64,000 nt of DNA from Verrucomicrobiales bacterium (GTDB lineage: Bacteria > Verrucomicrobiota > Verrucomicrobiia > Verrucomicrobiales > V1-33), in assembly GCA_028293125.1 (NCBI GenBank), contig JAQGPJ010000103.1, positions 62,001-126,000 on the forward strand, given 5' to 3'. Within the stretch, counting starts at the first letter, position 1. Every line of letters begins with the position of its first letter. The notes under the pieces were generated by a model. It did no database searches and was not told where the DNA came from. It was given only the letters and a program-made list of their open reading frames with translations. Made by a program: the position numbers and the translations under genes. Positions 1 through 64,000 of this stretch are shown one piece after another.

Positions 1-424
1 CCTCGTCGTAGAGTCCCCCGGACCAGCCGCGTTTAGGGTCGCCGTCCACCTCCGCTTGATAGCCGGTCACCTTGTTGGGCTCCACCTTGGAGCGGAACAT
101 AAAGCCACTGTTGGCCGGGCCGGCGGGCAGCAGCACCTCGGCCTCGAACACAAAGTCCCCGTAGGATTTTTCGGTGCAGAGGAAAAACTTTTTATCCGCC
201 GTGAGCTGGATTTCGCCATCCACCACTTTGGCCTCTCCCCACGTGTAGGGATTTTTCCAGCCGGTCAGGGTTTTGCCGTCAAACAGCGGCGCAGATCCCT
301 CCGGCGGTGCCGGCTGGGCCGCTGCCGGAGCGGAGGATTTGGCGGGCGGGGCGGCTTCCTGGGCAATGCCGAAGCCGACGGAAAAAAGAGCGAGACAGAG
401 CAGCGGATGCAGAATGGATTTCAT
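1..424 (-). CDS. Secreted DUF1080 (3-keto-disaccharide hydrolase-type) protein, 3' end cut by window
   Basis: The first 141 codons are visible; the C-terminus lies beyond the window start. A signal peptide (about residues 1-21, hydrophobic LLCLALFSVGFGIA) is followed by an Ala/Pro-rich linker and then the DUF1080 opening LFDGKTLTGW, with later GDFVFEAEV and NSGFMFRS strands typical of this concanavalin-like jelly-roll family. Members are exported and are abundant in planctomycetes and verrucomicrobia; some hydrolyse 3-keto-glycosides, others are thought to bind glycans. The start is the ATG directly before the signal peptide. Nothing is visible of its downstream partners. Function beyond the family is inference. 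Confidence 0.85.
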   Translation of the reverse strand, partial: MKSILHPLLCLALFSVGFGIAQEAAPPAKSSAPAAAQPAPPEGSAPLFDGKTLTGWKNPYTWGEAKVVDGEIQLTADKKFFLCTEKSYGDFVFEAEVLLPAGPANSGFMFRSKVEPNKVTGYQAEVDGDPKRGWSGGLYDE

Positions 425-780
425 GGCGGTGGAGGAATGCGGCGGGGCTCCACGGGTCGCCCATCCCCCCTTTCCCAGGCAAGTTCCTTTCCGCGCCCGC
501 CGAACCCGCAGATACGGAAAATTTCCCCACAACCGATCCCGCCGGCTGCGCTTCAACGGGGAATCCCTCCTTTCAAAACCCTTTTAATCTGTTGAAGTTG
601 AGGCATTTTTGATAAAATTACATCATTTAAACGTCTTTTTACAAAGCATTAGCCCCTCCTACTGAACATTTTCACAATTCCCCCTTGGATGGCAAACCTG
701 CTCTTCTCATTTGCGGGAAATCCCCTTACATTGCAGGGAAAATCCGTTCCTGAAAGGGAGTGGGGGGAACATAGAAGTGC
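425..780. other. Intergenic region between divergent genes
   Basis: This gap separates the DUF1080 gene and the cyclase gene, which are transcribed away from each other, so it should hold both promoters. The central part (about 590-700) is clearly AT-rich compared with the flanking coding DNA. Reading frames that cross it have the composition of antisense shadows. No repeat or RNA gene was recognised. Confidence 0.5.
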
Positions 781-1695
781 ATGATTGAGACTGACTTACG
801 AGCCCGGCTGGTGAATGTGGCGGATGGATCCGAGGTGATCCTTCCGGAGACCGCCATTTTTGGCCGGAAGTCGGACAGCACCATCCCGCTGCCGGACAAC
901 CGCGTGTCCCGCCGCCACTCCATGATCCGGCGCCAAGAGGATGATGAATACTGGTTTTACGACCTCGGGAGCTTCAACGGCAGCTACGTCAACAACGAGC
1001 GCGTGACCACCACCCGGCAGCTGGAGCCAGGGGATGTCATCCGCATCTGCGACTTTGAATACCGCTTCGAGCTGCCCCAGGCCGGGGCGGCGAACCGCAG
1101 TGACATTCAGGACATGCAGGTGGTGCCCATGATTATCCTGGTCAGTGACATCAAGGGCTTCACCCGGCTGTCGGAGCTCATCCCGCCGGACGAGCTGGCC
1201 CAGGCCATCGGGTCCTGGTATTCCTACTGCGACCAGGTGCTGACGGAGCACGGCGCGGCCATAGACAAATTCATCGGCGACGCCGTGCTGGCCTACTGGA
1301 CGGATGTCTCCCCCAATGCGCGGCAATGGGCACTGTCCGCCGCCAAATACCTGCGGGACAGCTGTGATCTGATCCAGGAGGAGATGAAGTGGACCTTCGA
1401 ACGCTACGACGTTACTTTCTCCAGTGGCGTGGCCCTGCACATGGGCGAGGTGTCCTGGGGCCGGCTGGGTCAGGGCGGCCTGACCATGCTGGGGGACGCC
1501 GTCAACACCACCTTCCGCATCCAGGCGCTGACCCGCCAGCTGGGCAGCGATGTGCTGGTGACCTCCGACTTCATGAAAGGCTGGAAGGAGGGTATGAAGC
1601 ATGTGCGCCCGCTGGGCACCCATTCGCTGAAGGGCAAGCACATCCCGGTTGATATTTACGCGGTGGAGAGCGCTCCTGAGCTGTTTTTGAGATGA
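781..1695 (+). CDS. FHA domain - class III nucleotide cyclase
   Basis: A 304-residue cytoplasmic protein. Residues about 5-97 form a forkhead-associated domain (GRKSD near 28, SRRHS at 43-47, FNGSYVNN at 65-72), which binds phosphothreonine peptides. Residues about 115-300 form a class III adenylate/guanylate cyclase catalytic domain: the two metal aspartates are D123 in SDIKGFT and D167 in FIGD, K163 just before it is the usual purine-recognising lysine of adenylate cyclases, and VNTTFR (241-246) supplies the transition-state Asn and Arg. All key residues are present, so activity, probably making cAMP, is expected. A G-rich stretch lies about 12 bases before the ATG. Its stop overlaps the next gene by four bases (ATGA), which suggests coupled translation and a shared role. 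Confidence 0.9.
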   Translation: MIETDLRARLVNVADGSEVILPETAIFGRKSDSTIPLPDNRVSRRHSMIRRQEDDEYWFYDLGSFNGSYVNNERVTTTRQLEPGDVIRICDFEYRFELPQAGAANRSDIQDMQVVPMIILVSDIKGFTRLSELIPPDELAQAIGSWYSYCDQVLTEHGAAIDKFIGDAVLAYWTDVSPNARQWALSAAKYLRDSCDLIQEEMKWTFERYDVTFSSGVALHMGEVSWGRLGQGGLTMLGDAVNTTFRIQALTRQLGSDVLVTSDFMKGWKEGMKHVRPLGTHSLKGKHIPVDIYAVESAPELFLR

Positions 1696-3590
1696 GTGAC
1701 CAACAGAGCAAGAGCGGAGGAGCACCGGGCGCGGACCCTGACCACAAACCGAAAAAAAAGGAGGGCTGGCTGGGCACGGTGGTGACCGGCGTGCTGTGCC
1801 TCGGCTTTCTCTGGTTCTGGTTCTGGTTCAAACTGGCGAAAAAGACCTGGGAGTCCCAGAGCACCGCGCAGTACGTGGCCCGCGCCATGGCGGAGCCGCC
1901 CGCCGCGGATCCCACGGAAAAGCTGATGCTGGACTTTGACCTTATGGAGACCTCCCTCCTGCAGGCCCGTCAGGGCATGGCTCCGGAGGGGGTGGAGACC
2001 GCCGTGCGCATCGCGGATCCCACGGTGCAGGCCCGCGCGGTCCGGCAGCTGGCCCAAGCGCATCTCAACAGTGACTCCAAACGCATGGGCGACGCGTTGT
2101 CCATGTGCGACCGTATCGCGGATCCCGCCGCCCGCACGCGGATGAGGGAGGAGCTGCTGCTCCAGATCGCGGCCTTGGGTTTCCGCGATGTGGCTCTGCC
2201 GGAGGCCAAAACCCTGCTCTTCCGCGCCCGCCTGGCCCACCGCTTGGCGGAGACGGACGGCCAGGACTTCGCCCGGAGTGTTTTGCAGGAGATCGACACC
2301 GCCCTGCCCCATCTGCCACCCGCGGAGGCCGCCGCCCTGCGCACGGAGGCCGCTTGGACACGGGTGAGTCTGGCGCTGTCCGACGGCCCGCGGCAGGCGT
2401 TTGCCCTGATCAAAAGCCTGCCACTGCAGGAGCAGGATGCTCTCTGGCTGGATTTGTTCCGTATCTGCTTCGGGCTGGGGGAGGAAGCCCCGAAAGCAGC
2501 CGCCGAAGTGGCGGCACAGGTTACGGATCCCGCACTGAAGCGCCGGCTGGAGCTCGAGGCCATGCTGTCCAATATTCCGCTGCGTCCGGAGGCGGAGCTG
2601 CTGGCGGAACTCCACGCCGACCTCAAGGCCGCCCCCTCCGGTATTTCCCACATCAAGGCGCTGATCATCCTGTCGGACGCCCAGCGCCGTGCGACTCCAG
2701 GGCCGGAGGCCGACGCGGCAGCAGCCTCTCTGCATCAGGCCTGTGAGGAGGCCCAGGCGCTGACCGATCCCGTGCAGCGCGCCACTCAAATGGCGGAGCT
2801 GACAGATGATCTGCGGGATGCCCTGATGCTGGCGGAGAACACTCAAATGCTGACCGCCGCTTCCGAAGCCGCCCGCACCGTGAAGGCTCCGGAGGAGCGC
2901 GTGTCCGTGCTGGTCACCATCATGCGCCAAGCTTATGGTGCTGGGGAGATGCCACTGGCCGCCAACCTTGCCACCGAGGCCAGCGGCCTCATCACCGCCG
3001 GAGCCAATGCCGCGGCGTTCAAACCCGAATCCCTGGGGGACTTGGCCAGCTTTCTGATCCGCATCGGGGATTGGCGCACCGGGCTGGGCCTCGTGTTCAG
3101 GCTTCCCGACGCGGAAAAGCGGGCCGCCCTGCTGGATGAGCTGACCACGACAGTGGCTGAGGAGGCCATCGGCTATGATCCCACCCAGCCCCCCAGCCGG
3201 GGTGACGCCTTGGACCGCATCCGCGCCCGCGCCATTTCCGATGAAAGCAGTGCCGCCCTGATGGTGCAGGATCAGCCCGCCGGCCTTGCGCGTGCCCGGG
3301 CTTGGCTGGCGCTGGCCAAAGGCCAGTTGCTGGCTCCCGGCAATCTGCCCACTGCCACCCCCGATCCGATTTTTAATGGCAGCGGCATTCCCATGGACAG
3401 TCAGGGACCCGCCACGGGCGGTCCGGACGCGGATTCCGATCCCGCCGGTGAGTCCTCCGCTTCCAATGAGTCCGACCCGCTTCTGAACGGCCCCGCTGAA
3501 AACGCCTCCCCCGCTGGTCCTGTGAATGCGGACCCCGCGCCTCCCGTCCTGCCTCCCGCCGAGCCGGAACCGCCGTTGCCCGAAAAGTAA
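1692..3590 (+). CDS. Membrane-anchored helical-repeat protein of unknown function
   Basis: A 632-residue protein I do not recognise. The N-terminus is short and positively charged (KPKKKEG), followed by one transmembrane segment at about residues 27-47 (LGTVVTGVLCLGFLWFWFW). A long Ala/Leu-rich region follows that reads as repeated helix pairs, with recurrent units of the kind 'RIADPAARTRMREELL', like a TPR/HEAT solenoid. The tail (about 560-632) is rich in Pro, Ala, Asp and Gly and is probably disordered. The topology should place the solenoid outside the cytoplasm. The gene starts inside the stop of the FHA-cyclase gene, so the two are very likely co-expressed; it could be a sensor or scaffold for the cyclase, but that is inference. 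Confidence 0.8.
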   Translation: MSDQQSKSGGAPGADPDHKPKKKEGWLGTVVTGVLCLGFLWFWFWFKLAKKTWESQSTAQYVARAMAEPPAADPTEKLMLDFDLMETSLLQARQGMAPEGVETAVRIADPTVQARAVRQLAQAHLNSDSKRMGDALSMCDRIADPAARTRMREELLLQIAALGFRDVALPEAKTLLFRARLAHRLAETDGQDFARSVLQEIDTALPHLPPAEAAALRTEAAWTRVSLALSDGPRQAFALIKSLPLQEQDALWLDLFRICFGLGEEAPKAAAEVAAQVTDPALKRRLELEAMLSNIPLRPEAELLAELHADLKAAPSGISHIKALIILSDAQRRATPGPEADAAAASLHQACEEAQALTDPVQRATQMAELTDDLRDALMLAENTQMLTAASEAARTVKAPEERVSVLVTIMRQAYGAGEMPLAANLATEASGLITAGANAAAFKPESLGDLASFLIRIGDWRTGLGLVFRLPDAEKRAALLDELTTTVAEEAIGYDPTQPPSRGDALDRIRARAISDESSAALMVQDQPAGLARARAWLALAKGQLLAPGNLPTATPDPIFNGSGIPMDSQGPATGGPDADSDPAGESSASNESDPLLNGPAENASPAGPVNADPAPPVLPPAEPEPPLPEK

Positions 3591-3795
3591 GGGCGCGCCC
3601 AAAGAGCGGATGCCAGGCATGCCGCTGGGCGGTCAGGATCCGTGGGTGGTCCATGACAAACCCAGCCGCGGAACGAGCGGGCCGAAAGCCGGAAAAACCG
3701 TCAGGGGATCCGCCCCCCTGACAGGCGGAATGCGGATTTTTGAAAGAGGCGGGGTTGGTCGCGGTTCAACTGCGTGACCTACCCTCTTTTCTTTT

Positions 3796-5250
3796 ATGTT
3801 CCTGCATCCCCTCCTGCCCCAGTCACGACCCCGCCGATGGCTTGCCCCTCTTGCCATGGGGTTTTCCCTGCTCCTGACGGCATCCGCCCGACCCGCCCTG
3901 GCCGCGCCGGCGGCGGAATTCCCTGTTTCGGACAAAACCCCGGCCACCGCCGCTGAATGGAAAATCGGTGCCCCGATTGTCAGCTACTGGGCCGGGCCGG
4001 GCTTTCCCGGCGGCGGGGATGTGACGGATGCCGCCGCCGCCCAAATGGCGGCGGGGGGCTGGAACCTGGTCTGGTGCCGGGAAAACGAACTGGATACTGT
4101 GCAACGTCACGGCCTGCGGGGTATGCTCTCCTCCAATCTGCTGAATCCCGCCTCCTTGGAGGATCTTGGGAAAAGGGAGGCGCTGGAGGCTTTGGTCAGC
4201 CGTGTGAAACAGCATCCCGGCTTTTACACCTACCACCTCACGGACGAGCCCGGAGCGAGCGCCTTCCCCGCGCTCGGACGTCTTGTGGCTTGGCTGCGGG
4301 AGCGGGATCCCAAGCACTTGGCCTATATCAATCTGCTGCCAACCTACGCCAGCAACGAGCAGCTCGGTGTTCCCGGCCCCCCCGCGGAGGCCTACACCCG
4401 GCACCTTCAGCAGTTTGTGGACACCGTGCGCCCGTCACTGCTGAGCTACGATCATTATCAGTTCACCAACAGCGGCGACAACCCGGATTATTTTCTCAAT
4501 CTGGCTCTTGTCCGCAGCCAGGCACTGGCATCCGGCCTGCCATTTATGAACATCGTGCAGGCCAGCACTTGGGTGCCGACCCATCTGGCCTCGCCGCAGA
4601 GCCCCCGCGTTCCCGGACCCGATGAGATGCGCTGCCTGGTTTACACAACCTTGGCCTATGGGGCGCAGGGCATCTCCTATTACGTTTACTGCTATCCCGG
4701 ACATGAGGGTGGCATCACCAAACCCGACGGCACACCGACGGAGCTTTACGAGGCCCTGAAAGTCCTGAATCCGGAGTTTGTCAGAATCGCCAAAGAACTC
4801 CGGCCGCTCCACTCCCTGAACGTGTTCCACACCGGCATGAAACTGCCGGGCACCCATCCCCTGCCCACGGACGGCCCCTTCCACTTTGACCCGCCGATGC
4901 CGGACATGGAGTTCAAACCCGGTGACCGCGCGCAGGGCCTCATCCTCAGCCAGTTCGGCCCCGCCGCCGCCACTGTCACTGCCGCCGGCAAAAAGGAGGA
5001 TGCCTCCGCCTCCCCCGCCATCTCCCACGTGATGGTGGTGAACCCTGACTACAAAACCGCCCACACGATCACACTGCTGGCCCCCGCCGCGTTGGATGTC
5101 TTCGACGCCTCCCACGGACAATGGGCTCCTGCATCCGTCACTTCCCCCGCAGGGGTTTCAAACGATGCCGGCTCCACAGCTGTCACTCCGGGTCGGACTG
5201 AACTCCGACTTCCTCCCGGTGGCGGAATACTGTTGCGGCTGCGGCTATGA
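3796..5250 (+). CDS. Secreted TIM-barrel glycoside-hydrolase-like protein
   Basis: A 484-residue exported protein with an N-terminal hydrophobic signal (residues about 15-36, ending ALAAPAA). The body alternates strand and helix like a TIM barrel, with APIVSYWAGPGFPGGG near 55, then YTYHLTDEPGAS around residue 150, where the Asp-Glu pair is in the place of a clan GH-A acid/base, and later LLSYDHYQF and QGISYYVYCYPG segments seen in beta-galactosidase-like barrels. The last 120 residues look like an all-beta domain. A hairpin (stem GTCAGGGG/CCCCTGAC, 3700-3722) lies between this gene and the previous one. The exact family and substrate cannot be named from reading alone. Confidence 0.75.
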   Translation: MFLHPLLPQSRPRRWLAPLAMGFSLLLTASARPALAAPAAEFPVSDKTPATAAEWKIGAPIVSYWAGPGFPGGGDVTDAAAAQMAAGGWNLVWCRENELDTVQRHGLRGMLSSNLLNPASLEDLGKREALEALVSRVKQHPGFYTYHLTDEPGASAFPALGRLVAWLRERDPKHLAYINLLPTYASNEQLGVPGPPAEAYTRHLQQFVDTVRPSLLSYDHYQFTNSGDNPDYFLNLALVRSQALASGLPFMNIVQASTWVPTHLASPQSPRVPGPDEMRCLVYTTLAYGAQGISYYVYCYPGHEGGITKPDGTPTELYEALKVLNPEFVRIAKELRPLHSLNVFHTGMKLPGTHPLPTDGPFHFDPPMPDMEFKPGDRAQGLILSQFGPAAATVTAAGKKEDASASPAISHVMVVNPDYKTAHTITLLAPAALDVFDASHGQWAPASVTSPAGVSNDAGSTAVTPGRTELRLPPGGGILLRLRL

Positions 5251-5708
5251 CACCGCTTTCCGGCAGGGATATTCGCATGGGAGCTTTTTTCGAAATCCCG
5301 CCGCCGCGTATTCAGGAGTGAAAAGTCTGAATCGGCCATTCTATCCGGAAACAAGCTCCGGGCTCCGGCTGTATGAAGATTCCACACGGGCAGTTGATCC
5401 ACCACCGGACCGGGCAGGAAAGGTTTGGAATACAATAAGGTTTATTATTGGGTTGGTCGAACCAGCGGGAAAACCAGATTTTTTCGGGGCTTTCCTTGGT
5501 CCATTGATTCGGAATGGGCGGGCCTGTTGCTTGACGGCGGTAGCCCGGGGCGGATTTTCAGCAGGGCAGGGAAGTCCCCTGCGGCACACCGCGTCCACCC
5601 GCCGGAAGCTCTGATGGATTTCTTCAGGAGCATGAAGGGAAACGTGTTGGCTGCTGCGCCGTGTTCCTCCTGAGAGGAACACCAAGCTCAGCCCCGAGAG
5701 CGCAGAGC
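5251..5708. other. Gene-free stretch
   Basis: No convincing coding frame. Base composition falls from typical coding GC to a more balanced mix towards the right-hand side, as it approaches the immunity-like gene. No terminator-like hairpin with a T-run was found after the TIM-barrel gene. I see no repeat or RNA gene. Confidence 0.4.
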
Positions 5709-6161
5709 TCACAGCGGCGGATCGACGACAAATGAGTCAAATCGGGGCAACTTGGAATCGTAGCGTCCACGCTGGAAAATTGAGACAGTGCGGCCTTCAT
5801 CAGCGACTTCGTGAAAGCCGCCAAGACGAACACCAAGTCCTATAAGCATTACAAATCCTACCCAGAGATGTGAGTCACGGTCGAGCAGGAGTAGTTTGCC
5901 CAATGGATCGGCGTCTCTGAAAAGATCAATTCCGTGCAGAATCAAACTTCCCTCGAAGTGTTGGTCGAAGCCCAGCTGCGTTAGTCGGCCCCTCCCGTCG
6001 AATGCTAAGGCAATTCCGGGGTATTCAAGTTCCACAGTTCCGGATGGGAATGGCCGCTTCGATCTGAACTGTGGAGCGCCTAATTGGCCTTTAACAAGTG
6101 ATTCAGTGGTGCCAAACAAGAAGGGATCGGCGCCGACATAGGGGACAATCTCAAGATGCAT
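5709..6161 (-). CDS. Small immunity-protein-like protein
   Basis: A 150-residue soluble protein without signal or membrane segment. Its pattern (EIVPYVGADPFLFGTTES, then LGAPQFRSKR, ELEYPGIALAFDGRGRL, GIDLF, and a final RTVSIFQRGRYDS) matches a small family I know from toxin-immunity contexts, in which an F-x-FG N-terminus and a C-terminal 'GYYD-like' motif are conserved. An in-frame TGA two codons before the ATG fixes the start region. Base composition is lower in GC than its neighbours. No intact toxin gene lies beside it; an overlapping frame upstream (6080-6292) reads plausibly as a short Arg-rich C-terminal fragment but is not proved. The function is therefore a guess from family resemblance. 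Confidence 0.65.
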   Translation of the reverse strand: MHLEIVPYVGADPFLFGTTESLVKGQLGAPQFRSKRPFPSGTVELEYPGIALAFDGRGRLTQLGFDQHFEGSLILHGIDLFRDADPLGKLLLLDRDSHLWVGFVMLIGLGVRLGGFHEVADEGRTVSIFQRGRYDSKLPRFDSFVVDPPL

Positions 6162-6320
6162 AATTCAGCAAGTTCTTGGCGCGACAGTTTGTGGATTCTT
6201 CGTGATGTAGGCTTGGCTCCGCGCCTAATCCATCTTTCCCTCATGGCTTCTATCATTTTGAAGAATTGGGATTCGGCGGATTTCTGAACCAATAAAGTAC
6301 ATTATTGTGTTTTCAGTTGA

Positions 6321-8687
6321 TCAGGGATTCTCCGGATAAAGCAGCACACTCCAGCGGCGCTGGCGGAAGGCGTCGAGGCCCGGCTTCCAGGAGCGGATGA
6401 TCTCATCCAGCGGGAGGCGGGCGCGGATGGCGTCGAGGGTGGGCGGGTGGAACAGCAGGGTGTTCACCTTGGCCAGCTCGTAGGTTTCCCCGTGCTCCTC
6501 AAAAAGCGCTTGGGCGATGGCGATGCCGAGCCTGACACTGTCCAGCGCGCGCGGGTCGGCGACGGTGATCTGAACGCCGTGGCAGCGCTCGCCGGCGAAC
6601 TTGCTGGCATTGGGCGTGAAGTCGGCGGCCTCCATGTAAACGCCGGCGGGTTTGGCTTTCCGCAGCCGCTCCAGAAGGGCGGATGCATTCACCCAGGGTG
6701 CCCCCACCAGGCTGAACGGCGTTCCGGTGCCGCGGCCCACGGAGAGATTGCAAAACTCCAGCAGCCCGATGCCCGGATAAAGCAGCGCGGCCTCCGGGCT
6801 GCGCATGTTGGGGGAGGGATTCTCCCACGGAGCCAGGGTCTGGCTGAAGAAGAGCCGGCGTTTCCAGCCCTCGACGGGCACCACGGTCAGCTTCACGTTT
6901 TTCACGCGCTCGGCGGCGAAGAGGCGCGCCAGCTCACCCACGGTCATGCCGTGGCGCACGGGAATGGAGTGGCAGGCCACAAAAGGATTTTTCACATCCA
7001 CCGGCAGCGGCCCCTCGACATCCAGCCCGTCCACGGGATTGACGCGGTCCAGCACCACGAAGGGAATGCCGGCTTCAGCGGCGGCCTCCATGCAGTTCAG
7101 CATGGTGGAGATGTAGGTGTAGAAGCGGCAGCCCACGTCCTGGATATCAAAAACCAGCACGTCCACGCCTTTCAGCGACTCCGGGGAGGGCTTCCGGGTT
7201 TTGGTGTAGAGACTGAACACCGGCAGGCCCGTGGCCCCGTCCCGGCTGTCGGTGATATTTTCGTGGTCGAGCTTGCCGGCAATGCCGTGCTCGGGGCTGA
7301 AAAGCACGGTCACCCTGGCTCCCGGCGTTTTCTCCAGCGCCTTCAGCGTGGGCACCCCATCGGAAGTGAGGCCGGTCTGGTTGGTGATGAGGCCGATGCG
7401 CCGGCCCTCCAGCTCCTTCAGCCCGCGCTGCGCCACCACATCGGCTCCGGACTTCACCGGAGTCACGCACCCCATGGCCTCGGCGGCCAGGCTGGAGGTT
7501 TCATAGCGCAGCAGACCCACACTGCCCTGCTCCGTGGGATGGTTGCGGTTAGTCAGCAGCACGTAGAAGCTGTCCACCTCCGGATCAATCCAGAAGCAGG
7601 TGCCTGTCCAGCCGGTGTGGCCGTAGGACAGCGGGCCGAAGTGCGCGCCCCGGGTGCCGGAAAAACGCGTGGCAGCGTCAAAGCCCAGCGTCCGTTTCTC
7701 CCCGCCGGGCAACTGGTGAACCGCCGTCATCAGGGCCACGGTCTCCGGGTTCAGGATGACCGTGCCGTCATCGGCCTTTCCTTTGTTCAGCAGCATGCGG
7801 CAGTATTTCGCCGTGTCCACCAAGGTGGTGAAAAGCCCGGCATGCCCGGCCACGCCGTCCATGCAGCGGGCGGTGGGGTCATGCACCACGCCCCGCAGCG
7901 CAGCGATGCCGATGATCTCGGTGGGGGCGATACGCGCCAGTTTGGCGGGGTCAGGACGGTACTGAGTATCCACCATGCCCAAAGGCTGGTAAATCCGGTG
8001 CCGCGCGAAGGCGTCCAGCGGCTCGCCGGACACGCGGTGCACGATCTCCCCCAGCAGGATGAAATTGATATCGCTGTAAATGAACCCCTTCCCCGGAGCT
8101 TGTTTAATGGACTCCGAGATGACGCGGCGCAGGCCCTCCTCATATCCCTGCCAGTTGAAGCCGGTGGTGATGTCCGGCATCAGCCCTGAGACATGGGTCA
8201 TCAGCTGGCGGACGGTTATTTTTTCCTTCCCCTGCCCTTTGAATTCCGGAATGTAGCGCGACACCGCGGCGTCCAGATTCACCTTTTTCTCCTGCACCAG
8301 CAGCATCACGCAGGGCGTGGTGGCCATGACCTTGGTGAGGGAGGCGGCGTCGAAGATGGTGTCCGCCGTCATGGTCTCCCGCACCGGCACCACGGCGCGG
8401 CTGCCATACACGTTTTCCCAATGTTTGCCCCCGCGCTCCATCCAGAACACCCCGCCGGGGATCTCCCCGCGCTGGACCGCTCCGGTGACCTCCGCATTGA
8501 TGCCGGCGATTTTATCCGGACGGAAACCGGCGGCGGAACTGCCTGCGGTTTGAGCCTCCGCCTGGGCATGGGCCGTGGATGCCGGCAGCATGATTCCTGA
8601 ATATACCGGAATCATCAGCCAGGCGGCAAGGCCGCGGAGCCGGAGCCAGGGAGAGGGACGGGAATTCAGTTTCGGAAATGGCATCAT
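6321..8687 (-). CDS. Fusion of serine hydrolase (class C beta-lactamase-like) and NamZ-type exo-beta-N-acetylmuramidase (DUF1343)
   Basis: A 788-residue exported two-domain protein. A signal peptide ends near residue 42 (STAHAQA). Residues about 55-405 are a penicillin-binding/beta-lactamase-fold domain with S116-L-T-K119, Y204-S-D206 and H357-T-G359 as its three active-site motifs. Residues about 415-788 are DUF1343/NamZ: GRRIGLITNQTG (428-439), SPEHG (464-468), VFDIQDVG and VLDRVNPVDG are family landmarks. NamZ enzymes release terminal MurNAc from peptidoglycan glycans. The serine domain could trim peptides or esters from the same substrate, making this a one-chain muropeptide recycler or scavenger. 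The ATG and the next codon are both Met, so the start is uncertain by one residue. Confidence 0.9.
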   Translation of the reverse strand: MMPFPKLNSRPSPWLRLRGLAAWLMIPVYSGIMLPASTAHAQAEAQTAGSSAAGFRPDKIAGINAEVTGAVQRGEIPGGVFWMERGGKHWENVYGSRAVVPVRETMTADTIFDAASLTKVMATTPCVMLLVQEKKVNLDAAVSRYIPEFKGQGKEKITVRQLMTHVSGLMPDITTGFNWQGYEEGLRRVISESIKQAPGKGFIYSDINFILLGEIVHRVSGEPLDAFARHRIYQPLGMVDTQYRPDPAKLARIAPTEIIGIAALRGVVHDPTARCMDGVAGHAGLFTTLVDTAKYCRMLLNKGKADDGTVILNPETVALMTAVHQLPGGEKRTLGFDAATRFSGTRGAHFGPLSYGHTGWTGTCFWIDPEVDSFYVLLTNRNHPTEQGSVGLLRYETSSLAAEAMGCVTPVKSGADVVAQRGLKELEGRRIGLITNQTGLTSDGVPTLKALEKTPGARVTVLFSPEHGIAGKLDHENITDSRDGATGLPVFSLYTKTRKPSPESLKGVDVLVFDIQDVGCRFYTYISTMLNCMEAAAEAGIPFVVLDRVNPVDGLDVEGPLPVDVKNPFVACHSIPVRHGMTVGELARLFAAERVKNVKLTVVPVEGWKRRLFFSQTLAPWENPSPNMRSPEAALLYPGIGLLEFCNLSVGRGTGTPFSLVGAPWVNASALLERLRKAKPAGVYMEAADFTPNASKFAGERCHGVQITVADPRALDSVRLGIAIAQALFEEHGETYELAKVNTLLFHPPTLDAIRARLPLDEIIRSWKPGLDAFRQRRWSVLLYPENP

Positions 8688-8743
8688 TGGGGAGGAAGGG
8701 AGGAAAGGTTAGTCCGACCGACCCTGCCTTAACCATCCCCGGC

Positions 8744-10777
8744 TCAAACGCCACCCTCAACTTGTGCCACGGATACGTAATCGCTTTCCTTCAGCTCCAC
8801 CGCCCGCCGCCCGCGCAGCAGCTTCACCCACTCGATGGCGCAGCCGGTGACGATCACCGTCACAAACAGCAGGAACAGGCCGGTCACGACCGCGTCCACC
8901 CGGTTGTTGAGCACCTCGCGGGTTTTACCCGCCACTTCAGCAGCACGGGCCCGGAAGAGAAATCCCAAGGGGGAATCGGAGAAAATCTTCATCAGCCCCG
9001 CCGTGAAGGTGACCACTGTCAGCACCACCAGCGGCCCCAGAGTGGTCCAGGCGTAGCGGGCGCGCCCCATTTTGATGATCAGCGTGGTGCCCAGACAGAA
9101 GGCGATCACCGCCAGCAGCTGATTGGCGATGCCGAAAATCGGCCACAGACTGGAGGCGATGCCCCCCTCGTCCACCGCCCCCTGATACATAAAATACCCC
9201 CAGCCTGCCACCAGCAGCGTGCTGCTGAGCACATTGGCCCCCCACGAGCGGGTATCAGCCAGCTTCGGGGAAATGTGCCCCAGCAGATCGTGCAGGATAA
9301 AGCGCCCCACCCGCGTGCCGGCATCCAGCGTCGTCAGGATAAAGAGGGCCTCGAACATGATTGCAAAGTGATACCACAGATCAAGCCCGCCGCCCGGCAT
9401 CACGCGGGCGAACATCGCCGCCATGCCCACCGCGAAGGTGGGCGCGCCGCCGGTCTTGCCGATCAGGGAGGGCTCGCCCATCTGCCGGGCCAGATCCGCC
9501 ATGCCTGCCTCCGTCACCGGGAAGCCCGCCGCATTCACTTTTGCCACCGCCGCCGTCACACTGACGGGATCCAGCACGTTCGCGGGAGTGTTGATCGCCA
9601 GGTAGGTTCCCGGCTCCAAGGCGCAGGCCGCAATGAGCGCCATCAGCGCCACCAGCATCTCCGTGATCATGGCCCCATAGCCGATCATGCGGATTTCCTT
9701 TTCCCGCTTCAGCAGCTTCGGCGTGGTTCCGGAGGATATCAGGGAATGGAATCCGCTCACGGCTCCGCAGGCGATGGTGATGCAGACAAACGGGAACACC
9801 GGTCCCGGCACCACCCAGCCACTGCCGTCCACAAACTTCGTCACCGCCGGCATGTGCAGCTGCGGATTCAGCATCACGATGAACAGCCCCAGCACCGCCA
9901 CCGTGCCCAGCTTCATGAAGGTGCTCAGGTAGTCCCGCGGCGCCAGCAGCAGCCACACCGGCAGCACGCTGGCGGCCAGCCCGTAAATCATCAGCGCCCA
10001 GCACAGCTGCACGGGCGTCAGGGTCAGCATTTCTTTCCACTCCGGGGGCAGCATGCGCCCTCCGGCCACGCAGGCCAGCAGGCCTATCACCCCCACCGCC
10101 GACACCAGGCCGACCCCCACCTTCCCCGTGCGGATGGCCAGCCCCATGACCATCGCCAACGGAATGGTCATGGCGATGGTGAAGGTCCCCCACGGGCTGT
10201 GCGCCAAGGCTTTCACCACCACCAGCCCCAGCACCGCCAGGAGGATGGTCATGATCAGCAGCAGGCTCACCAAGGCTACCAAGCCGATGAAGGGATTGAT
10301 CTCCTCTTGAAGCATGCGTCCCAAGGATTTTCCGTCCCGGCGCATGGAGCCGAACAAAATGATGGCATCGTGAACGCCGCCGCCCAGGGTCGCGCCGATC
10401 AGAATCCACAGCGTGCCCGGCAGAAAGCCGAACTGCGCGGCCAGCACCGGCCCCACCAGCGGTCCCGGTCCGGCGATGGCTGCGAAGTGATGTCCGAAAA
10501 CGACCCACTTGTTTGTCGGCACGTAGTCCTTGCCGTCGTTGCGGGTGAGGGCCGGCGTTGCCCGCTCCTCATCCAGCACCAGCACCTTCGCCATCAACCA
10601 AGCGCTGTAGAAGCGGTAGGACACGGCGAACGCGCAAACCCCGGCCACCACCAGCCACAGGGCGCTCACCGGCTCCCCCTTCTGCAGCGCCGGCACCAGC
10701 ACTGATATCACTCCCAGAAGGGACACCCCCATCCACAGCACTATTTTGAAAATCCGGTTCATGGAAAATGGAAACAC
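8744..10777 (-). CDS. cstA: Carbon starvation protein A family transporter
   Basis: A polytopic inner-membrane protein of about 672-677 residues with many transmembrane helices and the CstA core signatures NKWVVFGHHFAAIAGPGPL near residue 88 and GATLGGGVHDAII near 130. CstA-family proteins import peptides or pyruvate when carbon is short. Two starts are possible: GTG at 10777 with a GGGGA stretch 13 bases upstream, or ATG five codons in at 10762 without a Shine-Dalgarno. The gene follows the NamZ fusion's promoter end on the same strand with a 56-base gap, so the two might be co-transcribed, which would join muropeptide release with peptide uptake. That link is inference. Confidence 0.93.
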   Translation of the reverse strand: MFPFSMNRIFKIVLWMGVSLLGVISVLVPALQKGEPVSALWLVVAGVCAFAVSYRFYSAWLMAKVLVLDEERATPALTRNDGKDYVPTNKWVVFGHHFAAIAGPGPLVGPVLAAQFGFLPGTLWILIGATLGGGVHDAIILFGSMRRDGKSLGRMLQEEINPFIGLVALVSLLLIMTILLAVLGLVVVKALAHSPWGTFTIAMTIPLAMVMGLAIRTGKVGVGLVSAVGVIGLLACVAGGRMLPPEWKEMLTLTPVQLCWALMIYGLAASVLPVWLLLAPRDYLSTFMKLGTVAVLGLFIVMLNPQLHMPAVTKFVDGSGWVVPGPVFPFVCITIACGAVSGFHSLISSGTTPKLLKREKEIRMIGYGAMITEMLVALMALIAACALEPGTYLAINTPANVLDPVSVTAAVAKVNAAGFPVTEAGMADLARQMGEPSLIGKTGGAPTFAVGMAAMFARVMPGGGLDLWYHFAIMFEALFILTTLDAGTRVGRFILHDLLGHISPKLADTRSWGANVLSSTLLVAGWGYFMYQGAVDEGGIASSLWPIFGIANQLLAVIAFCLGTTLIIKMGRARYAWTTLGPLVVLTVVTFTAGLMKIFSDSPLGFLFRARAAEVAGKTREVLNNRVDAVVTGLFLLFVTVIVTGCAIEWVKLLRGRRAVELKESDYVSVAQVEGGV

Positions 10778-10884
10778 CCGCGTTTCATCCCCAAACGCAT
10801 CCTTTCCGTCAATGTTTCTTCACCACATCCAAATGGACAGAGCTTCACCGACCGTGGATTTTGCCCGCCCCGGTCCTGCTGGAT

Positions 10885-12248
10885 TCACGGCTGCCTAAGC
10901 TCCTCCAGCACCTCCGGGCCGACGTCGGCGGTCTCCGTGTCCAAGGAGAGCAGCGATCCGGTGCCAGGAATTAGAGCGATGGTGTCCAGCAGAAAGTCGA
11001 ACTGCCCCTGCCGGGCCTTCTCCTGAAGATGCCGGAGCACCTCCGCCCGCAGCGATCGGCGCAGACGGGATTCCGCATCCTCCAGCTGCGCGGCGCGCCG
11101 GAGCCGGAACACCTCCGTGCCGCGGGCCTGGTCCGCGACTTGAGCGCGCAGCGTTGCCGCTTCCCTCATCAGTCCTTCCCAGTCTGCCGCCTCCTGACCC
11201 AATCCCCCTGTCACCACCGCCACCGGCAGCGGCACATTCAGAGCCGATTCCACCTCCGCCAGCCGGGAGAGCAGACTCCGCATCCGGTTCTCCCGCTCAC
11301 GCAGCTCCCGGTCCCTCCGCTGCCGCCCCGCCTCCAGTTCCGCCTGTCCTCTGCTGGAGGTTTGATATTCCCGCACGACACGGTCCAAGTCGATGAGACC
11401 CGCTTTCCGGGGCGGCATCAATCCGGAAACGGATTGGTTCATGGTGATGCTCACGTGCAGATTCAACGGCTCTCTGGAACCGCGCCGCGCCGCCGCCAGA
11501 ACCGGAAGGGTCTCCAAAATCCACTGGGCCATGGGAGGCACATTGGGGAATCCCTCCGTATTGAAGTTCCGGGGGGCCAGCCGGCGGTGCTTTCCACCTC
11601 CATCCACGGCGAATCCGGTAACTTGGTGCCGGTAAAATCCGCCCTCACCGCCTCCGGCGCCAACTGCTGCCGCTGTTGCCGGTTCTGCAAATCCTGAATC
11701 CGCCGCTGCTGGCTGACCACCAGGGGCACCGCCACCGCCCCGCAGACCATCGCCGTGAGCACGGCGGTTTTAGTGGGGGAATGGGCAAGGGATTTTGTCA
11801 GTGCGGCTTTTACCAGGGCTCCACGGGAAGTTTCCGCCATTCCCAGCACCGCGGCCATGGAGACCGACGGCAGCGCCGCCACCCCGCGCCGGACCAGATG
11901 GGAGCGCAGCCGCGCCAGAGCGCGGGCGATGCGTTTGCGGGCCGCCTCGCCGGACAGGCGATGGCGGGTGCCGATCTCCCCATGCTCCCGGCCTTCGAAG
12001 TAATGCTCCAGCACCATCACCCGCTCCAAATTCGGCAGGGTGTCCAGAGCCGCCGCCATCTCCTCAAGCGGCAGATCCTCCGGGGAGGGAGGAGGGTTCA
12101 TCCCCGTCTCCCCGCCGAATTCCCGCGCGGCGAGCGCCTCCACTGACCGCCGCCGTGCCGCTTTGCGCCGGGCATTGGCCGATAAAAACCAGACCGTTCT
12201 CAGCAGCCAGGTGCGCAGGGCCGCCGCATCCGCCGGTGGCCAAGGCAC
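10885..12248 (-). pseudogene. ECF-type sigma factor with membrane/coiled-coil extension, N-truncated and frameshifted
   Basis: The first frame (GTG at 12248, 261 codons) begins inside sigma region 2 (LRTWLLRTVWFLSANARRKAARR) and continues through region 4 with its helix-turn-helix (LPNLERVMVLEHYFEG, then GEAARKRIARALARLRSHL), a transmembrane stretch (AVLTAMVCGAVAVPLVV) and a coiled coil. About 80 residues of region 2 that start relatives are missing; an in-frame TGA stands just upstream and rfbB begins 91 bases away. The frame is lost at a run of six C (11571-11576, minus strand), after which the -1 frame continues sensibly (RNFNTEGFPNVPP, MAQWILETLPVL) to a charged coiled-coil C-terminus ending at 10885. 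A seventh C would restore one protein. I read this as a decaying gene, or a sequencing error on top of a truncation. Confidence 0.65.
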
Positions 12249-12339
12249 CCTTCAATGTCCCCCCGTCCCGGGCACCGGATAAAAACCACGCTTCCCAATC
12301 TTTCCTTGCCACTGACCGCCTCCTCCGGAATCCCTTCCC

Positions 12340-13317
12340 ATGCATTACCTCGTCACCGGCGGCTGCGGCTTCATCGGCAGCAATTACATCCGTCAGCAGC
12401 TCTCCGCCAATCCCGCGCTCCGCATCACCAATCTGGACGCCCTGACCTATGCCGGGAATCCCGCCAGCCTGGCGGATGTGGCGCGGGATTTTCCGGAGCG
12501 CTATCACTTCATCAAGGGCGACATCGCGGACCAGGACTGCCTGGAGGCAGTTTTTGCCAAGGACCGCTACACAGCGGTGCTGAACTTCGCCGCTGAATCC
12601 CATGTGGACCGCAGCATCGACGGCCCCGGCATTTTTGTGAGGACCAACGTCACCGGGGCCTACCAGCTGGCGGAGAAGGCACGGGTCGCCGGCGTGCCGC
12701 GCTTTCTTCAGGTGTCCACGGACGAAGTTTACGGATCCCTGGGCGCCGATGGCTATTTCACAGAGACCACGCCGCTCTGTCCCAGCAGCCCCTACTCCGC
12801 CAGCAAGGCGGCGGCGGACCTGCTGATTCTAGCCAACCATCACACCTTCGGCCAGGATGTGGTCGTCACCCGCTGCTCCAACAACTACGGCCCCTGCCAG
12901 TATCCGGAGAAACTGATTCCCCTGATGATCATCAGAGCGCTGCACGGCGAGAGCCTGCCGGTTTACGGTGATGGAGGGAATGTGCGGGACTGGATTCACG
13001 TGGAGGACCACTGCGCCGGCATCCAGAGCGTGCTGGTGCAAGGGCGCAGCGGACAGGTTTACAATCTCGGGGCCTCCTCGGAGTGGCGGAATATCGACAT
13101 CGTGAAGCTGATCCTGCGGCTGCTTGGCAGGCCGGAAAGCCTGATCACCTTTGTAAAGGACCGCCCCGGCCATGACCGGCGGTATGCCATCGACTCCGCC
13201 AAAGCCCGCACGGAACTCGGCTGGACGGCGGCCCGCAAATTTGACGAAGCCATTGAGGAGACCATCGGCTGGTATCTTCGCCATGAGGAATGGTGGCGGC
13301 TCCTGTTGCGGAAATAA
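12340..13317 (+). CDS. rfbB: dTDP-glucose 4,6-dehydratase
   Basis: A 325-residue extended short-chain dehydrogenase that converts dTDP-glucose to dTDP-4-keto-6-deoxyglucose, the second step of the dTDP-rhamnose pathway for surface polysaccharides. The NAD-binding TGGCGFIGSN is at residues 5-14, the STDEVYG active-site stretch is near 125-131, and the catalytic pair Y152-x3-K156 sits in YSASKAA; RCSNNYGP and the RPGHDRRYAID substrate loop are also present. Length is normal. The rest of the rhamnose genes (rfbA, C, D) are not nearby, so it is a stand-alone copy. It is transcribed away from the decayed sigma gene across a 91-base gap. Confidence 0.95.
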   Translation: MHYLVTGGCGFIGSNYIRQQLSANPALRITNLDALTYAGNPASLADVARDFPERYHFIKGDIADQDCLEAVFAKDRYTAVLNFAAESHVDRSIDGPGIFVRTNVTGAYQLAEKARVAGVPRFLQVSTDEVYGSLGADGYFTETTPLCPSSPYSASKAAADLLILANHHTFGQDVVVTRCSNNYGPCQYPEKLIPLMIIRALHGESLPVYGDGGNVRDWIHVEDHCAGIQSVLVQGRSGQVYNLGASSEWRNIDIVKLILRLLGRPESLITFVKDRPGHDRRYAIDSAKARTELGWTAARKFDEAIEETIGWYLRHEEWWRLLLRK

Positions 13318-13555
13318 GCGCCGGCTGTCCGCCCGTATCCGTATCCGTATGCACAGTAAGGCGCCCGCCCCCCCGGGCCGCGGTCGTTTTCCGCTTTCGC
13401 CCGTCGGCCGATAATTTTCACAAACCGGAACGGGCCCGCCCTCTGGCAGCGCTTTTCAGCCAGCCCCGATTTTCATTTTCCTTCCTGGCCCCTGAAGCCC
13501 GCCGCCGCCTCTTTTTTCCTTCCCGGCTCTTTTTCTCCTATTCCGCCGACCTCCC

Positions 13556-13996
13556 ATGCCGCTTCCTTCTCCTTCCAATTCCGGCTCCGGTTCCCTGCCC
13601 GATATGCTTCAGGCCCGACTGCGTCAGGGACTGGCCAACTGGACCAAGCGCACTTTTCTGTGGGGAGCGCTGTTCGCCATCTTCAGCGTGCATTTTCCGT
13701 TTCTGAAGGCGGTGCTCGTGGGCTGGATCATCTTTTCGGCCATCTCGCTGGCGTTCCTGCTGCTGGGCCTGAAGATCGCCAAAAACCTGAAGGGCACCAC
13801 CGTGTCCTTCGGCATGGGCGGCATGCCTGCCGGTCAGGAATTCCCCACTGCCAGCCTGCAGGAGGAGCCGCCGCCCCGGGCCCCGGCCTCCTCCGCCAAT
13901 CCCTCGGAGGTTATCGAGATCGACGCCGAAGTTCTGCCTCCTGAAACACCGCCTCCGCACCGGACGCCCCGCAGCCGGGAAATCCAGGACGCCTGA
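13556..13996 (+). CDS. Small membrane protein, unknown
   Basis: A 146-residue protein I do not recognise. It has two adjacent hydrophobic helices (about 33-50, WGALFAIFSVHFPFLKAV, and 53-72, GWIIFSAISLAFLLLG) and a hydrophilic Pro/Glu-rich tail (about 95-146) likely to lie in the cytoplasm. The gene is preceded by a 238-base gap that contains a short tandem GTATCC repeat (about 13335-13351). It converges on mgtE with a gap of about 40 bases. The coding call rests on the clean membrane pattern and codon use like its neighbours. Confidence 0.65.
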   Translation: MPLPSPSNSGSGSLPDMLQARLRQGLANWTKRTFLWGALFAIFSVHFPFLKAVLVGWIIFSAISLAFLLLGLKIAKNLKGTTVSFGMGGMPAGQEFPTASLQEEPPPRAPASSANPSEVIEIDAEVLPPETPPPHRTPRSREIQDA

Positions 13997-14039
13997 ACGA
14001 GAGTCCGGGGCTGAGGCTGACCGGTGCGCGCCGCCCCGT

Positions 14040-15440
14040 TCAGATCGGCAGAATGGCCCGCGCCAGATTCAGGTAAATCAGCAGCCCGGTGGCGTCCACG
14101 ATAGTTGTGATCGCCGGGGCCGCGATCACCGCCGGGTCCAGCCGCACCGCCCGCGCCCCCAAGGGCAGGATGGCTCCGATCAGGGTGGAAGCCGTGATTT
14201 GGCACAGCAGCGCCAGGCCCACCGTCAGCGCGAACTGCGCCACCACCGGTGGACTGAGTGTGATGAAGGCCGGGCGCAGCAGGAAGATCTGCACCACCAT
14301 GGCCACGGCCACCAGCCCGCCGACGATGAGGCCGATGCGCAGTTCCTTCCATGCCACCCGCAGCACCGCCCCCGCCTCCAGCTCACCCACGGACATGGCC
14401 CGCACCACCATGGTCGCCGCCTGGCCGCCGGTGTTCCCTCCGGCAGCGACGATCATAGGCATGTAAACCGTCAGCGCGAAGATGGTGTTGAGCTGATTTT
14501 GATAGCTGTAGATGACCGTGCCCGAAATCAGCCCCATAAACGCCAGGGAAATAATCCACCCGAACCGCCGCCGGACCTGCCGGAGCACGGACGTGTTCAG
14601 GTAGGTCTCGTCCGTGATCTCCCCGCTGATCCCCGACTGGCGCTCCATGTCCTCGGTGCTTTCCTCCTGCTGGATGTCCAGCGCATCGTCGTGGGTGATG
14701 ACCCCCATCAACCGCCCGTCCTCATCGAGCACCGGCATGGCCAGCATGTCGTATTTCATGATCATGCGGACGGCCTTCTCCTGGTCCGCGGAAGTCAGCA
14801 CCGCCCGCGTGTCCCGGTCGTTCAGCTCCTCAATCAGGGTGGAGGGGTCGGAAAAGGTCAGATCCCGCAGCCGCACCTTGCCCAGCAGCAGGCCCTCCTG
14901 GTTCGTCACATAGATGCGCGCCAGAAGCTCCGTCTCATCCGCGATGCCGCGCAGGGAATCCACCGCCTGCCGCACCGACATGTCCTCCCGCACGGAAGCG
15001 AACGCGGTGGTCATCCTGCCGCCGGCGGAGTCGTCGGGAAACTTCAGCAGCTCCCGCGCCGCACGGCGGCGGGATTCAGAAAGCAGGTGGAACGCATGGC
15101 CGCGCTGACTGCCCGGCATCTCCTGCAGCACATCCACCAGAATGTCGTCCGGGATGCCGTCCAGCACCCGCGCCAGCCGGTCATCCGGCAGTCCCAGCAG
15201 GATTTCCTCGGCATCCACCAACGGCAGCTGCGTCAGCACCGCCGCCAGCACATCGTCCTCCAAAAAACCGAGCAGCACCGCCGCCGGATCTGCCGGCAGG
15301 GCCTCGTAGGCGGCGGCCAGGTCCGCCGGATGCAGCTCCTCCAGCATTTCCCGCGCGGCCTCATTCTCACCGGCACGCAGGGCATCAATCAGATCCTGCT
15401 GGGTGTTTAGCGTCTCGGTTTCCTCCATGCCTGCGCGCAT
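14040..15440 (-). CDS. mgtE: Magnesium transporter MgtE
   Basis: A roughly 460-residue inner-membrane Mg2+ channel/transporter. It has the N-terminal superhelical domain made of LPDDRLARVLDGIPDD-type repeats, a CBS pair (about 140-270) that senses cytoplasmic Mg2+, and five C-terminal transmembrane helices including the pore signature AAGGNTGGQAATMVVRA. The open frame extends further upstream, but that part is Arg-rich and unlike the family; the likely start is ATG at 15440 (MRAGMEETET) or ATG at 15428 (MEETET). It shares its strand with the HAD hydrolase upstream, 213 bases away. Confidence 0.95.
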   Translation of the reverse strand: MRAGMEETETLNTQQDLIDALRAGENEAAREMLEELHPADLAAAYEALPADPAAVLLGFLEDDVLAAVLTQLPLVDAEEILLGLPDDRLARVLDGIPDDILVDVLQEMPGSQRGHAFHLLSESRRRAARELLKFPDDSAGGRMTTAFASVREDMSVRQAVDSLRGIADETELLARIYVTNQEGLLLGKVRLRDLTFSDPSTLIEELNDRDTRAVLTSADQEKAVRMIMKYDMLAMPVLDEDGRLMGVITHDDALDIQQEESTEDMERQSGISGEITDETYLNTSVLRQVRRRFGWIISLAFMGLISGTVIYSYQNQLNTIFALTVYMPMIVAAGGNTGGQAATMVVRAMSVGELEAGAVLRVAWKELRIGLIVGGLVAVAMVVQIFLLRPAFITLSPPVVAQFALTVGLALLCQITASTLIGAILPLGARAVRLDPAVIAAPAITTIVDATGLLIYLNLARAILPI

Positions 15441-15653
15441 AAGGCGAGGCCTGTCCGATTTCAAACAAATTCGCGGCTTCAGTCCCCGGACTGGCTGGTC
15501 CTTCGGGGACATGACAAAATCGTCACGGACCCTCACCGCTTTCCGCTGCCGGGACCGGATTTCCATTCTGCGCCCACTGCTGCGCCCCCTTGGGTCAACT
15601 GGCTCCCGCATCGGAGCGGATCAAACGCATCGCGGCTTTTGAGATTTGAAATT

Positions 15654-16256
15654 TCAGAGCCCAGGCTCCAGCGTGGGAATGAACACACACGGCATGCCGG
15701 CGGCCTTGGCTGCCTCGACCCCAAGATGGCCGTCCTCGAACACCAGGCAGCGGCCCGGGGCGACCCCCAGCCGGCTGGCGGCCAAGAGGAACATGTCCGG
15801 AGCCGGCTTGCCATGGGGCACATCCACCGGAGTGATCACCGTTTGAAAGAGATCCAGGATGCCCAGGGCCTCCAGACCGCTTTTCACGATCTCGGCGTCA
15901 CTGCCGGAGGCCACGGCCATGGGCTTGAGGTTTTTTTGGGATTTGGCGAACTCCACCACGGGTTCGATGCCCTTGATGTTGTGGTGGTGGTTCAGATACC
16001 ACGCCAGCTTGTCCGCCTCCACGGCCAAGGGCGGCATGTCCATGCCGAACTGCTCATTCAACGCCCGCACGATGGCCGGTCCGGGCATGCCCGCGAAGGC
16101 GTGATGCATTTTGTAGGTGAAGGACTCGGCGGGAAAACCGTGTTTGGCCAAGGCGGCGCGCCAAGCGTCAAGATGCAGCGGCATGGAGTCAATCAGGGTG
16201 CCGTCACAGTCGAAGATATAGGCGTCGAATTCTCCGGGAGGAAAGTTAAGCGTCAT
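15654..16256 (-). CDS. HAD-superfamily hydrolase, beta-phosphoglucomutase-like
   Basis: A 200-residue soluble phosphatase/phosphomutase. Motif I is FDCDGTLIDS with nucleophile D16 and acid/base D18; motif II is VASGSD near residue 117, motif III the Lys in HGKPAPD near 148, and motif IV FEDGHLGVEAA near 172. The helical cap between motif I and II is of the C1 (beta-PGM/GPP) kind. Substrates of this subgroup are usually small sugar phosphates or related compounds; the specific one cannot be told. It lies between the coiled-coil membrane protein and mgtE, all on the minus strand. Confidence 0.88.
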   Translation of the reverse strand: MTLNFPPGEFDAYIFDCDGTLIDSMPLHLDAWRAALAKHGFPAESFTYKMHHAFAGMPGPAIVRALNEQFGMDMPPLAVEADKLAWYLNHHHNIKGIEPVVEFAKSQKNLKPMAVASGSDAEIVKSGLEALGILDLFQTVITPVDVPHGKPAPDMFLLAASRLGVAPGRCLVFEDGHLGVEAAKAAGMPCVFIPTLEPGL

Positions 16257-16433
16257 GTTCAGGGTTCAGGGGGTTTGAGTGAAATGGAAAAGACTTGGGA
16301 GCCGACGTCGGGCTGGAAATGGGAATTCCAAGCTGGAACGGCGGGTTGGAAAACTGAAAAACACCTCCGGCCTCCTGGCCGGGAACGGTCCAGCGTTTGC
16401 AGGAACCCTGTGACAGCAATCCTGCTGCCAAGG

Positions 16434-16976
16434 TCAGATGGGGGGTTTCTCCCCGGTGTTGGAATTCAGCGGTTCGGGTTCCCCGGGAATGACAGGCTGG
16501 GCTCCGCCCGTCAGAAGCGCGGTGTCGCCCTGCTGGGTGACGGTGCTGTTGCCAAAAAGGCGGGTAAAAATGCGCTTGGGCAGGCTGCGGCCTTGGTCCT
16601 CCACCGTCAGCTCTTCAATGGCGGCGGCCTTGGCGGTCTCCCAAGCGGCGGCGAAGCCGGGCGCCTGCAGGGTCATACGCTTCTCCGCGCGGCTGAGCAC
16701 CTCCAGATCCCGCAGCATTTTCTGCTCCGGCTTCTCATTCAGCTGGCCGATGCGCAGGCGCAGGTTCTCATTCTCCTTGGCCACCGCTTCCTTCTCCCGG
16801 CGGACGATCTCATACTGGCGGGCCTCCAGTTCCAGTTTGTCGCTCAGGTGCTTACGGTAGCGGCGGAGTTCGCGCTTGGTTTTGAAGTGCGACCAGGCGG
16901 ACAGGACAAAAAACAAAAGTCCCAGGCAAAGCCCCCAAACGAAGGGTTTGGAGAATAAGTCGATGAGTTTATCCAT
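16434..16976 (-). CDS. Single-pass membrane protein with coiled coil, unknown
   Basis: A 180-residue protein starting MDKLIDLFSKPFVWG, with one transmembrane helix at about 12-30 (FVWGLCLGLLFFVLSAWS) followed by a charged coiled coil (about 35-90, ELRRYRKHLSDKLELEAR and onwards) and a Pro/Gly-rich tail. It resembles small envelope or division-associated proteins only in general architecture. A TTG 11 codons upstream could also start it, but the ATG directly precedes the membrane segment. I cannot assign a function. Confidence 0.7.
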   Translation of the reverse strand: MDKLIDLFSKPFVWGLCLGLLFFVLSAWSHFKTKRELRRYRKHLSDKLELEARQYEIVRREKEAVAKENENLRLRIGQLNEKPEQKMLRDLEVLSRAEKRMTLQAPGFAAAWETAKAAAIEELTVEDQGRSLPKRIFTRLFGNSTVTQQGDTALLTGGAQPVIPGEPEPLNSNTGEKPPI

Positions 16977-17306
16977 GGGGTAAGGGGGATTGGCAGGGAG
17001 GCTCCGCAACGGTGAATGTGCGCGGCTGACGGGAATATTAACCGCGCCCCGCAGGGATTCACCGGTTTCCTGCTACGCAAAATGGCACACAGAGGGAAAC
17101 TTTCCGGCTTTTTTCCCCCGTCCACCCGTCTTTGCGGGTTGCTTTTTTCTGCCTCGTTCGGCGAACACAGAATTTCGCCCTCTAATTAATCGTGATTTCT
17201 AATTTTAAATAATATTTCCATAATTTCTGTAATTCAGCCCTTTTCTTTTTTGAAGCCGTGGTTTAAAAGGGAATGATCCACCTGAAGAGGCCCCGCCCCG
17301 TATCCG
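16977..17306. other. AT-rich divergent intergenic region
   Basis: This gap lies between the coiled-coil membrane gene and the P-loop ATPase gene, which diverge. From about 17175 to 17245 it is strongly AT-rich and contains a repeated TCTAATT, the sort of composition expected around a promoter. No promoter boxes could be assigned with confidence, and no coding frame or RNA gene was recognised. Confidence 0.5.
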
Positions 17307-20075
17307 ATGGCTTCCGAATCCTTTCAGTTCGAACCCGGCAATCCCTTCGCGGCTGACTTGGCCCCGGAGGGTCCTTTGGCGGACGGGGAATCCCCAGCGC
17401 TTCACACCGGGGCTCTGGAAGATTTGGAGGAATCGCTGGCGTGGGCCCGCAGTCAGCCTCCGGAGGCAGTGGGCCGGGGAGGCGGTCAGGTGGTGCTGCT
17501 GCGGGCACCGAGAGCGGGGTTCGGAAAATCGCACCTGCTGGCACGGCTTCAGGGCCGGACTGTCGAGGGCGCATTTTCGGTGTTTGTCAGCTTTGACCCG
17601 GAAGGGGGCGTGGGCTGGAAATCGGCGCTGCAGCAGGTGCTGGCCTGCTGGCATGTGGCGGTGGCCGGCGGGACCATTACCACGCTGGACCACATTTCCC
17701 GGCGGGTTTTCTCGCTGATGAATGCGGACCTCATCCGCGCCGGCAGGGTGCCCTGCGCCCAGCCGGAGCAGGCCCTCACGGCGCTGGAGCGGGACTACGC
17801 AGTGATGTTTGATTTTGGCGACCCCCGGCAGCCAGTGGCGCGGTGGTTTCAGGACCATTTCGAGCCCCTGATGGCGGCGGCGATGCCGCGGATGCAGGCC
17901 ATGACCGCCCTCGCGGAAGGCATTCTGACCATTTGGCTGCGGGCGCTGTGCGGTTATGCCCAAGGTGGGGCGCAGGGCGATCCCCGGCGGCTGGAGACGC
18001 TGGAGTGGGCCATCCGCCAGCCTCTGGCTGTGAACCCAAGCCAGACAGGGGGGCTGCAATGGCTCACTGCGGTGAGTGAAGGTGAGGGATTTCACCGCCA
18101 GATGCTCACGGCGCTCTGCCGGCTGGCGGCGGCCTGCCGGCCGGTGGTGGTGATGCTGGACCACCTTGATGGCTTTTATAAGAGTCAGGATGACCTGCTG
18201 CGGCTGGGACGGCTGATCGCGGACTGGCGGCGGCTGTCGGGCCGCACAGTGCTGGTGCTCAGTGTGAACGAGGATCTTTGGACGGGCACTTTCCAGAAAG
18301 CCCTGCCCAGCGCCCTGGAGGACCGGCTGACCGGGGCGGAGGTCAGTCTGGGGGGTATCACCCCCGAGGAGGCGGCCTCCCTGATCCGGTCACGGCTGAC
18401 AGCGGCCCAGGTTCCCCCGGCGGTCGCCCAAGGCTTCACCGCCGGTCTGGATCTGGCTGGCTGGATCGCCCGGCAGTCGCTTCAAGGAAGCCCACTTTCC
18501 CCCCGTGTGGTGCTGCGGCATGCCGCCCGTCGCTGGAAGGAATACTGGAAACCCGCCCCGGCCGCTCCCGCTCCGGAATCTCTTCCAGCCTCCCCTCAGG
18601 CAGTGGCTTTCCCATCCGCGCCCCCCCCCGCCACGCCGCCAAAGCCGGCCTCCCTCTCCGGATCCGATTTCAGGACCATGCCGTTTTCAGTCCCCGCACC
18701 GGCGTCCACCCCGCCGGTGGCACCCTCCTCCCTGCCTCCATCCGCCCCGGTGGCTTCTTCACCGCGCACGATTACCGACTCCCCCCCATCGTGGGATGCA
18801 CCAGCCGGGGACAGAACGGCATGGCCGGCTTTGGATCCATCCCCCTCCTTTTCGGCGCACTCCCCACCACCGGCCACGCCGGCTTCCCGGCAGCCGCCTC
18901 CGCCTCCGGCATTCTCCTCCCCACCCTCCTGGCCGGCACTGAGTTACTCCCACCCCGCCCCGGCTCCACCCGCACGGGCGGCATCCCAGGCTTTTGACAA
19001 CCGCCGCGCCTCATGGCAGGCGGGGGCGGGCCCGGCAATCCCGCCTTATTCAGCACCACCCGCGCCGATGCCATCCCCACCTCCGCCAGCGGTGACCTCG
19101 CGGGAGGCCGTTTCATGGAATCTGCCTGCCCCGGACACCGTGTGGGAGCTGGAGGACACGGCTTACCGGCTGCCGCCCGCCTCCAATTTCACCGATCCGC
19201 ACGGTCCCGCCGCACCCTCCAATCAGCCCTCCCCCGCCTATCAGCCTCCGGCAGCCTGGCCGCCCTGGTCCCCTCCCCCCCCGGAAGCGCCAACCGCTTA
19301 TCCACCCTCCGCCTATGGCCGCTCCGTTGGCGAGTCCCAGCCTGTCCGCCCACCGTCCCGGATGATCCCGCCGATGGCCGGCACCCAGCCCTTTCCCCCG
19401 CCTTCAAGCGCAGCGCCACAACCACAGCCACCATGGATGCCACAGGGCTCCCTTGGCTATCATGCCCCCCATGAGCCGGCACCGGCGCAGCAGTGGCTGG
19501 CCCATTCCCTGCCGGAATACACGCTGGCCGGGCGTTTCCAGCAGTTGAGAGCCCACTTCGCCTCCGCCGCCCGGCTGGGACTGGATCACGACCGCCTGCA
19601 CCGGCTCATCAAATGGTCCGGGCAGCGGCTGGCCGTGGTGCGTTATGCGGAGGCTCCCCTGCCGGGTCCGCCGGGACGGAAAGCCGCCGTCTGGCAATCC
19701 CCGGACGGGGAAATCCTTTTCGGCATCCAGCCTCACAGCGACCACGCCTACTGGTCCGCCCTGCTGCAGCTGGCGCGCCAGCGGCGGGAGCAGGTGGTCA
19801 GCTGCCGGCTGGTCCTGTTCTCCTCCGCCGCGGCCCCCATGGACCCCGCCCTGTGGCTCATGCACCCCGATGAGGCCGCCGCCGCCCGTGCCCGCTTTCT
19901 GGATATCCAGACGCTGGACCACGCGGAGCTGGCCACGCTTTACGCCACGGATGAGGTCCTGCGCGAGGCCGAGCGCGGCACGCTGGCGGTGGGCTCCTCC
20001 GATGCCTTCGCGGCCATGGCGCCTTACCTTGAATTTTTCTGGAAGCGCCTCACCCGACCTTTGCGGTCCGGCTGA
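17307..20075 (+). CDS. P-loop ATPase with a long proline-rich linker and a C-terminal alpha/beta domain
   Basis: A 922-residue cytoplasmic protein I do not recognise as a whole. Residues about 1-400 look like an AAA/STAND-type NTPase: Walker A is APRAGFGKSH with K74 and S75, Walker B is VVVMLDHLDG with D285 and D288, and RTVLVLSVNEDLW near 315 resembles a sensor strand. Residues about 417-728 are an extreme Pro/Ala/Ser region, surely disordered. Residues about 730-922 are ordered again (YTLAGRFQQLRAHF, then AVWQSPDGEILFGIQPHSD, LVLFSS, and TLYATDEVLREAERGTL) and look like a conserved alpha/beta domain. The layout, NTPase plus tether plus end domain, suggests a switch, clamp or assembly factor. 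No signal peptide or membrane helix. A GtrA-like remnant follows directly. Confidence 0.85.
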   Translation: MASESFQFEPGNPFAADLAPEGPLADGESPALHTGALEDLEESLAWARSQPPEAVGRGGGQVVLLRAPRAGFGKSHLLARLQGRTVEGAFSVFVSFDPEGGVGWKSALQQVLACWHVAVAGGTITTLDHISRRVFSLMNADLIRAGRVPCAQPEQALTALERDYAVMFDFGDPRQPVARWFQDHFEPLMAAAMPRMQAMTALAEGILTIWLRALCGYAQGGAQGDPRRLETLEWAIRQPLAVNPSQTGGLQWLTAVSEGEGFHRQMLTALCRLAAACRPVVVMLDHLDGFYKSQDDLLRLGRLIADWRRLSGRTVLVLSVNEDLWTGTFQKALPSALEDRLTGAEVSLGGITPEEAASLIRSRLTAAQVPPAVAQGFTAGLDLAGWIARQSLQGSPLSPRVVLRHAARRWKEYWKPAPAAPAPESLPASPQAVAFPSAPPPATPPKPASLSGSDFRTMPFSVPAPASTPPVAPSSLPPSAPVASSPRTITDSPPSWDAPAGDRTAWPALDPSPSFSAHSPPPATPASRQPPPPPAFSSPPSWPALSYSHPAPAPPARAASQAFDNRRASWQAGAGPAIPPYSAPPAPMPSPPPPAVTSREAVSWNLPAPDTVWELEDTAYRLPPASNFTDPHGPAAPSNQPSPAYQPPAAWPPWSPPPPEAPTAYPPSAYGRSVGESQPVRPPSRMIPPMAGTQPFPPPSSAAPQPQPPWMPQGSLGYHAPHEPAPAQQWLAHSLPEYTLAGRFQQLRAHFASAARLGLDHDRLHRLIKWSGQRLAVVRYAEAPLPGPPGRKAAVWQSPDGEILFGIQPHSDHAYWSALLQLARQRREQVVSCRLVLFSSAAAPMDPALWLMHPDEAAAARARFLDIQTLDHAELATLYATDEVLREAERGTLAVGSSDAFAAMAPYLEFFWKRLTRPLRSG

Positions 20076-20169
20076 AAAAGCGCGGTCCGCGCTTTCAGGA
20101 CCACGCGGCAGGAGCGGCGCTTTTACCGGCGGTGTGGCCGGCTTGCATTCCGGACCGGGCAGCGTAGGA

Positions 20170-20512
20170 ATGCCGTCCGGTCATGCTTTCATTCTCCACT
20201 TGCTGGAACAGCATCCATCACCAGGACAGCGAATCCATAGTTTTCCCCCCACCGCCATCGCGTTCGTGCTCTCCAATGCGTTCGCCTCCTGGCTGAATAT
20301 GAAGTGGGTCTTCACTCCCGGACGCCACACCCCGCTGCGGGAATTTCTGTTCTTCACTGCAGTGAATCTGCCGGGAGCGCTGACCGGCACCCTGGCCCAG
20401 GCCATGCTGGTTTTTTCTGCACTGGCCGGAGTGGGCAGCGCTGGCGGGTTTCATTCTGCCGAATGTGCTGATCAACTTCATCTGCCGGAAATTTTTGATT
20501 TTCAGGAAATGA
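20170..20512 (+). pseudogene. GtrA-family membrane protein remnant
   Basis: The frame from about 20170 reads HAFILHLLEQH, then AIAFVLSNAFASWLNMKWVF, LREFLFFTAVN, which is the typical second and third helix of GtrA proteins (small flippase-like proteins that move polyprenyl-linked sugars). Near 20430-20440 it goes out of frame, and the +1 frame finishes with LAGFILPNVLINFICRKF and a TGA at 20510-20512, a textbook GtrA end. The first membrane helix is not readable in any frame. One extra base plus a lost N-terminus make this a degraded gene, unless two sequencing errors are involved. Confidence 0.7.
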
Positions 20513-20764
20513 TCCGCCGGTTATGGCCTCCGCCGGATGCGCCCGGTTTTAAAAATACCGGTTTCACTGCCGCCCCCCTTTGCCATGGGGCGCGGATCAT
20601 GCCGAAAATGGCAGCAGGAAGAGAAATTGGCCATCACCCGCCGTTTCCACGCCGACGCCGGAAAAGTGGGAAATACACCAAGGTTAATTTTTTCGCTTTG
20701 AAAGTGCCGGAATCGCTGGACGGGGGAATCGTGCTGGTTAATCCTGCGGCCAATTGCATTCCCT

Positions 20765-20779
20765 CCTCATATGATGAGG
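20765..20779. promoter_or_regulatory. Palindrome over the AraC-family ribosome binding site
   Basis: CCTCAT-ATG-ATGAGG is a perfect 6-base inverted repeat with a 3-base centre. Its right arm ends in GAGG, four bases before the regulator's ATG, so it covers the Shine-Dalgarno. This could be an autoregulatory site or an RNA hairpin hiding the ribosome site. Short arms make chance possible. Confidence 0.3.
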
Positions 20780-20783
20780 CTGC

Positions 20784-21695
20784 ATGGCACTTCGCGTGCT
20801 CAGTCCCGCACGCGAACCTGATACTTTTACCGAGATGAAACCCGCTTACGAGAAATTGGCCGCCAGTGTGGAGGATGGCATTAACTGTAATATTGTGCAG
20901 GGAAAGACCTTCGGCTGTGTCTGGCATTTTCACCCTGAATACGAAATCACCCTCACGCGGAAAGCACGGGGGCACCGCATGGTCGGCGACAACCTCACCA
21001 GCCTGAAATCAGGCGATGTGGTGCTCGTGGGCTCCAACCTCCCCCACGACTGGCAGAACGACACCGGCGCGCCCGGCGGAGCCCAGCCGGTGGACCACAT
21101 GTGCATCCATTTCGCCCAGGACTGGCTCGGGCCAGGCTGGTTGGATCTGCCCTCCATGCAGCATGTTAAGCGGCTGCTTGCCCGCGCCTCCCTGGGCATC
21201 CACGTGACCGGCACCACACGCGACGAGGTGGAGGAGTTGATGCTGCGCATCCCGGAGGAGCACGGCCTGCCCCGCGTCGTCACCGTGCTGAACATCCTGC
21301 ACAAGCTCTCGGTCTCCAATGAGACCGAAACCATCGCCAGCCGCGGCTTCGCCCCGGAACTGGATCCCCATGACGAGCTGCGGGTGAACAAGGTGTCACA
21401 GTACATTCAGAAGCATCTGGATGAGACCATCTACTTGGAGCATCTGGCGGAGCTGGTGCACCTGAGCCCCGGAGCCTTCAGCCGCTTCTTCAAAGCCCGC
21501 ACCGGCAAAACTGTGCCCGGATTCATCAACGAACTGCGCATCGGCCGCGCCTGCCGCCTGCTGGCGGAGACCGACTACCCCATCACCGAAATCGCTTTCA
21601 GCTGCGGCTTCCCCAACCTCGCCAACTTCAACCGCCAGTTCCTCCGCCTTAAAAACATGCCGCCCCGTGAATGGCGGAGGCAATTTGCGGGGTGA
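20784..21695 (+). CDS. AraC-family transcriptional regulator
   Basis: A 303-residue DNA-binding regulator. The N-terminal 20-150 region is a cupin-like ligand domain (FGCVWHFHPEYEITL near 47, GDVVLVGSNLPHDWQN near 77-92), of the kind that senses sugars. The C-terminal 205-300 region holds the two helix-turn-helix motifs: LEHLAELVHLSPGAFSRFFK and ITEIAFSCGFPNLANFNRQF, closing with the usual PREWRR. The start is supported by GAGG four bases upstream. It follows the GtrA remnant after 271 non-coding bases that include a CCGGT/ACCGG inverted repeat. Its targets are unknown. Confidence 0.93.
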   Translation: MALRVLSPAREPDTFTEMKPAYEKLAASVEDGINCNIVQGKTFGCVWHFHPEYEITLTRKARGHRMVGDNLTSLKSGDVVLVGSNLPHDWQNDTGAPGGAQPVDHMCIHFAQDWLGPGWLDLPSMQHVKRLLARASLGIHVTGTTRDEVEELMLRIPEEHGLPRVVTVLNILHKLSVSNETETIASRGFAPELDPHDELRVNKVSQYIQKHLDETIYLEHLAELVHLSPGAFSRFFKARTGKTVPGFINELRIGRACRLLAETDYPITEIAFSCGFPNLANFNRQFLRLKNMPPREWRRQFAG

Positions 21696-21821
21696 GAAAG
21701 AGGATTATGAATGGGATGGCAGCCTTGGCGGCTGGCTGGCATCAAGGATGCCGTCATGTCCAATCCGTCGGGAAGAGTCAGCCTGCGGCCCAGCCAGGTG
21801 TGCGCAAAATGGCGTGACTCC

Positions 21822-22031
21822 TCAAAGCGGAGCGGGCGCGCCTGCTGCGTTTTGCCGGGCTTGGTCCCACCAATAAGAAGTAAGAACCTTGGCGCAGTGA
21901 CGAACTTGCCCCTTGGTTGGAAAATCATCCGGGACAATTTCTATTTCCTCCAAAGCAAATGAAGTGCCATGGCCCGCATTGGCTTCAGTGACACCTGCGA
22001 GTGCCTCGGCAACATAGGCATCCACATTCAT
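21822..22031 (-). CDS. Possible small protein, unknown
   Basis: A 69-codon frame from ATG (MNVDAYVAEALAGVTEANAG) through SFALEEIEIVPDDFP and GQVRHCAKVL. The sequence has the balance of helix and strand expected of a folded small protein, but I know no family for it and the last residues (AGAPAPL) look random. A TTG further up could add 19 residues. It lies upstream-adjacent to the AT-rich inverted-repeat element, and a 13-base stretch of it recurs at 22347. Treat as tentative. Confidence 0.35.
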   Translation of the reverse strand: MNVDAYVAEALAGVTEANAGHGTSFALEEIEIVPDDFPTKGQVRHCAKVLTSYWWDQARQNAAGAPAPL

Positions 22032-22112
22032 CACGGGTTTAATTGGCGCTTCCCGTTTTGCGCGGGTTACAACCAAAGGCCCCTCCAAAGGTGTTACCCC
22101 GAATCTAATTCT

Positions 22113-22221
22113 ACTTTGGTAATTTAATTGATAGCCTTTTCATTATGAACGAGTTACGAAAATTGACCCGAAAAACTTAACTCGTTGATAATCAACGAGT
22201 TAAGACTTAATTTACCAAAGT
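22113..22221. repeat. AT-rich inverted-repeat element (MITE-like)
   Basis: The ends ACTTTGGTAATTTA (22113-22126) and TAATTTACCAAAGT (22208-22221) are inverted copies with 13 of 14 bases paired. Inside, a perfect 14-base inverted repeat with one centre base (22176-22189 and 22191-22204, arms CTTAACTCGTTGAT / ATCAACGAGTTAAG) forms a strong hairpin, and a part of its arm (AACGAGTTA) occurs once more near 22148. The element is about 109 bases and far richer in A and T than its surroundings. No coding capacity. This is the structure of a miniature inverted-repeat element or a regulatory RNA hairpin; no second copy exists in this window. Confidence 0.5.
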
Positions 22222-22610
22222 CGAACTAAGTGAAACCAGAACGCAGCCAAGCTCGGTAACATGACTCATCCGAAAGAAGGTATCAGTGTAAATCCGGGAC
22301 ATCCGCCATTCTGCCGGACTATTGGATCATTGACAAGGCCGCGGTGTGAAGTGCCATGGATTCATGTGATCGCCGCTGAATCAAAAAAGATTTAAGTTAG
22401 GGAAAATCACCGGTCCCCGGAAGAGAGCGGACCAGTGCCGGCGGGCTGGGACTGGCAGGGAAAGCGCGGCCAACGAGCGATGCGGGAGGAAGTCCAGAGG
22501 TATCGGGCAGGATGACGCCCGGAGGAATTCCGGCCATGCGGAATCCCTTTACCAACGATGGGCAATTTGGAATTTTTGAATACGCCTGATCTTCGTTTCC
22601 TTCCCAACAA
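22222..22610. other. Gene-free stretch downstream of rplI
   Basis: Nothing coding can be supported here. Frames that cross it have poor residue composition. Part of a 13-base direct repeat (TGAAGTGCCATGG, also at 21960) lies at 22347-22359. The right edge runs into the rplI terminator. Confidence 0.4.
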
Positions 22611-22646
22611 AAAACCCTCGGCGGACAGACCCGCCAAGGGTTTTTT
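22611..22646 (-). terminator. Rho-independent terminator of rplI
   Basis: On the minus strand the sequence forms CCCTTGGCGG paired with CCGCCGAGGG around a short loop, followed by TTTTTTG. The other strand also ends in a T-run, so it may work in both directions. It begins 33 bases after the rplI stop. Confidence 0.9.
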
Positions 22647-22679
22647 GGAATCGGGCTCTGAAGGGACCGGCAATGGAGA

Positions 22680-23177
22680 TTACTCCTTGTCTCCCGCGTC
22701 CTCACCGACGTCCTCCTCCTCGACAGGAGCGGTGACCGTGATCTTGATGAGGGCGTCCACCTCGGGATGCAGGCGCACGGTGATTTCGTGCTTGCCGGTG
22801 GTCTTGATGGGCTTCTCCAGATTGATGGCATGGCGGTCCACTTTGACGCCGGCCTGGTCGAGGATCGCCTGGGCGAGGTCGATGGTGGTGATGGAGCCGA
22901 AGGCCTTGCCGCCCTGGCCGGTGGCCAGTTCGAGCTTGATGGTGGACTTGCGGAGCTTGCCAGCGAGGTTCTGAGCCTCCAGCTTCTCGGCGGCCTCACG
23001 ATCGGCGCGGCGGGACTTGAGGTTGTTCAGGTGACGCAGGTTGCCGGCGTTGGCCACGAAGGCCTTGCCGGAGGGAACCAGAAAATTGCGGGCGTAACCA
23101 GCCTTCACGGTCACGATATCAGCCTCGGAGCCGAGGTTGGCGATTTTTTCCTTCAGGATGACTTGGACCGTGGCCAT
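22680..23177 (-). CDS. rplI: 50S ribosomal protein bL9
   Basis: A 165-residue ribosomal protein. The start MATVQVILKEKIANLGSEAD and the glycine-rich VKAGYARNFLVPSGKA signature (about 23-38) are those of bL9; a long connecting helix (LKSRRADREAAEKLEAQNL) leads to the C-terminal domain that contacts 23S rRNA. A possible upstream extension is non-homologous, so the ATG before ATVQV is chosen. An acidic tail (EEEDVGEDAGDKE) is slightly longer than usual. The usual partners rpsF, ssb and rpsR are not adjacent; the gene stands alone with its own terminator. Confidence 0.98.
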   Translation of the reverse strand: MATVQVILKEKIANLGSEADIVTVKAGYARNFLVPSGKAFVANAGNLRHLNNLKSRRADREAAEKLEAQNLAGKLRKSTIKLELATGQGGKAFGSITTIDLAQAILDQAGVKVDRHAINLEKPIKTTGKHEITVRLHPEVDALIKITVTAPVEEEDVGEDAGDKE

Positions 23178-23456
23178 GATCTTGGATGAATGGGAATGAA
23201 ATAAAACGAACGGGACGAAAATTGGAGCCCGCAAGTAAGGTCATCCGGCAGGGGTGTCAAGAGAAAGGAAACTGCAAAAATCCTCCGGAACACCCGGTTT
23301 ATCCGTTACGTTCCGCTGCCGGCCTCCGTCATTCATGATAAAGGATAGGCCCGATGGCCGGTTGTGGAGGTCGGGGACGCCTGTTTAGGTTTTTGAGGGT
23401 GCCTCCCGCATGGAAGCGGCTGAGAACTGTTTCCCTAATGCCTGTCCCAAGTCGCC

Positions 23457-24329
23457 ATGAATATCCTACCCCTTGAGGATCCCTTTCACAGACCGCTGCG
23501 GCTGATCAGCGACCTGCATCTGGGGCACGATATCTCCACTGTAGAAAGCGCGGAATCCCTGAGACCTCTGATCGCCGGGGCTGGCACCCTGATCTTCAAC
23601 GGCGACACCTGTCAGGAGACAGGCACAACCTTCCGGCTGAAGGGGCAGCGGATGCTGGCGGATCTCCACCGGATCTGCGCGGAGGAAAAAGTGGAGACAG
23701 TGTTTCTCAGAGGTAATCATGATCCCCATGCCCCCGGACCGGACCTGGTGGATCTGGCCGGCGGACGGGCCACAGTGATCCATGGGGATATCCTGCTGCC
23801 CCTTATTTCCCCATGGAGCATCCACGTCCACGAATTCCGTCCGGCGCTGGAGAAGATCCATGCGGAGTACAGCGCGCAGGACCGGCGGCGTCTGGAGGTG
23901 AGGATCGAGATTGTCCGCCGCTGCCGCGAGGTCCTGCCTGCCGCGTCCACCACACAGAAAGGAAAATCCCTGAAGGCCCGCAGCGCCCTGTTTTTCCGGG
24001 AAATCTGGCCGCCGCGCCGTCCTTGGGAGGTGCTGAAGGTGTGGGCCCGCCTGCCCGGCATCGCTTCGGATTTCATGGATGAATTCCGCCCGCAGGCGGA
24101 GGTCCTTATTTTTGGCCACACCCACCGCCCGCGGGTCTGGAGACGCCGCGGCCGCCTGCTGGTGAACACCGGAGCCTTTGTCACCTTCGCCAAGCCCCTG
24201 ATTGTGGAGTTCATGCCGCAGGGGCTCACCGTCCACCGGGTGGAATTGAAGGGCGGGCAATGGCGGGCCAAGCCGTCTTTTGTCCAGCATTCCTGGCATG
24301 GGCCGCCAGCATTCTCTGCGCTTTCCTAA
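23457..24329 (+). CDS. Metallophosphoesterase, LpxH/YbbF-like fold
   Basis: A 290-residue calcineurin-like phosphoesterase. All five metal-binding blocks are present: D19-x-H21 in SDLHLGH, D50 in NGD, N87-H88-D89 in RGNHD, H109 in HGD and the closing GHTH at 220-223. A helical insertion (about 125-190) sits between the last blocks as in lipid-A type UDP-diacylglucosamine hydrolases, but the substrate is not certain. It is a cytoplasmic or membrane-peripheral enzyme. The gene stands alone after a 279-base gap that contains no other gene. Confidence 0.88.
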   Translation: MNILPLEDPFHRPLRLISDLHLGHDISTVESAESLRPLIAGAGTLIFNGDTCQETGTTFRLKGQRMLADLHRICAEEKVETVFLRGNHDPHAPGPDLVDLAGGRATVIHGDILLPLISPWSIHVHEFRPALEKIHAEYSAQDRRRLEVRIEIVRRCREVLPAASTTQKGKSLKARSALFFREIWPPRRPWEVLKVWARLPGIASDFMDEFRPQAEVLIFGHTHRPRVWRRRGRLLVNTGAFVTFAKPLIVEFMPQGLTVHRVELKGGQWRAKPSFVQHSWHGPPAFSALS

Positions 24330-24451
24330 GTAAGACGGGGAGCCGCCATCGCGCTGTTCAGTCAGCCCGCGGAGGCACGCAGCCTGGTGCTGGGTTGCCT
24401 CCTGCCGGCCGGGTGCTATTCCATGACCTCCGCTGACAATCCACTTTTCCC

Positions 24452-24874
24452 TCACTGATCCTGGATGACATCCGGTGGCCGCTGTGTGATATGCCAAAGG
24501 ACTCCGGATGGATCGATAAGGTAGGAGACCCGGAGGCCCCACGGCTGGAGCGCCGGTGATTTGGGTGCAGGCACCCCAAATTGCCCGGGGAGATCCAAGG
24601 CAGTCACATGGCTCCACCAGCCATCCAAGTCCTCAACCATGAGCTGCATCATGAAATTTTCAGCCCAATCCTTCTGAAAATAATTTTGAAGAATGAAGCC
24701 ACCCGTCCCGATCCGGAAGATGGCAACCTCGCTGTCGAGCTCCTTCACAAACCCCAGCACTTCGTAAAAGCGCTTGGAGAGGTCGAAGTCCTTTGCCGGC
24801 AGGAAAGGCCGGGCAAGCTCACCGCCGGTTAAAAGAGGCGTTTTCACGATTCGGCTTGAGGAAAACTGCTTCAT
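24452..24874 (-). CDS. VOC-family protein (glyoxalase/dioxygenase fold)
   Basis: A 140-residue single-domain vicinal-oxygen-chelate protein starting MKQFSSSRIVKTPLL. Paired beta-alpha-beta units are visible (FLPAKDFDLSKRFYEVLGFV, then MVEDLDGWWSHV and YLIDPSGVLWHITQ). Such proteins act as dioxygenases, lyases or antibiotic/aldehyde binders; the substrate is unknown. The ATG lies inside a perfect 11-base inverted repeat, which could control translation. It runs in the same direction as the ThuA gene upstream (102-base gap). Confidence 0.82.
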   Translation of the reverse strand: MKQFSSSRIVKTPLLTGGELARPFLPAKDFDLSKRFYEVLGFVKELDSEVAIFRIGTGGFILQNYFQKDWAENFMMQLMVEDLDGWWSHVTALDLPGQFGVPAPKSPALQPWGLRVSYLIDPSGVLWHITQRPPDVIQDQ

Positions 24875-24905
24875 CCCTGACCGCCGGCACAGGTGGTCAG
24901 GGATG
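24872..24905. promoter_or_regulatory. Inverted repeat overlapping a start codon
   Basis: CATCCCTGACC (24872-24882) and GGTCAGGGATG (24895-24905) are perfect complements with a 12-base loop. The VOC start codon is in one arm, so the folded mRNA would hide it. The repeat may be an operator, an RNA switch or a hairpin for translational control. Confidence 0.45.
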
Positions 24906-24976
24906 AAAATAACGGACAATCTCAACCGAGGCCGAAGCTGGAGCCTCTTCCGGACTGCGGAAATCCGCCAACCGGC

Positions 24977-25912
24977 TCAGTGCAGGATGTCGATGGGCTG
25001 GCCTGCAGTGTTCAGCACGGTTTGCGGTGTGGCATCGGCGGTCAGTTCACCCAAGGCAAACTGGAGCCCGGCCAGGTAGTGCTTCACGATGACGGGGTTC
25101 ATGTAAATCTCGTCATTGTGGCCGAGGGAGCAGTAGAACACGCGGCCTTTGCCCCAGGAGTCGATCCAGGCCACAGGATAGAGGGTGCGCTGGTCCTTGG
25201 TGTCCAGCTTCATGTCCGTGCCGTTTGGGTCCAGCGCCAGCAGCATGCGGCGCTCGGCGGGGTTGGCGGTGTCCTTGCGGAACTTGTAGATCTCGTCCTT
25301 GAGGGTGATGCCATCCCCGGCGAAGCTGGCGTTGATGGGGCTGCTGGCATCCAGATTGCGGATGCGCACGGTGGTGCCGGAGCCCCAGGGATGGCTGTCG
25401 AAGGTGCCGCCCATCATGTCGTTGTATTCGCGCCAGCCATGATAAGTGTCCGTGGCGGAGTGGATGCCGATGAGGCCCTTGCCGCCGCTGACAAAATCGA
25501 GCAGGCTTTTCTTCAGGCGGTTTTCGCGCTCCACATCCTTGGCGGCATTGAGGAAGATCTCACCGGTGGTGTTCAGCATGACCACAGCGTCGTATTTCTT
25601 CAGGCTGTCCGGCTCGAACGCGGATTCATCCTCAGTGTGCGTGACTTGGAAAAGGCCGGTTTTATTTCCCAGGCGCTTCAGGGTCTCGACTCCCACGGGG
25701 ATGGAGCCGTGGCGGAAGCCGGTGGTGCGGGTGAAGACCAGAACCTCATGTTTGCTTTTGACCGGCACCGGGGTTTTATCGGGCAGCGCGGCGTCGATTT
25801 TGGCGATCTTGTCAGCCGGGACGTCGAGCTTGGGCTCGTCGTGCTGGGCGAAAGCCAAGGACAGGGCGCCGGCGAGGGCGCAGAGAGGAAGTAAGGCCGG
25901 TTTCAGTTTCAT
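24977..25912 (-). CDS. Secreted ThuA-like domain protein
   Basis: A 311-residue exported protein with a signal peptide (residues 1-22, ending LSLAFAQ). The body is a ThuA-type class I glutamine-amidotransferase-like fold: HEVLVFTRTTGFRHGSIPVG near 55, YDAVVMLNTTGEIF near 108, GKGLIGIHSATDTYHGW near 145 and a VAWIDSWGKGRVFYCSLGHN near 250, the last strand typical of ThuA. ThuA domains bind or process oxidised sugars, including trehalose and 3-keto-glycosides. It is a stand-alone relative of the two ThuA domains in the PVC dehydrogenase at 29-34 kb. Confidence 0.9.
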   Translation of the reverse strand: MKLKPALLPLCALAGALSLAFAQHDEPKLDVPADKIAKIDAALPDKTPVPVKSKHEVLVFTRTTGFRHGSIPVGVETLKRLGNKTGLFQVTHTEDESAFEPDSLKKYDAVVMLNTTGEIFLNAAKDVERENRLKKSLLDFVSGGKGLIGIHSATDTYHGWREYNDMMGGTFDSHPWGSGTTVRIRNLDASSPINASFAGDGITLKDEIYKFRKDTANPAERRMLLALDPNGTDMKLDTKDQRTLYPVAWIDSWGKGRVFYCSLGHNDEIYMNPVIVKHYLAGLQFALGELTADATPQTVLNTAGQPIDILH

Positions 25913-26130
25913 ATGGGGAAAACAGGAATGCTGTTTGGAATACAGAATGAAGCACCCGTGAATATCGACGGAAATGCGGAACGGGAAGCCGGAAATAGGC
26001 AGCCTGCGGAACGGGGAAAATACGGGACCCGGCGGGCAGGATTAATCACGGAACTTCAGGATTTTCGGTTCTTCATTTTCACTTTTCACCGTTTCCCGGT
26101 GAACTCCCCTCATTTTCTTTTTGATGAAAA

Positions 26131-26207
26131 TGGCGGAGCGGACGGGACTCGAACCCGCGACCTCTGCCGTGACAGGGCAGCGCTCTAACCAATTGAGCTA
26201 CCGCTCC
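26131..26207 (-). tRNA. tRNA-Asp (anticodon GTC)
   Basis: On the minus strand the sequence folds as a full cloverleaf: acceptor GGAGCGG/CCGCTCC, D-arm GCTC...GAGC, anticodon stem CTGCC/GGCAG with loop CTGTCAC giving GTC, T-arm GCGGG/CCCGC with loop TTCGAGT, and an encoded CCA end. Length is 77 bases with no odd features. Confidence 0.97.
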
Positions 26208-26421
26208 AACGGGCGTTGATGGCCGCGTGAAGCAAGGCGCACAGTGTGGCCGGGATTCCGGAATGCGCAAACAAAATCTGCAGGTTTTCTGAATTCTTTT
26301 CACGTCGCCGGAGTGATACTGCAGAAAGCTCCCCGCTCTGAAGAAAAAGGCCCGGAAACCGGTGTCCTTTCCGCATACAAATGGCGGCAGCCCCGGACAC
26401 CGGCAGGGCGTAAAATGAAAT

Positions 26422-27723
26422 ATGCCCTTCTATTCCCTCCTCAAATCCGCCACGGCGGCGGCGCTGACTTTGGCCGCGGTGATGATTTCCGGTCCCGTGT
26501 GCGGGGCGGAAAAAGTATTGATCATCGGTGACAGCCTGTCAAAGGAGTATGAGATCGAGTGGATGGGCATTGGAGGCGATCCCTTCTCACGCCCGGTGGA
26601 GAACTGGTGCGAGATTCTGGACAACCGGCGCGGCAGCTGGTTTGAATTCGGCAGCTCCGGCACCTACAGCGATTCGCGTCTGGTAGGACACGCCTACAAT
26701 TGGGCGATTCCCGGCTCCGAAACCTCCGATTGGGTCACGCTGCTGAAAAATCCTCCGGCCGACCTCACCAACCAGTTGAAAAAGGAGGTAAGCCGCGTAG
26801 TGGTTTTTCTGGGTGGCAATGACGTGCGGGTGAAATACCAGGACCTCTACGACGGCAAGCCGGCGGCGGAGTGGATCACCACCATCAGCGGGAACATCGC
26901 GCAGGTGCTCGACTTTGTGAAAACCCAAAACTCCGCCCTGCCCGTGGTGCTGGCGAATGTGCCGCATCTGGGGGGCGCCCCGGACATTGATGGCGACCAC
27001 CCCTATGACCCCGTGAAAACCGGACGTGTCACCGCCGCTCTGGATGAACTGAATGCCCGGCTGACCGTGATGGTGAAGGAGCGGGGCATGGGACTGGCGG
27101 ATATCTATTCCATGACCCGCGGGCTGGTCACCGCCCCGCGCTGGGTGATCTCCGGTTACAAGGTCGAAAAAACCAGCAGCAGCTCCGGATCCCCCAACGC
27201 CTTGTTTCTGGGCGACGGCTTCCACCCCAACATGCCCGCACAGGCAGTGTTCGCTCAACGGATTGTGGATGCCTTCAATGACCGCTACGGGCCCCAAATT
27301 CCCCGGCTTGGCAGCCGGGAAATCCTGGTGGACGTGATGGAGGTCAGCGCGGATTTCACCCTGTCGAAGTGGGCGGAGAATTTTAGTATTCCCTCCAGCA
27401 GCCGCGGAGCCACTGCTGACCCGGATCAGGACGGCATCCCGAACATCGTGGAATACACCTTGGATCTGGATCCGGCGCGCTCCGACAATCAACTCCTGCC
27501 CCGGCCTGTGGTGGCAGACAAAAATCTGACCTTCATATGGCAGCCTCGTGATCCTGCGGGAGCGCACTCCGCCCTGACCCTGCAGGAATCCGCCGATCTG
27601 CAAAACTGGATGAATGTGCCCACGGACTCCATCTCCAACCTGGAGTTCAACACCCTGCGCTTCAGGCGTTCCCCGAACGCCGGCCAGCCACTCTGGCTGC
27701 GCTTTCAAGCGCGCACCAAGTGA
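26422..27723 (+). CDS. Secreted SGNH/GDSL hydrolase with a calcium-binding repeat and beta tail
   Basis: A 433-residue exported protein (signal near residues 7-28, ending VCGAEK). The catalytic SGNH domain holds block I GDSLS near 36-40, a block III FLGGNDVR near 130-140, and block V GDGFHPN near 269-275 with the Asp-His pair, so it should be an esterase/lipase. After it a thrombospondin-3-like TADPDQDGIPNIVEYTL motif (around 333) suggests calcium binding, followed by a C-terminal beta domain that ends in WLRFQARTK, of the type often attached to exported verrucomicrobial enzymes. Substrate unknown, perhaps acetylated polysaccharides. Confidence 0.85.
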   Translation: MPFYSLLKSATAAALTLAAVMISGPVCGAEKVLIIGDSLSKEYEIEWMGIGGDPFSRPVENWCEILDNRRGSWFEFGSSGTYSDSRLVGHAYNWAIPGSETSDWVTLLKNPPADLTNQLKKEVSRVVVFLGGNDVRVKYQDLYDGKPAAEWITTISGNIAQVLDFVKTQNSALPVVLANVPHLGGAPDIDGDHPYDPVKTGRVTAALDELNARLTVMVKERGMGLADIYSMTRGLVTAPRWVISGYKVEKTSSSSGSPNALFLGDGFHPNMPAQAVFAQRIVDAFNDRYGPQIPRLGSREILVDVMEVSADFTLSKWAENFSIPSSSRGATADPDQDGIPNIVEYTLDLDPARSDNQLLPRPVVADKNLTFIWQPRDPAGAHSALTLQESADLQNWMNVPTDSISNLEFNTLRFRRSPNAGQPLWLRFQARTK

Positions 27724-27774
27724 AGACATCCACAAGGACCGGGGCGTATCCTCCCCAAGTCCCCTGCCACCCGT

Positions 27775-29052
27775 TTATCCGCCGGTTGCCGGCGGAACCC
27801 CCGCGATGCGGCTGCGCCATTCGGGATAATCGTTGTCCAGAATTTTAGCGGGATTGTTGGAGAACCACTGGTAGGAGGTGCGCTTCTTTTTAACCTTCTG
27901 GAAAGTGTAACGCTTTTTGCCGTCCGTGTCGCTGAACAAGGGCTTGTTGCTGCCGATCTCATAAAACCGGGCCCATGTGGGCTTGGTGCGGCTTTGCGCG
28001 ACTCCCGCCTGTCCAGGTTTCAGCTGTGAGCGGCGCAGCCAGGCCACAGCGCTTTCAATGGAATGGCATACCGCGTCGGAAGGATGCTCCAAGGACATCA
28101 GGAGGCGGAGAATACCCACCGTCTCGCCACTGCCGCTGATGGAGGCCGGCTCGTAGGCCCGCGCACTGGCAGGGGCGAGCGTCAGGGCATTGTGCTGGGC
28201 ACACCATCCGGTTCTTTGGCCGTTCACCACGATCTGGCAGTTCAGAATGCAAACAATGCCCCGGTGCACCGCGGCCCGGGCCTGCCGCCGCAGATCGCCG
28301 CCGATGAATTGATAGGGCGGCTTCCCCCAGGCCACCTGCCGCAACTGGGTGACAACCTGGGTCATGGCATTGTCATTAAAGGTGATGAAATCGTGGTATC
28401 TGCCCTGCAGGGGGTACACTTGGGGCCAGCCGCCGTTGGGCATCTGCGCCGCCAGCAGATAGCGCAGCCCGCGCTCCACGCTGTGGTGGTAGCGGATGCC
28501 GTCCGTGGTGCCCGGCCCCACAGCGGTGATCACTTTGGACAGGTAGTTGATCTGGCTGACGGTGCCTTGGTTGTCGATGGTGCCCAGATACCCCCAACCC
28601 TCCCAAGGGGCCCAGCTCTCCCCGGCCCGCCGTTTGCGACTGGTCATATCGGTGTTCTTGCACCACCCGCCGGAGGGCAGCTGCCAGGTCAGCAGGGAAT
28701 CCGCGATTCCCCGGCCCTCGGTGCCGGCATACCAGTCCTCCGGTTTGTCCTCCGGCAGGGAGGCGGTGCTTTTTTTCGGATGCCCAAGCTCCTTCCGGCC
28801 GGTTTTCCGCAGTTCCGCCGCCAGGAATTTGGCATCCATTTCCCGCAGGGCCACGGACCGCGCAATCCAAGCCTCCCATGCTTTGCGCGCCGCGGGTGGC
28901 AGCGTGGCGAAGGCGGGATCGCGCCACATATCCCCGGCGGCGGCCGGAGGCTCAGCCTGAAAACGGACTTCCTCCGCTGCCCGGACGGACAGCGGAGGAA
29001 GCAGCGAAGTAAGAATGTAAAACAGCAGTGCGGCTGGCGGAGGAAACTTCAC
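27775..29052 (-). CDS. Pectate lyase, PL10 (PelA) family
   Basis: A 425-residue exported enzyme that cleaves polygalacturonate by beta-elimination. The signal peptide is residues 1-25 (PPPAALLFYILTSLLPP). The all-helical PL10 toroid is recognisable from SLLTWQLPSGGWCKN near 100-115, YLLAAQMPNGGWPQVYP near 188-204, FNDNAMTQVV and RTGWCAQHNALTL. The GTG start overlaps the stop of the giant PVC dehydrogenase by four bases (GTGA), so the two are translated together. An upstream TTG would also open the frame but would put a charged stretch before the signal peptide. Confidence 0.93.
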   Translation of the reverse strand: MKFPPPAALLFYILTSLLPPLSVRAAEEVRFQAEPPAAAGDMWRDPAFATLPPAARKAWEAWIARSVALREMDAKFLAAELRKTGRKELGHPKKSTASLPEDKPEDWYAGTEGRGIADSLLTWQLPSGGWCKNTDMTSRKRRAGESWAPWEGWGYLGTIDNQGTVSQINYLSKVITAVGPGTTDGIRYHHSVERGLRYLLAAQMPNGGWPQVYPLQGRYHDFITFNDNAMTQVVTQLRQVAWGKPPYQFIGGDLRRQARAAVHRGIVCILNCQIVVNGQRTGWCAQHNALTLAPASARAYEPASISGSGETVGILRLLMSLEHPSDAVCHSIESAVAWLRRSQLKPGQAGVAQSRTKPTWARFYEIGSNKPLFSDTDGKKRYTFQKVKKKRTSYQWFSNNPAKILDNDYPEWRSRIAGVPPATGG

Positions 29053-32000
29053 GGCCTGCTTTTCGCCATTTCCGACGACCAAGTCACGGCATTTTTCACC
29101 AGGGAACGAAAAGCCTCCAGATCGTGGGCGCGGGCATCGTGACCCAGGGTGATGCAGGCGATGCGGGCCTTCTCATGACGCACGGTCCAGACGCTGGGGA
29201 ACACCTTGCCGTTCAGCGGACTGGTGGCTTCCGCCAGCACCTCGATGGGCGAACCGGCGGTGTCGGGGATCATGTAATAAAGCTCGTCCACGATCGGGAA
29301 GGAGGCGGGCACCCCCTTCATGACCGGGTGATCGGGCTGGAGGGTTTTGACCTCGAAGGGCTTGCCGATGGGATCGTGGCCGCGGGAGCCGCCGCCGGCA
29401 TAGACCTTGTTGAACTCCGGCCAGTCATTGAAGTTGTACCAGATGCCGGGGTGCAGCAGCACGATGCCCTTGCCCGCCGCCGCGAATTCGCCCAGCGCCT
29501 TGCGGAAGGGCACGGCTCCAAAGCCCGCTTGGTTGGTGCTGATCACCACCGCGTCGGCCTCGCCGAGACCGGCGGCGGCCTGGAGGGGATCGGAGGTGTA
29601 GTTCACGGAGAATCCGGCGGATTTCAGAATGGCGGTGTCCTCCAGATTGAAGAACTTGTTGAAGTCGTGGGACGACCCGCCGCCAATGAGCAGCACGCGC
29701 TTGCCGGTCTCCCACTTCATGGGACCGGCAGGAGCCGGAGCCGCCTGCGCCGTTTTAGGGCCGGGAGGCGTGCTGAGGGCGCCGGGAGCGGGGGATTTGG
29801 GATCCGCCAATTCCGCCGTGATGGCGAAGGTGGTCGGAGCCACCACATTGCCGGTGCTTTCCAGCACGACGCTGTTGATGGCGTTGGCGGACTTCAGCAG
29901 CTTGGTGAACCAGCGGATCTGAGCGTGGTTTTTCACCAATTGGTTCTCCGCGCGGGAGCCCGGGACATCAAATTGGCCGTTGTAGTCCGCGATCTCCACC
30001 CCGTCACGCATCACCAGCTCCTCGCTGGTGCCGTCGGCGTAGTTCACGGTGGCCTTCAGGCAGACCTCCCCGTCATCCGGACCGCGCGCCGCCCAGCCAC
30101 CCACGCCGCCCAGGAAGTGCAGACGGTTGGCTTTGAAGCCGCCGACTTTGATCTCCACCTTCTGAGGCAGCGTGCGGGAGAAGGTGCCGCGGGGACCACC
30201 TTTGAGCACGATCACATTGCCGGTCGCCCGGTCAGGACTCACCAGGTTGAAGGGGATACCCTCCACATTCACGGTGCCGGTTTTGGCGAGCATTACCGTG
30301 TCTCCGGTCTGCTCCGGGCTGTTGTAGAGTCCCTGACCGGTGGTGGCGGTGAAGGCCTTGCCGAGGTCAAAGGTGCGGAATTTGCCGCCATCCACGGAGA
30401 CCATATAGGCGATGATGTCGCGCAGGACTTCAGGTCCCAGACCGTCAAAGCCCTCCGGCATGAGGGACAGGCCGGTGTTCACCCGGCTCTTGATGTCCGC
30501 AGTCTTAATCTCCTGCTGGCCGGCCAGGCTCTTCATGCTGATGGCGGAGGGGTTCTCACGGGCGATCACGCCGGCATAGAACTGGCCGTCCTTGGTCTCG
30601 ATGTTCCAAGAGAGGAAGGACGGATCCACCTCGCGGTTCGGGTCCACGATGGCGGTCAGCAGCTCTGAAGGGGCGTGGCTGCCCATGCCGGTGAGGGCGG
30701 GCCCGATCTCCGCGCCGGTGTCACCGAACTTGTGGCACACGGCGCAGGTGGCGTTGAAGATGAGCTTGCCGGTCTCCACGTTGCCTGGCTTCTCCATTTC
30801 GGGAGCCAGCTTGGCGATGATCTCGTTCTTGGCCTTGGCCATGGGGTTCAGTTCATCCAGGACCTCGTTGGCCTGGCGGGCGACATCCAGATTGGGATGC
30901 TTGCGCAGGCGGAAGGCATTGGCGGGACCGAAGGCGGCGGGATCCACCTCCTTGGCCTTCATGGCCTTGATCAGGGCCAGCGACCAGTCGGCACGCTTCA
31001 GGAGGGCGTCGAAGGCGGCGGGCTGCACAGTCTCCGGCAGTTTGGGATAAGCGGCGGCGATGGCGGTGCCGACGGCGGTCTCGGAGGTGCTGGACAGGAC
31101 CGCGAGCAGCTGGCGCTGCAGATCCGGGCCGGCATCGCTGCCCAGAACCTTCATTACAGCGGTAAGACCGCCGGGATTGGTTTCACGCAGGCCCAGCAGG
31201 CTGCGGGCGGCGGCCAGACGGGTGGAGTCGGAGGCTTTGGAATCAGCCAGTTCGGCTTCAAGGCGTTTGGTGACACCGGCAACCATCTCCGTGAACTCAC
31301 CGCGTCCGGCGTCCCATTTGACAGCCAGAGGCAGGGCGCTGGCGCTGGCCCCGGCCTGAAGCAGGGTGCTCAGAGCGGTTTTCAGCTCCGGGGTCATGGC
31401 GGGGACGGCTTTCAGGGATTTGGTCAGGGCATCCAAGGCGCCGCGCTTCAGATCGTCGGAACCGGAGGTTTTGCCGGCCAGAGTGGTCACCAAGCGTACG
31501 GCGGCATCGGCATCGTTTTTATCGCTGATGCTGTCGGCCAGCTGCGTGACCAGCTGGGCCAGGGGAGCGGGATCTGCGCTGTCCAGGGCGGCGGCGATGG
31601 CGGCGGCGGGATTCTGTACGGCGGCGCCCACGGCGGCGCTGCGCTGGAAGTCGTCTTCGAATTTCGGCCAGGCGGCCACAATCAGCTTTGCGGTCTCATC
31701 GGACACCGGTTTGCCACCGAGGGCAATGAGGGCGGCGACGCGCACGCCACCGTTTTCATCACTGATGAGTTTGGCTGTTTTCTGCTCCAGTTCCGCGGAG
31801 GAGCCGGCGGTCTCGGAGATCTGTGCGGCATTGCGGCGGACGGAGGCGTCGGCGTCCGAGAGGGAGGCCGTGAGAAGCTCCGGCTTCAGCACGCCCAGTC
31901 CGTGAAGGGTCCAGAGGGCGGCGATTTTGGTTTCGGGATTGCCTTGGGCCAGGGCGGCCTCCACTTCGGCGGCTCCCTTGCCGGACTCGGTCAGCAGGCG

Positions 32001-34187
32001 GCTGGCAGTCATGCGGACGGAGCGGTTGGCGTGGTTCAGAGCATTGGCCAGCACGGGAACATCCGCGCGGGTCAGGTCGGGCACCTCAATCTTCCTGGCG
32101 TCCTTCTGGTTCAGTTTCCAGATGCGGCCGAAATAGTGGTCGCGGTCCGGGCGCACGGCGGCATTGACCTTGTTGTGGTCGGGACCGCGGGTGTCGTTGT
32201 GGATGACAGCCTGGTTGTAGAAATCCCCCACATACATTGAGCCGTCCGGGGCCACGCGGACCTCGATGGGACGCCACCACATGTCGCGGCTGCGGACAAA
32301 CTCCGTCTCCTCGCGGCCCGGCAGCTTTTGGCCGGTGTAGCTGGATCCTTTGGGAGTCAGGCGCTCGTGGTGGATGATGTTGATGGTGGGCTCGGTGGTG
32401 AAGTAGTCGCCGTTGTACTCGGCGGGCCAGGAGCCCCCGTCATAGATCACCGTGCCGGCGGCGGCGGTGAAGGAGCCCACGAGGTCGATCTGCACGTAGG
32501 GCAGCTGGTCGGCGGTCATGGCCGGCCAGGATTTCGGGGAGCCGATGACCACGTTGAAGCTGGGGGTGTTGGACACCTTGCCGCGCGCCAGGGCGTATTC
32601 GGGAATCACCACATGCTCCAGAATGGTGCCGCTGGTGGGCTGGGTCCACATCACGCGGTTGTCAGCGGTGATCTGGAGGCCCCAGGTGTTGCCGCCCTTG
32701 GAGGAGTACTGCTCGATGGCGGAGCCGTCGGGTTTGAAGCGCACCACGCCGCTGCCGATGTTGCCGAAGTGCTTGCTCCCGTCGCCGCTGGTCACATCGG
32801 GCGAGGAGCTGTAGCCATGGGTGGCGTAGATCCAGCCATCCCAGCCGCGGCGGGGATTGTTGATCACCGCGTGGGTGTCGCCGGTGCCCAGATTGGTGTA
32901 GAGCTTCTCCGTCTTGTCGGCTTTGCCGTCGCCATCGGTGTCGCGCAGCCAGAGAATGTCGGGAGCCTGGGTGACGATCACGCCGTCCTTGTGGAACACC
33001 AGACCGGTGACCAGATCCAGACCTTGGAAGAAGATATCCTTTTTATCCATCACGCCGTCACCGTTGGTGTCGGTAAGGATGCTGACCTTGTCCTGGCCAG
33101 GACGGTTCTGCACGCCGGGCTCGAAATCGATCCCGCCCCGGTCCTTCCATTCCTTGCCCCGGTAGTCGGGCCGCATGCCGCGGCGGCCATTCGGATACTC
33201 CGGCGTCTCCGCGACCCAGAGGCGGCCGGCGGGATCCCAGTCGAAGTTCATCGGCTTGGTGATCAGCGGCTCGGCGGCCACCAGGGTCATGGTGAAATCA
33301 GGATGGATCTCCAGATTTTTCAGGGTGTCCTCTGGCTTCTGCGGGCCGCCATCGGGATAGGTCAGGGAGGAGATCTCCTCCGGCTGGGTGAACTCGTCCA
33401 GGTTGCCGCGCTTGCCCGCCCAGGCGATTCCACGCATCAGGATGGCACGGTAGTGCGGCAGACTGAAGTTTTTGTAAAGATGCCCCGGAATGCTGACAAA
33501 AGCCCGGTAAGGGATGGTGCCACCCTCCGCAGTGCGCTCATAGGTCCACATCTGCGGCTGGATGTCATAGACATTGACCCGGTTGCCCTCGGTCTGCTTC
33601 TTGCCGTCGCGGCTGTTGGGTGTGTAACTGGTGGCCAGGACCTTGATGTCCGGGGACAGGTCCATGTCGTAATAAATCTCGTCATCGAAGTGGAAGTTCG
33701 AGGCGCCCCGGGTGATCGGGTCACCGCCGCCCAGCTCCTGGTTTTCCGTGTAGTAGAGGTCCATCGGACCCTCGCGCCATTTGGTGACCCCCGGACGCCA
33801 GGCACCGCCGATGGTCTTTTTCCAGTGGTCCGGGAAAGCGCTGACCGACGCCGTGTGGATCACCACCAGACCGCCGCCGCGCTTCAGAAAGGTCTCCAGC
33901 GCCGCCTGACGCTCCGGAGGCACAGTGCCGCCGTCCTGGGCGTACATCAGCAGCACGTCCGTGTTGGCCAGCTGTTCGTCCGTCGGCAGGGTCAGGGCTC
34001 CGTCGGCCTTGATGCCGCGGGCATTCAGCAGCGGCACCCAATCCTTCAGGAATTGGGCGTGGTCATGGGCTCCGGGCCCATGGGTCTTTTCACCGCCGCG
34101 GATGAAGACACGGAGTGGACTGTCCGCCGCGAAGGCGTTCAGCCCCATTAGCATCACGGCTGTCAGGGATAGCAGAAGGTGGTTCAT
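29049..34187 (-). CDS. PVC-type heme-binding sugar dehydrogenase with ThuA domains at both ends
   Basis: A 1712-residue exported multidomain protein; signal peptide MNHLLLSLTAVMLMGLNAFA. Order: N-terminal ThuA domain (about 25-265; FIRGGEKTHGPGAHDH), a six-bladed beta-propeller of the PVC membrane-bound dehydrogenase type (about 290-680; FDWDPAGRLWVAETPEYPNG), an Ala-rich HEAT-like helical region (about 690-1110), a cytochrome c domain with C1148-A-V-C1151-H1152, a jelly-roll domain (about 1260-1480) and a second ThuA domain (about 1490-1712; RVLLIGGGSSHDFNKFFN). It should oxidise sugars in the periplasm and pass electrons to its heme. The frame can be extended upstream but homology begins at this ATG. 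Pectate lyase follows in translational overlap. The double ThuA arrangement is unusual. Confidence 0.93.
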   Translation of the reverse strand: MNHLLLSLTAVMLMGLNAFAADSPLRVFIRGGEKTHGPGAHDHAQFLKDWVPLLNARGIKADGALTLPTDEQLANTDVLLMYAQDGGTVPPERQAALETFLKRGGGLVVIHTASVSAFPDHWKKTIGGAWRPGVTKWREGPMDLYYTENQELGGGDPITRGASNFHFDDEIYYDMDLSPDIKVLATSYTPNSRDGKKQTEGNRVNVYDIQPQMWTYERTAEGGTIPYRAFVSIPGHLYKNFSLPHYRAILMRGIAWAGKRGNLDEFTQPEEISSLTYPDGGPQKPEDTLKNLEIHPDFTMTLVAAEPLITKPMNFDWDPAGRLWVAETPEYPNGRRGMRPDYRGKEWKDRGGIDFEPGVQNRPGQDKVSILTDTNGDGVMDKKDIFFQGLDLVTGLVFHKDGVIVTQAPDILWLRDTDGDGKADKTEKLYTNLGTGDTHAVINNPRRGWDGWIYATHGYSSSPDVTSGDGSKHFGNIGSGVVRFKPDGSAIEQYSSKGGNTWGLQITADNRVMWTQPTSGTILEHVVIPEYALARGKVSNTPSFNVVIGSPKSWPAMTADQLPYVQIDLVGSFTAAAGTVIYDGGSWPAEYNGDYFTTEPTINIIHHERLTPKGSSYTGQKLPGREETEFVRSRDMWWRPIEVRVAPDGSMYVGDFYNQAVIHNDTRGPDHNKVNAAVRPDRDHYFGRIWKLNQKDARKIEVPDLTRADVPVLANALNHANRSVRMTASRLLTESGKGAAEVEAALAQGNPETKIAALWTLHGLGVLKPELLTASLSDADASVRRNAAQISETAGSSAELEQKTAKLISDENGGVRVAALIALGGKPVSDETAKLIVAAWPKFEDDFQRSAAVGAAVQNPAAAIAAALDSADPAPLAQLVTQLADSISDKNDADAAVRLVTTLAGKTSGSDDLKRGALDALTKSLKAVPAMTPELKTALSTLLQAGASASALPLAVKWDAGRGEFTEMVAGVTKRLEAELADSKASDSTRLAAARSLLGLRETNPGGLTAVMKVLGSDAGPDLQRQLLAVLSSTSETAVGTAIAAAYPKLPETVQPAAFDALLKRADWSLALIKAMKAKEVDPAAFGPANAFRLRKHPNLDVARQANEVLDELNPMAKAKNEIIAKLAPEMEKPGNVETGKLIFNATCAVCHKFGDTGAEIGPALTGMGSHAPSELLTAIVDPNREVDPSFLSWNIETKDGQFYAGVIARENPSAISMKSLAGQQEIKTADIKSRVNTGLSLMPEGFDGLGPEVLRDIIAYMVSVDGGKFRTFDLGKAFTATTGQGLYNSPEQTGDTVMLAKTGTVNVEGIPFNLVSPDRATGNVIVLKGGPRGTFSRTLPQKVEIKVGGFKANRLHFLGGVGGWAARGPDDGEVCLKATVNYADGTSEELVMRDGVEIADYNGQFDVPGSRAENQLVKNHAQIRWFTKLLKSANAINSVVLESTGNVVAPTTFAITAELADPKSPAPGALSTPPGPKTAQAAPAPAGPMKWETGKRVLLIGGGSSHDFNKFFNLEDTAILKSAGFSVNYTSDPLQAAAGLGEADAVVISTNQAGFGAVPFRKALGEFAAAGKGIVLLHPGIWYNFNDWPEFNKVYAGGGSRGHDPIGKPFEVKTLQPDHPVMKGVPASFPIVDELYYMIPDTAGSPIEVLAEATSPLNGKVFPSVWTVRHEKARIACITLGHDARAHDLEAFRSLVKNAVTWSSEMAKSRP

Positions 34188-34450
34188 AAAAACTCGGTGG
34201 GACGATGGGCGCAACAGGGCGCGGCTGCGAAACCGCTTGGCTTGGGATACGCGGCGGAGGTCCCACCCTTGCAAACCGCCCCCCTGTTGGTCCAGGGAAT
34301 TCCACCTCCAAATTCGCGTAACAATCTTACAGATATCCACCTGCCCACCGTTGCCGGACTGCGTTTCCGCCCTGCCCCCGCCCTTACGCACTCCGTCCAC
34401 GGCGTCCACGGCGTCTACTTTGTCCACCCCCGGGAACTCTCAAAAGCCCA

Positions 34451-34486
34451 ATAAAACAGGCCGGCCCCTTTGAGGGAGCCGGCCTG
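34451..34486 (-). terminator. Rho-independent terminator of pfkA
   Basis: On the minus strand CAGGCCGGC pairs with GCCGGCCTG around a CCCTCAAAGGG-type inner stem, followed by TTTTATTGGG. It sits 30 bases after the pfkA stop. Confidence 0.9.
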
Positions 34487-34516
34487 GGGAATCAAAACCA
34501 CGAATACCGTGGCGCC

Positions 34517-35593
34517 TTACTTGTCGCCGAAGGAGATGCCAACCGCGCGGGCGGTCTGCACCAGCTCCCCGTTCGGCTCCACCAGACGGCAGGCGGACAC
34601 CGCATCCTCAATAGGCACGGAGTCCACGTGGTAGGCCTGATAGCTCACCATGTGGCCGTATTTGCCCTCCTCGATGAGCTTGACGGCCTTGACACCGAAG
34701 CGGGTGCCCAGCAGACGGTCCAGACTGGTGGGGCTGCCGCCGCGCTGCAGGTGGCCCAAGGTGCAGGAACGGGTTTCCTTGCCGGTCATTTCCGCAATCT
34801 TGGTGGCCACGTAGTCGCCGATGCCGCCCAGACGGTGTTCGGAGATGCTGCTCTTCTCCTTGGTCATCGCGTCGCCGCCGGGGAGGTGCGCGCCCTCCGC
34901 CACCACGACCATGGTACTGTGCAGACCCTTGGCCTCGCGCTCCTGGATCGCTTTGGCCACGTTCTCGAATTTGAACTCGATTTCGGGAATCAGAATCACA
35001 TGCGCCCCGCCGGCGATGCCGCCCCAGAGGGCGATCCAGCCGGCATTGCGGCCCATGACCTCCACGACCATCACGCGCTTGTGACTGTCGGCGGTGGTGT
35101 GCAGGCGGTCCAGGGAATCCACCACCGTGCTGACGGCGGAGTCGAAGCCGAACGTCATTGCGGTGGCCGCGAGGTCGTTGTCAATGGTCTTGGGCACGCC
35201 GACGACCGGCAAGCCGTTTTTCATCAGCTGCATCCCGGTGGTCAGCGAGCCGTCGCCGCCGACCACGATCAGGGCGCGGATCTCCAGCAGCTTCAGCGTG
35301 GCCTTGGCCTTTTCGATGATCTCCTGGGGGATTTCCGCGACGTTGCCCTCGCCGACCTTGGCGGCGAAGTGCCCCTTGTTGGTGGTGCCCAGAATGGTGC
35401 CGCCCTGCTTGAGGATGCCGGCCATTTTCTCGGGTTCCAGCACGATGTAATCGCCGGGGGGCAGCAACCCCTCGAACCCGTCGCGGAAGCCGATGACTTC
35501 CCAGCCGAGTTTCGCCGCCGCACCGACGACGCCGTAAATGACCGCATTGAGCCCCGGGCAGTCGCCCCCGCTGTTGAGGATTCCGATTCTCAT
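34517..35593 (-). CDS. pfkA: 6-phosphofructokinase, mixed G/K type
   Basis: A 358-residue cytoplasmic glycolytic kinase that makes fructose 1,6-bisphosphate. GGDGS (112-116) has Gly in the position that decides between ATP and pyrophosphate (Asp in PPi-users), while PKTIDND (134-140) has the Lys usual in PPi-users and in actinobacterial ATP enzymes. The pair G/K suggests an ATP-dependent group III enzyme, by analogy with Streptomyces PFK. The catalytic Asp is D138. Also seen: MGRNAGWIALWGG near 180 and CTLGHLQRGGSPTS near 284. A strong terminator follows. It shares its strand with the D,D-carboxypeptidase gene upstream (111-base gap). Confidence 0.95.
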   Translation of the reverse strand: MRIGILNSGGDCPGLNAVIYGVVGAAAKLGWEVIGFRDGFEGLLPPGDYIVLEPEKMAGILKQGGTILGTTNKGHFAAKVGEGNVAEIPQEIIEKAKATLKLLEIRALIVVGGDGSLTTGMQLMKNGLPVVGVPKTIDNDLAATAMTFGFDSAVSTVVDSLDRLHTTADSHKRVMVVEVMGRNAGWIALWGGIAGGAHVILIPEIEFKFENVAKAIQEREAKGLHSTMVVVAEGAHLPGGDAMTKEKSSISEHRLGGIGDYVATKIAEMTGKETRSCTLGHLQRGGSPTSLDRLLGTRFGVKAVKLIEEGKYGHMVSYQAYHVDSVPIEDAVSACRLVEPNGELVQTARAVGISFGDK

Positions 35594-35704
35594 GTTAGGA
35601 TTTTGGAAAGTTTGAATGGTGGTGGGTGGTGGGAGTTTGCCCGGACAATGATGGGGGTTTTTTGAAGCAGCAATCCGGCCAGAGCGTGCGGACCGCGTGA
35701 AAGG

Positions 35705-36895
35705 TTATTGCACGTAGCGCGGCACCGGCGTGTAGCCGCCGCTGGCCGGCGCATACACCGGAGGCGGCAGCGGCATGTAATCGGCATCCATGACCGGAGG
35801 CGGCAGGGGCCGCGGAGCCGGCGCGGCTGGCACCGGGGGCGGCGGATTGGAGGGAGCCGGAGCGGCACCGCCGCTGCCGGGCCTCGCGCCCAGGAATTCC
35901 GACTGGTTCTGGGCCGGACTGCCCGCGCCGCGCCAGGCATCGTAACCGGTCCATCCGTCGCGGAGCAGCCTCACCGTGGCCCCGAAACGGTCTTGCGCGC
36001 CCAGAGTCACCACCACCAGACGGTGAGGAATGACCAGTGTGCTGCCGTCCGGGCGCTTGATCACCGTCGCCGGCTTGGGGGCCGTGACCGCCAGGCAGGG
36101 GCCAGCCAAATTCGTGGTGCCGGTCTTGCCGGCGTCAATGCGGTTGGTGCCGATAATCTCGTTGGTGTTCCGCACGACCGCCGACTGCGTGGCGCCGTTG
36201 CGGACGTAGCTGATGCGGCGCTCACGCTGGGAGCTGTAGTAGGTGAAGCCTGGAATGGTGATGGCGTGGCAGAACAGCCGGGCGATGTCGGAGGCGCAGG
36301 AGTAGCCGGAGGCGTTCGGCAGATCCAGCCCGTGGGGATTGGCGAAACGGGTGTTGGTCAGCTGCAGCCGGGTGCGCAGCCCGTTCATCTGGTTCACAAA
36401 CGCCTGCAGCGGGTTGGCCCCCATGCCGGCCTGCGCCAGCCGCCCGCCAAAGTGGGTGCCCAGCGCCTCCGCAGCCCAGTTGTCGGAGCCCATCATGCAG
36501 GCATACACGGCATCCCGCACGCTCAGGGCGTCGCCGGGCTGCAGGCCCAGCGAACTCGGAACGCCCAATCCCAGCACGCTGGGCGGCACGGTGAGCATTT
36601 CATCGGGGTTTCCCTTGGAATTGCGCAGATAATCGAGCACCACCACCACCGTGGCGATCTTGGTCAGGCTGGCCACGGAGCGCCGCTGATCCGCTTGGAA
36701 GGAGAGAATCACTTTCCCGTCATTGGCGTCCGCCACCACATAGGAGGCGATGCCTGGGTAAACCGGCCCGATATTAGCCACCCCGTGGGGGCCGCCTCCG
36801 CCCCCCGGCAGGGCTCCGGTCAGTGATGAGCAGCCGGTGAACAGCGGACCTGTGGCGCAGATCAGTAAAAGGCAGAGAAAGGAACGGGGAGTCAT
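35705..36895 (-). CDS. Lipoprotein D-alanyl-D-alanine carboxypeptidase (S11/PBP-like)
   Basis: A 396-residue envelope lipoprotein (lipobox LFTGC with C22). The three penicillin-binding motifs are S76-L-T-K79, S137-D-N139 and K257-T-G259. It trims the terminal D-Ala of muropeptides and should control cross-linking. The catalytic domain is about 40-330; a Pro/Gly-rich tail (about 330-396) follows and is likely disordered. Compared with DacA/C there is no clear C-terminal amphipathic anchor, consistent with anchoring by the lipid. Upstream of pfkA on the same strand. Confidence 0.93.
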   Translation of the reverse strand: MTPRSFLCLLLICATGPLFTGCSSLTGALPGGGGGPHGVANIGPVYPGIASYVVADANDGKVILSFQADQRRSVASLTKIATVVVVLDYLRNSKGNPDEMLTVPPSVLGLGVPSSLGLQPGDALSVRDAVYACMMGSDNWAAEALGTHFGGRLAQAGMGANPLQAFVNQMNGLRTRLQLTNTRFANPHGLDLPNASGYSCASDIARLFCHAITIPGFTYYSSQRERRISYVRNGATQSAVVRNTNEIIGTNRIDAGKTGTTNLAGPCLAVTAPKPATVIKRPDGSTLVIPHRLVVVTLGAQDRFGATVRLLRDGWTGYDAWRGAGSPAQNQSEFLGARPGSGGAAPAPSNPPPPVPAAPAPRPLPPPVMDADYMPLPPPVYAPASGGYTPVPRYVQ

Positions 36896-37106
36896 GAGGG
36901 CAGTTCGCGGATGGGAAGGGCTGCGCGGGGCATCTAAACGGGCTGCCCCAGTGGCGCAACGTGGAATGTGGAGCCCGCCTTGGACTGTTCAAAACCTCAC
37001 ATTGAAACATGCTTTAATTCACGCCTGCCAAGCTTCCTCCGGATGGCCATCAGTCCAGGGCAAAAAAGCCTGAATTCTTCTGATCCAGTTTCCGGAACCG
37101 CACTCC

Positions 37107-37472
37107 TTACGGTCTTTCGTCCGCAAGATTCTGCCCGGCCGTCCAAGGATTGCCATCGGGATCCTCAAACGAAAATTCGGTCATCCCGTAAAAGGTGACA
37201 TCCAGATCAGGGACATCCACCCCGGCGGCCCGGACCAAGCGGTGGAACTCCTCAATATTGTCCGGATAAAGATAAAGCACCGCCTGCCGGGGAGCGTGCG
37301 GATGCCGGTTGATCGACTGGTCCACCATCAGTCGGCACTCATCAAACCGCAGCATGGCCCAGCGCCATTCATCCCGTCGGTTCTCCACGCTGAATCCCAG
37401 CTTCTGATAGAACTCCACACTCGCCGGCATGCTTTTCACCGGCAGCATGGGGATGAGACGGGTCATTTTCAT
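37107..37472 (-). CDS. VOC-family protein (bleomycin-resistance-like)
   Basis: A 121-residue single-domain protein with the two beta-alpha-beta-beta-beta modules of the glyoxalase/bleomycin-resistance superfamily: LPVKSMPASVEFYQKLGF near 10-27, MLRFDECRLMVDQS near 40 and MTEFSFEDPDGNPWTAGQ near 97-114. Function is unknown; it might bind a metal-dependent substrate or sequester a toxic compound. It is followed by a stretch without genes. Confidence 0.85.
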   Translation of the reverse strand: MKMTRLIPMLPVKSMPASVEFYQKLGFSVENRRDEWRWAMLRFDECRLMVDQSINRHPHAPRQAVLYLYPDNIEEFHRLVRAAGVDVPDLDVTFYGMTEFSFEDPDGNPWTAGQNLADERP

Positions 37473-37819
37473 AGGATGGTTTTCAAGGCTGATGCTGCTC
37501 TTGAGATTAAAGCCGGATTTCCAGTTCCCGCCAGCGACAATCCGGGCTGACAGCCTCTACGCACAAAAACAGGCTTCCATGCTTTCCCAACCTGTAAATG
37601 CGGCCCGACCGCATCCAGTAAACAAAGGTCATTATATGCCGGAAGCAAGATTGAAAATAAAAATCGGCGTTATAGGAACAACCAAGGAATGGGAAGGTTG
37701 AAAATTTGAGGCCAGACCAGACCAGGAGTGATGCCTGCGACAAATTTCCGCCTAACTCCGTTAGGGGTCATGCGCCTCCTCCAAATTGCGCGGTCGGACT
37801 GGCCGCGTCGAATCGCGGT
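37473..37819. other. Gene-free stretch
   Basis: Short frames across this region have random composition and no family resemblance. No repeat, hairpin with T-run or RNA gene was recognised. It separates the VOC gene from the broken immunity-like gene and has an average GC lower than the flanking housekeeping DNA. Confidence 0.4.
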
Positions 37820-38139
37820 TCAGGCGTCCTTTACCGCAAAAGAGAAGAGCTTTTGGGCAAGCTCCGCATCAGCTGGTTTTTCGCTCTCCTGGATGTCTTC
37901 AATCGCCTCCAAAAGTAGAGGAAGTCGAAGAGGTTGTGATACCTCACACCTTCAGACTGGAATTCTACCCGGCCTTCCGTTTCTTCGATGGGGAAGAAGC
38001 CAAGCTCCGATCCTAACCCCACAGGCTCTTGAGCGTAAATCTCGATGACTTCGGCTTCCTCGTTTAGCTTTTGAGCCTTACAAAAGTCCTTCAAAGCCTC
38101 GCCTCGTCGAAAAATTGAGATCAGGTCTATCAGTTTCAT
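37820..38139 (-). pseudogene. Small immunity-like protein gene with a one-base deletion
   Basis: From ATG at 38139 the frame reads MKLIDLISIFRRGEALKDF, then EVIEIYAQEPVGLG and YHNLFDFL, a convincing small protein. After FDFL (near 37915) the sequence continues best in the other frame (LLLEAIEDIQESEKPADAEL, then AQKLFSFAVKDA and TGA at 37820-37822). One missing C in the CTC-TAC junction explains the break and would give a protein of about 106 residues. It resembles small immunity proteins of toxin systems, but no toxin is next to it. Either decay or a sequencing error. Confidence 0.6.
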
Positions 38140-38284
38140 AAGTTTACTCTATTTGCGGCAAGGAGGGAATGGCCAAAATCACTACGCTCCGCCAATGCAT
38201 TTTGAGGCCCAATCGTGACCGAAAGAAAACTCAGCAGGACGGCCACCAGCCATCGTAGCCCCGAAAAGCTGACACCCCGCCCCG

Positions 38285-38737
38285 TCATAAGGGCGCGATC
38301 AGTCCTTCGGCCTTGGCCAGAACTTTTTGCCGGCTGTCAAAAGTCAAAAACTCCGTCGCTCCCAGATGCAGCGCCGTAGCGACATGCAATACATCGAATC
38401 CACGATAACCTTCTGTCCAAGTGTGCTGTGCCGAAAGCCGCTCCGCAATGCTGACGACGTCGGCCCAATCAATAGGCACGACCACCACCGCCCCAATGGC
38501 AATCTCCCCTTGGAGCTTGGCAAGGGAGGCTTGCGCCGTGGAGCGGTCATATCCCTTGCTGGAATCCTTCGCGTGGAGAAAGACCTGCCAGCGCACCGAT
38601 TGCCTGAACTCAAACAAAAGCGGTGAGGCCACATGCAAGGCTTCCGGCATTTGGGCAAAATGGGCGGCAGCCCTCGGAGAATTGACCTGCTTTCGGTAAA
38701 AAGCACAAAGGAAGGAGGTGTCCGGATAGGCGATCAT
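38285..38737 (-). CDS. PIN-domain ribonuclease toxin (VapC-like)
   Basis: A 150-residue toxin of the VapC/PIN family that cuts RNA with Mg2+. The acidic quartet is visible: D6 in YPDTSFL, E43 in FEFRQS, D115 in GFDVLHVATAL and D134 in TFDSRQ. It lies directly after its antitoxin gene; the ATG overlaps the antitoxin stop by four bases (38734-38737). The pair should form a growth-control or plasmid/prophage-stabilising module. All active-site residues remain, so the toxin is likely functional. Confidence 0.92.
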   Translation of the reverse strand: MIAYPDTSFLCAFYRKQVNSPRAAAHFAQMPEALHVASPLLFEFRQSVRWQVFLHAKDSSKGYDRSTAQASLAKLQGEIAIGAVVVVPIDWADVVSIAERLSAQHTWTEGYRGFDVLHVATALHLGATEFLTFDSRQKVLAKAEGLIAPL

Positions 38738-38994
38738 CCCTCCTCCCCCTCCAGCTCCGCTTCTTTCATTTCCTCGACTTCCTTCATTGAGAACACTCGG
38801 TCACCCCACACCTCCTGCAGGCGTGCCATGACGTCAGGCTTCGGCGCGGAACGGGGAGTGGACACTTCCGCCAATGAGGTGAGCTGGGCAAAGGGGCGTC
38901 CTCTCTTGATAATTTGCACGGTCTCTCCGTGCTCGATCCACGAGGATATTCGGCGGAAATTGTTTCTCAGGTCTGCCACCGTTGCGGTTTTCAT
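38734..38994 (-). CDS. Phd/YefM-type antitoxin
   Basis: An 86-residue antitoxin with the Phd/YefM N-terminal DNA-binding fold (TATVADLRNNFRRISSWIE, then GETVQIIKRGRPFAQL) and a charged C-terminal toxin-binding tail (SMKEVEEMKEAELEGEEG). It should bind and block the PIN toxin and repress its own operon. The gene precedes the toxin and overlaps it by four bases. No palindrome was defined at its promoter. Confidence 0.9.
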   Translation of the reverse strand: MKTATVADLRNNFRRISSWIEHGETVQIIKRGRPFAQLTSLAEVSTPRSAPKPDVMARLQEVWGDRVFSMKEVEEMKEAELEGEEG

Positions 38995-39264
38995 GATACC
39001 TTATATCTATCACCGAAACGCATCAGGTCAAGCCAGCAAAAAGCCCCGTCCCTGCCGGGTGGCCTCAGTGGCAAGTCCAGCCACGCGTGGTGCGGAACCT
39101 GCCGCTACGAATCGGAGGTTGGGAGCTCAGTGTCGAGCGGCACAAGATACTGGCCCTCCCGCATCACGAAGGCCACCGGCTCCCCCGTGTTCCTCCAAGG
39201 AACGCCCGTGGATCTCTCTGACGTGCTCCAAGGCGGGGAAGACCGGTTCTCCGGGCATCGTGCT

Positions 39265-39447
39265 TTATTGAGCAAGCTTCCTGAGCAAGGGCGCGTGATG
39301 GGCAAACACCTTGTCCATTACCTTGCCAATGTCCTTCTCCCTGACCTTGCGGGCACGGCGGCGGGCGGTTACCCACGCGGCGAGTTCGGCGAACTCGTCG
39401 GGGCGCAGCTTTTCAATCGCAGCTTCGATTTCAGCAATGGTGTTCAT
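39265..39447 (-). CDS. Lone antitoxin-like small protein
   Basis: A 60-residue protein (MNTIAEIEAAIEKLRPDEF, then AELAAWVTARRRARKV) that matches a group of short helical antitoxins found next to RelE-like toxins. No toxin gene follows; the next 160 bases on this strand hold only a short frame (about 39105-39305, with GEPVAFVMREGQYLVPLD) that may be part of a second Phd-like antitoxin but is not convincing. Seen alone, it could be a leftover or a protective orphan antitoxin. Confidence 0.65.
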   Translation of the reverse strand: MNTIAEIEAAIEKLRPDEFAELAAWVTARRRARKVREKDIGKVMDKVFAHHAPLLRKLAQ

Positions 39448-39591
39448 GGGAACGAAGGCAGTTTTACCCGGTAAATCCTCATTTTCAACCCCCGCGTTCC
39501 CGCCAGCGCCTCTCCGCCGGGTGGCAAGCGGCAAACACCCGCCGCAGCGATTCGAAATTCATTTTGGTGTGGACAGCTTCTTGCGCGCTCA

Positions 39592-40803
39592 TTATTTCGC
39601 GCCTCCGGCAAGCGCCGCGTCCAGTTTGGGACGCAGCAGCCGGTTCCAGATGGCGTAGCCGGCGGGGCCGAGGTGCAGGCCGTCCTTTTGGTAAAGCTCC
39701 GGCTGGGTTTTGCCGTCGGGCGTGAGCAGCGGGGTGGCCAGATCGATGTATTCCAGAGTGGCGGGCCGGGTGACGCAAAAATCCCGGATGAGGCGGTTGG
39801 CTTCAGACTGGAGCGGCCAGAGTTTGGCCCGCGCGATGCTGGGCTTGATGGGGATATAGAGAATCCGGCACTCCGGCAGGGCGGTGTGGACGGATTCGGC
39901 AAAGGCGGTGAAATCGCTGGCGATGCGCGGGGCGGACAGGCCGTTGGAGGAGTCGTTGTCGCCGGCGTAAAAGACGATCAGCCGCGGCTTCAAAGGAAAC
40001 ACAATCCGGGGAGCGAAATGGGTGCTGTCGGCGATCACGGAGCCGCCGAACCCGGAGTTGACCACCGGCAGGCCGGGGAACGCCTCGTCCAGTTTCCAGA
40101 GCCGGATACTGGAGCTACCGGTGAACACAATGCCGCCGCGAGCGGCAGGATGCTCTTTTTGGCGGGCTTCGATTTTGGAGATTTCATCCTCCCATTTTTC
40201 GAATCCGGAAGGCTTGGCATCCCCTGTGGCGGCGGGTGTGGCTGCCGGAGCCGACTCCTCTTTGACCGGTGTCAGGGTGATCTGCCGCAGATCCATGACG
40301 GCGGGACCGGGCTTTGACTGCGGAGCCACGACAAGGCGCTGCCGCCCGGCGGGCAGGTCTACAGGACCGAGATCCAAGGGCACAAATGCCTGGAAACCGC
40401 CGGTTTCCTTCACCGTGAAGGCCAGAGTGTCCTTGCCTGCAAGGACATGGACCACACTGCCTCCGCTGCCATTGCCGCAGCCTTGGAGGAGGGTGACCCT
40501 GTATTTGCCCGCCGCCGGCAGTTCGAACTCCCAGGAGGCTTTGTCCTCCGGTTTGGTCCAGTAACCGAGCGTGTTTTTATGGGGCTGAGGCTCATACCGC
40601 AGCATGGTGCCGGACACCTCCGCCGTGGAGGAGTGCAGCAGCACCACCCCCTGGGCATCCGGCACTGCCGGCGGGCGCGGGGCGGCGGGACTGGTGGCGG
40701 CGGCCGGGGCCGGCTTTTCCTCCGCTTGGGTGTAAAGCCCCAGGCACAGCAGGGACACGGAAACGGAAAGGAGTGCGGAAGGAGTGCGGAACAGAGGGAG
40801 CAT
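39592..40803 (-). CDS. Secreted SGNH hydrolase with N-terminal beta domain
   Basis: A 403-residue exported enzyme (signal LLSVSVSLLCLGLYTQA). Residues about 45-190 form a carbohydrate-binding-like jelly roll (WEFELPAAGKYRVTLLQG). The SGNH domain (about 210-400) has block I IVFTGSSSIRLW with Ser, block II VNSGFGGS with Gly, block III YAGDND with Asn and block V YQKDGLHLGPAGY with the Asp-His pair. It likely removes acetyl groups from polysaccharides. An upstream ATG would add ten residues, but this one starts just before the signal peptide. Confidence 0.9.
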   Translation of the reverse strand: MLPLFRTPSALLSVSVSLLCLGLYTQAEEKPAPAAATSPAAPRPPAVPDAQGVVLLHSSTAEVSGTMLRYEPQPHKNTLGYWTKPEDKASWEFELPAAGKYRVTLLQGCGNGSGGSVVHVLAGKDTLAFTVKETGGFQAFVPLDLGPVDLPAGRQRLVVAPQSKPGPAVMDLRQITLTPVKEESAPAATPAATGDAKPSGFEKWEDEISKIEARQKEHPAARGGIVFTGSSSIRLWKLDEAFPGLPVVNSGFGGSVIADSTHFAPRIVFPLKPRLIVFYAGDNDSSNGLSAPRIASDFTAFAESVHTALPECRILYIPIKPSIARAKLWPLQSEANRLIRDFCVTRPATLEYIDLATPLLTPDGKTQPELYQKDGLHLGPAGYAIWNRLLRPKLDAALAGGAK

Positions 40804-41138
40804 AACCGGAAAAGGAAAACGGATGGAAAACACAGGGCAGCCAGGAAAAGCGGCGGATGCGGGAAGCGGCGTCGGGCGGTGCCCGGCCTTGCCCTAAAAC
40901 CAGGAAAGCCAAGGCCGGTTCCCCGCTTACGCGGTGCCCACCCCCGTTATTTCTGAACATGAATCCGGACGGCGCGTGGATTTCCTGAAACGCATTCATG
41001 GGTGACGGCGGTGGCACCCGGTTTGCTCCGGCTCCCCTGCCCGTCGTCTGTCCACCGGCAGGAAACGCATGGGGTGCCGGGGATGAACGCGCAATCCTTC
41101 GGTGGCGCGGGAGCGCAAACCGTCTTTCATCCGGAATC
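40804..41138. other. Divergent intergenic region
   Basis: No coding frame is supported. The region separates the SGNH hydrolase (minus strand) and the SnoaL-like gene (plus strand) and so should hold two promoters. The sequence is GC-rich and no clear promoter boxes, palindromes or T-runs were identified. Confidence 0.4.
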
Positions 41139-41582
41139 ATGTCCAGCTCCACCACCCCACAGACTTCCGCGATCGAAACCCTGCGTCGTTATTACCAAGC
41201 CTTCAATACCGGTGACCGCGAAGCGTTTCTGGCTCTGCTCACCGATGATATCGCCCATGATGTGAACCAAGGCGGAAGGGAAACCGGCAAGGACACCTTT
41301 GCCGCCTTTCTGGACCGCATGGACCGGTGCTACCGCGAGCGGATCGATGATCTCGTCCTCTGGGCCGACGAATCGGGCACACGGGCGGGGGCGGAGTTTC
41401 TGGTGCGCGGCACCTATCTTTCCACCGATGAAGGCCTGCCGGATGCCACCGGCCAGACCTACACCCTGCCCGCCGGCGCGTTCTTCACCCTGCGCGGCGG
41501 ATTGGTGGAGCGCGTGACCATGTATTACAACCTGACCGAATGGCTGCGCCAGATTGCCGGAGCCGGTCAGGACAAGGCGTGA
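41139..41582 (+). CDS. SnoaL/NTF2-like protein
   Basis: A 147-residue cone-shaped NTF2-fold protein: IETLRRYYQAFNTGDREAF, then LLTDDIAHDVNQGGRETG and later FFTLRGGLVERVTMYYNLTEW, the pattern of ketosteroid-isomerase/SnoaL-like proteins. Such proteins are small-molecule cyclases, isomerases or binders; the substrate is unknown. Its 3' end overlaps the 3' end of the convergent mutM gene by 16 bases. An upstream ATG would add 47 non-homologous residues; the chosen ATG opens the folded part. Confidence 0.85.
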   Translation: MSSSTTPQTSAIETLRRYYQAFNTGDREAFLALLTDDIAHDVNQGGRETGKDTFAAFLDRMDRCYRERIDDLVLWADESGTRAGAEFLVRGTYLSTDEGLPDATGQTYTLPAGAFFTLRGGLVERVTMYYNLTEWLRQIAGAGQDKA

Positions 41583-42466
41583 CGGCTTCCCTTGCGGCGC
41601 GGGCCGCGCACCGCAGGCTCCTTCCTTTTCCGCTTCAGCCCCCCGCTCTCTTTTCCGGAAGCTGGCGGAGCATCCTCTCCCTGCTGGCATCCCGGGCACC
41701 AGCATGCCGTGCGGCCACGCAGGGTTTTCCGTGCCAGTTCCGCGCCGCAGCGGGGACAGTGTCCCCCTGCTTTCCACCGGTAACGCATGAGCCAGGCCGC
41801 TGGCAGATCGGACCAGTCGGCCCCCACGGTTTTCAGGGAAATCCGGCAGATGTGGCGCAGCACCTTCCGCAGTGCCCCCGGATCCACCTGCCCGCAGGGG
41901 GTGGAGGGCGGCAGCCTCAGCTGGAACAGCGCCTCATCCGCCATCCAGTTGCCGATGCCGGGAAACCACGTCTGATCCAGCAGAAACGCTTTCAGCGGCT
42001 GGCGCGCGTGACGCTTCAGCGCTTCGGCGACACGCTGCTCCGTGAAACCGGCGCTCAGAATTTCCGGAGGCAGCGCCAGCCATTCAGGCGGGAGGCCTTC
42101 CAGACTTTCCGTCAGTTTCACCCCGCCGAAAAGACGCGAATCGCGGAACACGAGCGCCGCCTCCGGCGTGTAAAGCACCAGGTGCTCATGCTTGTCAGGA
42201 ACATGATCCGGTTCCCCGGCCAGCAACTCTCCGGTCATGCCCAGATGACCCGCCAGCCACAGGCCTCCGGAGAATTCGAAAAGCAGGTTCTTGCCATGCG
42301 TCCGGGCACTCAGGAAAACGGTGTCTGTCAGGGCCTGCCGGACAGCCTGGGCCGGAATGCCGCGGAAAAACTGCGCTCTGGAACCGGCGTGGACCTGCAG
42401 AATACGGTGATTCAGTCCCGGATGCCACAGGCGGGCATAATAAGCGGCTTCGGCAAGTTCAGGCAT
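41567..42466 (-). CDS. mutM: Fpg/Nei-family DNA glycosylase
   Basis: A 299-residue base-excision repair enzyme. MPELAE places the catalytic Pro2 and Glu3; K59 in THGKN is the conserved DNA-phosphate lysine; the helix-two-turn-helix FPGIGNWMADEALF is at about 167-180. The zinc finger is HCPRCG and CWCPGC, spaced like the family (C-x2-C...C-x2-C). The last about 30 residues are an Arg/Lys-rich tail (KRKRKEPAVRGPRRKG) beyond the zinc finger and unusual in length. The MPELAE rather than MPELPE opening and the general look fit Fpg or Nei; which damaged base it prefers is not certain. Confidence 0.9.
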   Translation of the reverse strand: MPELAEAAYYARLWHPGLNHRILQVHAGSRAQFFRGIPAQAVRQALTDTVFLSARTHGKNLLFEFSGGLWLAGHLGMTGELLAGEPDHVPDKHEHLVLYTPEAALVFRDSRLFGGVKLTESLEGLPPEWLALPPEILSAGFTEQRVAEALKRHARQPLKAFLLDQTWFPGIGNWMADEALFQLRLPPSTPCGQVDPGALRKVLRHICRISLKTVGADWSDLPAAWLMRYRWKAGGHCPRCGAELARKTLRGRTACWCPGCQQGEDAPPASGKESGGLKRKRKEPAVRGPRRKGSRHALS

Positions 42467-42549
42467 GGAGGGGTAAAACGAAAAAACGAAGGCCGCGTCC
42501 GAACGGACGCCGCGTTCCAGCCAAAGCCCTCCAAGCCATTGAATAACGG

Positions 42550-44301
42550 CTATTTCACCTCCGCCGCGCCTTCTTTGCGTTCGCCGTTCTCCTTTGGCGG
42601 CAACTCCACTCCGGCGGCTTTGGCGGCGGCCTCCGCCTGGACCAAGTGCTCCAGCAGTTCAGGGCCGGGCCGGGGCTGGGAAAGTTCCGCAGCTTTCCGC
42701 AGGCAGGCCAGCGCCGAGGAATAGTCCTTTTTCAGAAAGTGAAACCAGCCCAGGCTGTCGAGGTAGGGCGGATGGTCCTTCACGAGCTCATTGGCGGTCC
42801 GCAGGAGCTCCCCGGCGACATCCAGATTTTTATTTCCTGTCAGCCACAGCCAGCCGAGGTCATTGTAGGCCGGAGCCGCCAGCTCCGGCTTGTTGCGGGG
42901 GGTGCCACCGATGGACTGGCGGTAGCGGGATTCCGCCTCCTCGAGCTTTCCCGCCCGGCGGGCCACTCCAGCCCACGAGTAGTAAAACGCGGCGTCCAGC
43001 AGGCGCGGTGCTCGGGTTTTGGCGATGGACTCCGCCTCCGCCAAGGATTGGAGCGCGGAGGAAAAATCCCCCTTCGCATCCTGCGTGCGCGCCAGCAGGT
43101 AATGAAGGTTGGCGGACTCCGGATTGAAGAAAATACCACGCCTCAGCAGGGTGAAGGCCTCGCCCGGCTGATTGCCCTTCATCAGCTCCGTGGCGGCGGC
43201 GGCATAGTCGCGGGGGTCCCCGCCCTCCAGCCGCAGAACCTCCGCGCGGTGCTTCAGGGATTTGGCGGCGTCCGTGTTTTCATAGAGCGACATGAGCGCC
43301 TTGTGTGAGACCACATCGCCGGCATCCACCGTCACCAGCGCCTCGAACACGGCGGCGGCATCAGCGTCGCGGCCGGCCATGCGCAGGCACTGTCCGAGCT
43401 TTTGCCGCGCCGCCAGATCGCCGGGGCGCAGGGCCGCCGTGCGTTCATAGAGCGGCAGAGCCTTGTCGGCGCGGCGGGCGCGGGCGTAGAAGTCCGCCGC
43501 CTCCGCCAGCACGGTGGGATCGTCACCTGCCAATTCCAGCGCCCGCTCCACGGTCTTGCTGACAATCTCAAAGTGTCTGGCCCGCGTGGCAGGATCGTCC
43601 AAGGGGAAGGCTTCGCGCGCGGAGGTGGAGAGTGAGAGCCAGAAGGAGGGTCCGTTGGAGGATGAGCGCAGCGCCTGCTCCACCACCTCCTGCGCCTTGG
43701 CGCGCTCCTGGGCGGTCAGATAAAGCCGGACCAGATGCCGCACCGCCGTGTCCGAGTCCGGAAATTTGGCCACCGCCTGCCGTGCGGTCTCCACAGCGCA
43801 GGCTTTCCAGCCGGGCGCATGGTTCTGATGCTCCTCCAGAAAGCGGGACAGAGTCAGGAGGGCTCCGGGGCTTTGCGGAAAATCCGCCACCAGTTTCTCC
43901 TGCAGCGCCAGTGCCTCCTCCAGCCGATTCGGGCTGGTGTAAATCCTCACCAGCCGGGCGTTCAGCTCCGGCCCGGTGCCGCTGATCGCCAAGGCCTCCA
44001 GATAAATGGCCAGCGCGGATTCGTCATCGGACTCCCGCTCCAGCCGGCGGGCCTTGTAATAAAGACTGAGCGCCCGGGCGCGGGCTTCGGCGGACGGCGC
44101 TCCGGAAGCCGGTCCCGGCTGGGCGGGCGGGGGCTCCTTTCCGGGCATGACAGAGGCCCATACGGGTGCCTGCAAAGCATCCGCACGGGCCTGTGACCGA
44201 AGGTCTGAAATAAAACAGCCAGCCAGTCCGGCCAAGGAGACAAAGCGGAAAAACAGGACGCGACGGCAGACCGGAGGGACAGCAGGCGACCGGGATTTCA
44301 T
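42550..44301 (-). CDS. Exported TPR-repeat protein
   Basis: A 583-residue protein with an N-terminal signal/anchor (about 14-40; RFVSLAGLAGCFISDL) and a long run of tetratricopeptide repeats (about 75-560) recognisable from the spaced small and large residues (e.g. YYKARRLERESDDESALAIYLEAL near 83, LYERTAALRPGDLAARQKLGQ). Such proteins mediate protein contacts in the periplasm, e.g. in secretion or cell-wall assembly; the partner is unknown. A small ribosomal-protein gene and ffh lie immediately upstream. Confidence 0.8.
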   Translation of the reverse strand: MKSRSPAVPPVCRRVLFFRFVSLAGLAGCFISDLRSQARADALQAPVWASVMPGKEPPPAQPGPASGAPSAEARARALSLYYKARRLERESDDESALAIYLEALAISGTGPELNARLVRIYTSPNRLEEALALQEKLVADFPQSPGALLTLSRFLEEHQNHAPGWKACAVETARQAVAKFPDSDTAVRHLVRLYLTAQERAKAQEVVEQALRSSSNGPSFWLSLSTSAREAFPLDDPATRARHFEIVSKTVERALELAGDDPTVLAEAADFYARARRADKALPLYERTAALRPGDLAARQKLGQCLRMAGRDADAAAVFEALVTVDAGDVVSHKALMSLYENTDAAKSLKHRAEVLRLEGGDPRDYAAAATELMKGNQPGEAFTLLRRGIFFNPESANLHYLLARTQDAKGDFSSALQSLAEAESIAKTRAPRLLDAAFYYSWAGVARRAGKLEEAESRYRQSIGGTPRNKPELAAPAYNDLGWLWLTGNKNLDVAGELLRTANELVKDHPPYLDSLGWFHFLKKDYSSALACLRKAAELSQPRPGPELLEHLVQAEAAAKAAGVELPPKENGERKEGAAEVK

Positions 44302-44319
44302 GCTCCCGAGGCTCAGGGA

Positions 44320-44424
44320 CTAGGACTTGTAGCGCAAGCGCTTCTTGTGGCGGTTGGCACGCATGCGCTTCTTCCGTTTGTGCTTGTTGATCTTGGTCTT
44401 TCTTCTCTTTTTGAGCGATCCCAT
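44320..44424 (-). CDS. Tiny basic bS22-like / AURKAIP1-COX24 domain ribosomal protein
   Basis: A 34-residue peptide, MGSLKKRRKTKINKHKRKKR followed by MRANRHKKRLRYKS, over half Lys/Arg. It matches the short AURKAIP1/COX24 family that is a ribosomal small-subunit protein in mitochondria (mS38) and in some bacteria (bS22). Bacterial genes of this type are often missed because of their size. It sits 149 bases after ffh and 18 bases before the TPR gene, on the same strand. No Shine-Dalgarno is visible; the ATG is the only sensible start. Confidence 0.85.
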   Translation of the reverse strand: MGSLKKRRKTKINKHKRKKRMRANRHKKRLRYKS

Positions 44425-44573
44425 AAATTGAACGTTGTTGCAGGCTGTTCCCGGAACGGGGAGCGGGACTTAAATCGATGACGGCCTGTTTGCAAATCGA
44501 AATCAGTCGTATTTGTAATTTGATTCCGGCGGCTTGGAAGGCCGAAACCTCTCTGCAAAAAGAGGCCGGCGTA

Positions 44574-46100
44574 TTATTTCCGCCGCTTGCCCCCGCCGGG
44601 CCGGCCCATGCTGCCGAATTTGCCAGGGCTGCCCCCACCGCCGCTGTGTTTGCCTCCACCCATGCCGGACATGTTCCCGAGCTTGCTGAAGTCGGGCATT
44701 CCACCGCCGCCGCCGCCCAGACCGCCGAATCCCGGAAATCCGCCGCCGCCACCTCCTCCACCGTCGCCCATGGCTCCCATCATCTTGGCCATGGCTCCCA
44801 TTTTGCCGGGATTGCGCATCATCTTCCGCATGTCACTGAACTGGCTGATCATCATGTTCAACTCGTTGACGGTGCGTCCCGCCCCGGCGGCGATGCGTGC
44901 CCGGCGTTTGGCGTTGAGAATTTCCGGGCGCTTCCGCTCCAAGGGGGTCATGGACAGGATCAGAGCCTCGATGTGGTTCAGCTTTTTGTCATCCACCTGC
45001 CCCTTCATCTCCTTGATCTTGCTGCCCACGCCCGGCAGCAGGCTCAGCAGGCCCATCATGCCGCCCGCGCCGGAGGTCAGCTTCTTCATCATCCGGAGCT
45101 GGCCGAGGAAATCGGTGAAGTCGAAACTCGAGGAGGTCATGCGCTCCATCATCTTCATGGCGTCGGCCTCATCGATGGCCTCCGCCGCCTGCTCCACCAG
45201 GCCCACGATGTCGCCCATGCCCAGAATGCGCTGTGCCATGCGGTCCGGCACAAAGACATCCAGCTGGTTCATTTTTTCGCCCACCCCCGCGAACTTGATG
45301 GGCTGCTGCGTCACCCGGCGCATGGACAGGGCCGCGCCGCCGCGGGCATCACCGTCGAGACGGGTCAGGACGATACCGGTGATGCCGACCGCCTCATGAA
45401 AGGTTTTGGCCACGCTGACAGCCTGCTGGCCGGTGGCGGCGTCGGCCACCAGCAGGATTTCACCGGGATTGAGGAATTTGCGAACCTCCTTCAGCTCCTG
45501 GATCAGGGCCTCGTCCACCTCCTGGCGGCCGGCGGTGTCAAAAATCACCACATTGGCATCCTGCGACTCCAGCCACGAGACTGCGGCCTTGGCGGCCTTG
45601 AGCACGTTTTTCTCTCCGGGGGCAGGCTTGAAGACGGGGACTCCGACCTCCCCCGCCAGAGTGGCCAGCTGATCGATGGCGGCGGGACGGTAAAGGTCCA
45701 AGGCCACCACGACGGGTTTCCGCCCCTCCTTTTTCAGCTTCAGCGCCAGCTTGGCGGACGTCGTGGTCTTTCCGGCACCGTTCAGGCCCACCATGAGGAT
45801 GCGGGCCGGCGGGGTCAGATTCAGGGGGACCTCCTCACCGCCCAGCAGGGCCGTGATTTCGTCGTGGAAAATCTTCACCAGCTGCTGGCCGGGGGTCACG
45901 CTCTTCAGCACCTCCTGGCCGAGGGCCTTCTCCTTCACGGCGGCCAGGAAATCACGGGTGACCCCGAAGTCCACATCCGCCTCCAGCAGCGCCAGCCGCA
46001 CATCGCGCAGAGCGTCCGTGACGTTGCTTTCGCTGATTTTACCGAGTCCCCGCAGACGGCGGAAAACTCCTTCAAATTTTTCTGTCAGATTACCAAACAT
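44574..46100 (-). CDS. ffh: Signal recognition particle protein Ffh
   Basis: A 508-residue SRP54-type GTPase that escorts nascent membrane proteins to the membrane. N domain 1-90, G domain about 95-295 with GLNGAGKTT (105-113), DLYRPAA (135-141), DTAGR (188-192) and TRLDGDARGG, then a Met-rich M domain (MMERMTSSSF... through RMTSSS-type repeats) that binds signal peptides and 4.5S RNA. The Gly/Pro-rich tail (about 440-508) is long. Overlaps nothing; it starts 18 bases after the polysaccharide deacetylase stop, so both are likely one operon. No SRP RNA was identified beside it. Confidence 0.97.
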   Translation of the reverse strand: MFGNLTEKFEGVFRRLRGLGKISESNVTDALRDVRLALLEADVDFGVTRDFLAAVKEKALGQEVLKSVTPGQQLVKIFHDEITALLGGEEVPLNLTPPARILMVGLNGAGKTTTSAKLALKLKKEGRKPVVVALDLYRPAAIDQLATLAGEVGVPVFKPAPGEKNVLKAAKAAVSWLESQDANVVIFDTAGRQEVDEALIQELKEVRKFLNPGEILLVADAATGQQAVSVAKTFHEAVGITGIVLTRLDGDARGGAALSMRRVTQQPIKFAGVGEKMNQLDVFVPDRMAQRILGMGDIVGLVEQAAEAIDEADAMKMMERMTSSSFDFTDFLGQLRMMKKLTSGAGGMMGLLSLLPGVGSKIKEMKGQVDDKKLNHIEALILSMTPLERKRPEILNAKRRARIAAGAGRTVNELNMMISQFSDMRKMMRNPGKMGAMAKMMGAMGDGGGGGGGGFPGFGGLGGGGGGMPDFSKLGNMSGMGGGKHSGGGGSPGKFGSMGRPGGGKRRK

Positions 46101-46118
46101 AGCGGTGAGGGGAAAAAA

Positions 46119-47615
46119 TCAGCGGGGAGAATGGGCCGGCTTGCCGGCGGGAGTGGAGACCTGGCGTTCCATCCCTGGAGCAGGAGGCGCCGCATGGGCC
46201 GGTGGCTGGGCGGCAGACGGGGAGGAGGGGGAAGGCGGCACCGGAACCGACGCCGGCGGGACGGCCGGAGTGGCGGAATCGGCGGCCGCCGGGTCCTCGG
46301 GTGAGGTCATGAGCTCCCCAGCCCTGGGGGTTTCCAGCACCGGGGGTGGTTCCGGCAGATAATACGCCACCAGATCCACGCCGAAGCGCCAGTTCACGGC
46401 GTCGGGCTTGGGCTCGGTGGTGCGTTTGAAGATCACAAACACCTGGCAGTCATTGGAGCGCAGCGCCTCCTTCAGGCGGTAACGGATGCGCCCTGCGCCT
46501 GGATCGAACTCCGCAGGCACAGGACCGAAGCCGGCGATCTTCATTTTAATGGAGGCGGGATCGATATTCTGGAGCTTGGAGACGTCCACCTCGATCAGTG
46601 GCAGCCGGTCCGCCACGGTAGCGTCGGATTTCGGTGTGGTGGACACCAGGGCCTCGCCCTCGGGACCGCCCAGCAGGGCTTTGACAATGTCCCCCTCCGA
46701 AGTGCCTCGCGAGCTGATGGCGCGGCGGAAATTGGCGTCCTTCGGGTCCTTTCCGTAAATGATGTAGCGGGGCAGCGCCGTGGCCGGGGTGTCCCATGTG
46801 ACGCGGGCGGGATTGACGGTGAAGAGCGCCTCATAACCTGCCTCCAAGCCAATGCCGCGGTCCAGCTCCGTATTGATCCCGCCCGGATAAGCATAGGTGC
46901 GCACCGGCGTGCCGGTCAAATCCTCCAGAAACTGTTTGGAAACCTGCATTTCCGTCCGCACAAAAGCCTCAAACCCGGCTGGCCCCTTGTTTTTCTCCCG
47001 GCGCAAGGCCGGGCCCACTTTATGGCTGACGCTGTGGCTGCCCACCTCCGCGCCGTTGGCCATGAGCTCTTGGATTTCCGGCGTGGTCAGAGCGCGGCCA
47101 CCCCCGTTGACGTAGTTTTTATAAAGGAAAATGGTGAAGGGGTAGCCGTATTCCTTCAGCACCGGCAGCGCCAGCTGGTAAACGCTCTTCCAGCCATCAT
47201 CCATGGTGATGACCACGGAGGGGTCCGGGATGTCCTTCTCCCCCCGCCGCCAGGCTAGAAAGTCCGACATGCGGATCACGGTCAGCCGCGCGTCCTTCAG
47301 AGCCTGCATCTGCTCGCGGAAGCGGTCGATATTGAGCTGCATATCCTGCTTGGGATTGCCGGTCACGAACTCGTGGTACCCCAGCACGCTCACTTGGGCG
47401 GACTTGTTGATGGTCAGCTCGGGAACGGCGGGATCGATCTCCACCTCCGGCGCGGCGGGCTGGGCGGGTTCGGCCACAATTTCCGGCAGGGCCTGGATTT
47501 TGGGTGGGGGCGGGACAGGCCTGAGGCGGTCGCAGGATCCCAGCAGCAGGCTGACTCCGCCCAGCACGGCAAGGCGGCGGACGCAGGCGGAAAAGTTTCC
47601 GGAAAAAGAGGGCAT
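46119..47615 (-). CDS. Lipoprotein polysaccharide deacetylase (CE4 fold)
   Basis: A 498-residue lipoprotein (lipobox LLGSC with C28). The NodB-type catalytic domain is about 75-260: TMDDGW with D139/D140 as metal and catalytic aspartates and H194-SVS-H198 as metal histidines, followed by VRTYAYPGG. Such enzymes remove acetyl groups from peptidoglycan or poly-N-acetylglucosamine. The C-terminal about 200 residues form a second, beta-rich domain and a Pro/Ala tail of unknown role. Its gene ends 18 bases before ffh. Confidence 0.9.
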   Translation of the reverse strand: MPSFSGNFSACVRRLAVLGGVSLLLGSCDRLRPVPPPPKIQALPEIVAEPAQPAAPEVEIDPAVPELTINKSAQVSVLGYHEFVTGNPKQDMQLNIDRFREQMQALKDARLTVIRMSDFLAWRRGEKDIPDPSVVITMDDGWKSVYQLALPVLKEYGYPFTIFLYKNYVNGGGRALTTPEIQELMANGAEVGSHSVSHKVGPALRREKNKGPAGFEAFVRTEMQVSKQFLEDLTGTPVRTYAYPGGINTELDRGIGLEAGYEALFTVNPARVTWDTPATALPRYIIYGKDPKDANFRRAISSRGTSEGDIVKALLGGPEGEALVSTTPKSDATVADRLPLIEVDVSKLQNIDPASIKMKIAGFGPVPAEFDPGAGRIRYRLKEALRSNDCQVFVIFKRTTEPKPDAVNWRFGVDLVAYYLPEPPPVLETPRAGELMTSPEDPAAADSATPAVPPASVPVPPSPSSPSAAQPPAHAAPPAPGMERQVSTPAGKPAHSPR

Positions 47616-47776
47616 CGCGGGGAGAGGGGCGCAGCGGAAGCCTGAACCTTAACGGACCCGCCCGCGTTTGCAATGCGCCCCTGTCAGGGATTTTGGCCCC
47701 CTGGCCGCTTCGGAAATCCAGGGTGCGGAGAGCCCTTGGGCTGCGCTGTTCAGCCCTCCGCGGCCAGTCAGGCGGT

Positions 47777-48739
47777 TCAGGCCAGGCCCACCGCCTTCCG
47801 CACCCGGTCAAGCGTCGGGCGGGCCACGGCGCGGGCGCGTTCGGCTCCGTCGCGCAGGACTTTCTGGACATAGGCGGGATCGGCCACCAGCTCCGCGCGG
47901 CGGCGGCGGGGCTCCTCGAATTTGGTCCAGATGGCCTCGAACAGCCGCTTTTTGAAGTCGCCGTACCCGGTGCCGCCGCTGCGGAACTGGTTTTCCATCA
48001 AGGCCACGGCGTCGGCGTCGGCGACCAGGCGGTAAAGCGTCAGGATCAGGGAGTTTTCCGGATCTTTGGGCTCCTCCACCGGGGTGGAGTCCGTCTGGAT
48101 GCTCATCACCTTCTTTTTGAGCGCCTTCTCCTCCTCGAAAATCGCCAGAATGTTGCCATAGCTCTTGCTCATCTTCTGGCCATCCGTGCCGGGCACCACC
48201 GCCGTCTCCTCGCGGATGCGGGGCTCCGGGATTTTGAGGATGTCTCCGTAGGTATGGTTGAGAGTTTTGGCGATGTCGCGGGTGACCTCGACGTGCTGCT
48301 TCTGGTCCTTCCCCACCGGCACCACCTGGCTGTCATAAATCAGGATGTCCGCCGCCATCAGCACCGGATAGGCGAACAGACCGTGCGTGGCCTCCATCCC
48401 GCGCGCGGTTTTGTCCTTGTAGGAATGACACCGCTCCAACAGCCCCATGGGGGTCACGGTGCTCAGAATCCAGGACAGCTCGCAGACCTCGGGCACATCG
48501 CTCTGGCGGAAGAACACTGCTTTGACCGGATCCAGCCCGCAGGCGAGGAAATCGAGGGCCAGATCCAGTGAGTGGCTCCGGAGCGCCGCCGGATCGTGGA
48601 TACTGGTGAGGGAGTGATAGTCGGCGATGAAATAAAAAGCCTCGCCCTCATGCTGCAGACGCAGGGCCGGCTCCATCATGCCGAAGTAATTCCCCAGATG
48701 AAGCCGCCCGGAAGGCTGAAGTCCCGAAAGTATGCGCAT
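47777..48739 (-). CDS. trpS: Tryptophan-tRNA ligase
   Basis: A 320-residue class I aminoacyl-tRNA synthetase. The signature HLGN (14-17) and KMSKS (189-193) bind ATP; ADIL(I)YDSQVVPVGKDQKQH is the tryptophan-site region near 130. Length is normal for TrpS. It leads a block of genes on the minus strand that runs to mutM. Confidence 0.97.
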   Translation of the reverse strand: MRILSGLQPSGRLHLGNYFGMMEPALRLQHEGEAFYFIADYHSLTSIHDPAALRSHSLDLALDFLACGLDPVKAVFFRQSDVPEVCELSWILSTVTPMGLLERCHSYKDKTARGMEATHGLFAYPVLMAADILIYDSQVVPVGKDQKQHVEVTRDIAKTLNHTYGDILKIPEPRIREETAVVPGTDGQKMSKSYGNILAIFEEEKALKKKVMSIQTDSTPVEEPKDPENSLILTLYRLVADADAVALMENQFRSGGTGYGDFKKRLFEAIWTKFEEPRRRRAELVADPAYVQKVLRDGAERARAVARPTLDRVRKAVGLA

Positions 48740-48845
48740 AGCCGGCCATCCTTGACGCCGCCCGGCGGGGTGTCAATCGCCCTGCGTCTTTTCTCCACCG
48801 GGCGGCACCGGTTTCCCTCATTCCGTCCGCCATGCGCCGGCATGG

Positions 48846-48857
48846 ACGTTATAACGT
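48846..48857. promoter_or_regulatory. 12-base palindrome in divergent promoter region
   Basis: ACGTTATAACGT is a perfect palindrome between trpS (minus) and the HPS-family gene (plus). It could be an operator for either gene. A 12-base perfect palindrome in a 237-base gap is uncommon but not impossible by chance. Confidence 0.3.
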
Positions 48858-48976
48858 GGAAAATGTTACTTAAATTTTCATTTCAAATCTGGACGATGTG
48901 ATAAAAGAGGCCTATCAATAGAGTGAAGCCTCACTGACCGGCCAACACCCCGGTTCAGCGCTGTTCCGAAACGCTT

Positions 48977-49672
48977 ATGAAGCCTATTGTCCAAATTTCC
49001 CTCGACCTGACAAACATCGACGAAGCCCTGGAGACCGCCGCCCTGGCCATGAGGGCGGGCGTGGACTGGCTGGAGGCGGGCACCCCGCTGATTCTGGCGG
49101 AGGGGCTTCACGGCGTCCGGGCCCTGCGGAAGGCTTTTCCCGGCGTGCCCATCGTGGCGGACCTGAAGACCATGGACGGCGGCTACCTGGAGGCCGAGAT
49201 GATGGCCAAAGCGGGCGCCACCCATGTGGTGGTCATGGCACGGGCCCACGCCGAGACCATCAAGTGCGTGGTCAAAGCGGGGGCCGATTTCGGATGCAAA
49301 GTGATGGGGGATAATATGATCTGTCCTGACATGGTGGAGGGCGCGAAATTTTTGGAGGGCCTGGGCTGTGACTATGTCATCCACCATATCGGCTACGATG
49401 AGCGGCGGGGCATTGCCGCCGCCGGGCACCGCATGCCGAGTCCGATGGACCAGCTGCGGGAGGTGGTGCGGGCGGTCAACATCCCGGTGCAGGCGGTGGG
49501 AGGATTGAGTCTCGAGCAGGCCATCGAATGCCCGCGGCACGGGGCGCCCCTGGTGGTGCTGGGCGCGCCGCTGACCATCGACGCCGACGCTTTCAAAACG
49601 GCGGACGGGGATCTTGAGGCCTCGCTCCGGCTCATCTGTGATGCCGTCCATGCCCAATCCGTAATCCGGTGA
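48977..49672 (+). CDS. HPS/KGPDC-family enzyme (OMP-decarboxylase superfamily)
   Basis: A 231-residue TIM-barrel enzyme. The superfamily's DxKxxD motif is D62-L-K64-T-M-D67 and opens the Mg2+ site; VIHHIGYDERRG and VGGLS follow. The closest families are 3-hexulose-6-phosphate synthase, which joins formaldehyde to ribulose 5-phosphate, and 3-keto-L-gulonate 6-phosphate decarboxylase. The usual partner of the first, 6-phospho-3-hexuloisomerase, is not nearby. The gene is translationally coupled (GTGA overlap) with an acyltransferase-like membrane protein, an unusual partner. Which reaction it runs is open. Confidence 0.85.
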   Translation: MKPIVQISLDLTNIDEALETAALAMRAGVDWLEAGTPLILAEGLHGVRALRKAFPGVPIVADLKTMDGGYLEAEMMAKAGATHVVVMARAHAETIKCVVKAGADFGCKVMGDNMICPDMVEGAKFLEGLGCDYVIHHIGYDERRGIAAAGHRMPSPMDQLREVVRAVNIPVQAVGGLSLEQAIECPRHGAPLVVLGAPLTIDADAFKTADGDLEASLRLICDAVHAQSVIR

Positions 49673-50985
49673 AAACCCCGCCTCCGCACAGTCTTCTCCG
49701 CGGCGCCGGCTGGCTCTTCGCAAGGAAGCCGCCTCACCCAAGGGAGGAGACCGTGTCCGGGGTGGACCGCATTGTGAAGGCCAGGCTGGCCATGCTCACC
49801 GTGACGGACGGCAAGGCCCGGGCCGTCGGTGAAACCCCGCAGTCCCGGCTGAACTCCCTGGACCAGTTCCGGGGTTATACCGTGGCCGCCATGTTCGCGG
49901 TGAATTTTCTGGGCGGCTATGCGGCTACGCCGGCCCTGCTGCGGCACCACAACACCTGGTGCAGCTTCGCGGACATGGTCATGCCCCAGTTCTTTTTCGC
50001 GGCGGGCATGGCGCTGCGGCTGGTGATGCTGCGGGAGACCAGGCACCACGGCCGCGCAGCGGCCCTGCACCGGGGGCTCCGGCGGGGACTGGCCCTGATG
50101 GTGCTGGGATTTGTGTGGTATGGTCCAAGGGGTTTTGAAACTTGGGAACGCCTCTCCACGGCCTCCGGTTTTGATATCACCCGGAATGTGTTTCTGACCT
50201 CCGCTTTTCAGGCTCTGACCCACATCGGCGCCACCTCCCTCTGGGTGCTGCCGGTGATCGCGGGCTCGGTCCGGTCCCGGCTGCTGTGGATGCTGGCATC
50301 CGCCGGGCTGCACGCCGGGCTGTCCTATGCCATCTGGTACAAAACGCTGTTCATCTGGGGCGTCATCGACGGCGGGCCGCTGGGGTTCCTAACTTGGGCC
50401 CTGCCCTTCCTGGCGGGCTCCCTGGCTCTGGACGCGGTGCGCGGGAATGCATCCGTCCCCCAGGCTTCACAGGCATCCCTGGCAGCCGGTGACGGGGAGC
50501 CCCAAAGCGCGGCGGATTCATCCGTGGCATCCCTTGGAAAGCCACGGTCCCCGCTGAATGTCATCCTTTGGGGGGCGGCGGCGCTTATGGCCATGGGGTA
50601 TGGCCTGGCGTGTTTCACCGGGGGCGGAACGCTGGCTGCTCCACCGTTTGTCCATCCCTGGCATCCCGCCGACATGTGGACCATGAGCCAGAAGGCGGGC
50701 AGCGTGTCCTACCTCGCCTTCTCCGCCGGGTTCTCCCTGGCCATTTTCGCCTTCTTCCACTGGTGGAGCGACCTGCGGGGGCGCTCCACCACTCTTTTCG
50801 CCGATCTGGGCCGCAACGCCCTCGCCGCCTACCTCATTCACTCGGTGGTCATGAACGGCACGGAGCATCTCGGTCCCCGGACCTCCCCTCTGTGGTGGGC
50901 GGTCTGCCTTTCCACCGTTGGCTTTCTGCTCAGCTGGGCGTTCACCCGGTGGCTGAATGAGCGGAAAATTTTCCTGAGGCTGTAA
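49669..50985 (+). CDS. Multi-pass membrane protein of the HGSNAT/DUF5009 acyltransferase type
   Basis: A membrane protein of up to 438 residues with about ten helices. RLNSLDQFRGYTVAAMFAVNF is the usual opening of the heparan-alpha-glucosaminide N-acetyltransferase-like group (LDxFRG), and a conserved His region (RHHNTWCSFADMVMPQFFFA) follows. Such proteins move acyl groups across the membrane on to sugars. The open frame starts with GTG at 49669 inside the preceding stop, but a very strong AGGGAGGAG (49741-49749) sits just before GTG at 49753 and GTG at 49762, so the true start may be there. The membrane part begins at about residue 65. Confidence 0.8.
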   Translation: MKTPPPHSLLRGAGWLFARKPPHPREETVSGVDRIVKARLAMLTVTDGKARAVGETPQSRLNSLDQFRGYTVAAMFAVNFLGGYAATPALLRHHNTWCSFADMVMPQFFFAAGMALRLVMLRETRHHGRAAALHRGLRRGLALMVLGFVWYGPRGFETWERLSTASGFDITRNVFLTSAFQALTHIGATSLWVLPVIAGSVRSRLLWMLASAGLHAGLSYAIWYKTLFIWGVIDGGPLGFLTWALPFLAGSLALDAVRGNASVPQASQASLAAGDGEPQSAADSSVASLGKPRSPLNVILWGAAALMAMGYGLACFTGGGTLAAPPFVHPWHPADMWTMSQKAGSVSYLAFSAGFSLAIFAFFHWWSDLRGRSTTLFADLGRNALAAYLIHSVVMNGTEHLGPRTSPLWWAVCLSTVGFLLSWAFTRWLNERKIFLRL

Positions 50986-51071
50986 GCCCCTATATGCCCA
51001 TCCAGCTTTGCAGCCGGGAGGAAAAACTCAGGCAGGCCAAAGCCGAAGCGTCCGCCGGCCGCCTTTCCACC

Positions 51072-51710
51072 TTATTTCCTCTGCTTCAGCCACGACGCCT
51101 TTTTGGCGGTCTGCGGAGTGGTCACCGGCATATTGCGGACTTTGGCGGCGGCGGCGGCCTCCTGCGGAGTCGGCGCGGCGGTTCCCTGGGCGATCCCCGG
51201 CTGGAACTCCCCATCGCTCTGCGTTACCGGCATGATGGGCTGCACCGTTCCTTTGATTTCCATTGGCTGTTCGGCGCTTTCTCCTTTCTGAGGGTCATAG
51301 GAAAAGGCCACGATGCGCTTGGCGTACCGGGGATCCTTCAGGGCTCCAGGGTAAAACAACCGGCGGACCAGTTTACCGTCACGGTTCTTGAGCTCCTCCC
51401 ACATCAGTTGCCGGGTGTTGGGGTCATAATGATAGCTCATGGTGCCCCTCTTGTTTTGGCGTCCGTCAAAAAGCCGGCCGGAGAGCGGACGCCCCTGATC
51501 ATCCACCGTAAACTCCCGTATCTCCGTGAGGATGTCGTCCTTGCTGTAAGTCTCCTGCCTCACAATGAGCGAATTTCCCATTTTCTGGGTTTCCGTGCGC
51601 TGTCCGTCCCGGTGGAAAAACTTTTTCCCATAGGCCTGAATGGCCTCCTGGGCGAGAGAGGCACCGCCGGAAAGGAGCAGCAGCGCCGGAAGGATCGGAA
51701 AAAACTTCAT
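51072..51710 (-). CDS. Secreted protein of unknown function
   Basis: A 212-residue exported protein with signal peptide MKFFPILPALLLLSGGASLA. The body is beta-rich with repeats reminiscent of toxin/MORN-like strands (e.g. GRPLSGRLFDGRQNKRG, SYHYDPNTRQLMWEE), and the C-terminal 60 residues are rich in Ala, Pro and Thr and probably disordered. I cannot assign a family. It is flanked by the acyltransferase-like gene and a nucleoside symporter, with which it has no obvious link. Confidence 0.65.
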   Translation of the reverse strand: MKFFPILPALLLLSGGASLAQEAIQAYGKKFFHRDGQRTETQKMGNSLIVRQETYSKDDILTEIREFTVDDQGRPLSGRLFDGRQNKRGTMSYHYDPNTRQLMWEELKNRDGKLVRRLFYPGALKDPRYAKRIVAFSYDPQKGESAEQPMEIKGTVQPIMPVTQSDGEFQPGIAQGTAAPTPQEAAAAAKVRNMPVTTPQTAKKASWLKQRK

Positions 51711-51935
51711 GGGGCGGAAAAGTGGGTGGAGAGAAAACAGCAGGAAAAACCGAATGGCGGTACCGGACAGTCGGCCGGCTGGGCGCCGATCCTACCTCCC
51801 TTCTCCCCGGCATGGAAGTGTTTTTTATGATGGATACTTGTCGTCTTCCCACTCTTGCCTCATAAGCGGAACGCCCTACGGTCTGCCGCCGCACGCGCCG
51901 CACCTTTTTCAACCACCACACTCCATCCGCTCCGC

Positions 51936-53180
51936 ATGAACATCCGCAACAAGCTATTTCTCATGATGGTCCTCGAATTTTTCATCTGGGGAGCTTGGCT
52001 GCCGCTGATCTGGGGATACATGGGGACCCCCATTACGGAAGGAGGTCTGGGCTTCAGCTCCACCCAGACCGCATGGGTGGGCAGCGGGTTCGCCATCGCG
52101 TCCATTCTGGGGATTTTCTTCAGCAATCAGTTCGCGGACCGCACCTTCGCCGCTGAGAAGTTCATGGCCTTCAGCCATCTGGTGGGCGGCCTCGCCATCC
52201 TGGGGCTTTACTGGGCGCATTCCTTCCCACTCTTCCTGGCGCTGATGCTGGTCCACTCGATCCTCTACGTGCCCACCATCTCGGTCGCCAACAGCCTCGC
52301 CTTCGCCAATATCAAGGACGCCTCCAAGGAGTTCGGCATTGTCCGCATGGGTGGAACCGTGGGCTGGATTCTGGCCTCCTGGCCGTTGTATTTCATTCTC
52401 GACGGCAGAACAGGTTTTGACGCCATCCAAGCCCGCAAAGCCATCTTCCTCGTGTCCGGCATCGCCTCCCTCGTGCTGGCCATCTACTCCCTGACGCTGC
52501 CCCACACGCCGCCCAAAACCGGCAGCGAGAAGAACGCCTGGATCGCCACCGGCCGCCGCTTGGCCATCCCGTTTATTCTGGTGCTCTTCATCGCCACCTT
52601 CATCGACGCCACCATCCACAATGGCTACTTTCTGGTGACTCCGGGATTTCTTGAAAAAAGTGCCGGCTTCGAGGGCAAATGGATCATGCCCATCATGAGC
52701 CTCGGCCAGATTGCCGAAATTGCCGCCATGATGATCCTCGGCGGAGTGCTGGCCAAACTGGGCTGGCGCAAAACCATGTTGATCGGCATCGCCGGCCATG
52801 CTCTCCGGTTTGGCATCTATGCCTTCTTTCCGCAGAACAAGGAGCTGATCATCGCCGTCCAGCTGCTGCACGGCATCTGCTACGCCTTCTTTTTCGCCAC
52901 CGTTTATATCTTCATCGACGCGGTTTTTCCCAAGGATGTGCGCGCCAGTGCCCAGGGATGGTTTAATCTCCTGATCCTCGGCCTCGGTGATCTCGCCGCC
53001 AAATGGCTCTTCCTGCCCCTCGCCGACAGGCTGACGGTGAACGGAGTCACGGATTACAAAACCCTCTTCCTCATTCCCACCGGCATGGCTTTGGCCGCCA
53101 TTGTCCTGCTGGCTCTGTTCTTTCGTCCTCCGACCTTCGGACCTGAAACAAACGCCGCCCCGGCCGCCGCTCCCCATTAA
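51936..53180 (+). CDS. Nucleoside:H+ symporter, MFS type (NupG-like)
   Basis: A 414-residue inner-membrane transporter with 12 predicted helices. Start MNIRNKLFLMMVLEFFIWGAW; the conserved WGAW-LP...WGYM and SNQFADRTFAAEKFMA motifs are typical of the NupG/XapB group, and AFANIKDASKEFGIVRMGGTVGW is the loop between helix 4 and 5. It should import nucleosides driven by protons. An upstream in-frame codon would extend the N-terminus by 27 residues without homology. The gene stands alone with a 225-base upstream gap. Confidence 0.9.
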   Translation: MNIRNKLFLMMVLEFFIWGAWLPLIWGYMGTPITEGGLGFSSTQTAWVGSGFAIASILGIFFSNQFADRTFAAEKFMAFSHLVGGLAILGLYWAHSFPLFLALMLVHSILYVPTISVANSLAFANIKDASKEFGIVRMGGTVGWILASWPLYFILDGRTGFDAIQARKAIFLVSGIASLVLAIYSLTLPHTPPKTGSEKNAWIATGRRLAIPFILVLFIATFIDATIHNGYFLVTPGFLEKSAGFEGKWIMPIMSLGQIAEIAAMMILGGVLAKLGWRKTMLIGIAGHALRFGIYAFFPQNKELIIAVQLLHGICYAFFFATVYIFIDAVFPKDVRASAQGWFNLLILGLGDLAAKWLFLPLADRLTVNGVTDYKTLFLIPTGMALAAIVLLALFFRPPTFGPETNAAPAAAPH

Positions 53181-53277
53181 GCCGGCCGATCTCTTTCCGG
53201 ACGGTTGAAAGGTGGAAACCCGGATTTGCGTAAATCCAGTTCCGCCTTCCACATCGGAGAATCCCCTATATACAAAA

Positions 53278-53796
53278 ATGAAATCATTCGTTCTCACGCT
53301 CCTCGCGTCAGCCGCTGTCATTTCCAGTCACGCCCAGGAGCCCGCCAAACCGGTTGAACCCGCCGCAGCCGCCACAGAGGCTCCGGCCACGCCCGTGCCG
53401 GCCACCGGCGAGACCGCCAAAGTTCAACTGGGCGTGATTCCGGCGGTGATGAAATTCGACAAGGCCACTCTGACAGTGAAGCCCGGCCAGAAAGTCATGC
53501 TGCTGTTCCAGAATGCCAAATGCCCTCTGCAGCACAACTTCCTCCTCGTGAAGCCCGGCAAGCTGAACGCAGTCGGTGCCCTTGCCGACAAGATGCTCAC
53601 CGATCCCCAGGCGCTGGCCAAGCATTACACCCCGGAAAGCCCGGATGTCCTCGCCCACAGCACCAAGCTGGTGGGAATCGGTCAGAGCGATCTCATTCAG
53701 TTCACCGCCCCCGCCGAGCCTGGCGATTATCCCTATCTCTGCACCTTTCCGGGCCACTGGCGTCTGATGAACGGCGTCCTCAAAGTCGCTCCCTGA
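53278..53796 (+). CDS. Azurin-like cupredoxin
   Basis: A 172-residue exported copper protein. The signal peptide ends near residue 19 (SSHAQ), then comes a Pro/Ala-rich linker and the cupredoxin domain (about 50-172). The copper ligands are H86 in LQHNFLL, C155 in YLCTFPG, H160 in PGHW and M164; the C-x4-H-x3-M spacing is exactly that of azurins. It should shuttle electrons in the periplasm. A strong terminator follows, so the gene is a single transcription unit. Confidence 0.93.
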   Translation: MKSFVLTLLASAAVISSHAQEPAKPVEPAAAATEAPATPVPATGETAKVQLGVIPAVMKFDKATLTVKPGQKVMLLFQNAKCPLQHNFLLVKPGKLNAVGALADKMLTDPQALAKHYTPESPDVLAHSTKLVGIGQSDLIQFTAPAEPGDYPYLCTFPGHWRLMNGVLKVAP

Positions 53797-53832
53797 TTTT
53801 GAACACCTGAGCGCACCTGCATTCTTCTTTCT

Positions 53833-53867
53833 GCGGACCGCACCTGATGGTGCGGTCCGCTTTTTTT
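53833..53867 (+). terminator. Rho-independent terminator of the azurin-like gene
   Basis: GCGGACCGCACC pairs with GGTGCGGTCCGC around a TGAT loop and is followed by seven T. It lies 36 bases after the stop codon. Confidence 0.95.
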
Positions 53868-54132
53868 GGCTCCTAGAGCGTGGATCCTTGGAAAGCGGGA
53901 CCTAAAATCCGGACAGAAATTTTTTATTAAAAAGGTGAGTTTCCATGCATCCTGCCGCGTCACTGAAACGTTGGCTCACAGGAAAATGAAAACTGTCTCA
54001 AAGGGCTCCTGCCGATTAAAAATGCCTTCAGGACCTTGATCAAGCCTGCACATGGGGCTGGCTTGATTACGGCAATCCTTTTGTCCGATTGCCATAAATA
54101 AGGAGGGCTCCAGTCCTTCCCGAACGGACTGT

Positions 54133-54756
54133 TTGAAATTCCCCTCCCCAGCTGTCCTCCCCAGTCCCGCCTCTGTGACTTTCTCCGAATTCCTCACCAC
54201 TTTTCTGCCTGGGCGGCCTTATTGGACCATTTCCGTCCTTCTGATCCTCGTGATCCCCTGCCTTCTCTGGTGGCTTGCCCGTCAAAGTGTGAAGGAGTCC
54301 TTGAAATCCCACGAACGGCGCCGAGTGGCCTATACCCGAACCATGAAATATTTGGTCCGTGCAGCTTGGGCCCTTGTAGTGATTCTGCTGGCGCTGGCGG
54401 CGGCCGGAGGACTGGCGGTGGGAATGGACAGCCTAATCGTCATGGCCTGCGTCATCGCTGCCGTGGTGCTGCCACTCCAGCTGGAAGTGCACGGATTCGG
54501 GATTGGCTGGGACGGTTACTGGCTTTACACCAAGTCTGTCTGGCGGCGCTCACGGCGGATTCCGGTGAACTCGGTCACGCGCTGCGATTATTCACAGCTA
54601 CTCCAATCCTACCGGCTCCACACCCAGAAAAACGGTATCGTCACCGTGCCGGTTTTCACCAAAGGCATCCCGGATCTCCTGGCACTGCTTCCCGTCACCA
54701 CGCCCCCGTATCCTCCGGCGCTGCTTCAGGGAGGCACACAGCAAACGGAGACGTGA
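54133..54756 (+). CDS. Membrane protein of unknown function
   Basis: Up to 207 residues with two or three helices: one at about 30-47 (YWTISVLLILVIPCLLWW) and a pair at about 75-110 (LVRAAWALVVILLALAAA and MDSLIVMACVIAAVVLPL). The C-terminal 90 residues are soluble with strands (GIGWDGYWLYTKSVW, SVTRCDYSQLL) and resemble the cytoplasmic half of small PH-like membrane proteins. The frame starts with TTG; a GTG (VTFSEF) at 54175 is an alternative start. Unrecognised. Confidence 0.6.
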   Translation: MKFPSPAVLPSPASVTFSEFLTTFLPGRPYWTISVLLILVIPCLLWWLARQSVKESLKSHERRRVAYTRTMKYLVRAAWALVVILLALAAAGGLAVGMDSLIVMACVIAAVVLPLQLEVHGFGIGWDGYWLYTKSVWRRSRRIPVNSVTRCDYSQLLQSYRLHTQKNGIVTVPVFTKGIPDLLALLPVTTPPYPPALLQGGTQQTET

Positions 54757-54865
54757 TCTGAAAGAAGCCCCATGCGGCCCAAAATGGAGGGTGACGGGTG
54801 GACAACCCGGCAGCCCCCGCCAAACATTTTCTGGCCTAAAGGCGGCGGACAGGGCATTTTCGGGC

Positions 54866-56529
54866 ATGACCCGGCCCGCCTTTGTTCTGCTGCCAGTCCT
54901 TCTTTTCCTGAGTATCACGTTAGCCCGGCCCCTGACGGCGGCGGAGCATGGCTTCGCCGCCACCGTGAATCCTCTGGCCACCCAAGCCGCTCTGGAGGCC
55001 ATGCAGTCGGGCGGCAACGCCGTGGACGGAGCCATCGCCGCCGCCGTGATGCTGGGGGTGGTGGACCAGCACAACTCCGGCATTGGCGGCGGGCTCTTCA
55101 TGCTGCTCCGCTCACCGGACGGCACCTTCGCGGCCATTGACGGACGGGAAACCGCTCCCGCCGCCGCCACCCGCGACATGTTTCTCCGCGATGGCAAAGC
55201 GGAGCCCAAACTGGCTCAGGAGGGTCCCTTGGCCGCCGGGGTTCCCGGCTGGCTGGCAGCGCTGGACCATGCGGCGGTGAATTTTGGAAAACTGCCGCTG
55301 TCCCGGCCCTTGGAAAAAGCCGCACAGGTGGCGGAGGAGGGATTTGTGCCCGATCCCGGTTTTGAGGACCGCCGCAAATCCTGGAGCGAAGCTCTTTCCC
55401 GCCATCCGGAGACCGCCCGCATCCTGCTGGCACCCCTGACGGACGGGAAACTGAAGCTCCCGGATCTGGCGGCCTCCTACCGGCACATCGGGGCGGAGGG
55501 CATTGGCTGGTTTTACGGCGGAGCCTTCGGGGAGAAAACGGAAGCGTGGATGAAGGCCAACGGCGGCCTGATGACAGGGGCGGATCTGAAAAACTATCAG
55601 GTCAAACGCCGCGAACCTCTGCGCTCCACCTACCGGGGTTATGATATTGCCGGCTTTCCGCCGCCCAGTTCCGGCGGCGTGCATGTGGCCGAAATTCTGA
55701 ACATTCTTGAAGCCTTTGACCTGAGAGCCATGGGGAACGGCACGCCGGACTTCATCCACACGGTAACCGAGGCCATGAAGCCCGCCTCGCCGACCGGGCG
55801 CACTGGCTGGGCGATCCGGATTTCACCAAGGTGCCGCGCGGTCTCATTGCTCCGGCCTACGCCAGACCGCTGGCCAAAAGGATTGATCCCGCCAAAGCCA
55901 CCCCCGTTGCCGGCCACGGCGAGCCCCCGGCGACCGACACGGATGTCTTTGGGAAGCACACCACCCATTTTTCCGTCATAGACTCCAATGGCTGGAGCGT
56001 GGCCTGCACGGCTACCATCAACTACACCTGGGGCAGCCTGGTCACCATTCCCGGCACCGGCATTCTGCTGAATGACGAGATGGACGACTTCTCCATGCAG
56101 CCCGGGATGCCCAATGTTTTCGGTCTGCTGGGCGGTGAGGCCAACGCCGTGGCTCCCGGCAAGCGTCCGCTTTCGAGCATGAGTCCCACCATCGTGCAGC
56201 AGGATGGCCAGCCGGTGCTGGTCATCGGGGCCGCCGGCGGTCCCACCATTATTAACCAAGTGCTGCTGGGGGTGATCCAAGTGATCGACTTTGGCCGCAC
56301 CCCGACCCAGGCGCTGGCGGCTCCGCGCTTCCACCACCAGTGGCGACCGGATGCCCTGCGCATTGAACAGAGCGTGCCGGAGGACACCCGGACAGAGCTG
56401 GAGAAACGCGGCCACACCCTCAACGTGGTGCCTATGATCGGCGTTGCCCAAGCCATCGCCCGCGCCGCCGACGGCACCTTCTCCGGTGCCGCCGATCCCC
56501 GGGTGTCCGGAGCGGCGGCGGGATTCTGA
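54866..56529 (+). pseudogene. ggt: Gamma-glutamyltransferase with one-base frameshift
   Basis: The first frame (MTRPAFVLLPVLLFL signal peptide, then GFAATVNPLATQAALEAM, GNAVDGAIAAAVMLGVVD, SGIGGGLFMLLRS) runs to TEAMK near 55780. There one T seems to be missing (a TTC codon reads TC at about 55786-55789) and the second frame continues with the family's ADRAHWLGDPDF, then PRGLIAPAYAR, GKHTTHFSVIDSNG, whose HTT contains the catalytic Thr, and GGPTIINQVLLGVI. The Thr nucleophile lies after the break, so a broken gene makes no active enzyme. One restored base would give a normal 554-residue GGT, so decay and sequencing error are both possible. Confidence 0.8.
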
Positions 56530-56652
56530 AATCCGGTCCTCGCTTTTTTCCACCGCTCAGGCGCACCATTTTCATAGATAAAATGAACGAAAATTTGCAA
56601 TCCATCACGCTGTGAATAGGATGCCCTCACATTTTATCCCAAATCACGATTT

Positions 56653-57345
56653 ATGAGTCAATATTCTGTCTATTCAGATGCCTACGCGGTGGCCGACCGC
56701 CCCGTCTTCATCCGCAAGACCTACATCCATGTCGCCGGTGCCCTGGGCGGGCTGGTGGCCCTTGAGGCCCTGCTGCTGAACTCGCCTCTGGCCTCTGCTT
56801 TGACCGCGCTGATGCTGGGCAGCAGAATATCCTGGCTGGTCGCCTTTGGTCTGTTCATGTTCGCGACGCACATCGCCGGCAAATGGGCCTCATCCTCCGA
56901 AACCCGGAACGGCCAGTACGCCGGCCTCGCGCTGTATGTGGTCGCGGAGGCCCTTATCCTGTGCCCGCTGCTTGTGATCGCCTCCAGCATGTCGCCCGGG
57001 CTCATCCCCAAGGCCGGGCTCATCACATTGGGCGTTTTTGTGGGCCTGACGTGGATCGCCTTCACCTCTAAAAAGGACTTCTCCTTCCTGGGCGGTTTTC
57101 TTAAAATCGCCTGCATGGTGGCATTGGTGACCATTGTGGCCGGTCTGGTATTCGGCTTCAGTTTTGGCGTCTGGTTCATCGGGGCCATGCTGCTCCTGGT
57201 GGGGGCCGTCATTCTTTACCAGACCTCCAACGTCATTCACCACTACCACACCAATCAGTATGTGGCCGCCTCCCTGGCGCTCTTCTCCAGCATCACGACC
57301 CTCTTCTGGTATGTGCTGCAAATGCTGATGTCCTCTCGGGACTGA
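56653..57345 (+). CDS. Bax inhibitor-1 / YccA family membrane protein
   Basis: A 230-residue protein with seven hydrophobic helices. The N-terminal cytoplasmic VFIRKTYIHVAGALGGL and the loop GLIPKAGLITLGVFVGLTWIAF, plus a C-terminal NVIHHYHTNQYVAASLALF, follow the BI-1/YccA pattern, which in bacteria includes Ca2+/H+-leak channels and protease inhibitors. The gene has its own strong terminator. Upstream, a 9-base inverted repeat (GATAAAATG / CATTTTATC) spans 56577-56638. Confidence 0.88.
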   Translation: MSQYSVYSDAYAVADRPVFIRKTYIHVAGALGGLVALEALLLNSPLASALTALMLGSRISWLVAFGLFMFATHIAGKWASSSETRNGQYAGLALYVVAEALILCPLLVIASSMSPGLIPKAGLITLGVFVGLTWIAFTSKKDFSFLGGFLKIACMVALVTIVAGLVFGFSFGVWFIGAMLLLVGAVILYQTSNVIHHYHTNQYVAASLALFSSITTLFWYVLQMLMSSRD

Positions 57346-57397
57346 GCCGGCGGCGACGGTGCGGCCAAGCCGCCACCCGCATCTTCCTTCCCTTCAA

Positions 57398-57427
57398 ACG
57401 CGCCCTGTCACCGGGGCGCGTTTTTTT
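57398..57427 (+). terminator. Rho-independent terminator of the BI-1-like gene
   Basis: CGCGCCC pairs with GGGCGCG around a TGTCACCG loop and is followed by seven T. It lies about 53 bases after the stop. Confidence 0.92.
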
Positions 57428-57571
57428 GCGGCTTCACGCCCCGGCTGGCACTGGCCGGAGACATAATCAGTATACAGTCACGGATATGCCATTATTTTAT
57501 TGAAATCGACAGGCTCTTTGCTGCCGTTTCATTGCACGGCAAGATTGCCCAAGCCACCACCTCTTCCCAAC

Positions 57572-58069
57572 ATGAGCACCAGTTCCCCGCCCGCCGGTTA
57601 CCACAGTGTGAATGCCTACATCACCGTCAAAGGGGCGGCGGAGGCGCTGGCGTTTTACAAAAAGGCCTTCAATGCGCAGGAGCGCTACCGGCTGGCCAGT
57701 CCCGATGGCAAAATCATGCACGCGGAAATCGCCATCGGCGACTCGGTGATCATGCTGTCGGATGAAGCCCCGGACTGGGGCGCATTGTCGCCGAAAACCA
57801 TCGGAGGCTGCCCCTTCACCCTGATTGTCTATGTGCCGGATGTGGATGCCGCCCATGCCCAAGCGGTGCAGGCCGGAGCGACTCCCACCATGCCGGTTTC
57901 GGACCAGTTCTGGGGCGACCGCATGGGCGGCGTGCTGGATCCCTACGGCTTCAAATGGAGTCTGGCCACCCATATCGAGGATGTCAGTCCCGAGGAGATC
58001 CAAAAACGTTTTGAAGCCTTTGCCGTCAATGAGGGCGGCTGCGCGGAGAGTTCGGACAAATCAGCCTGA
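57572..58069 (+). CDS. PhnB-like VOC-family protein
   Basis: A 165-residue protein with the glyoxalase-type paired modules: SVNAYITVKGAAEALAFYKK near 11-30 and CPFTLIVYVPDVDAAHAQ near 84, with the final GGVLDPYGFKWSLATHIEDV typical of PhnB/DUF1428-type proteins. These bind a substrate or metal in a cleft; the exact role is unknown. A further upstream codon would add 24 residues, but the ATG before STSSPP opens the homologous part. It precedes the CLC gene on the same strand with an 87-base gap. Confidence 0.85.
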   Translation: MSTSSPPAGYHSVNAYITVKGAAEALAFYKKAFNAQERYRLASPDGKIMHAEIAIGDSVIMLSDEAPDWGALSPKTIGGCPFTLIVYVPDVDAAHAQAVQAGATPTMPVSDQFWGDRMGGVLDPYGFKWSLATHIEDVSPEEIQKRFEAFAVNEGGCAESSDKSA

Positions 58070-58156
58070 TCCGGTCGGCGCCCTCTCTTTTCGTCCGGGA
58101 AAAACCTGACTCCCGCCTTGCATCAGCCGCTGGAGCGGGCGGAATCAGCAGGCGGG

Positions 58157-59500
58157 ATGATTCGCGCGTTATTTTCACTGCGGGACCGGTCACAGGTTCT
58201 GCTCCCGCTGCTTCACGGGATCCTGCTGGCCCTGCCGGTGGCGGGAGTCACGGGCTCAGTGGTGGCGCTTTTCCTGTGGGCGCTGGACCGGATGATCGAA
58301 CTGCAATGGAGCCACCCAAGTCTCCTTTGGGGACTGCCTTTGGCCGGGGCGGTGGTGGGGCTGCTGTATCACCGCCATGGCCGGGGATCGGAGAAGGGAA
58401 ACAACCTCTTGATCGAGGAAATCCACCAGCCCGGCGGCGGAGTGCCGGTGCGGATGGCTCCGCTGGTGCTGCTGGGCACGCTGGTGACGCATTTATTCGG
58501 CGGCTCCGCAGGCCGGGAGGGCACCGCCGTGCAGATGGGCGGCAGCGTGGCGGGCGGGCTGGCACAGTGGTTCAAGGTGGGGACGGAGAACCGCAGGCTG
58601 ATGCTCATGTGCGGCATCGCCGCCGGCTTTGGCGCGGTCTTTGGCACCCCGCTGACGGGAGCGGTTTTCGCCTTGGAGGTGCTGGTGATCGGGCGGCTGG
58701 AATACGGGGCGCTTTTTCCCGTGCTCCTGGCCAGCGTAGCCGGGGACACAGTCTGCTCCGCTTGGGGGATTCACCACACGATTTACCATCTGGACGTGCC
58801 GCAGGGCGCGGGCCAGCATGCGGTGCTGGAGGCTGGACTGCTTTTCAAAGCCGCGCTGGCAGGGGTGGTCTTCGGGTTGGCGGGCCGGCTCTTCGCCTTT
58901 CTGACCCACTCGCTCCAGCACGGCTTCGCCAGACTGGTGCCGAAGGCGGTGCCGCTGAGGCCCGTGGCCGGAGGACTGCTGGTGATCGCTCTGACGCTGA
59001 TGCTGGACACGCGGGATTTTCTGGGGCTTGGCGTCCATGCGCCGCCGCAGGGACAGGTTTCCATTTTGTCCTCCTTTGAGGACGGTGGAGCGAATCCTTG
59101 GAGTTGGCTCTGGAAAACGGTCTTCACCTCCGTGACCATCGCCAGCGGTTTCAAAGGCGGGGAGGTCACGCCCCTGTTCTTCATCGGCTCCACTCTCGGC
59201 AACACGTTGGGGACGCTGCTGCAGGCGCCGGTGGCTCTTTTTGCCGCGCTGGGTTTCATCGCTGTTTTTGCCGGGGCCGCCAATACCCCGCTGGCCTGCA
59301 CCATCATGGGCATGGAGCTGTTCGGCGCGCCTTACGCCGCGTATTTCGCCACCGCCTGCTTCATGGCCTACGGATTCAGTGGGCATGCGGGCATCTACCG
59401 CGCCCAGCGGGTCGGGATCGCCAAGCACCGCACTCCGCCCGAACCGGCCACGCCGAGGGAAAAGCCCGGGCAGCTTTCCTCAAAACCGGCTGCGGAGTGA
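58157..59500 (+). CDS. CLC-family transporter, probably the fluoride-type (CLC-F)
   Basis: A 447-residue membrane protein with the CLC fold. The first selectivity loop, usually GSGIP, is EKGNNLLIEEIH, and the second is GGSAGREGTAVQMGG with Glu followed by Thr rather than Pro. This combination is what I expect of CLC-F fluoride/proton antiporters (e.g. EriC-F of Pseudomonas syringae), which protect against fluoride. Other landmarks: FGAVFGTPLTGAVFALE and AGAANTPLACTIMGMELFG. A start at TTG 13 codons upstream is possible. No fluoride riboswitch was found upstream. Confidence 0.85.
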   Translation: MIRALFSLRDRSQVLLPLLHGILLALPVAGVTGSVVALFLWALDRMIELQWSHPSLLWGLPLAGAVVGLLYHRHGRGSEKGNNLLIEEIHQPGGGVPVRMAPLVLLGTLVTHLFGGSAGREGTAVQMGGSVAGGLAQWFKVGTENRRLMLMCGIAAGFGAVFGTPLTGAVFALEVLVIGRLEYGALFPVLLASVAGDTVCSAWGIHHTIYHLDVPQGAGQHAVLEAGLLFKAALAGVVFGLAGRLFAFLTHSLQHGFARLVPKAVPLRPVAGGLLVIALTLMLDTRDFLGLGVHAPPQGQVSILSSFEDGGANPWSWLWKTVFTSVTIASGFKGGEVTPLFFIGSTLGNTLGTLLQAPVALFAALGFIAVFAGAANTPLACTIMGMELFGAPYAAYFATACFMAYGFSGHAGIYRAQRVGIAKHRTPPEPATPREKPGQLSSKPAAE

Positions 59501-59544
59501 GGAATGCTCCGCCGCGTGGAAAACTGCGGACAATGTTGCAAGGC

Positions 59545-61152
59545 TCATTTCACCGCAGCCTCGCCAATGGCCTCAGCGACTGTTTTGCGGCCCAGCGCCG
59601 GGGTATTGGGCGCAATCGCGCCAACCCCTTCCGAGGGAATGGAATCCGCGAACTGGTTGTCGTCGTGCAGTTCTTTCCGCTGGCGGATGATTTGCTCCCG
59701 AAGCGCCGCGATGCGAGGCTGCGCGGCGGGATCGTCAATGCGGTTCCGCAGCTCGTTGGGATCGGTGGTGAGATCAAAATACTCCCAGGCGTCCTTTTTC
59801 CAATAATGAATCAGTTTTTCCGTCTCCGTGCGCAGTCCCAGATGGGCCCGAGTGTTGTGGTCGCCCGGATCGTGGTAGTAGCGGTAGTAGAAGCTGGAGC
59901 GCCAGTTGTCAGGAGGAGCACCGGCCAGCAGCGGCTTCAGCGACCGCCCCTGCATGTCCGCCGGCACCGGCAGGCCCGCGAGATCCAGGAAAGTGGGCGC
60001 GAAGTCCGTGTTCAGCACCATACGATTGCTGACGGAGCCGGCGGCGGCCAGCCCCGGAGCGCGCACCAGCAGGGGAACACGCAGACTGGCCTCATACATG
60101 AAACGCTTGTCGTAAAGCCCGTGATCCCCCAGGAAAAAGCCGTTGTCGCTGGTGTAGAAAATGACGGTGTTTTTCGCCAGTCCAGTTTGATCCAGCCAGT
60201 CCAGCAGACGGCCGATGTTGTCATCCACTCCCTGCACACAGGCCAGATAGTCCTGCATGTAGCGCTGGTATTTCCAATGCGTGAGGGCATCGCCCGTGAG
60301 TGTTTTCACGGTCCCGTCCGGCTGCAGCAGATCCACACGGTCCGGCGTCTCATTGAGCCATTCTTGACGCTCCTGTGAGGTGGCCAGTTCCGTGGGCGGT
60401 GTCAGCTTGAGGTCAAACCGGGTGAGATCATGGGCCACAGTCTGACGGTTTTCCGGCAGGGCGGCGGGGCGGGTGGCGTAGTCGTCGGCGAAGGTTTCGG
60501 GCTCGGGAATGACGCGGTCCCGGAACAAAGCGCGGTTCTTATCATCCGGCTCCCACGAGCGGTGCGGGGCCTTGTGGTGCAGCATCAGAAAGAACGGCTT
60601 GTCCGCCGGACGGGTCTCAATCAGGCGGATGGCAAGATCCGTGATGACGTCGGACACATAACCGGCGATGTTCAGGGTCCCGTGCGGGGTGATGAACCGA
60701 GGATTTTGATAGGCTCCCTGCCCCGGCAGGGTGATCCATCGGTCGAACCCAGTCGGATCCGAGCCCAGGTGCCACTTGCCCACCATGCCGGTGTGGTAGC
60801 CGGCGGCCTGCAGCAGTTTGGCCACCGTCCGCTGCGAGCCGTCGAAGCGGTTGAAGACCGGCACGCCGTTCAGGTGCGAATACTTGCCCGTCAGCAGCGT
60901 GGCCCGGCTGGGGGAGCAGATGGAGTTGGTGACAAAGGCGTTGGCGAACCGCACGCCGCCCGAGGCGATGCGGTCCATGTTCGGCGTTTGGTTGACCTTC
61001 GATCCATAACAGGACAGCGCGTGGGACGCGTGGTCATCCGTCATGATGAAGATGATGTTCGGCCGCTCCGCCGCCGGAGCGTGGATCATGGTAAGGGAAA
61101 CACCGCCGCAGACCAGCAGCGCCATCCGCCGAAAAAACCGGTTTATTTGCAT
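59545..61152 (-). CDS. Secreted sulfatase (type I, arylsulfatase-like)
   Basis: A 535-residue exported sulfatase. After a signal peptide (MALLVCGGVSLTMIHAPAA) come the family motifs: FIMTDDHASHAL with metal aspartates D39 and D40, SICSPSRATLLTGKY with C79 as the formylglycine site in C-x-P-S-R, and DNGFFLGDHG near 350. It cleaves sulfate from polysaccharides. The formylglycine maker is not in the window. Upstream on the same strand, 90 bases away, is a PQQ-type sugar dehydrogenase, so the two probably form an operon. Confidence 0.95.
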   Translation of the reverse strand: MQINRFFRRMALLVCGGVSLTMIHAPAAERPNIIFIMTDDHASHALSCYGSKVNQTPNMDRIASGGVRFANAFVTNSICSPSRATLLTGKYSHLNGVPVFNRFDGSQRTVAKLLQAAGYHTGMVGKWHLGSDPTGFDRWITLPGQGAYQNPRFITPHGTLNIAGYVSDVITDLAIRLIETRPADKPFFLMLHHKAPHRSWEPDDKNRALFRDRVIPEPETFADDYATRPAALPENRQTVAHDLTRFDLKLTPPTELATSQERQEWLNETPDRVDLLQPDGTVKTLTGDALTHWKYQRYMQDYLACVQGVDDNIGRLLDWLDQTGLAKNTVIFYTSDNGFFLGDHGLYDKRFMYEASLRVPLLVRAPGLAAAGSVSNRMVLNTDFAPTFLDLAGLPVPADMQGRSLKPLLAGAPPDNWRSSFYYRYYHDPGDHNTRAHLGLRTETEKLIHYWKKDAWEYFDLTTDPNELRNRIDDPAAQPRIAALREQIIRQRKELHDDNQFADSIPSEGVGAIAPNTPALGRKTVAEAIGEAAVK

Positions 61153-61242
61153 ATAAAAATAAAAAGGCTGAATTCCGATTCTGACACCGCTGCCGGCATA
61201 ACGCCATTCCGTGTGCCCGGAAGTCCTGTGCCCCGCCGCCCG

Positions 61243-62436
61243 TCAGGGCTGCTGCGGCAGCATGCGGTAGAGCCCGCCGCGCCAGTCCAGCATGATGGCC
61301 TCGCCGTTGGAGTCCTCGCAGAAGGCCGTGGGTTTGAAGGCCGCCTCGCCCTTGGCGTCCATTTTGGCGTCAATCAGCAGCTGGTGGTCACTCACCGTTT
61401 TGGTGGCGGGATCGTAGCGCAGGGACCAGATACGGCCATTGCCGAAATCCCCGAAGATATAGGCCTCCTTCAGCGCCGGCAGCTTTTTACCGTGATATAC
61501 AAACCCGCCGGTGATGCTGATGCCGTCGGCGTGGGAGTATTCATGGATGGGATCAATGAATTCGGCCTCCTCAGGCGGGGCCTCCTGGCGCTGGTTGAAG
61601 GAGTGTTTGCCCTCACGCCAACTCCAGCCGTAGTTGCCGCCCTTTTCAATGATGTTGATCTCCTCCCAGATATCCTGGCCGACATCGGCGCACCAGAACA
61701 GGCCGGTCTCCTTGTCAAAGGACAGGCCCCAGGGATTGCGCAGCCCCCAGGCATAGATTTCCGGCTGCATGGCCTCACGGTTCAGGAAAGGATTGTCCTT
61801 TGGAATACCGTAGCCGCGCGAGCCCGTGCGGGAATCCACATCGATGCGGATGATTTTGCCCAGCAGCATAAATCGGTTCTGCCCAAAACGCAGCGGGTCG
61901 CCGCCCTTGCCGCCGTCGCCGAAGGAGATGTAAAGAAACCCATCGGGGCCAAACAAGGTGTTGCCGGAGTTGTGATTCCAGAAAGGCTGCGGCACCGTCA
62001 GCAGAATGCGCTCGGTGGAGGGGTCGAGTTTGTCAGGATCGTCCTTGGAGACCTTGAACTCGCTGATCACGCTGTGCTTGGGATCCTGCTGGCTGTAATA
62101 GACGAAAACGCGGCCGTTCTCCTTGTATTTCGGATGGAAGGCCAGGCCCAGCAGTCCCTCCTCGAAATCGTTCTCCTCCATTTTGCGGTCAGAGAGATCA
62201 AGGAAGGTCTTCGTTTCGGAGCCAGCGGGGTCCTTGGGCAGAATGAGGATTTTACCTTTCTGCTGCACGAGGAACTGGCGTCCGCTGCCATCGGGGCTAT
62301 GCACCAAGGAGATCGGGCGCTCCGTTTTGCAGGCGGCCCACACCGGCTCCAGCCTCAGGGTGTCGGCGGCCAGCAGGCCGGAAACGGTGGAAAGTGCCAA
62401 GGCGGATGACAGGAGGGCGGCGGAGAGCGGCTTCAT
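61243..62436 (-). CDS. PQQ-type sugar dehydrogenase / sorbosone dehydrogenase-like
   Basis: A 397-residue exported beta-propeller. The signal peptide is residues 1-23 (ALLSSALALSTVSGLLAA). The GSDH-like pattern is clear: GLLGLAFHPKYKENGRVFVYY near 95, GPDGFLYISFGDGG near 165, AWGLRNPWGLSFDKETG near 235 and NYGWSWREG near 270, with Arg and His residues in PQQ-binding positions. Such soluble dehydrogenases oxidise aldoses in the periplasm. Longer frames exist upstream, but this ATG precedes the signal peptide. It diverges from the glycoside hydrolase gene. Confidence 0.93.
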   Translation of the reverse strand: MKPLSAALLSSALALSTVSGLLAADTLRLEPVWAACKTERPISLVHSPDGSGRQFLVQQKGKILILPKDPAGSETKTFLDLSDRKMEENDFEEGLLGLAFHPKYKENGRVFVYYSQQDPKHSVISEFKVSKDDPDKLDPSTERILLTVPQPFWNHNSGNTLFGPDGFLYISFGDGGKGGDPLRFGQNRFMLLGKIIRIDVDSRTGSRGYGIPKDNPFLNREAMQPEIYAWGLRNPWGLSFDKETGLFWCADVGQDIWEEINIIEKGGNYGWSWREGKHSFNQRQEAPPEEAEFIDPIHEYSHADGISITGGFVYHGKKLPALKEAYIFGDFGNGRIWSLRYDPATKTVSDHQLLIDAKMDAKGEAAFKPTAFCEDSNGEAIMLDWRGGLYRMLPQQP

Positions 62437-62661
62437 GCCGCCCTCATACGATGTGTTTGCCTGGGATGGCAACCCGGCACTTTGCCGGCTTGACGGTGAA
62501 AACTGCGGTGCCGGGCTTCCGGAGAGCACGGTAGGCGCCTGCTCGATTTCACACTTCTGCGGCCTGCCGGCGCATTCACGGGAGGAGTTCATTATCCTGT
62601 CTCCGGTTTTGAAAGAGCGCATGGACTGGTGAATGTATTCGCCCGGTCCCGTACCCCCCCC

Positions 62662-64000
62662 ATGAAGCCGTTCCCCCCTTTTCTTTCCCTTCCCCTTTCC
62701 TCCGGCTTTGCCGGCCTCCTTCTGCTCTGCGCTCCGCTGCGGACGCAGGCGGCGGCAGAGGAGCGCCCGCTGTTGCGGGAATTCACCGGGCTCTGCGGGC
62801 ACACCGTGGCTTTCAAGCCGGAGCTTTACAAAGCGGTCTGCGGGGTGGTGCGCGATTACCATCCCGTGGAGTGGGATCTGCCCGACGACACCTCCATGCT
62901 GCCGGAATGGCCGGAGGCCCGCAACCGGGTGTCGTGGGCTGAGGTTTATGGCTCGTGGCACAGAGCCGGGCTGAAAATCAATGTCTGCCTGATGATCGAC
63001 GGCATGGACAAAAAGTGGAAGGACCCCGTGAAGGACTCCTTCGCCTACGGCAAAAGCTTTGCCGAAAACTTCGGCCCCGGCGGCAAATGGCCCTATGTGG
63101 AGTGGGTGGAGATCGGCAACGAGCCCGGCCTCTACACCGATGAGGACTGGGTGAAGGTGATGGAGTCCATGGCCAAAGGCATCCGCGAGGCAAACCCCAG
63201 GCTGAAAATCGTGACCTGCAACATCGAGTCCACCAAAAGCGACCGCTACTGGAAGGGCGCGGACCTCTACAAGGACCGGGACGCGCTTTACGATGTGATC
63301 CAGATCCACCGTTACGCCATCGCCGAGCAGTGGCCGGTGTGGCGGCGGTCGTATCCGGAGAATCCCAAGGTGCCGTTCCTCTCCAGCATCCGGGAATTGA
63401 AGGAATGGCGCGACAAAAATGCCCCTGACAAAAAACTATGGGTGACGGAGTTCGGCTGGGACAGCAGCAGCAAAAAGCCCGATCCCGCCGGCGAGTGGGC
63501 CAAGTGGGTGGGCTCCACCGATGACGAGCAGGCGCGCTGGATTGTGCGCTCCTTCCTGCTCTTCGCGGAGATGGGCATCGACAAGGCCTTCACCTATTTC
63601 TTCAACGACGACGACACGCCGCAGCTGCATGGGGCCTCCGGCCTGACGCGAAAGTACCAGCCCAAACCCGCCTTCCACGCCTCCGCCTGGATGCTGAAAT
63701 CGCTGGGCGGCCACCGGTTCTCCAAAGCGCTGAAAAACTCGCTGGAGGAGGGTTATGCCTATGAGTTCACTCCGGAGAAGGCCGGCGATCCGGTCATCAT
63801 CGCCGCCTGGCACGCCACCAAAGACTCGACCCTGGCCCTGCCCGCGGACGGCCGCAAAGTGCTGAAGGCGGAACGGATGCCGCTGACGCCCGGCGATGCG
63901 GAGACAGTGACCGTATCCACCAAGACCGACAGCGGCGGGGAATGGTCCCTGCCAATCAGTGAAAAGCCCATCCTTCTGTGGGTGGAGCCGACGGCCAAAT
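62662..64000 (+). CDS. Secreted clan GH-A glycoside hydrolase, 3' end cut by window
   Basis: 446 codons are visible, starting MKPFPPFLSLPLSSGFAGLL with a signal peptide to about residue 35. The catalytic TIM barrel has EWVEIGNEPGLY near 151 (acid/base Glu) and KKLWVTEFGWDSS near 263 (nucleophile Glu), the two glutamates of clan GH-A. A domain with beta strands follows from about 370. The family resembles GH39/GH53-type enzymes acting on plant or microbial glycans, but the substrate is not determined. The end of the gene lies outside the window. It diverges from the PQQ dehydrogenase/sulfatase operon across 225 bases. Confidence 0.85.
   Translation, partial: MKPFPPFLSLPLSSGFAGLLLLCAPLRTQAAAEERPLLREFTGLCGHTVAFKPELYKAVCGVVRDYHPVEWDLPDDTSMLPEWPEARNRVSWAEVYGSWHRAGLKINVCLMIDGMDKKWKDPVKDSFAYGKSFAENFGPGGKWPYVEWVEIGNEPGLYTDEDWVKVMESMAKGIREANPRLKIVTCNIESTKSDRYWKGADLYKDRDALYDVIQIHRYAIAEQWPVWRRSYPENPKVPFLSSIRELKEWRDKNAPDKKLWVTEFGWDSSSKKPDPAGEWAKWVGSTDDEQARWIVRSFLLFAEMGIDKAFTYFFNDDDTPQLHGASGLTRKYQPKPAFHASAWMLKSLGGHRFSKALKNSLEEGYAYEFTPEKAGDPVIIAAWHATKDSTLALPADGRKVLKAERMPLTPGDAETVTVSTKTDSGGEWSLPISEKPILLWVEPTAK

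What the first reader, a model, noticed from the sequence alone, without database searches (positions are those of the whole stretch)
17307..20075. P-loop ATPase tethered by a 310-residue proline-rich linker to a conserved-looking end domain
An AAA/STAND-like NTPase (K74, D285, D288) is followed by an extraordinarily Pro/Ala/Ser-rich segment and an ordered alpha/beta domain with QSPDGEILFGIQPHSD and TLYATDEVLREAE. The architecture is typical of molecular switches with a fishing-line linker, but I know no family with these parts in this order. It is the most unusual single gene of the window and a fair candidate for a new signalling, defence or assembly system.
Basis: partly seen in the sequence, partly recalled or inferred. 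Interest (0 to 1): 0.6.

Follow-up and report, generated by a model that had tools for sequence, protein, structure and literature searches.

The report
Solitary Orc/Cdc6-type ATPase with inactive nuclease domain
The gene encodes an ATPase related to the proteins that load onto DNA at replication origins, joined by a flexible proline-rich tether to a nuclease-like domain that has lost its usual cutting residues; the same pair of domains is known from multi-gene systems predicted to fight invading DNA, but here it stands alone and has become a nearly universal gene of one bacterial order, with an unknown job.

Summary
In detail: one 922-aa ORF with an intact P-loop ATPase, a 312-residue Pro/Ala/Ser linker and an ordered C-terminal domain. 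Models of the two ends are confident (pLDDT 92 each). The N-part is an Orc/Cdc6-type AAA+ with Walker A/B, sensor 1 and likely arginine finger. The C-part has the strand/helix order of a PD-(D/E)XK nuclease without the canonical catalytic D...(D/E)xK. Both ends are homologous, in the same order but with no linker, to the AAA+/inactive-nuclease subunit of the 'Orc/Cdc6-HerA/FtsK capture' systems, predicted anti-invader operons described in 2024; a copy of that kind, fused to an FtsK motor, lies elsewhere in this genome. The window gene lacks the terminal wHTH, FtsK and active nuclease. It is a solitary derivative present in 114 of 153 Verrucomicrobiales genomes. The linker is lineage-specific (about 30-330 aa) and usually carries one short conserved helix motif (66 of 80 relatives), which the window copy has lost. 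In the Akkermansiaceae clade the nuclease-like domain is gone and the motif ends the protein. Function is untested; I favour a domesticated ATP-driven, partner-recruiting, DNA-associated scaffold. New variant of a known kind.

The parts
17307..20075 (+). Complete gene, 922 aa: Orc/Cdc6-type AAA+ ATPase - disordered linker - inactive PD-(D/E)XK-like domain
17328..18551 (+). AAA+ domain, residues 8-415
   Evidence: AlphaFold2 pLDDT 92.2; VIA-align Z 14.9 to archaeal Cdc6 1fnn and to Drosophila Cdc6 in 7jgr, 241-244 residues aligned; alignment A2
17505..17531 (+). Walker A, residues 67-75 APRAGFGKS (K74)
18144..18170 (+). Walker B, residues 280-288 (D285; D288)
18267..18269 (+). Sensor-1 Asn, N321
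   Evidence: invariant in 58 rows; end of strand 314-321 in the model
18324..18326 (+). Likely arginine finger R340, just before strand 344-347
   Evidence: invariant in 58 rows; position in the model; role inferred
18504..18506 (+). R400 in the lid helix region, candidate sensor-2 arginine
   Evidence: 57 of 58 rows; role inferred
18552..19487 (+). Proline/alanine/serine-rich disordered linker, residues 416-727; lacks the short helix motif found in most relatives
19509..20060 (+). C-terminal domain, residues 735-918: PD-(D/E)XK-like fold without the canonical catalytic triad
   Evidence: AlphaFold2 pLDDT 92.5; structural hits; column check; homology to the same domain of capture-system subunits
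16434..16976 (-). Divergently transcribed neighbour: predicted one-pass membrane protein with a coiled coil ('COIL'); ancestral neighbour of this gene in 11 genera of three families
15654..16256 (-). HAD-family hydrolase next to COIL in several relatives
16977..17306 (.). Divergent intergenic region (shared promoter region by position; no sigma-70 consensus or Rfam match found)

Best explanation
The gene is a solitary, apparently domesticated relative of the AAA+/inactive-nuclease subunit of Orc/Cdc6-HerA/FtsK capture systems. Shown by sequence and model: an Orc/Cdc6-type AAA+ with a full set of ATPase residues, followed by a PD-(D/E)XK-like domain without the canonical catalytic triad, with a disordered linker between them that the capture-system homologues lack; no wHTH, active nuclease or FtsK motor; maintenance throughout the order. 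Inferred: ATP-dependent assembly into a ring or arc (arginine finger acting in trans), probably around double-stranded DNA as in Orc/Cdc6, TnsC and MuB, with the tethered pseudo-nuclease and, in most relatives, a short helix in the linker binding partners. It would therefore act as an ATP-gated scaffold or recruiter rather than as an enzyme that cuts. Which partner it recruits, and whether it works on DNA or at the cell envelope, is unknown.
For: AAA+ fold: Z 14.9 to Cdc6, next rows Orc, TnsC, RdrA; weak AAA_16 in Pfam. Helical insert between strands 90-94 and 280-284, and R340 just before strand 5. C-domain: order a-b-b-b-a-b; PD-(D/E)XK proteins fill many of the top rows (PH0156, EndoMS, Nt.BspD6I, AF1548, FokI, YaeQ, McrC, XisH), though at Z 4-5. 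No conserved (D/E)xK: strand 3 reads E-I-L and strand 2 has an invariant W. Profiles from this family hit the capture-type subunits at E 1e-46 to 1e-13 (ATPase) and 1e-18 to 4e-4 (C-domain; six of the eleven capture-type proteins), with AAA+ ending about 414 and C-domain starting at 416 in capture-type proteins. Capture-type operons seen here. Published description. Core status: 114 of 153 genomes; family-structured tree with capture-type rows on one side of a branch, 98/96. Short motif in 66 of 80 linkers against 0.035 after shuffling.
Against: The structural match of the C-domain alone is weak (no Foldseek E under 0.001, Z about 5). E802 and a basic residue at 834 are conserved, so a non-canonical active site is not fully excluded. 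No direct evidence of DNA binding; the DNA-binding wHTH is missing. Operon partners in one clade and the divergent neighbour are envelope proteins, pointing away from DNA. The tree is unrooted and several capture-type rows have long branches, so the direction of change (capture system to solitary gene) is inferred.
Confidence: 0.62

Rival explanations
1. Envelope-assembly ATPase: a cytoplasmic AAA+ that helps build or position a membrane machine (a secretin/pilus-like apparatus), recruited through the linker motif and membrane partners, loosely like ExeA/GspA.
For: In seven Akkermansiaceae loci (L097, L105, L108, L109, L115, L121, L137) the gene sits in a tight same-strand row TPR-secretin - membrane protein - ATPase - ABC ATPase - ABC-2 permease. 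The membrane protein's N-terminus, before its transmembrane stretch, carries a similar motif, Y-S-x-x-E-M-M-x-R-L-(R/K). Elsewhere the ancestral divergent neighbour is a one-pass membrane coiled-coil protein.
Against: Secretin paralogues occur in all 24 genomes tested, the Akkermansia-like ones included, which lack the ATPase, and in most lineages the ATPase lies elsewhere in the genome. No transmembrane or peptidoglycan-binding part in the ATPase. The motif is short.
Confidence: 0.2
2. A solitary anti-invader gene: it still senses foreign DNA and acts with effectors encoded elsewhere.
For: Homology to the subunit of predicted anti-invader systems; a capture-type FtsK fusion exists elsewhere in the same genome.
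Against: Nearly universal, mostly one copy per genome, with a family-structured tree instead of the patchy, mobile distribution of defence genes; no defence genes next to it; no PADLOC hit; no plasmid or phage copies found.
Confidence: 0.13
3. A STAND-like signalling switch: nucleotide exchange opens or closes the molecule and the end domain is the effector.
For: Orc/Cdc6 and STAND ATPases are related (established knowledge); multi-domain arrangement.
Against: No sensor repeats or known effector domain; invariant arginine-finger candidate and lid as in oligomeric AAA+; end domain lacks canonical catalytic residues.
Confidence: 0.05

Closest known systems
Orc/Cdc6-HerA/FtsK capture systems (Orc/CDC6 AAA+ with iREase; NAR 2024, PMC10853773)
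   Same: Same two domains in the same order, homologous by profile; inactive nuclease-like domain directly after the AAA+
   Different: Window gene has a 312-aa linker, no C-terminal wHTH, no active REase, no HerA/FtsK gene nearby; nearly universal in the order instead of mobile
Orc1/Cdc6 initiators (e.g. Pyrobaculum Cdc6, 1fnn)
   Same: AAA+ core and lid (Z 14.9), helical insert after strand 2, arginine before strand 5
   Different: Larger helical insert; no wHTH; PD-(D/E)XK-like domain attached; about 12% identity
Archaeal Walker-type ATPases such as PABY2304 (2qen)
   Same: Related AAA+ domain (Z 12.7)
   Different: Compared at the ATPase only; no shared linker or end domain shown
TnsC / MuB transposition ATPases
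   Same: AAA+ of the same broad group (Z 12-13.6); ring or filament on DNA is the working model borrowed here
   Different: No transposase partner, no end domain
BREX BrxC / RADAR RdrA
   Same: Appear among structural matches of the AAA+ part
   Different: Different C-terminal parts; no sequence match in PADLOC

Membership tests
Orc/Cdc6-type AAA+ ATPases | Walker A lysine and Walker B aspartate | tested here: met
   K74, D285 present; conserved
[quoted passage not shown]
   Secondary structure of the model, R340 invariant; the finger's role is inferred
Orc/Cdc6-type AAA+ ATPases | Fold similarity to solved members | tested here: met
   Z 14.9, rmsd 3.9, 244 aligned to 1fnn; Foldseek itself only E about 3e-3 to 5e-3
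Orc/Cdc6-type AAA+ ATPases | C-terminal wHTH (typical of initiators, not of all members of the clade) | tested here: not met
   Protein ends a few residues after the C-domain's last helix
PD-(D/E)XK fold (active nuclease) | Core order helix-strand-strand-strand-helix-strand | tested here: met
PD-(D/E)XK fold (active nuclease) | Structural match to solved members | tested here: inconclusive
   Many PD-(D/E)XK proteins in the top rows, but Z at most 5.2, rmsd about 5
PD-(D/E)XK fold (active nuclease) | Catalytic D...(D/E)xK | tested here: not met
   W796 invariant on strand 2, E-I-L on strand 3, no conserved K there
Orc/Cdc6-HerA/FtsK capture system | Orc/Cdc6 AAA+ followed by inactive REase | tested here: met
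   Profile matches of both domains, published architecture
Orc/Cdc6-HerA/FtsK capture system | wHTH after the iREase | tested here: not met
   Absent from the window protein
Orc/Cdc6-HerA/FtsK capture system | Adjacent HerA/FtsK and active REase genes | tested here: not met
   FtsK-domain genes of this genome lie on contigs C102, C82 and C14, the window is on C31
Known anti-phage defence families | PADLOC profile match | tested here: not met
   No hit for the whole protein or its ends
STAND NTPases | Pfam/NCBIfam STAND model match and sensor repeats | tested here: inconclusive
   Only sub-threshold AAA_16/AAA_22 for the window protein; one relative gives sub-threshold nSTAND1; no repeat domain seen in the sequence

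The most novel reading that the evidence does not exclude
A predicted anti-invader AAA+/pseudo-nuclease was domesticated early in Verrucomicrobiales into a housekeeping ATPase that is recruited through a short helical motif in an otherwise free linker to an envelope (secretin/pilus-like) or chromosome-organising machine; the motif on the ATPase and the similar one on the secretin-linked membrane protein bind the same partner.
Probability: 0.15. Interest if true: 0.7.

Novelty: new variant of a known kind. Interest (0 to 1): 0.42.

Why it matters
If right, it is a case of a predicted defence subunit turned into a nearly universal gene of a bacterial order, without nuclease chemistry, DNA-binding wHTH and motor, and with a disordered, motif-bearing tether inserted. 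It gives an uncharacterised core gene of Prosthecobacter, Verrucomicrobium and Luteolibacter a fold-level identity and testable partners. It also shows that the striking proline-rich linker of the window copy is a lineage-specific elongation that lacks the one conserved element linkers of this family usually carry.

Tried and rejected
STAND/NACHT switch: only sub-threshold Pfam signals. Known defence families: no PADLOC or NCBIfam hit for the window protein. PDB sequence search: only chance-level hits. Plasmid and phage copies of the window protein: none. First scan of genome contigs with the single protein found no relative; the alignment did. Tandem-repeat origin of the linker: no arrays of note. 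Coupling to the coiled-coil neighbour by co-occurrence: strong over all genomes, but mostly because both are missing in the Akkermansia-like genus; with about 20 such genomes removed (a rough correction) only p = 0.03, so I rely on conserved adjacency instead. Secretin partnership as a general rule: rejected, since secretin paralogues are everywhere. The oligopeptide-type ABC gene downstream in the Verrucomicrobium group was not pursued. Rfam and promoter scans around the gene: nothing useful. SspH and mad8 hits of the FtsK fusions come from the shared FtsK motor and were not taken as membership. Active nuclease end domain: rejected on residues.

Full report
WHAT IS THERE. Relatives show the same start. 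The protein has three parts: residues 1-415 (AAA+), 416-727 (linker, 312 aa, 30% Pro, 18% Ala, 13% Ser) and about 735-918 (ordered end domain). No tandem-repeat array of note explains the linker.

RELATIVES. A BLAST search of 37 genomes, most from the same order, found the gene or a relative in 26. A profile search of 153 genomes of the order found it in 114, nearly always once; the gap is mainly one genus (g5) of small 2.2-3.3 Mb genomes that I take for Akkermansia from size and context. Named relatives come from Prosthecobacter, Verrucomicrobium, Luteolibacter, Phragmitibacter and Akkermansiaceae MAGs, so the order is Verrucomicrobiales. In a phylum-wide sample of 195 genomes only 11 had any match, several of them to longer FtsK-containing proteins. 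A tree of the ATPase domain follows the families, with one well-supported clade for Verrucomicrobiaceae rows, one for the Akkermansiaceae/Luteolibacter rows, and the window gene with its genus mates (92/99). This looks like vertical inheritance.

THE ATPASE. Modelled alone with 58 rows: pLDDT 92.2. Foldseek hits are AAA+ at modest E-values; re-alignment puts archaeal and eukaryotic Cdc6/Orc first (Z 14.9), then TnsC and RdrA. Walker A K74, Walker B D285, sensor-1 N321, R340 just before strand 5 (likely arginine finger) and R400 in the lid are conserved. Caution: the scan that collected most rows used a pattern containing the P-loop lysine, so the count for K74 is biased there; in the BLAST-collected set it is 22 of 23 with one Met. 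The position after D285 is H in most rows and D or E in the others, so ATP hydrolysis is likely but not certain.

THE END DOMAIN. Modelled alone with 46 rows: pLDDT 92.5, order helix-strand-strand-strand-helix-strand plus further helices. Foldseek finds nothing significant. In the second look many top rows are PD-(D/E)XK proteins (PH0156, EndoMS, Nt.BspD6I, AF1548, FokI, YaeQ, McrC, XisH), at Z 4-5 only. The canonical catalytic residues are absent: strand 2 carries the invariant W796, strand 3 reads E-I-L without the lysine. E802 and a basic residue at 834 are conserved, so I call it 'without the canonical active site', not proven inactive.

WHAT IT IS RELATED TO. The same genome has on contig C82 a 1033-aa protein with the same AAA+ and end domain followed by FtsK-alpha and an FtsK motor. 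Similar proteins occur as fusions or as two overlapping genes, in several cases with a preceding small gene (240-300 aa) and, in L162, a PD-(D/E)XK domain recognised by Pfam. A similar three-gene row is on a conjugative plasmid of Pseudanabaena. Profiles built only from the window family match the ATPase of eleven such proteins at 1e-46 to 1e-13 and the end domain of six at 1e-18 to 4e-4, and there the two domains follow each other directly. A 2024 paper describes this arrangement as Orc/Cdc6-HerA/FtsK capture systems, with an inactive REase between AAA+ and wHTH, and predicts an anti-invader role (PMC10853773). The window gene is therefore a relative of one subunit of that system, but not a member of the system: no wHTH, no active REase, no FtsK in the neighbourhood, not patchy or mobile.

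THE LINKER. Its length varies from about 30 to about 330 residues among relatives that keep the end domain. Within it, 66 of 80 relatives have a match to a short amphipathic pattern, such as FENLREMLGKLRQP in Prosthecobacter or MRDMLDRLKERFG in a genus mate of the window organism; shuffled linkers give 0.035. The pattern was written after looking at the sequences and related rows are not independent, so the number describes conservation rather than being a test. In the Akkermansiaceae/Luteolibacter clade the end domain is lost and the protein ends in DRVDDLLRQFRERYGR or close to it. The window copy has no match.

NEIGHBOURS. In 16 genomes of 11 genera and three families the gene is divergent from a one-pass membrane coiled-coil gene (window 16434-16976), in several followed by a HAD hydrolase (the 16 were counted by hand from the coordinates). 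In seven Akkermansiaceae loci it lies in a row secretin - membrane protein - ATPase - ABC ATPase - permease; the membrane protein's N-terminus carries a similar motif, Y-S-x-x-E-M-M-x-R-L. The secretin belongs to a family found in all 24 genomes tested, including those without the ATPase, so this is a lead only. The MUL2 locus of Akkermansia, which includes Amuc_1099, a PilM and a pilin (PMC13174399), may be related by position; I did not test it.

MECHANISM. Shown: domain identities, conserved ATPase residues, absence of the canonical nuclease residues and of operon partners, spread through the order. Inferred: ATP-dependent oligomer, likely on DNA by analogy with Orc/Cdc6 and TnsC; end domain and linker motif as binding modules. 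Main rival: an envelope-assembly ATPase. Both are testable with knockouts and pull-downs in laboratory strains.

VERDICT. Real, conserved and uncharacterised, but explicable: a solitary variant of a described kind of subunit. The most unusual-looking feature, the linker, is the least conserved one.

Noticed in passing
Own genome contig C82, L032:4821-8607: A second, FtsK-fused Orc/Cdc6 - nuclease-like protein (1033 aa) behind a 240-aa gene: a capture-type system in the same genome. Related proteins in L057, L058, L059, L162-L167.
   Followed up: partly
L169:5114-10073 (Pseudanabaena plasmid pPSE7367.01): Three-gene row hypothetical - P-loop NTPase - FtsK on a conjugative plasmid, distant homologue of the capture-type operons of Verrucomicrobiota.
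   Followed up: partly
L097, L105, L108, L109, L115, L121, L137: Row TPR-secretin - membrane protein - ATPase - ABC ATPase - ABC-2 permease in Akkermansiaceae; the membrane protein's N-terminus shares a short helix motif with the ATPase linkers.
   Followed up: partly
window 16434-16976 (-): One-pass membrane coiled-coil family found in 119 of 153 Verrucomicrobiales genomes with a conserved APGFAxAWExAK stretch; no curated family fits well.
   Followed up: partly
L042:2473-4536: One relative (G010) has Met in place of the Walker A lysine although the rest of the P-loop is kept.
   Followed up: no
window 20101-20838 (+): Reading frame downstream of the gene with a weak GtrA-like transmembrane match (below the Pfam cut-off), overlapping the start of the AraC-type gene at 20784.
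   Followed up: no
window 6321-8687 (-): Fusion of a beta-lactamase-like domain with the N- and C-terminal domains of NamZ exo-muramidase in one 788-aa protein (Pfam).
   Followed up: no
G000:C14:98745-99110 and similar frames in G005, G006, G015, G032, G208: Further FtsK-domain proteins of about 1250-1370 aa, seemingly unlike the housekeeping FtsK and the capture type; some with two FtsK matches.
   Followed up: no
L130:7971-9640: Relative whose linker ends in many copies of a KPVVEA-type repeat, running to the end of the fetched frame at the locus edge.
   Followed up: no
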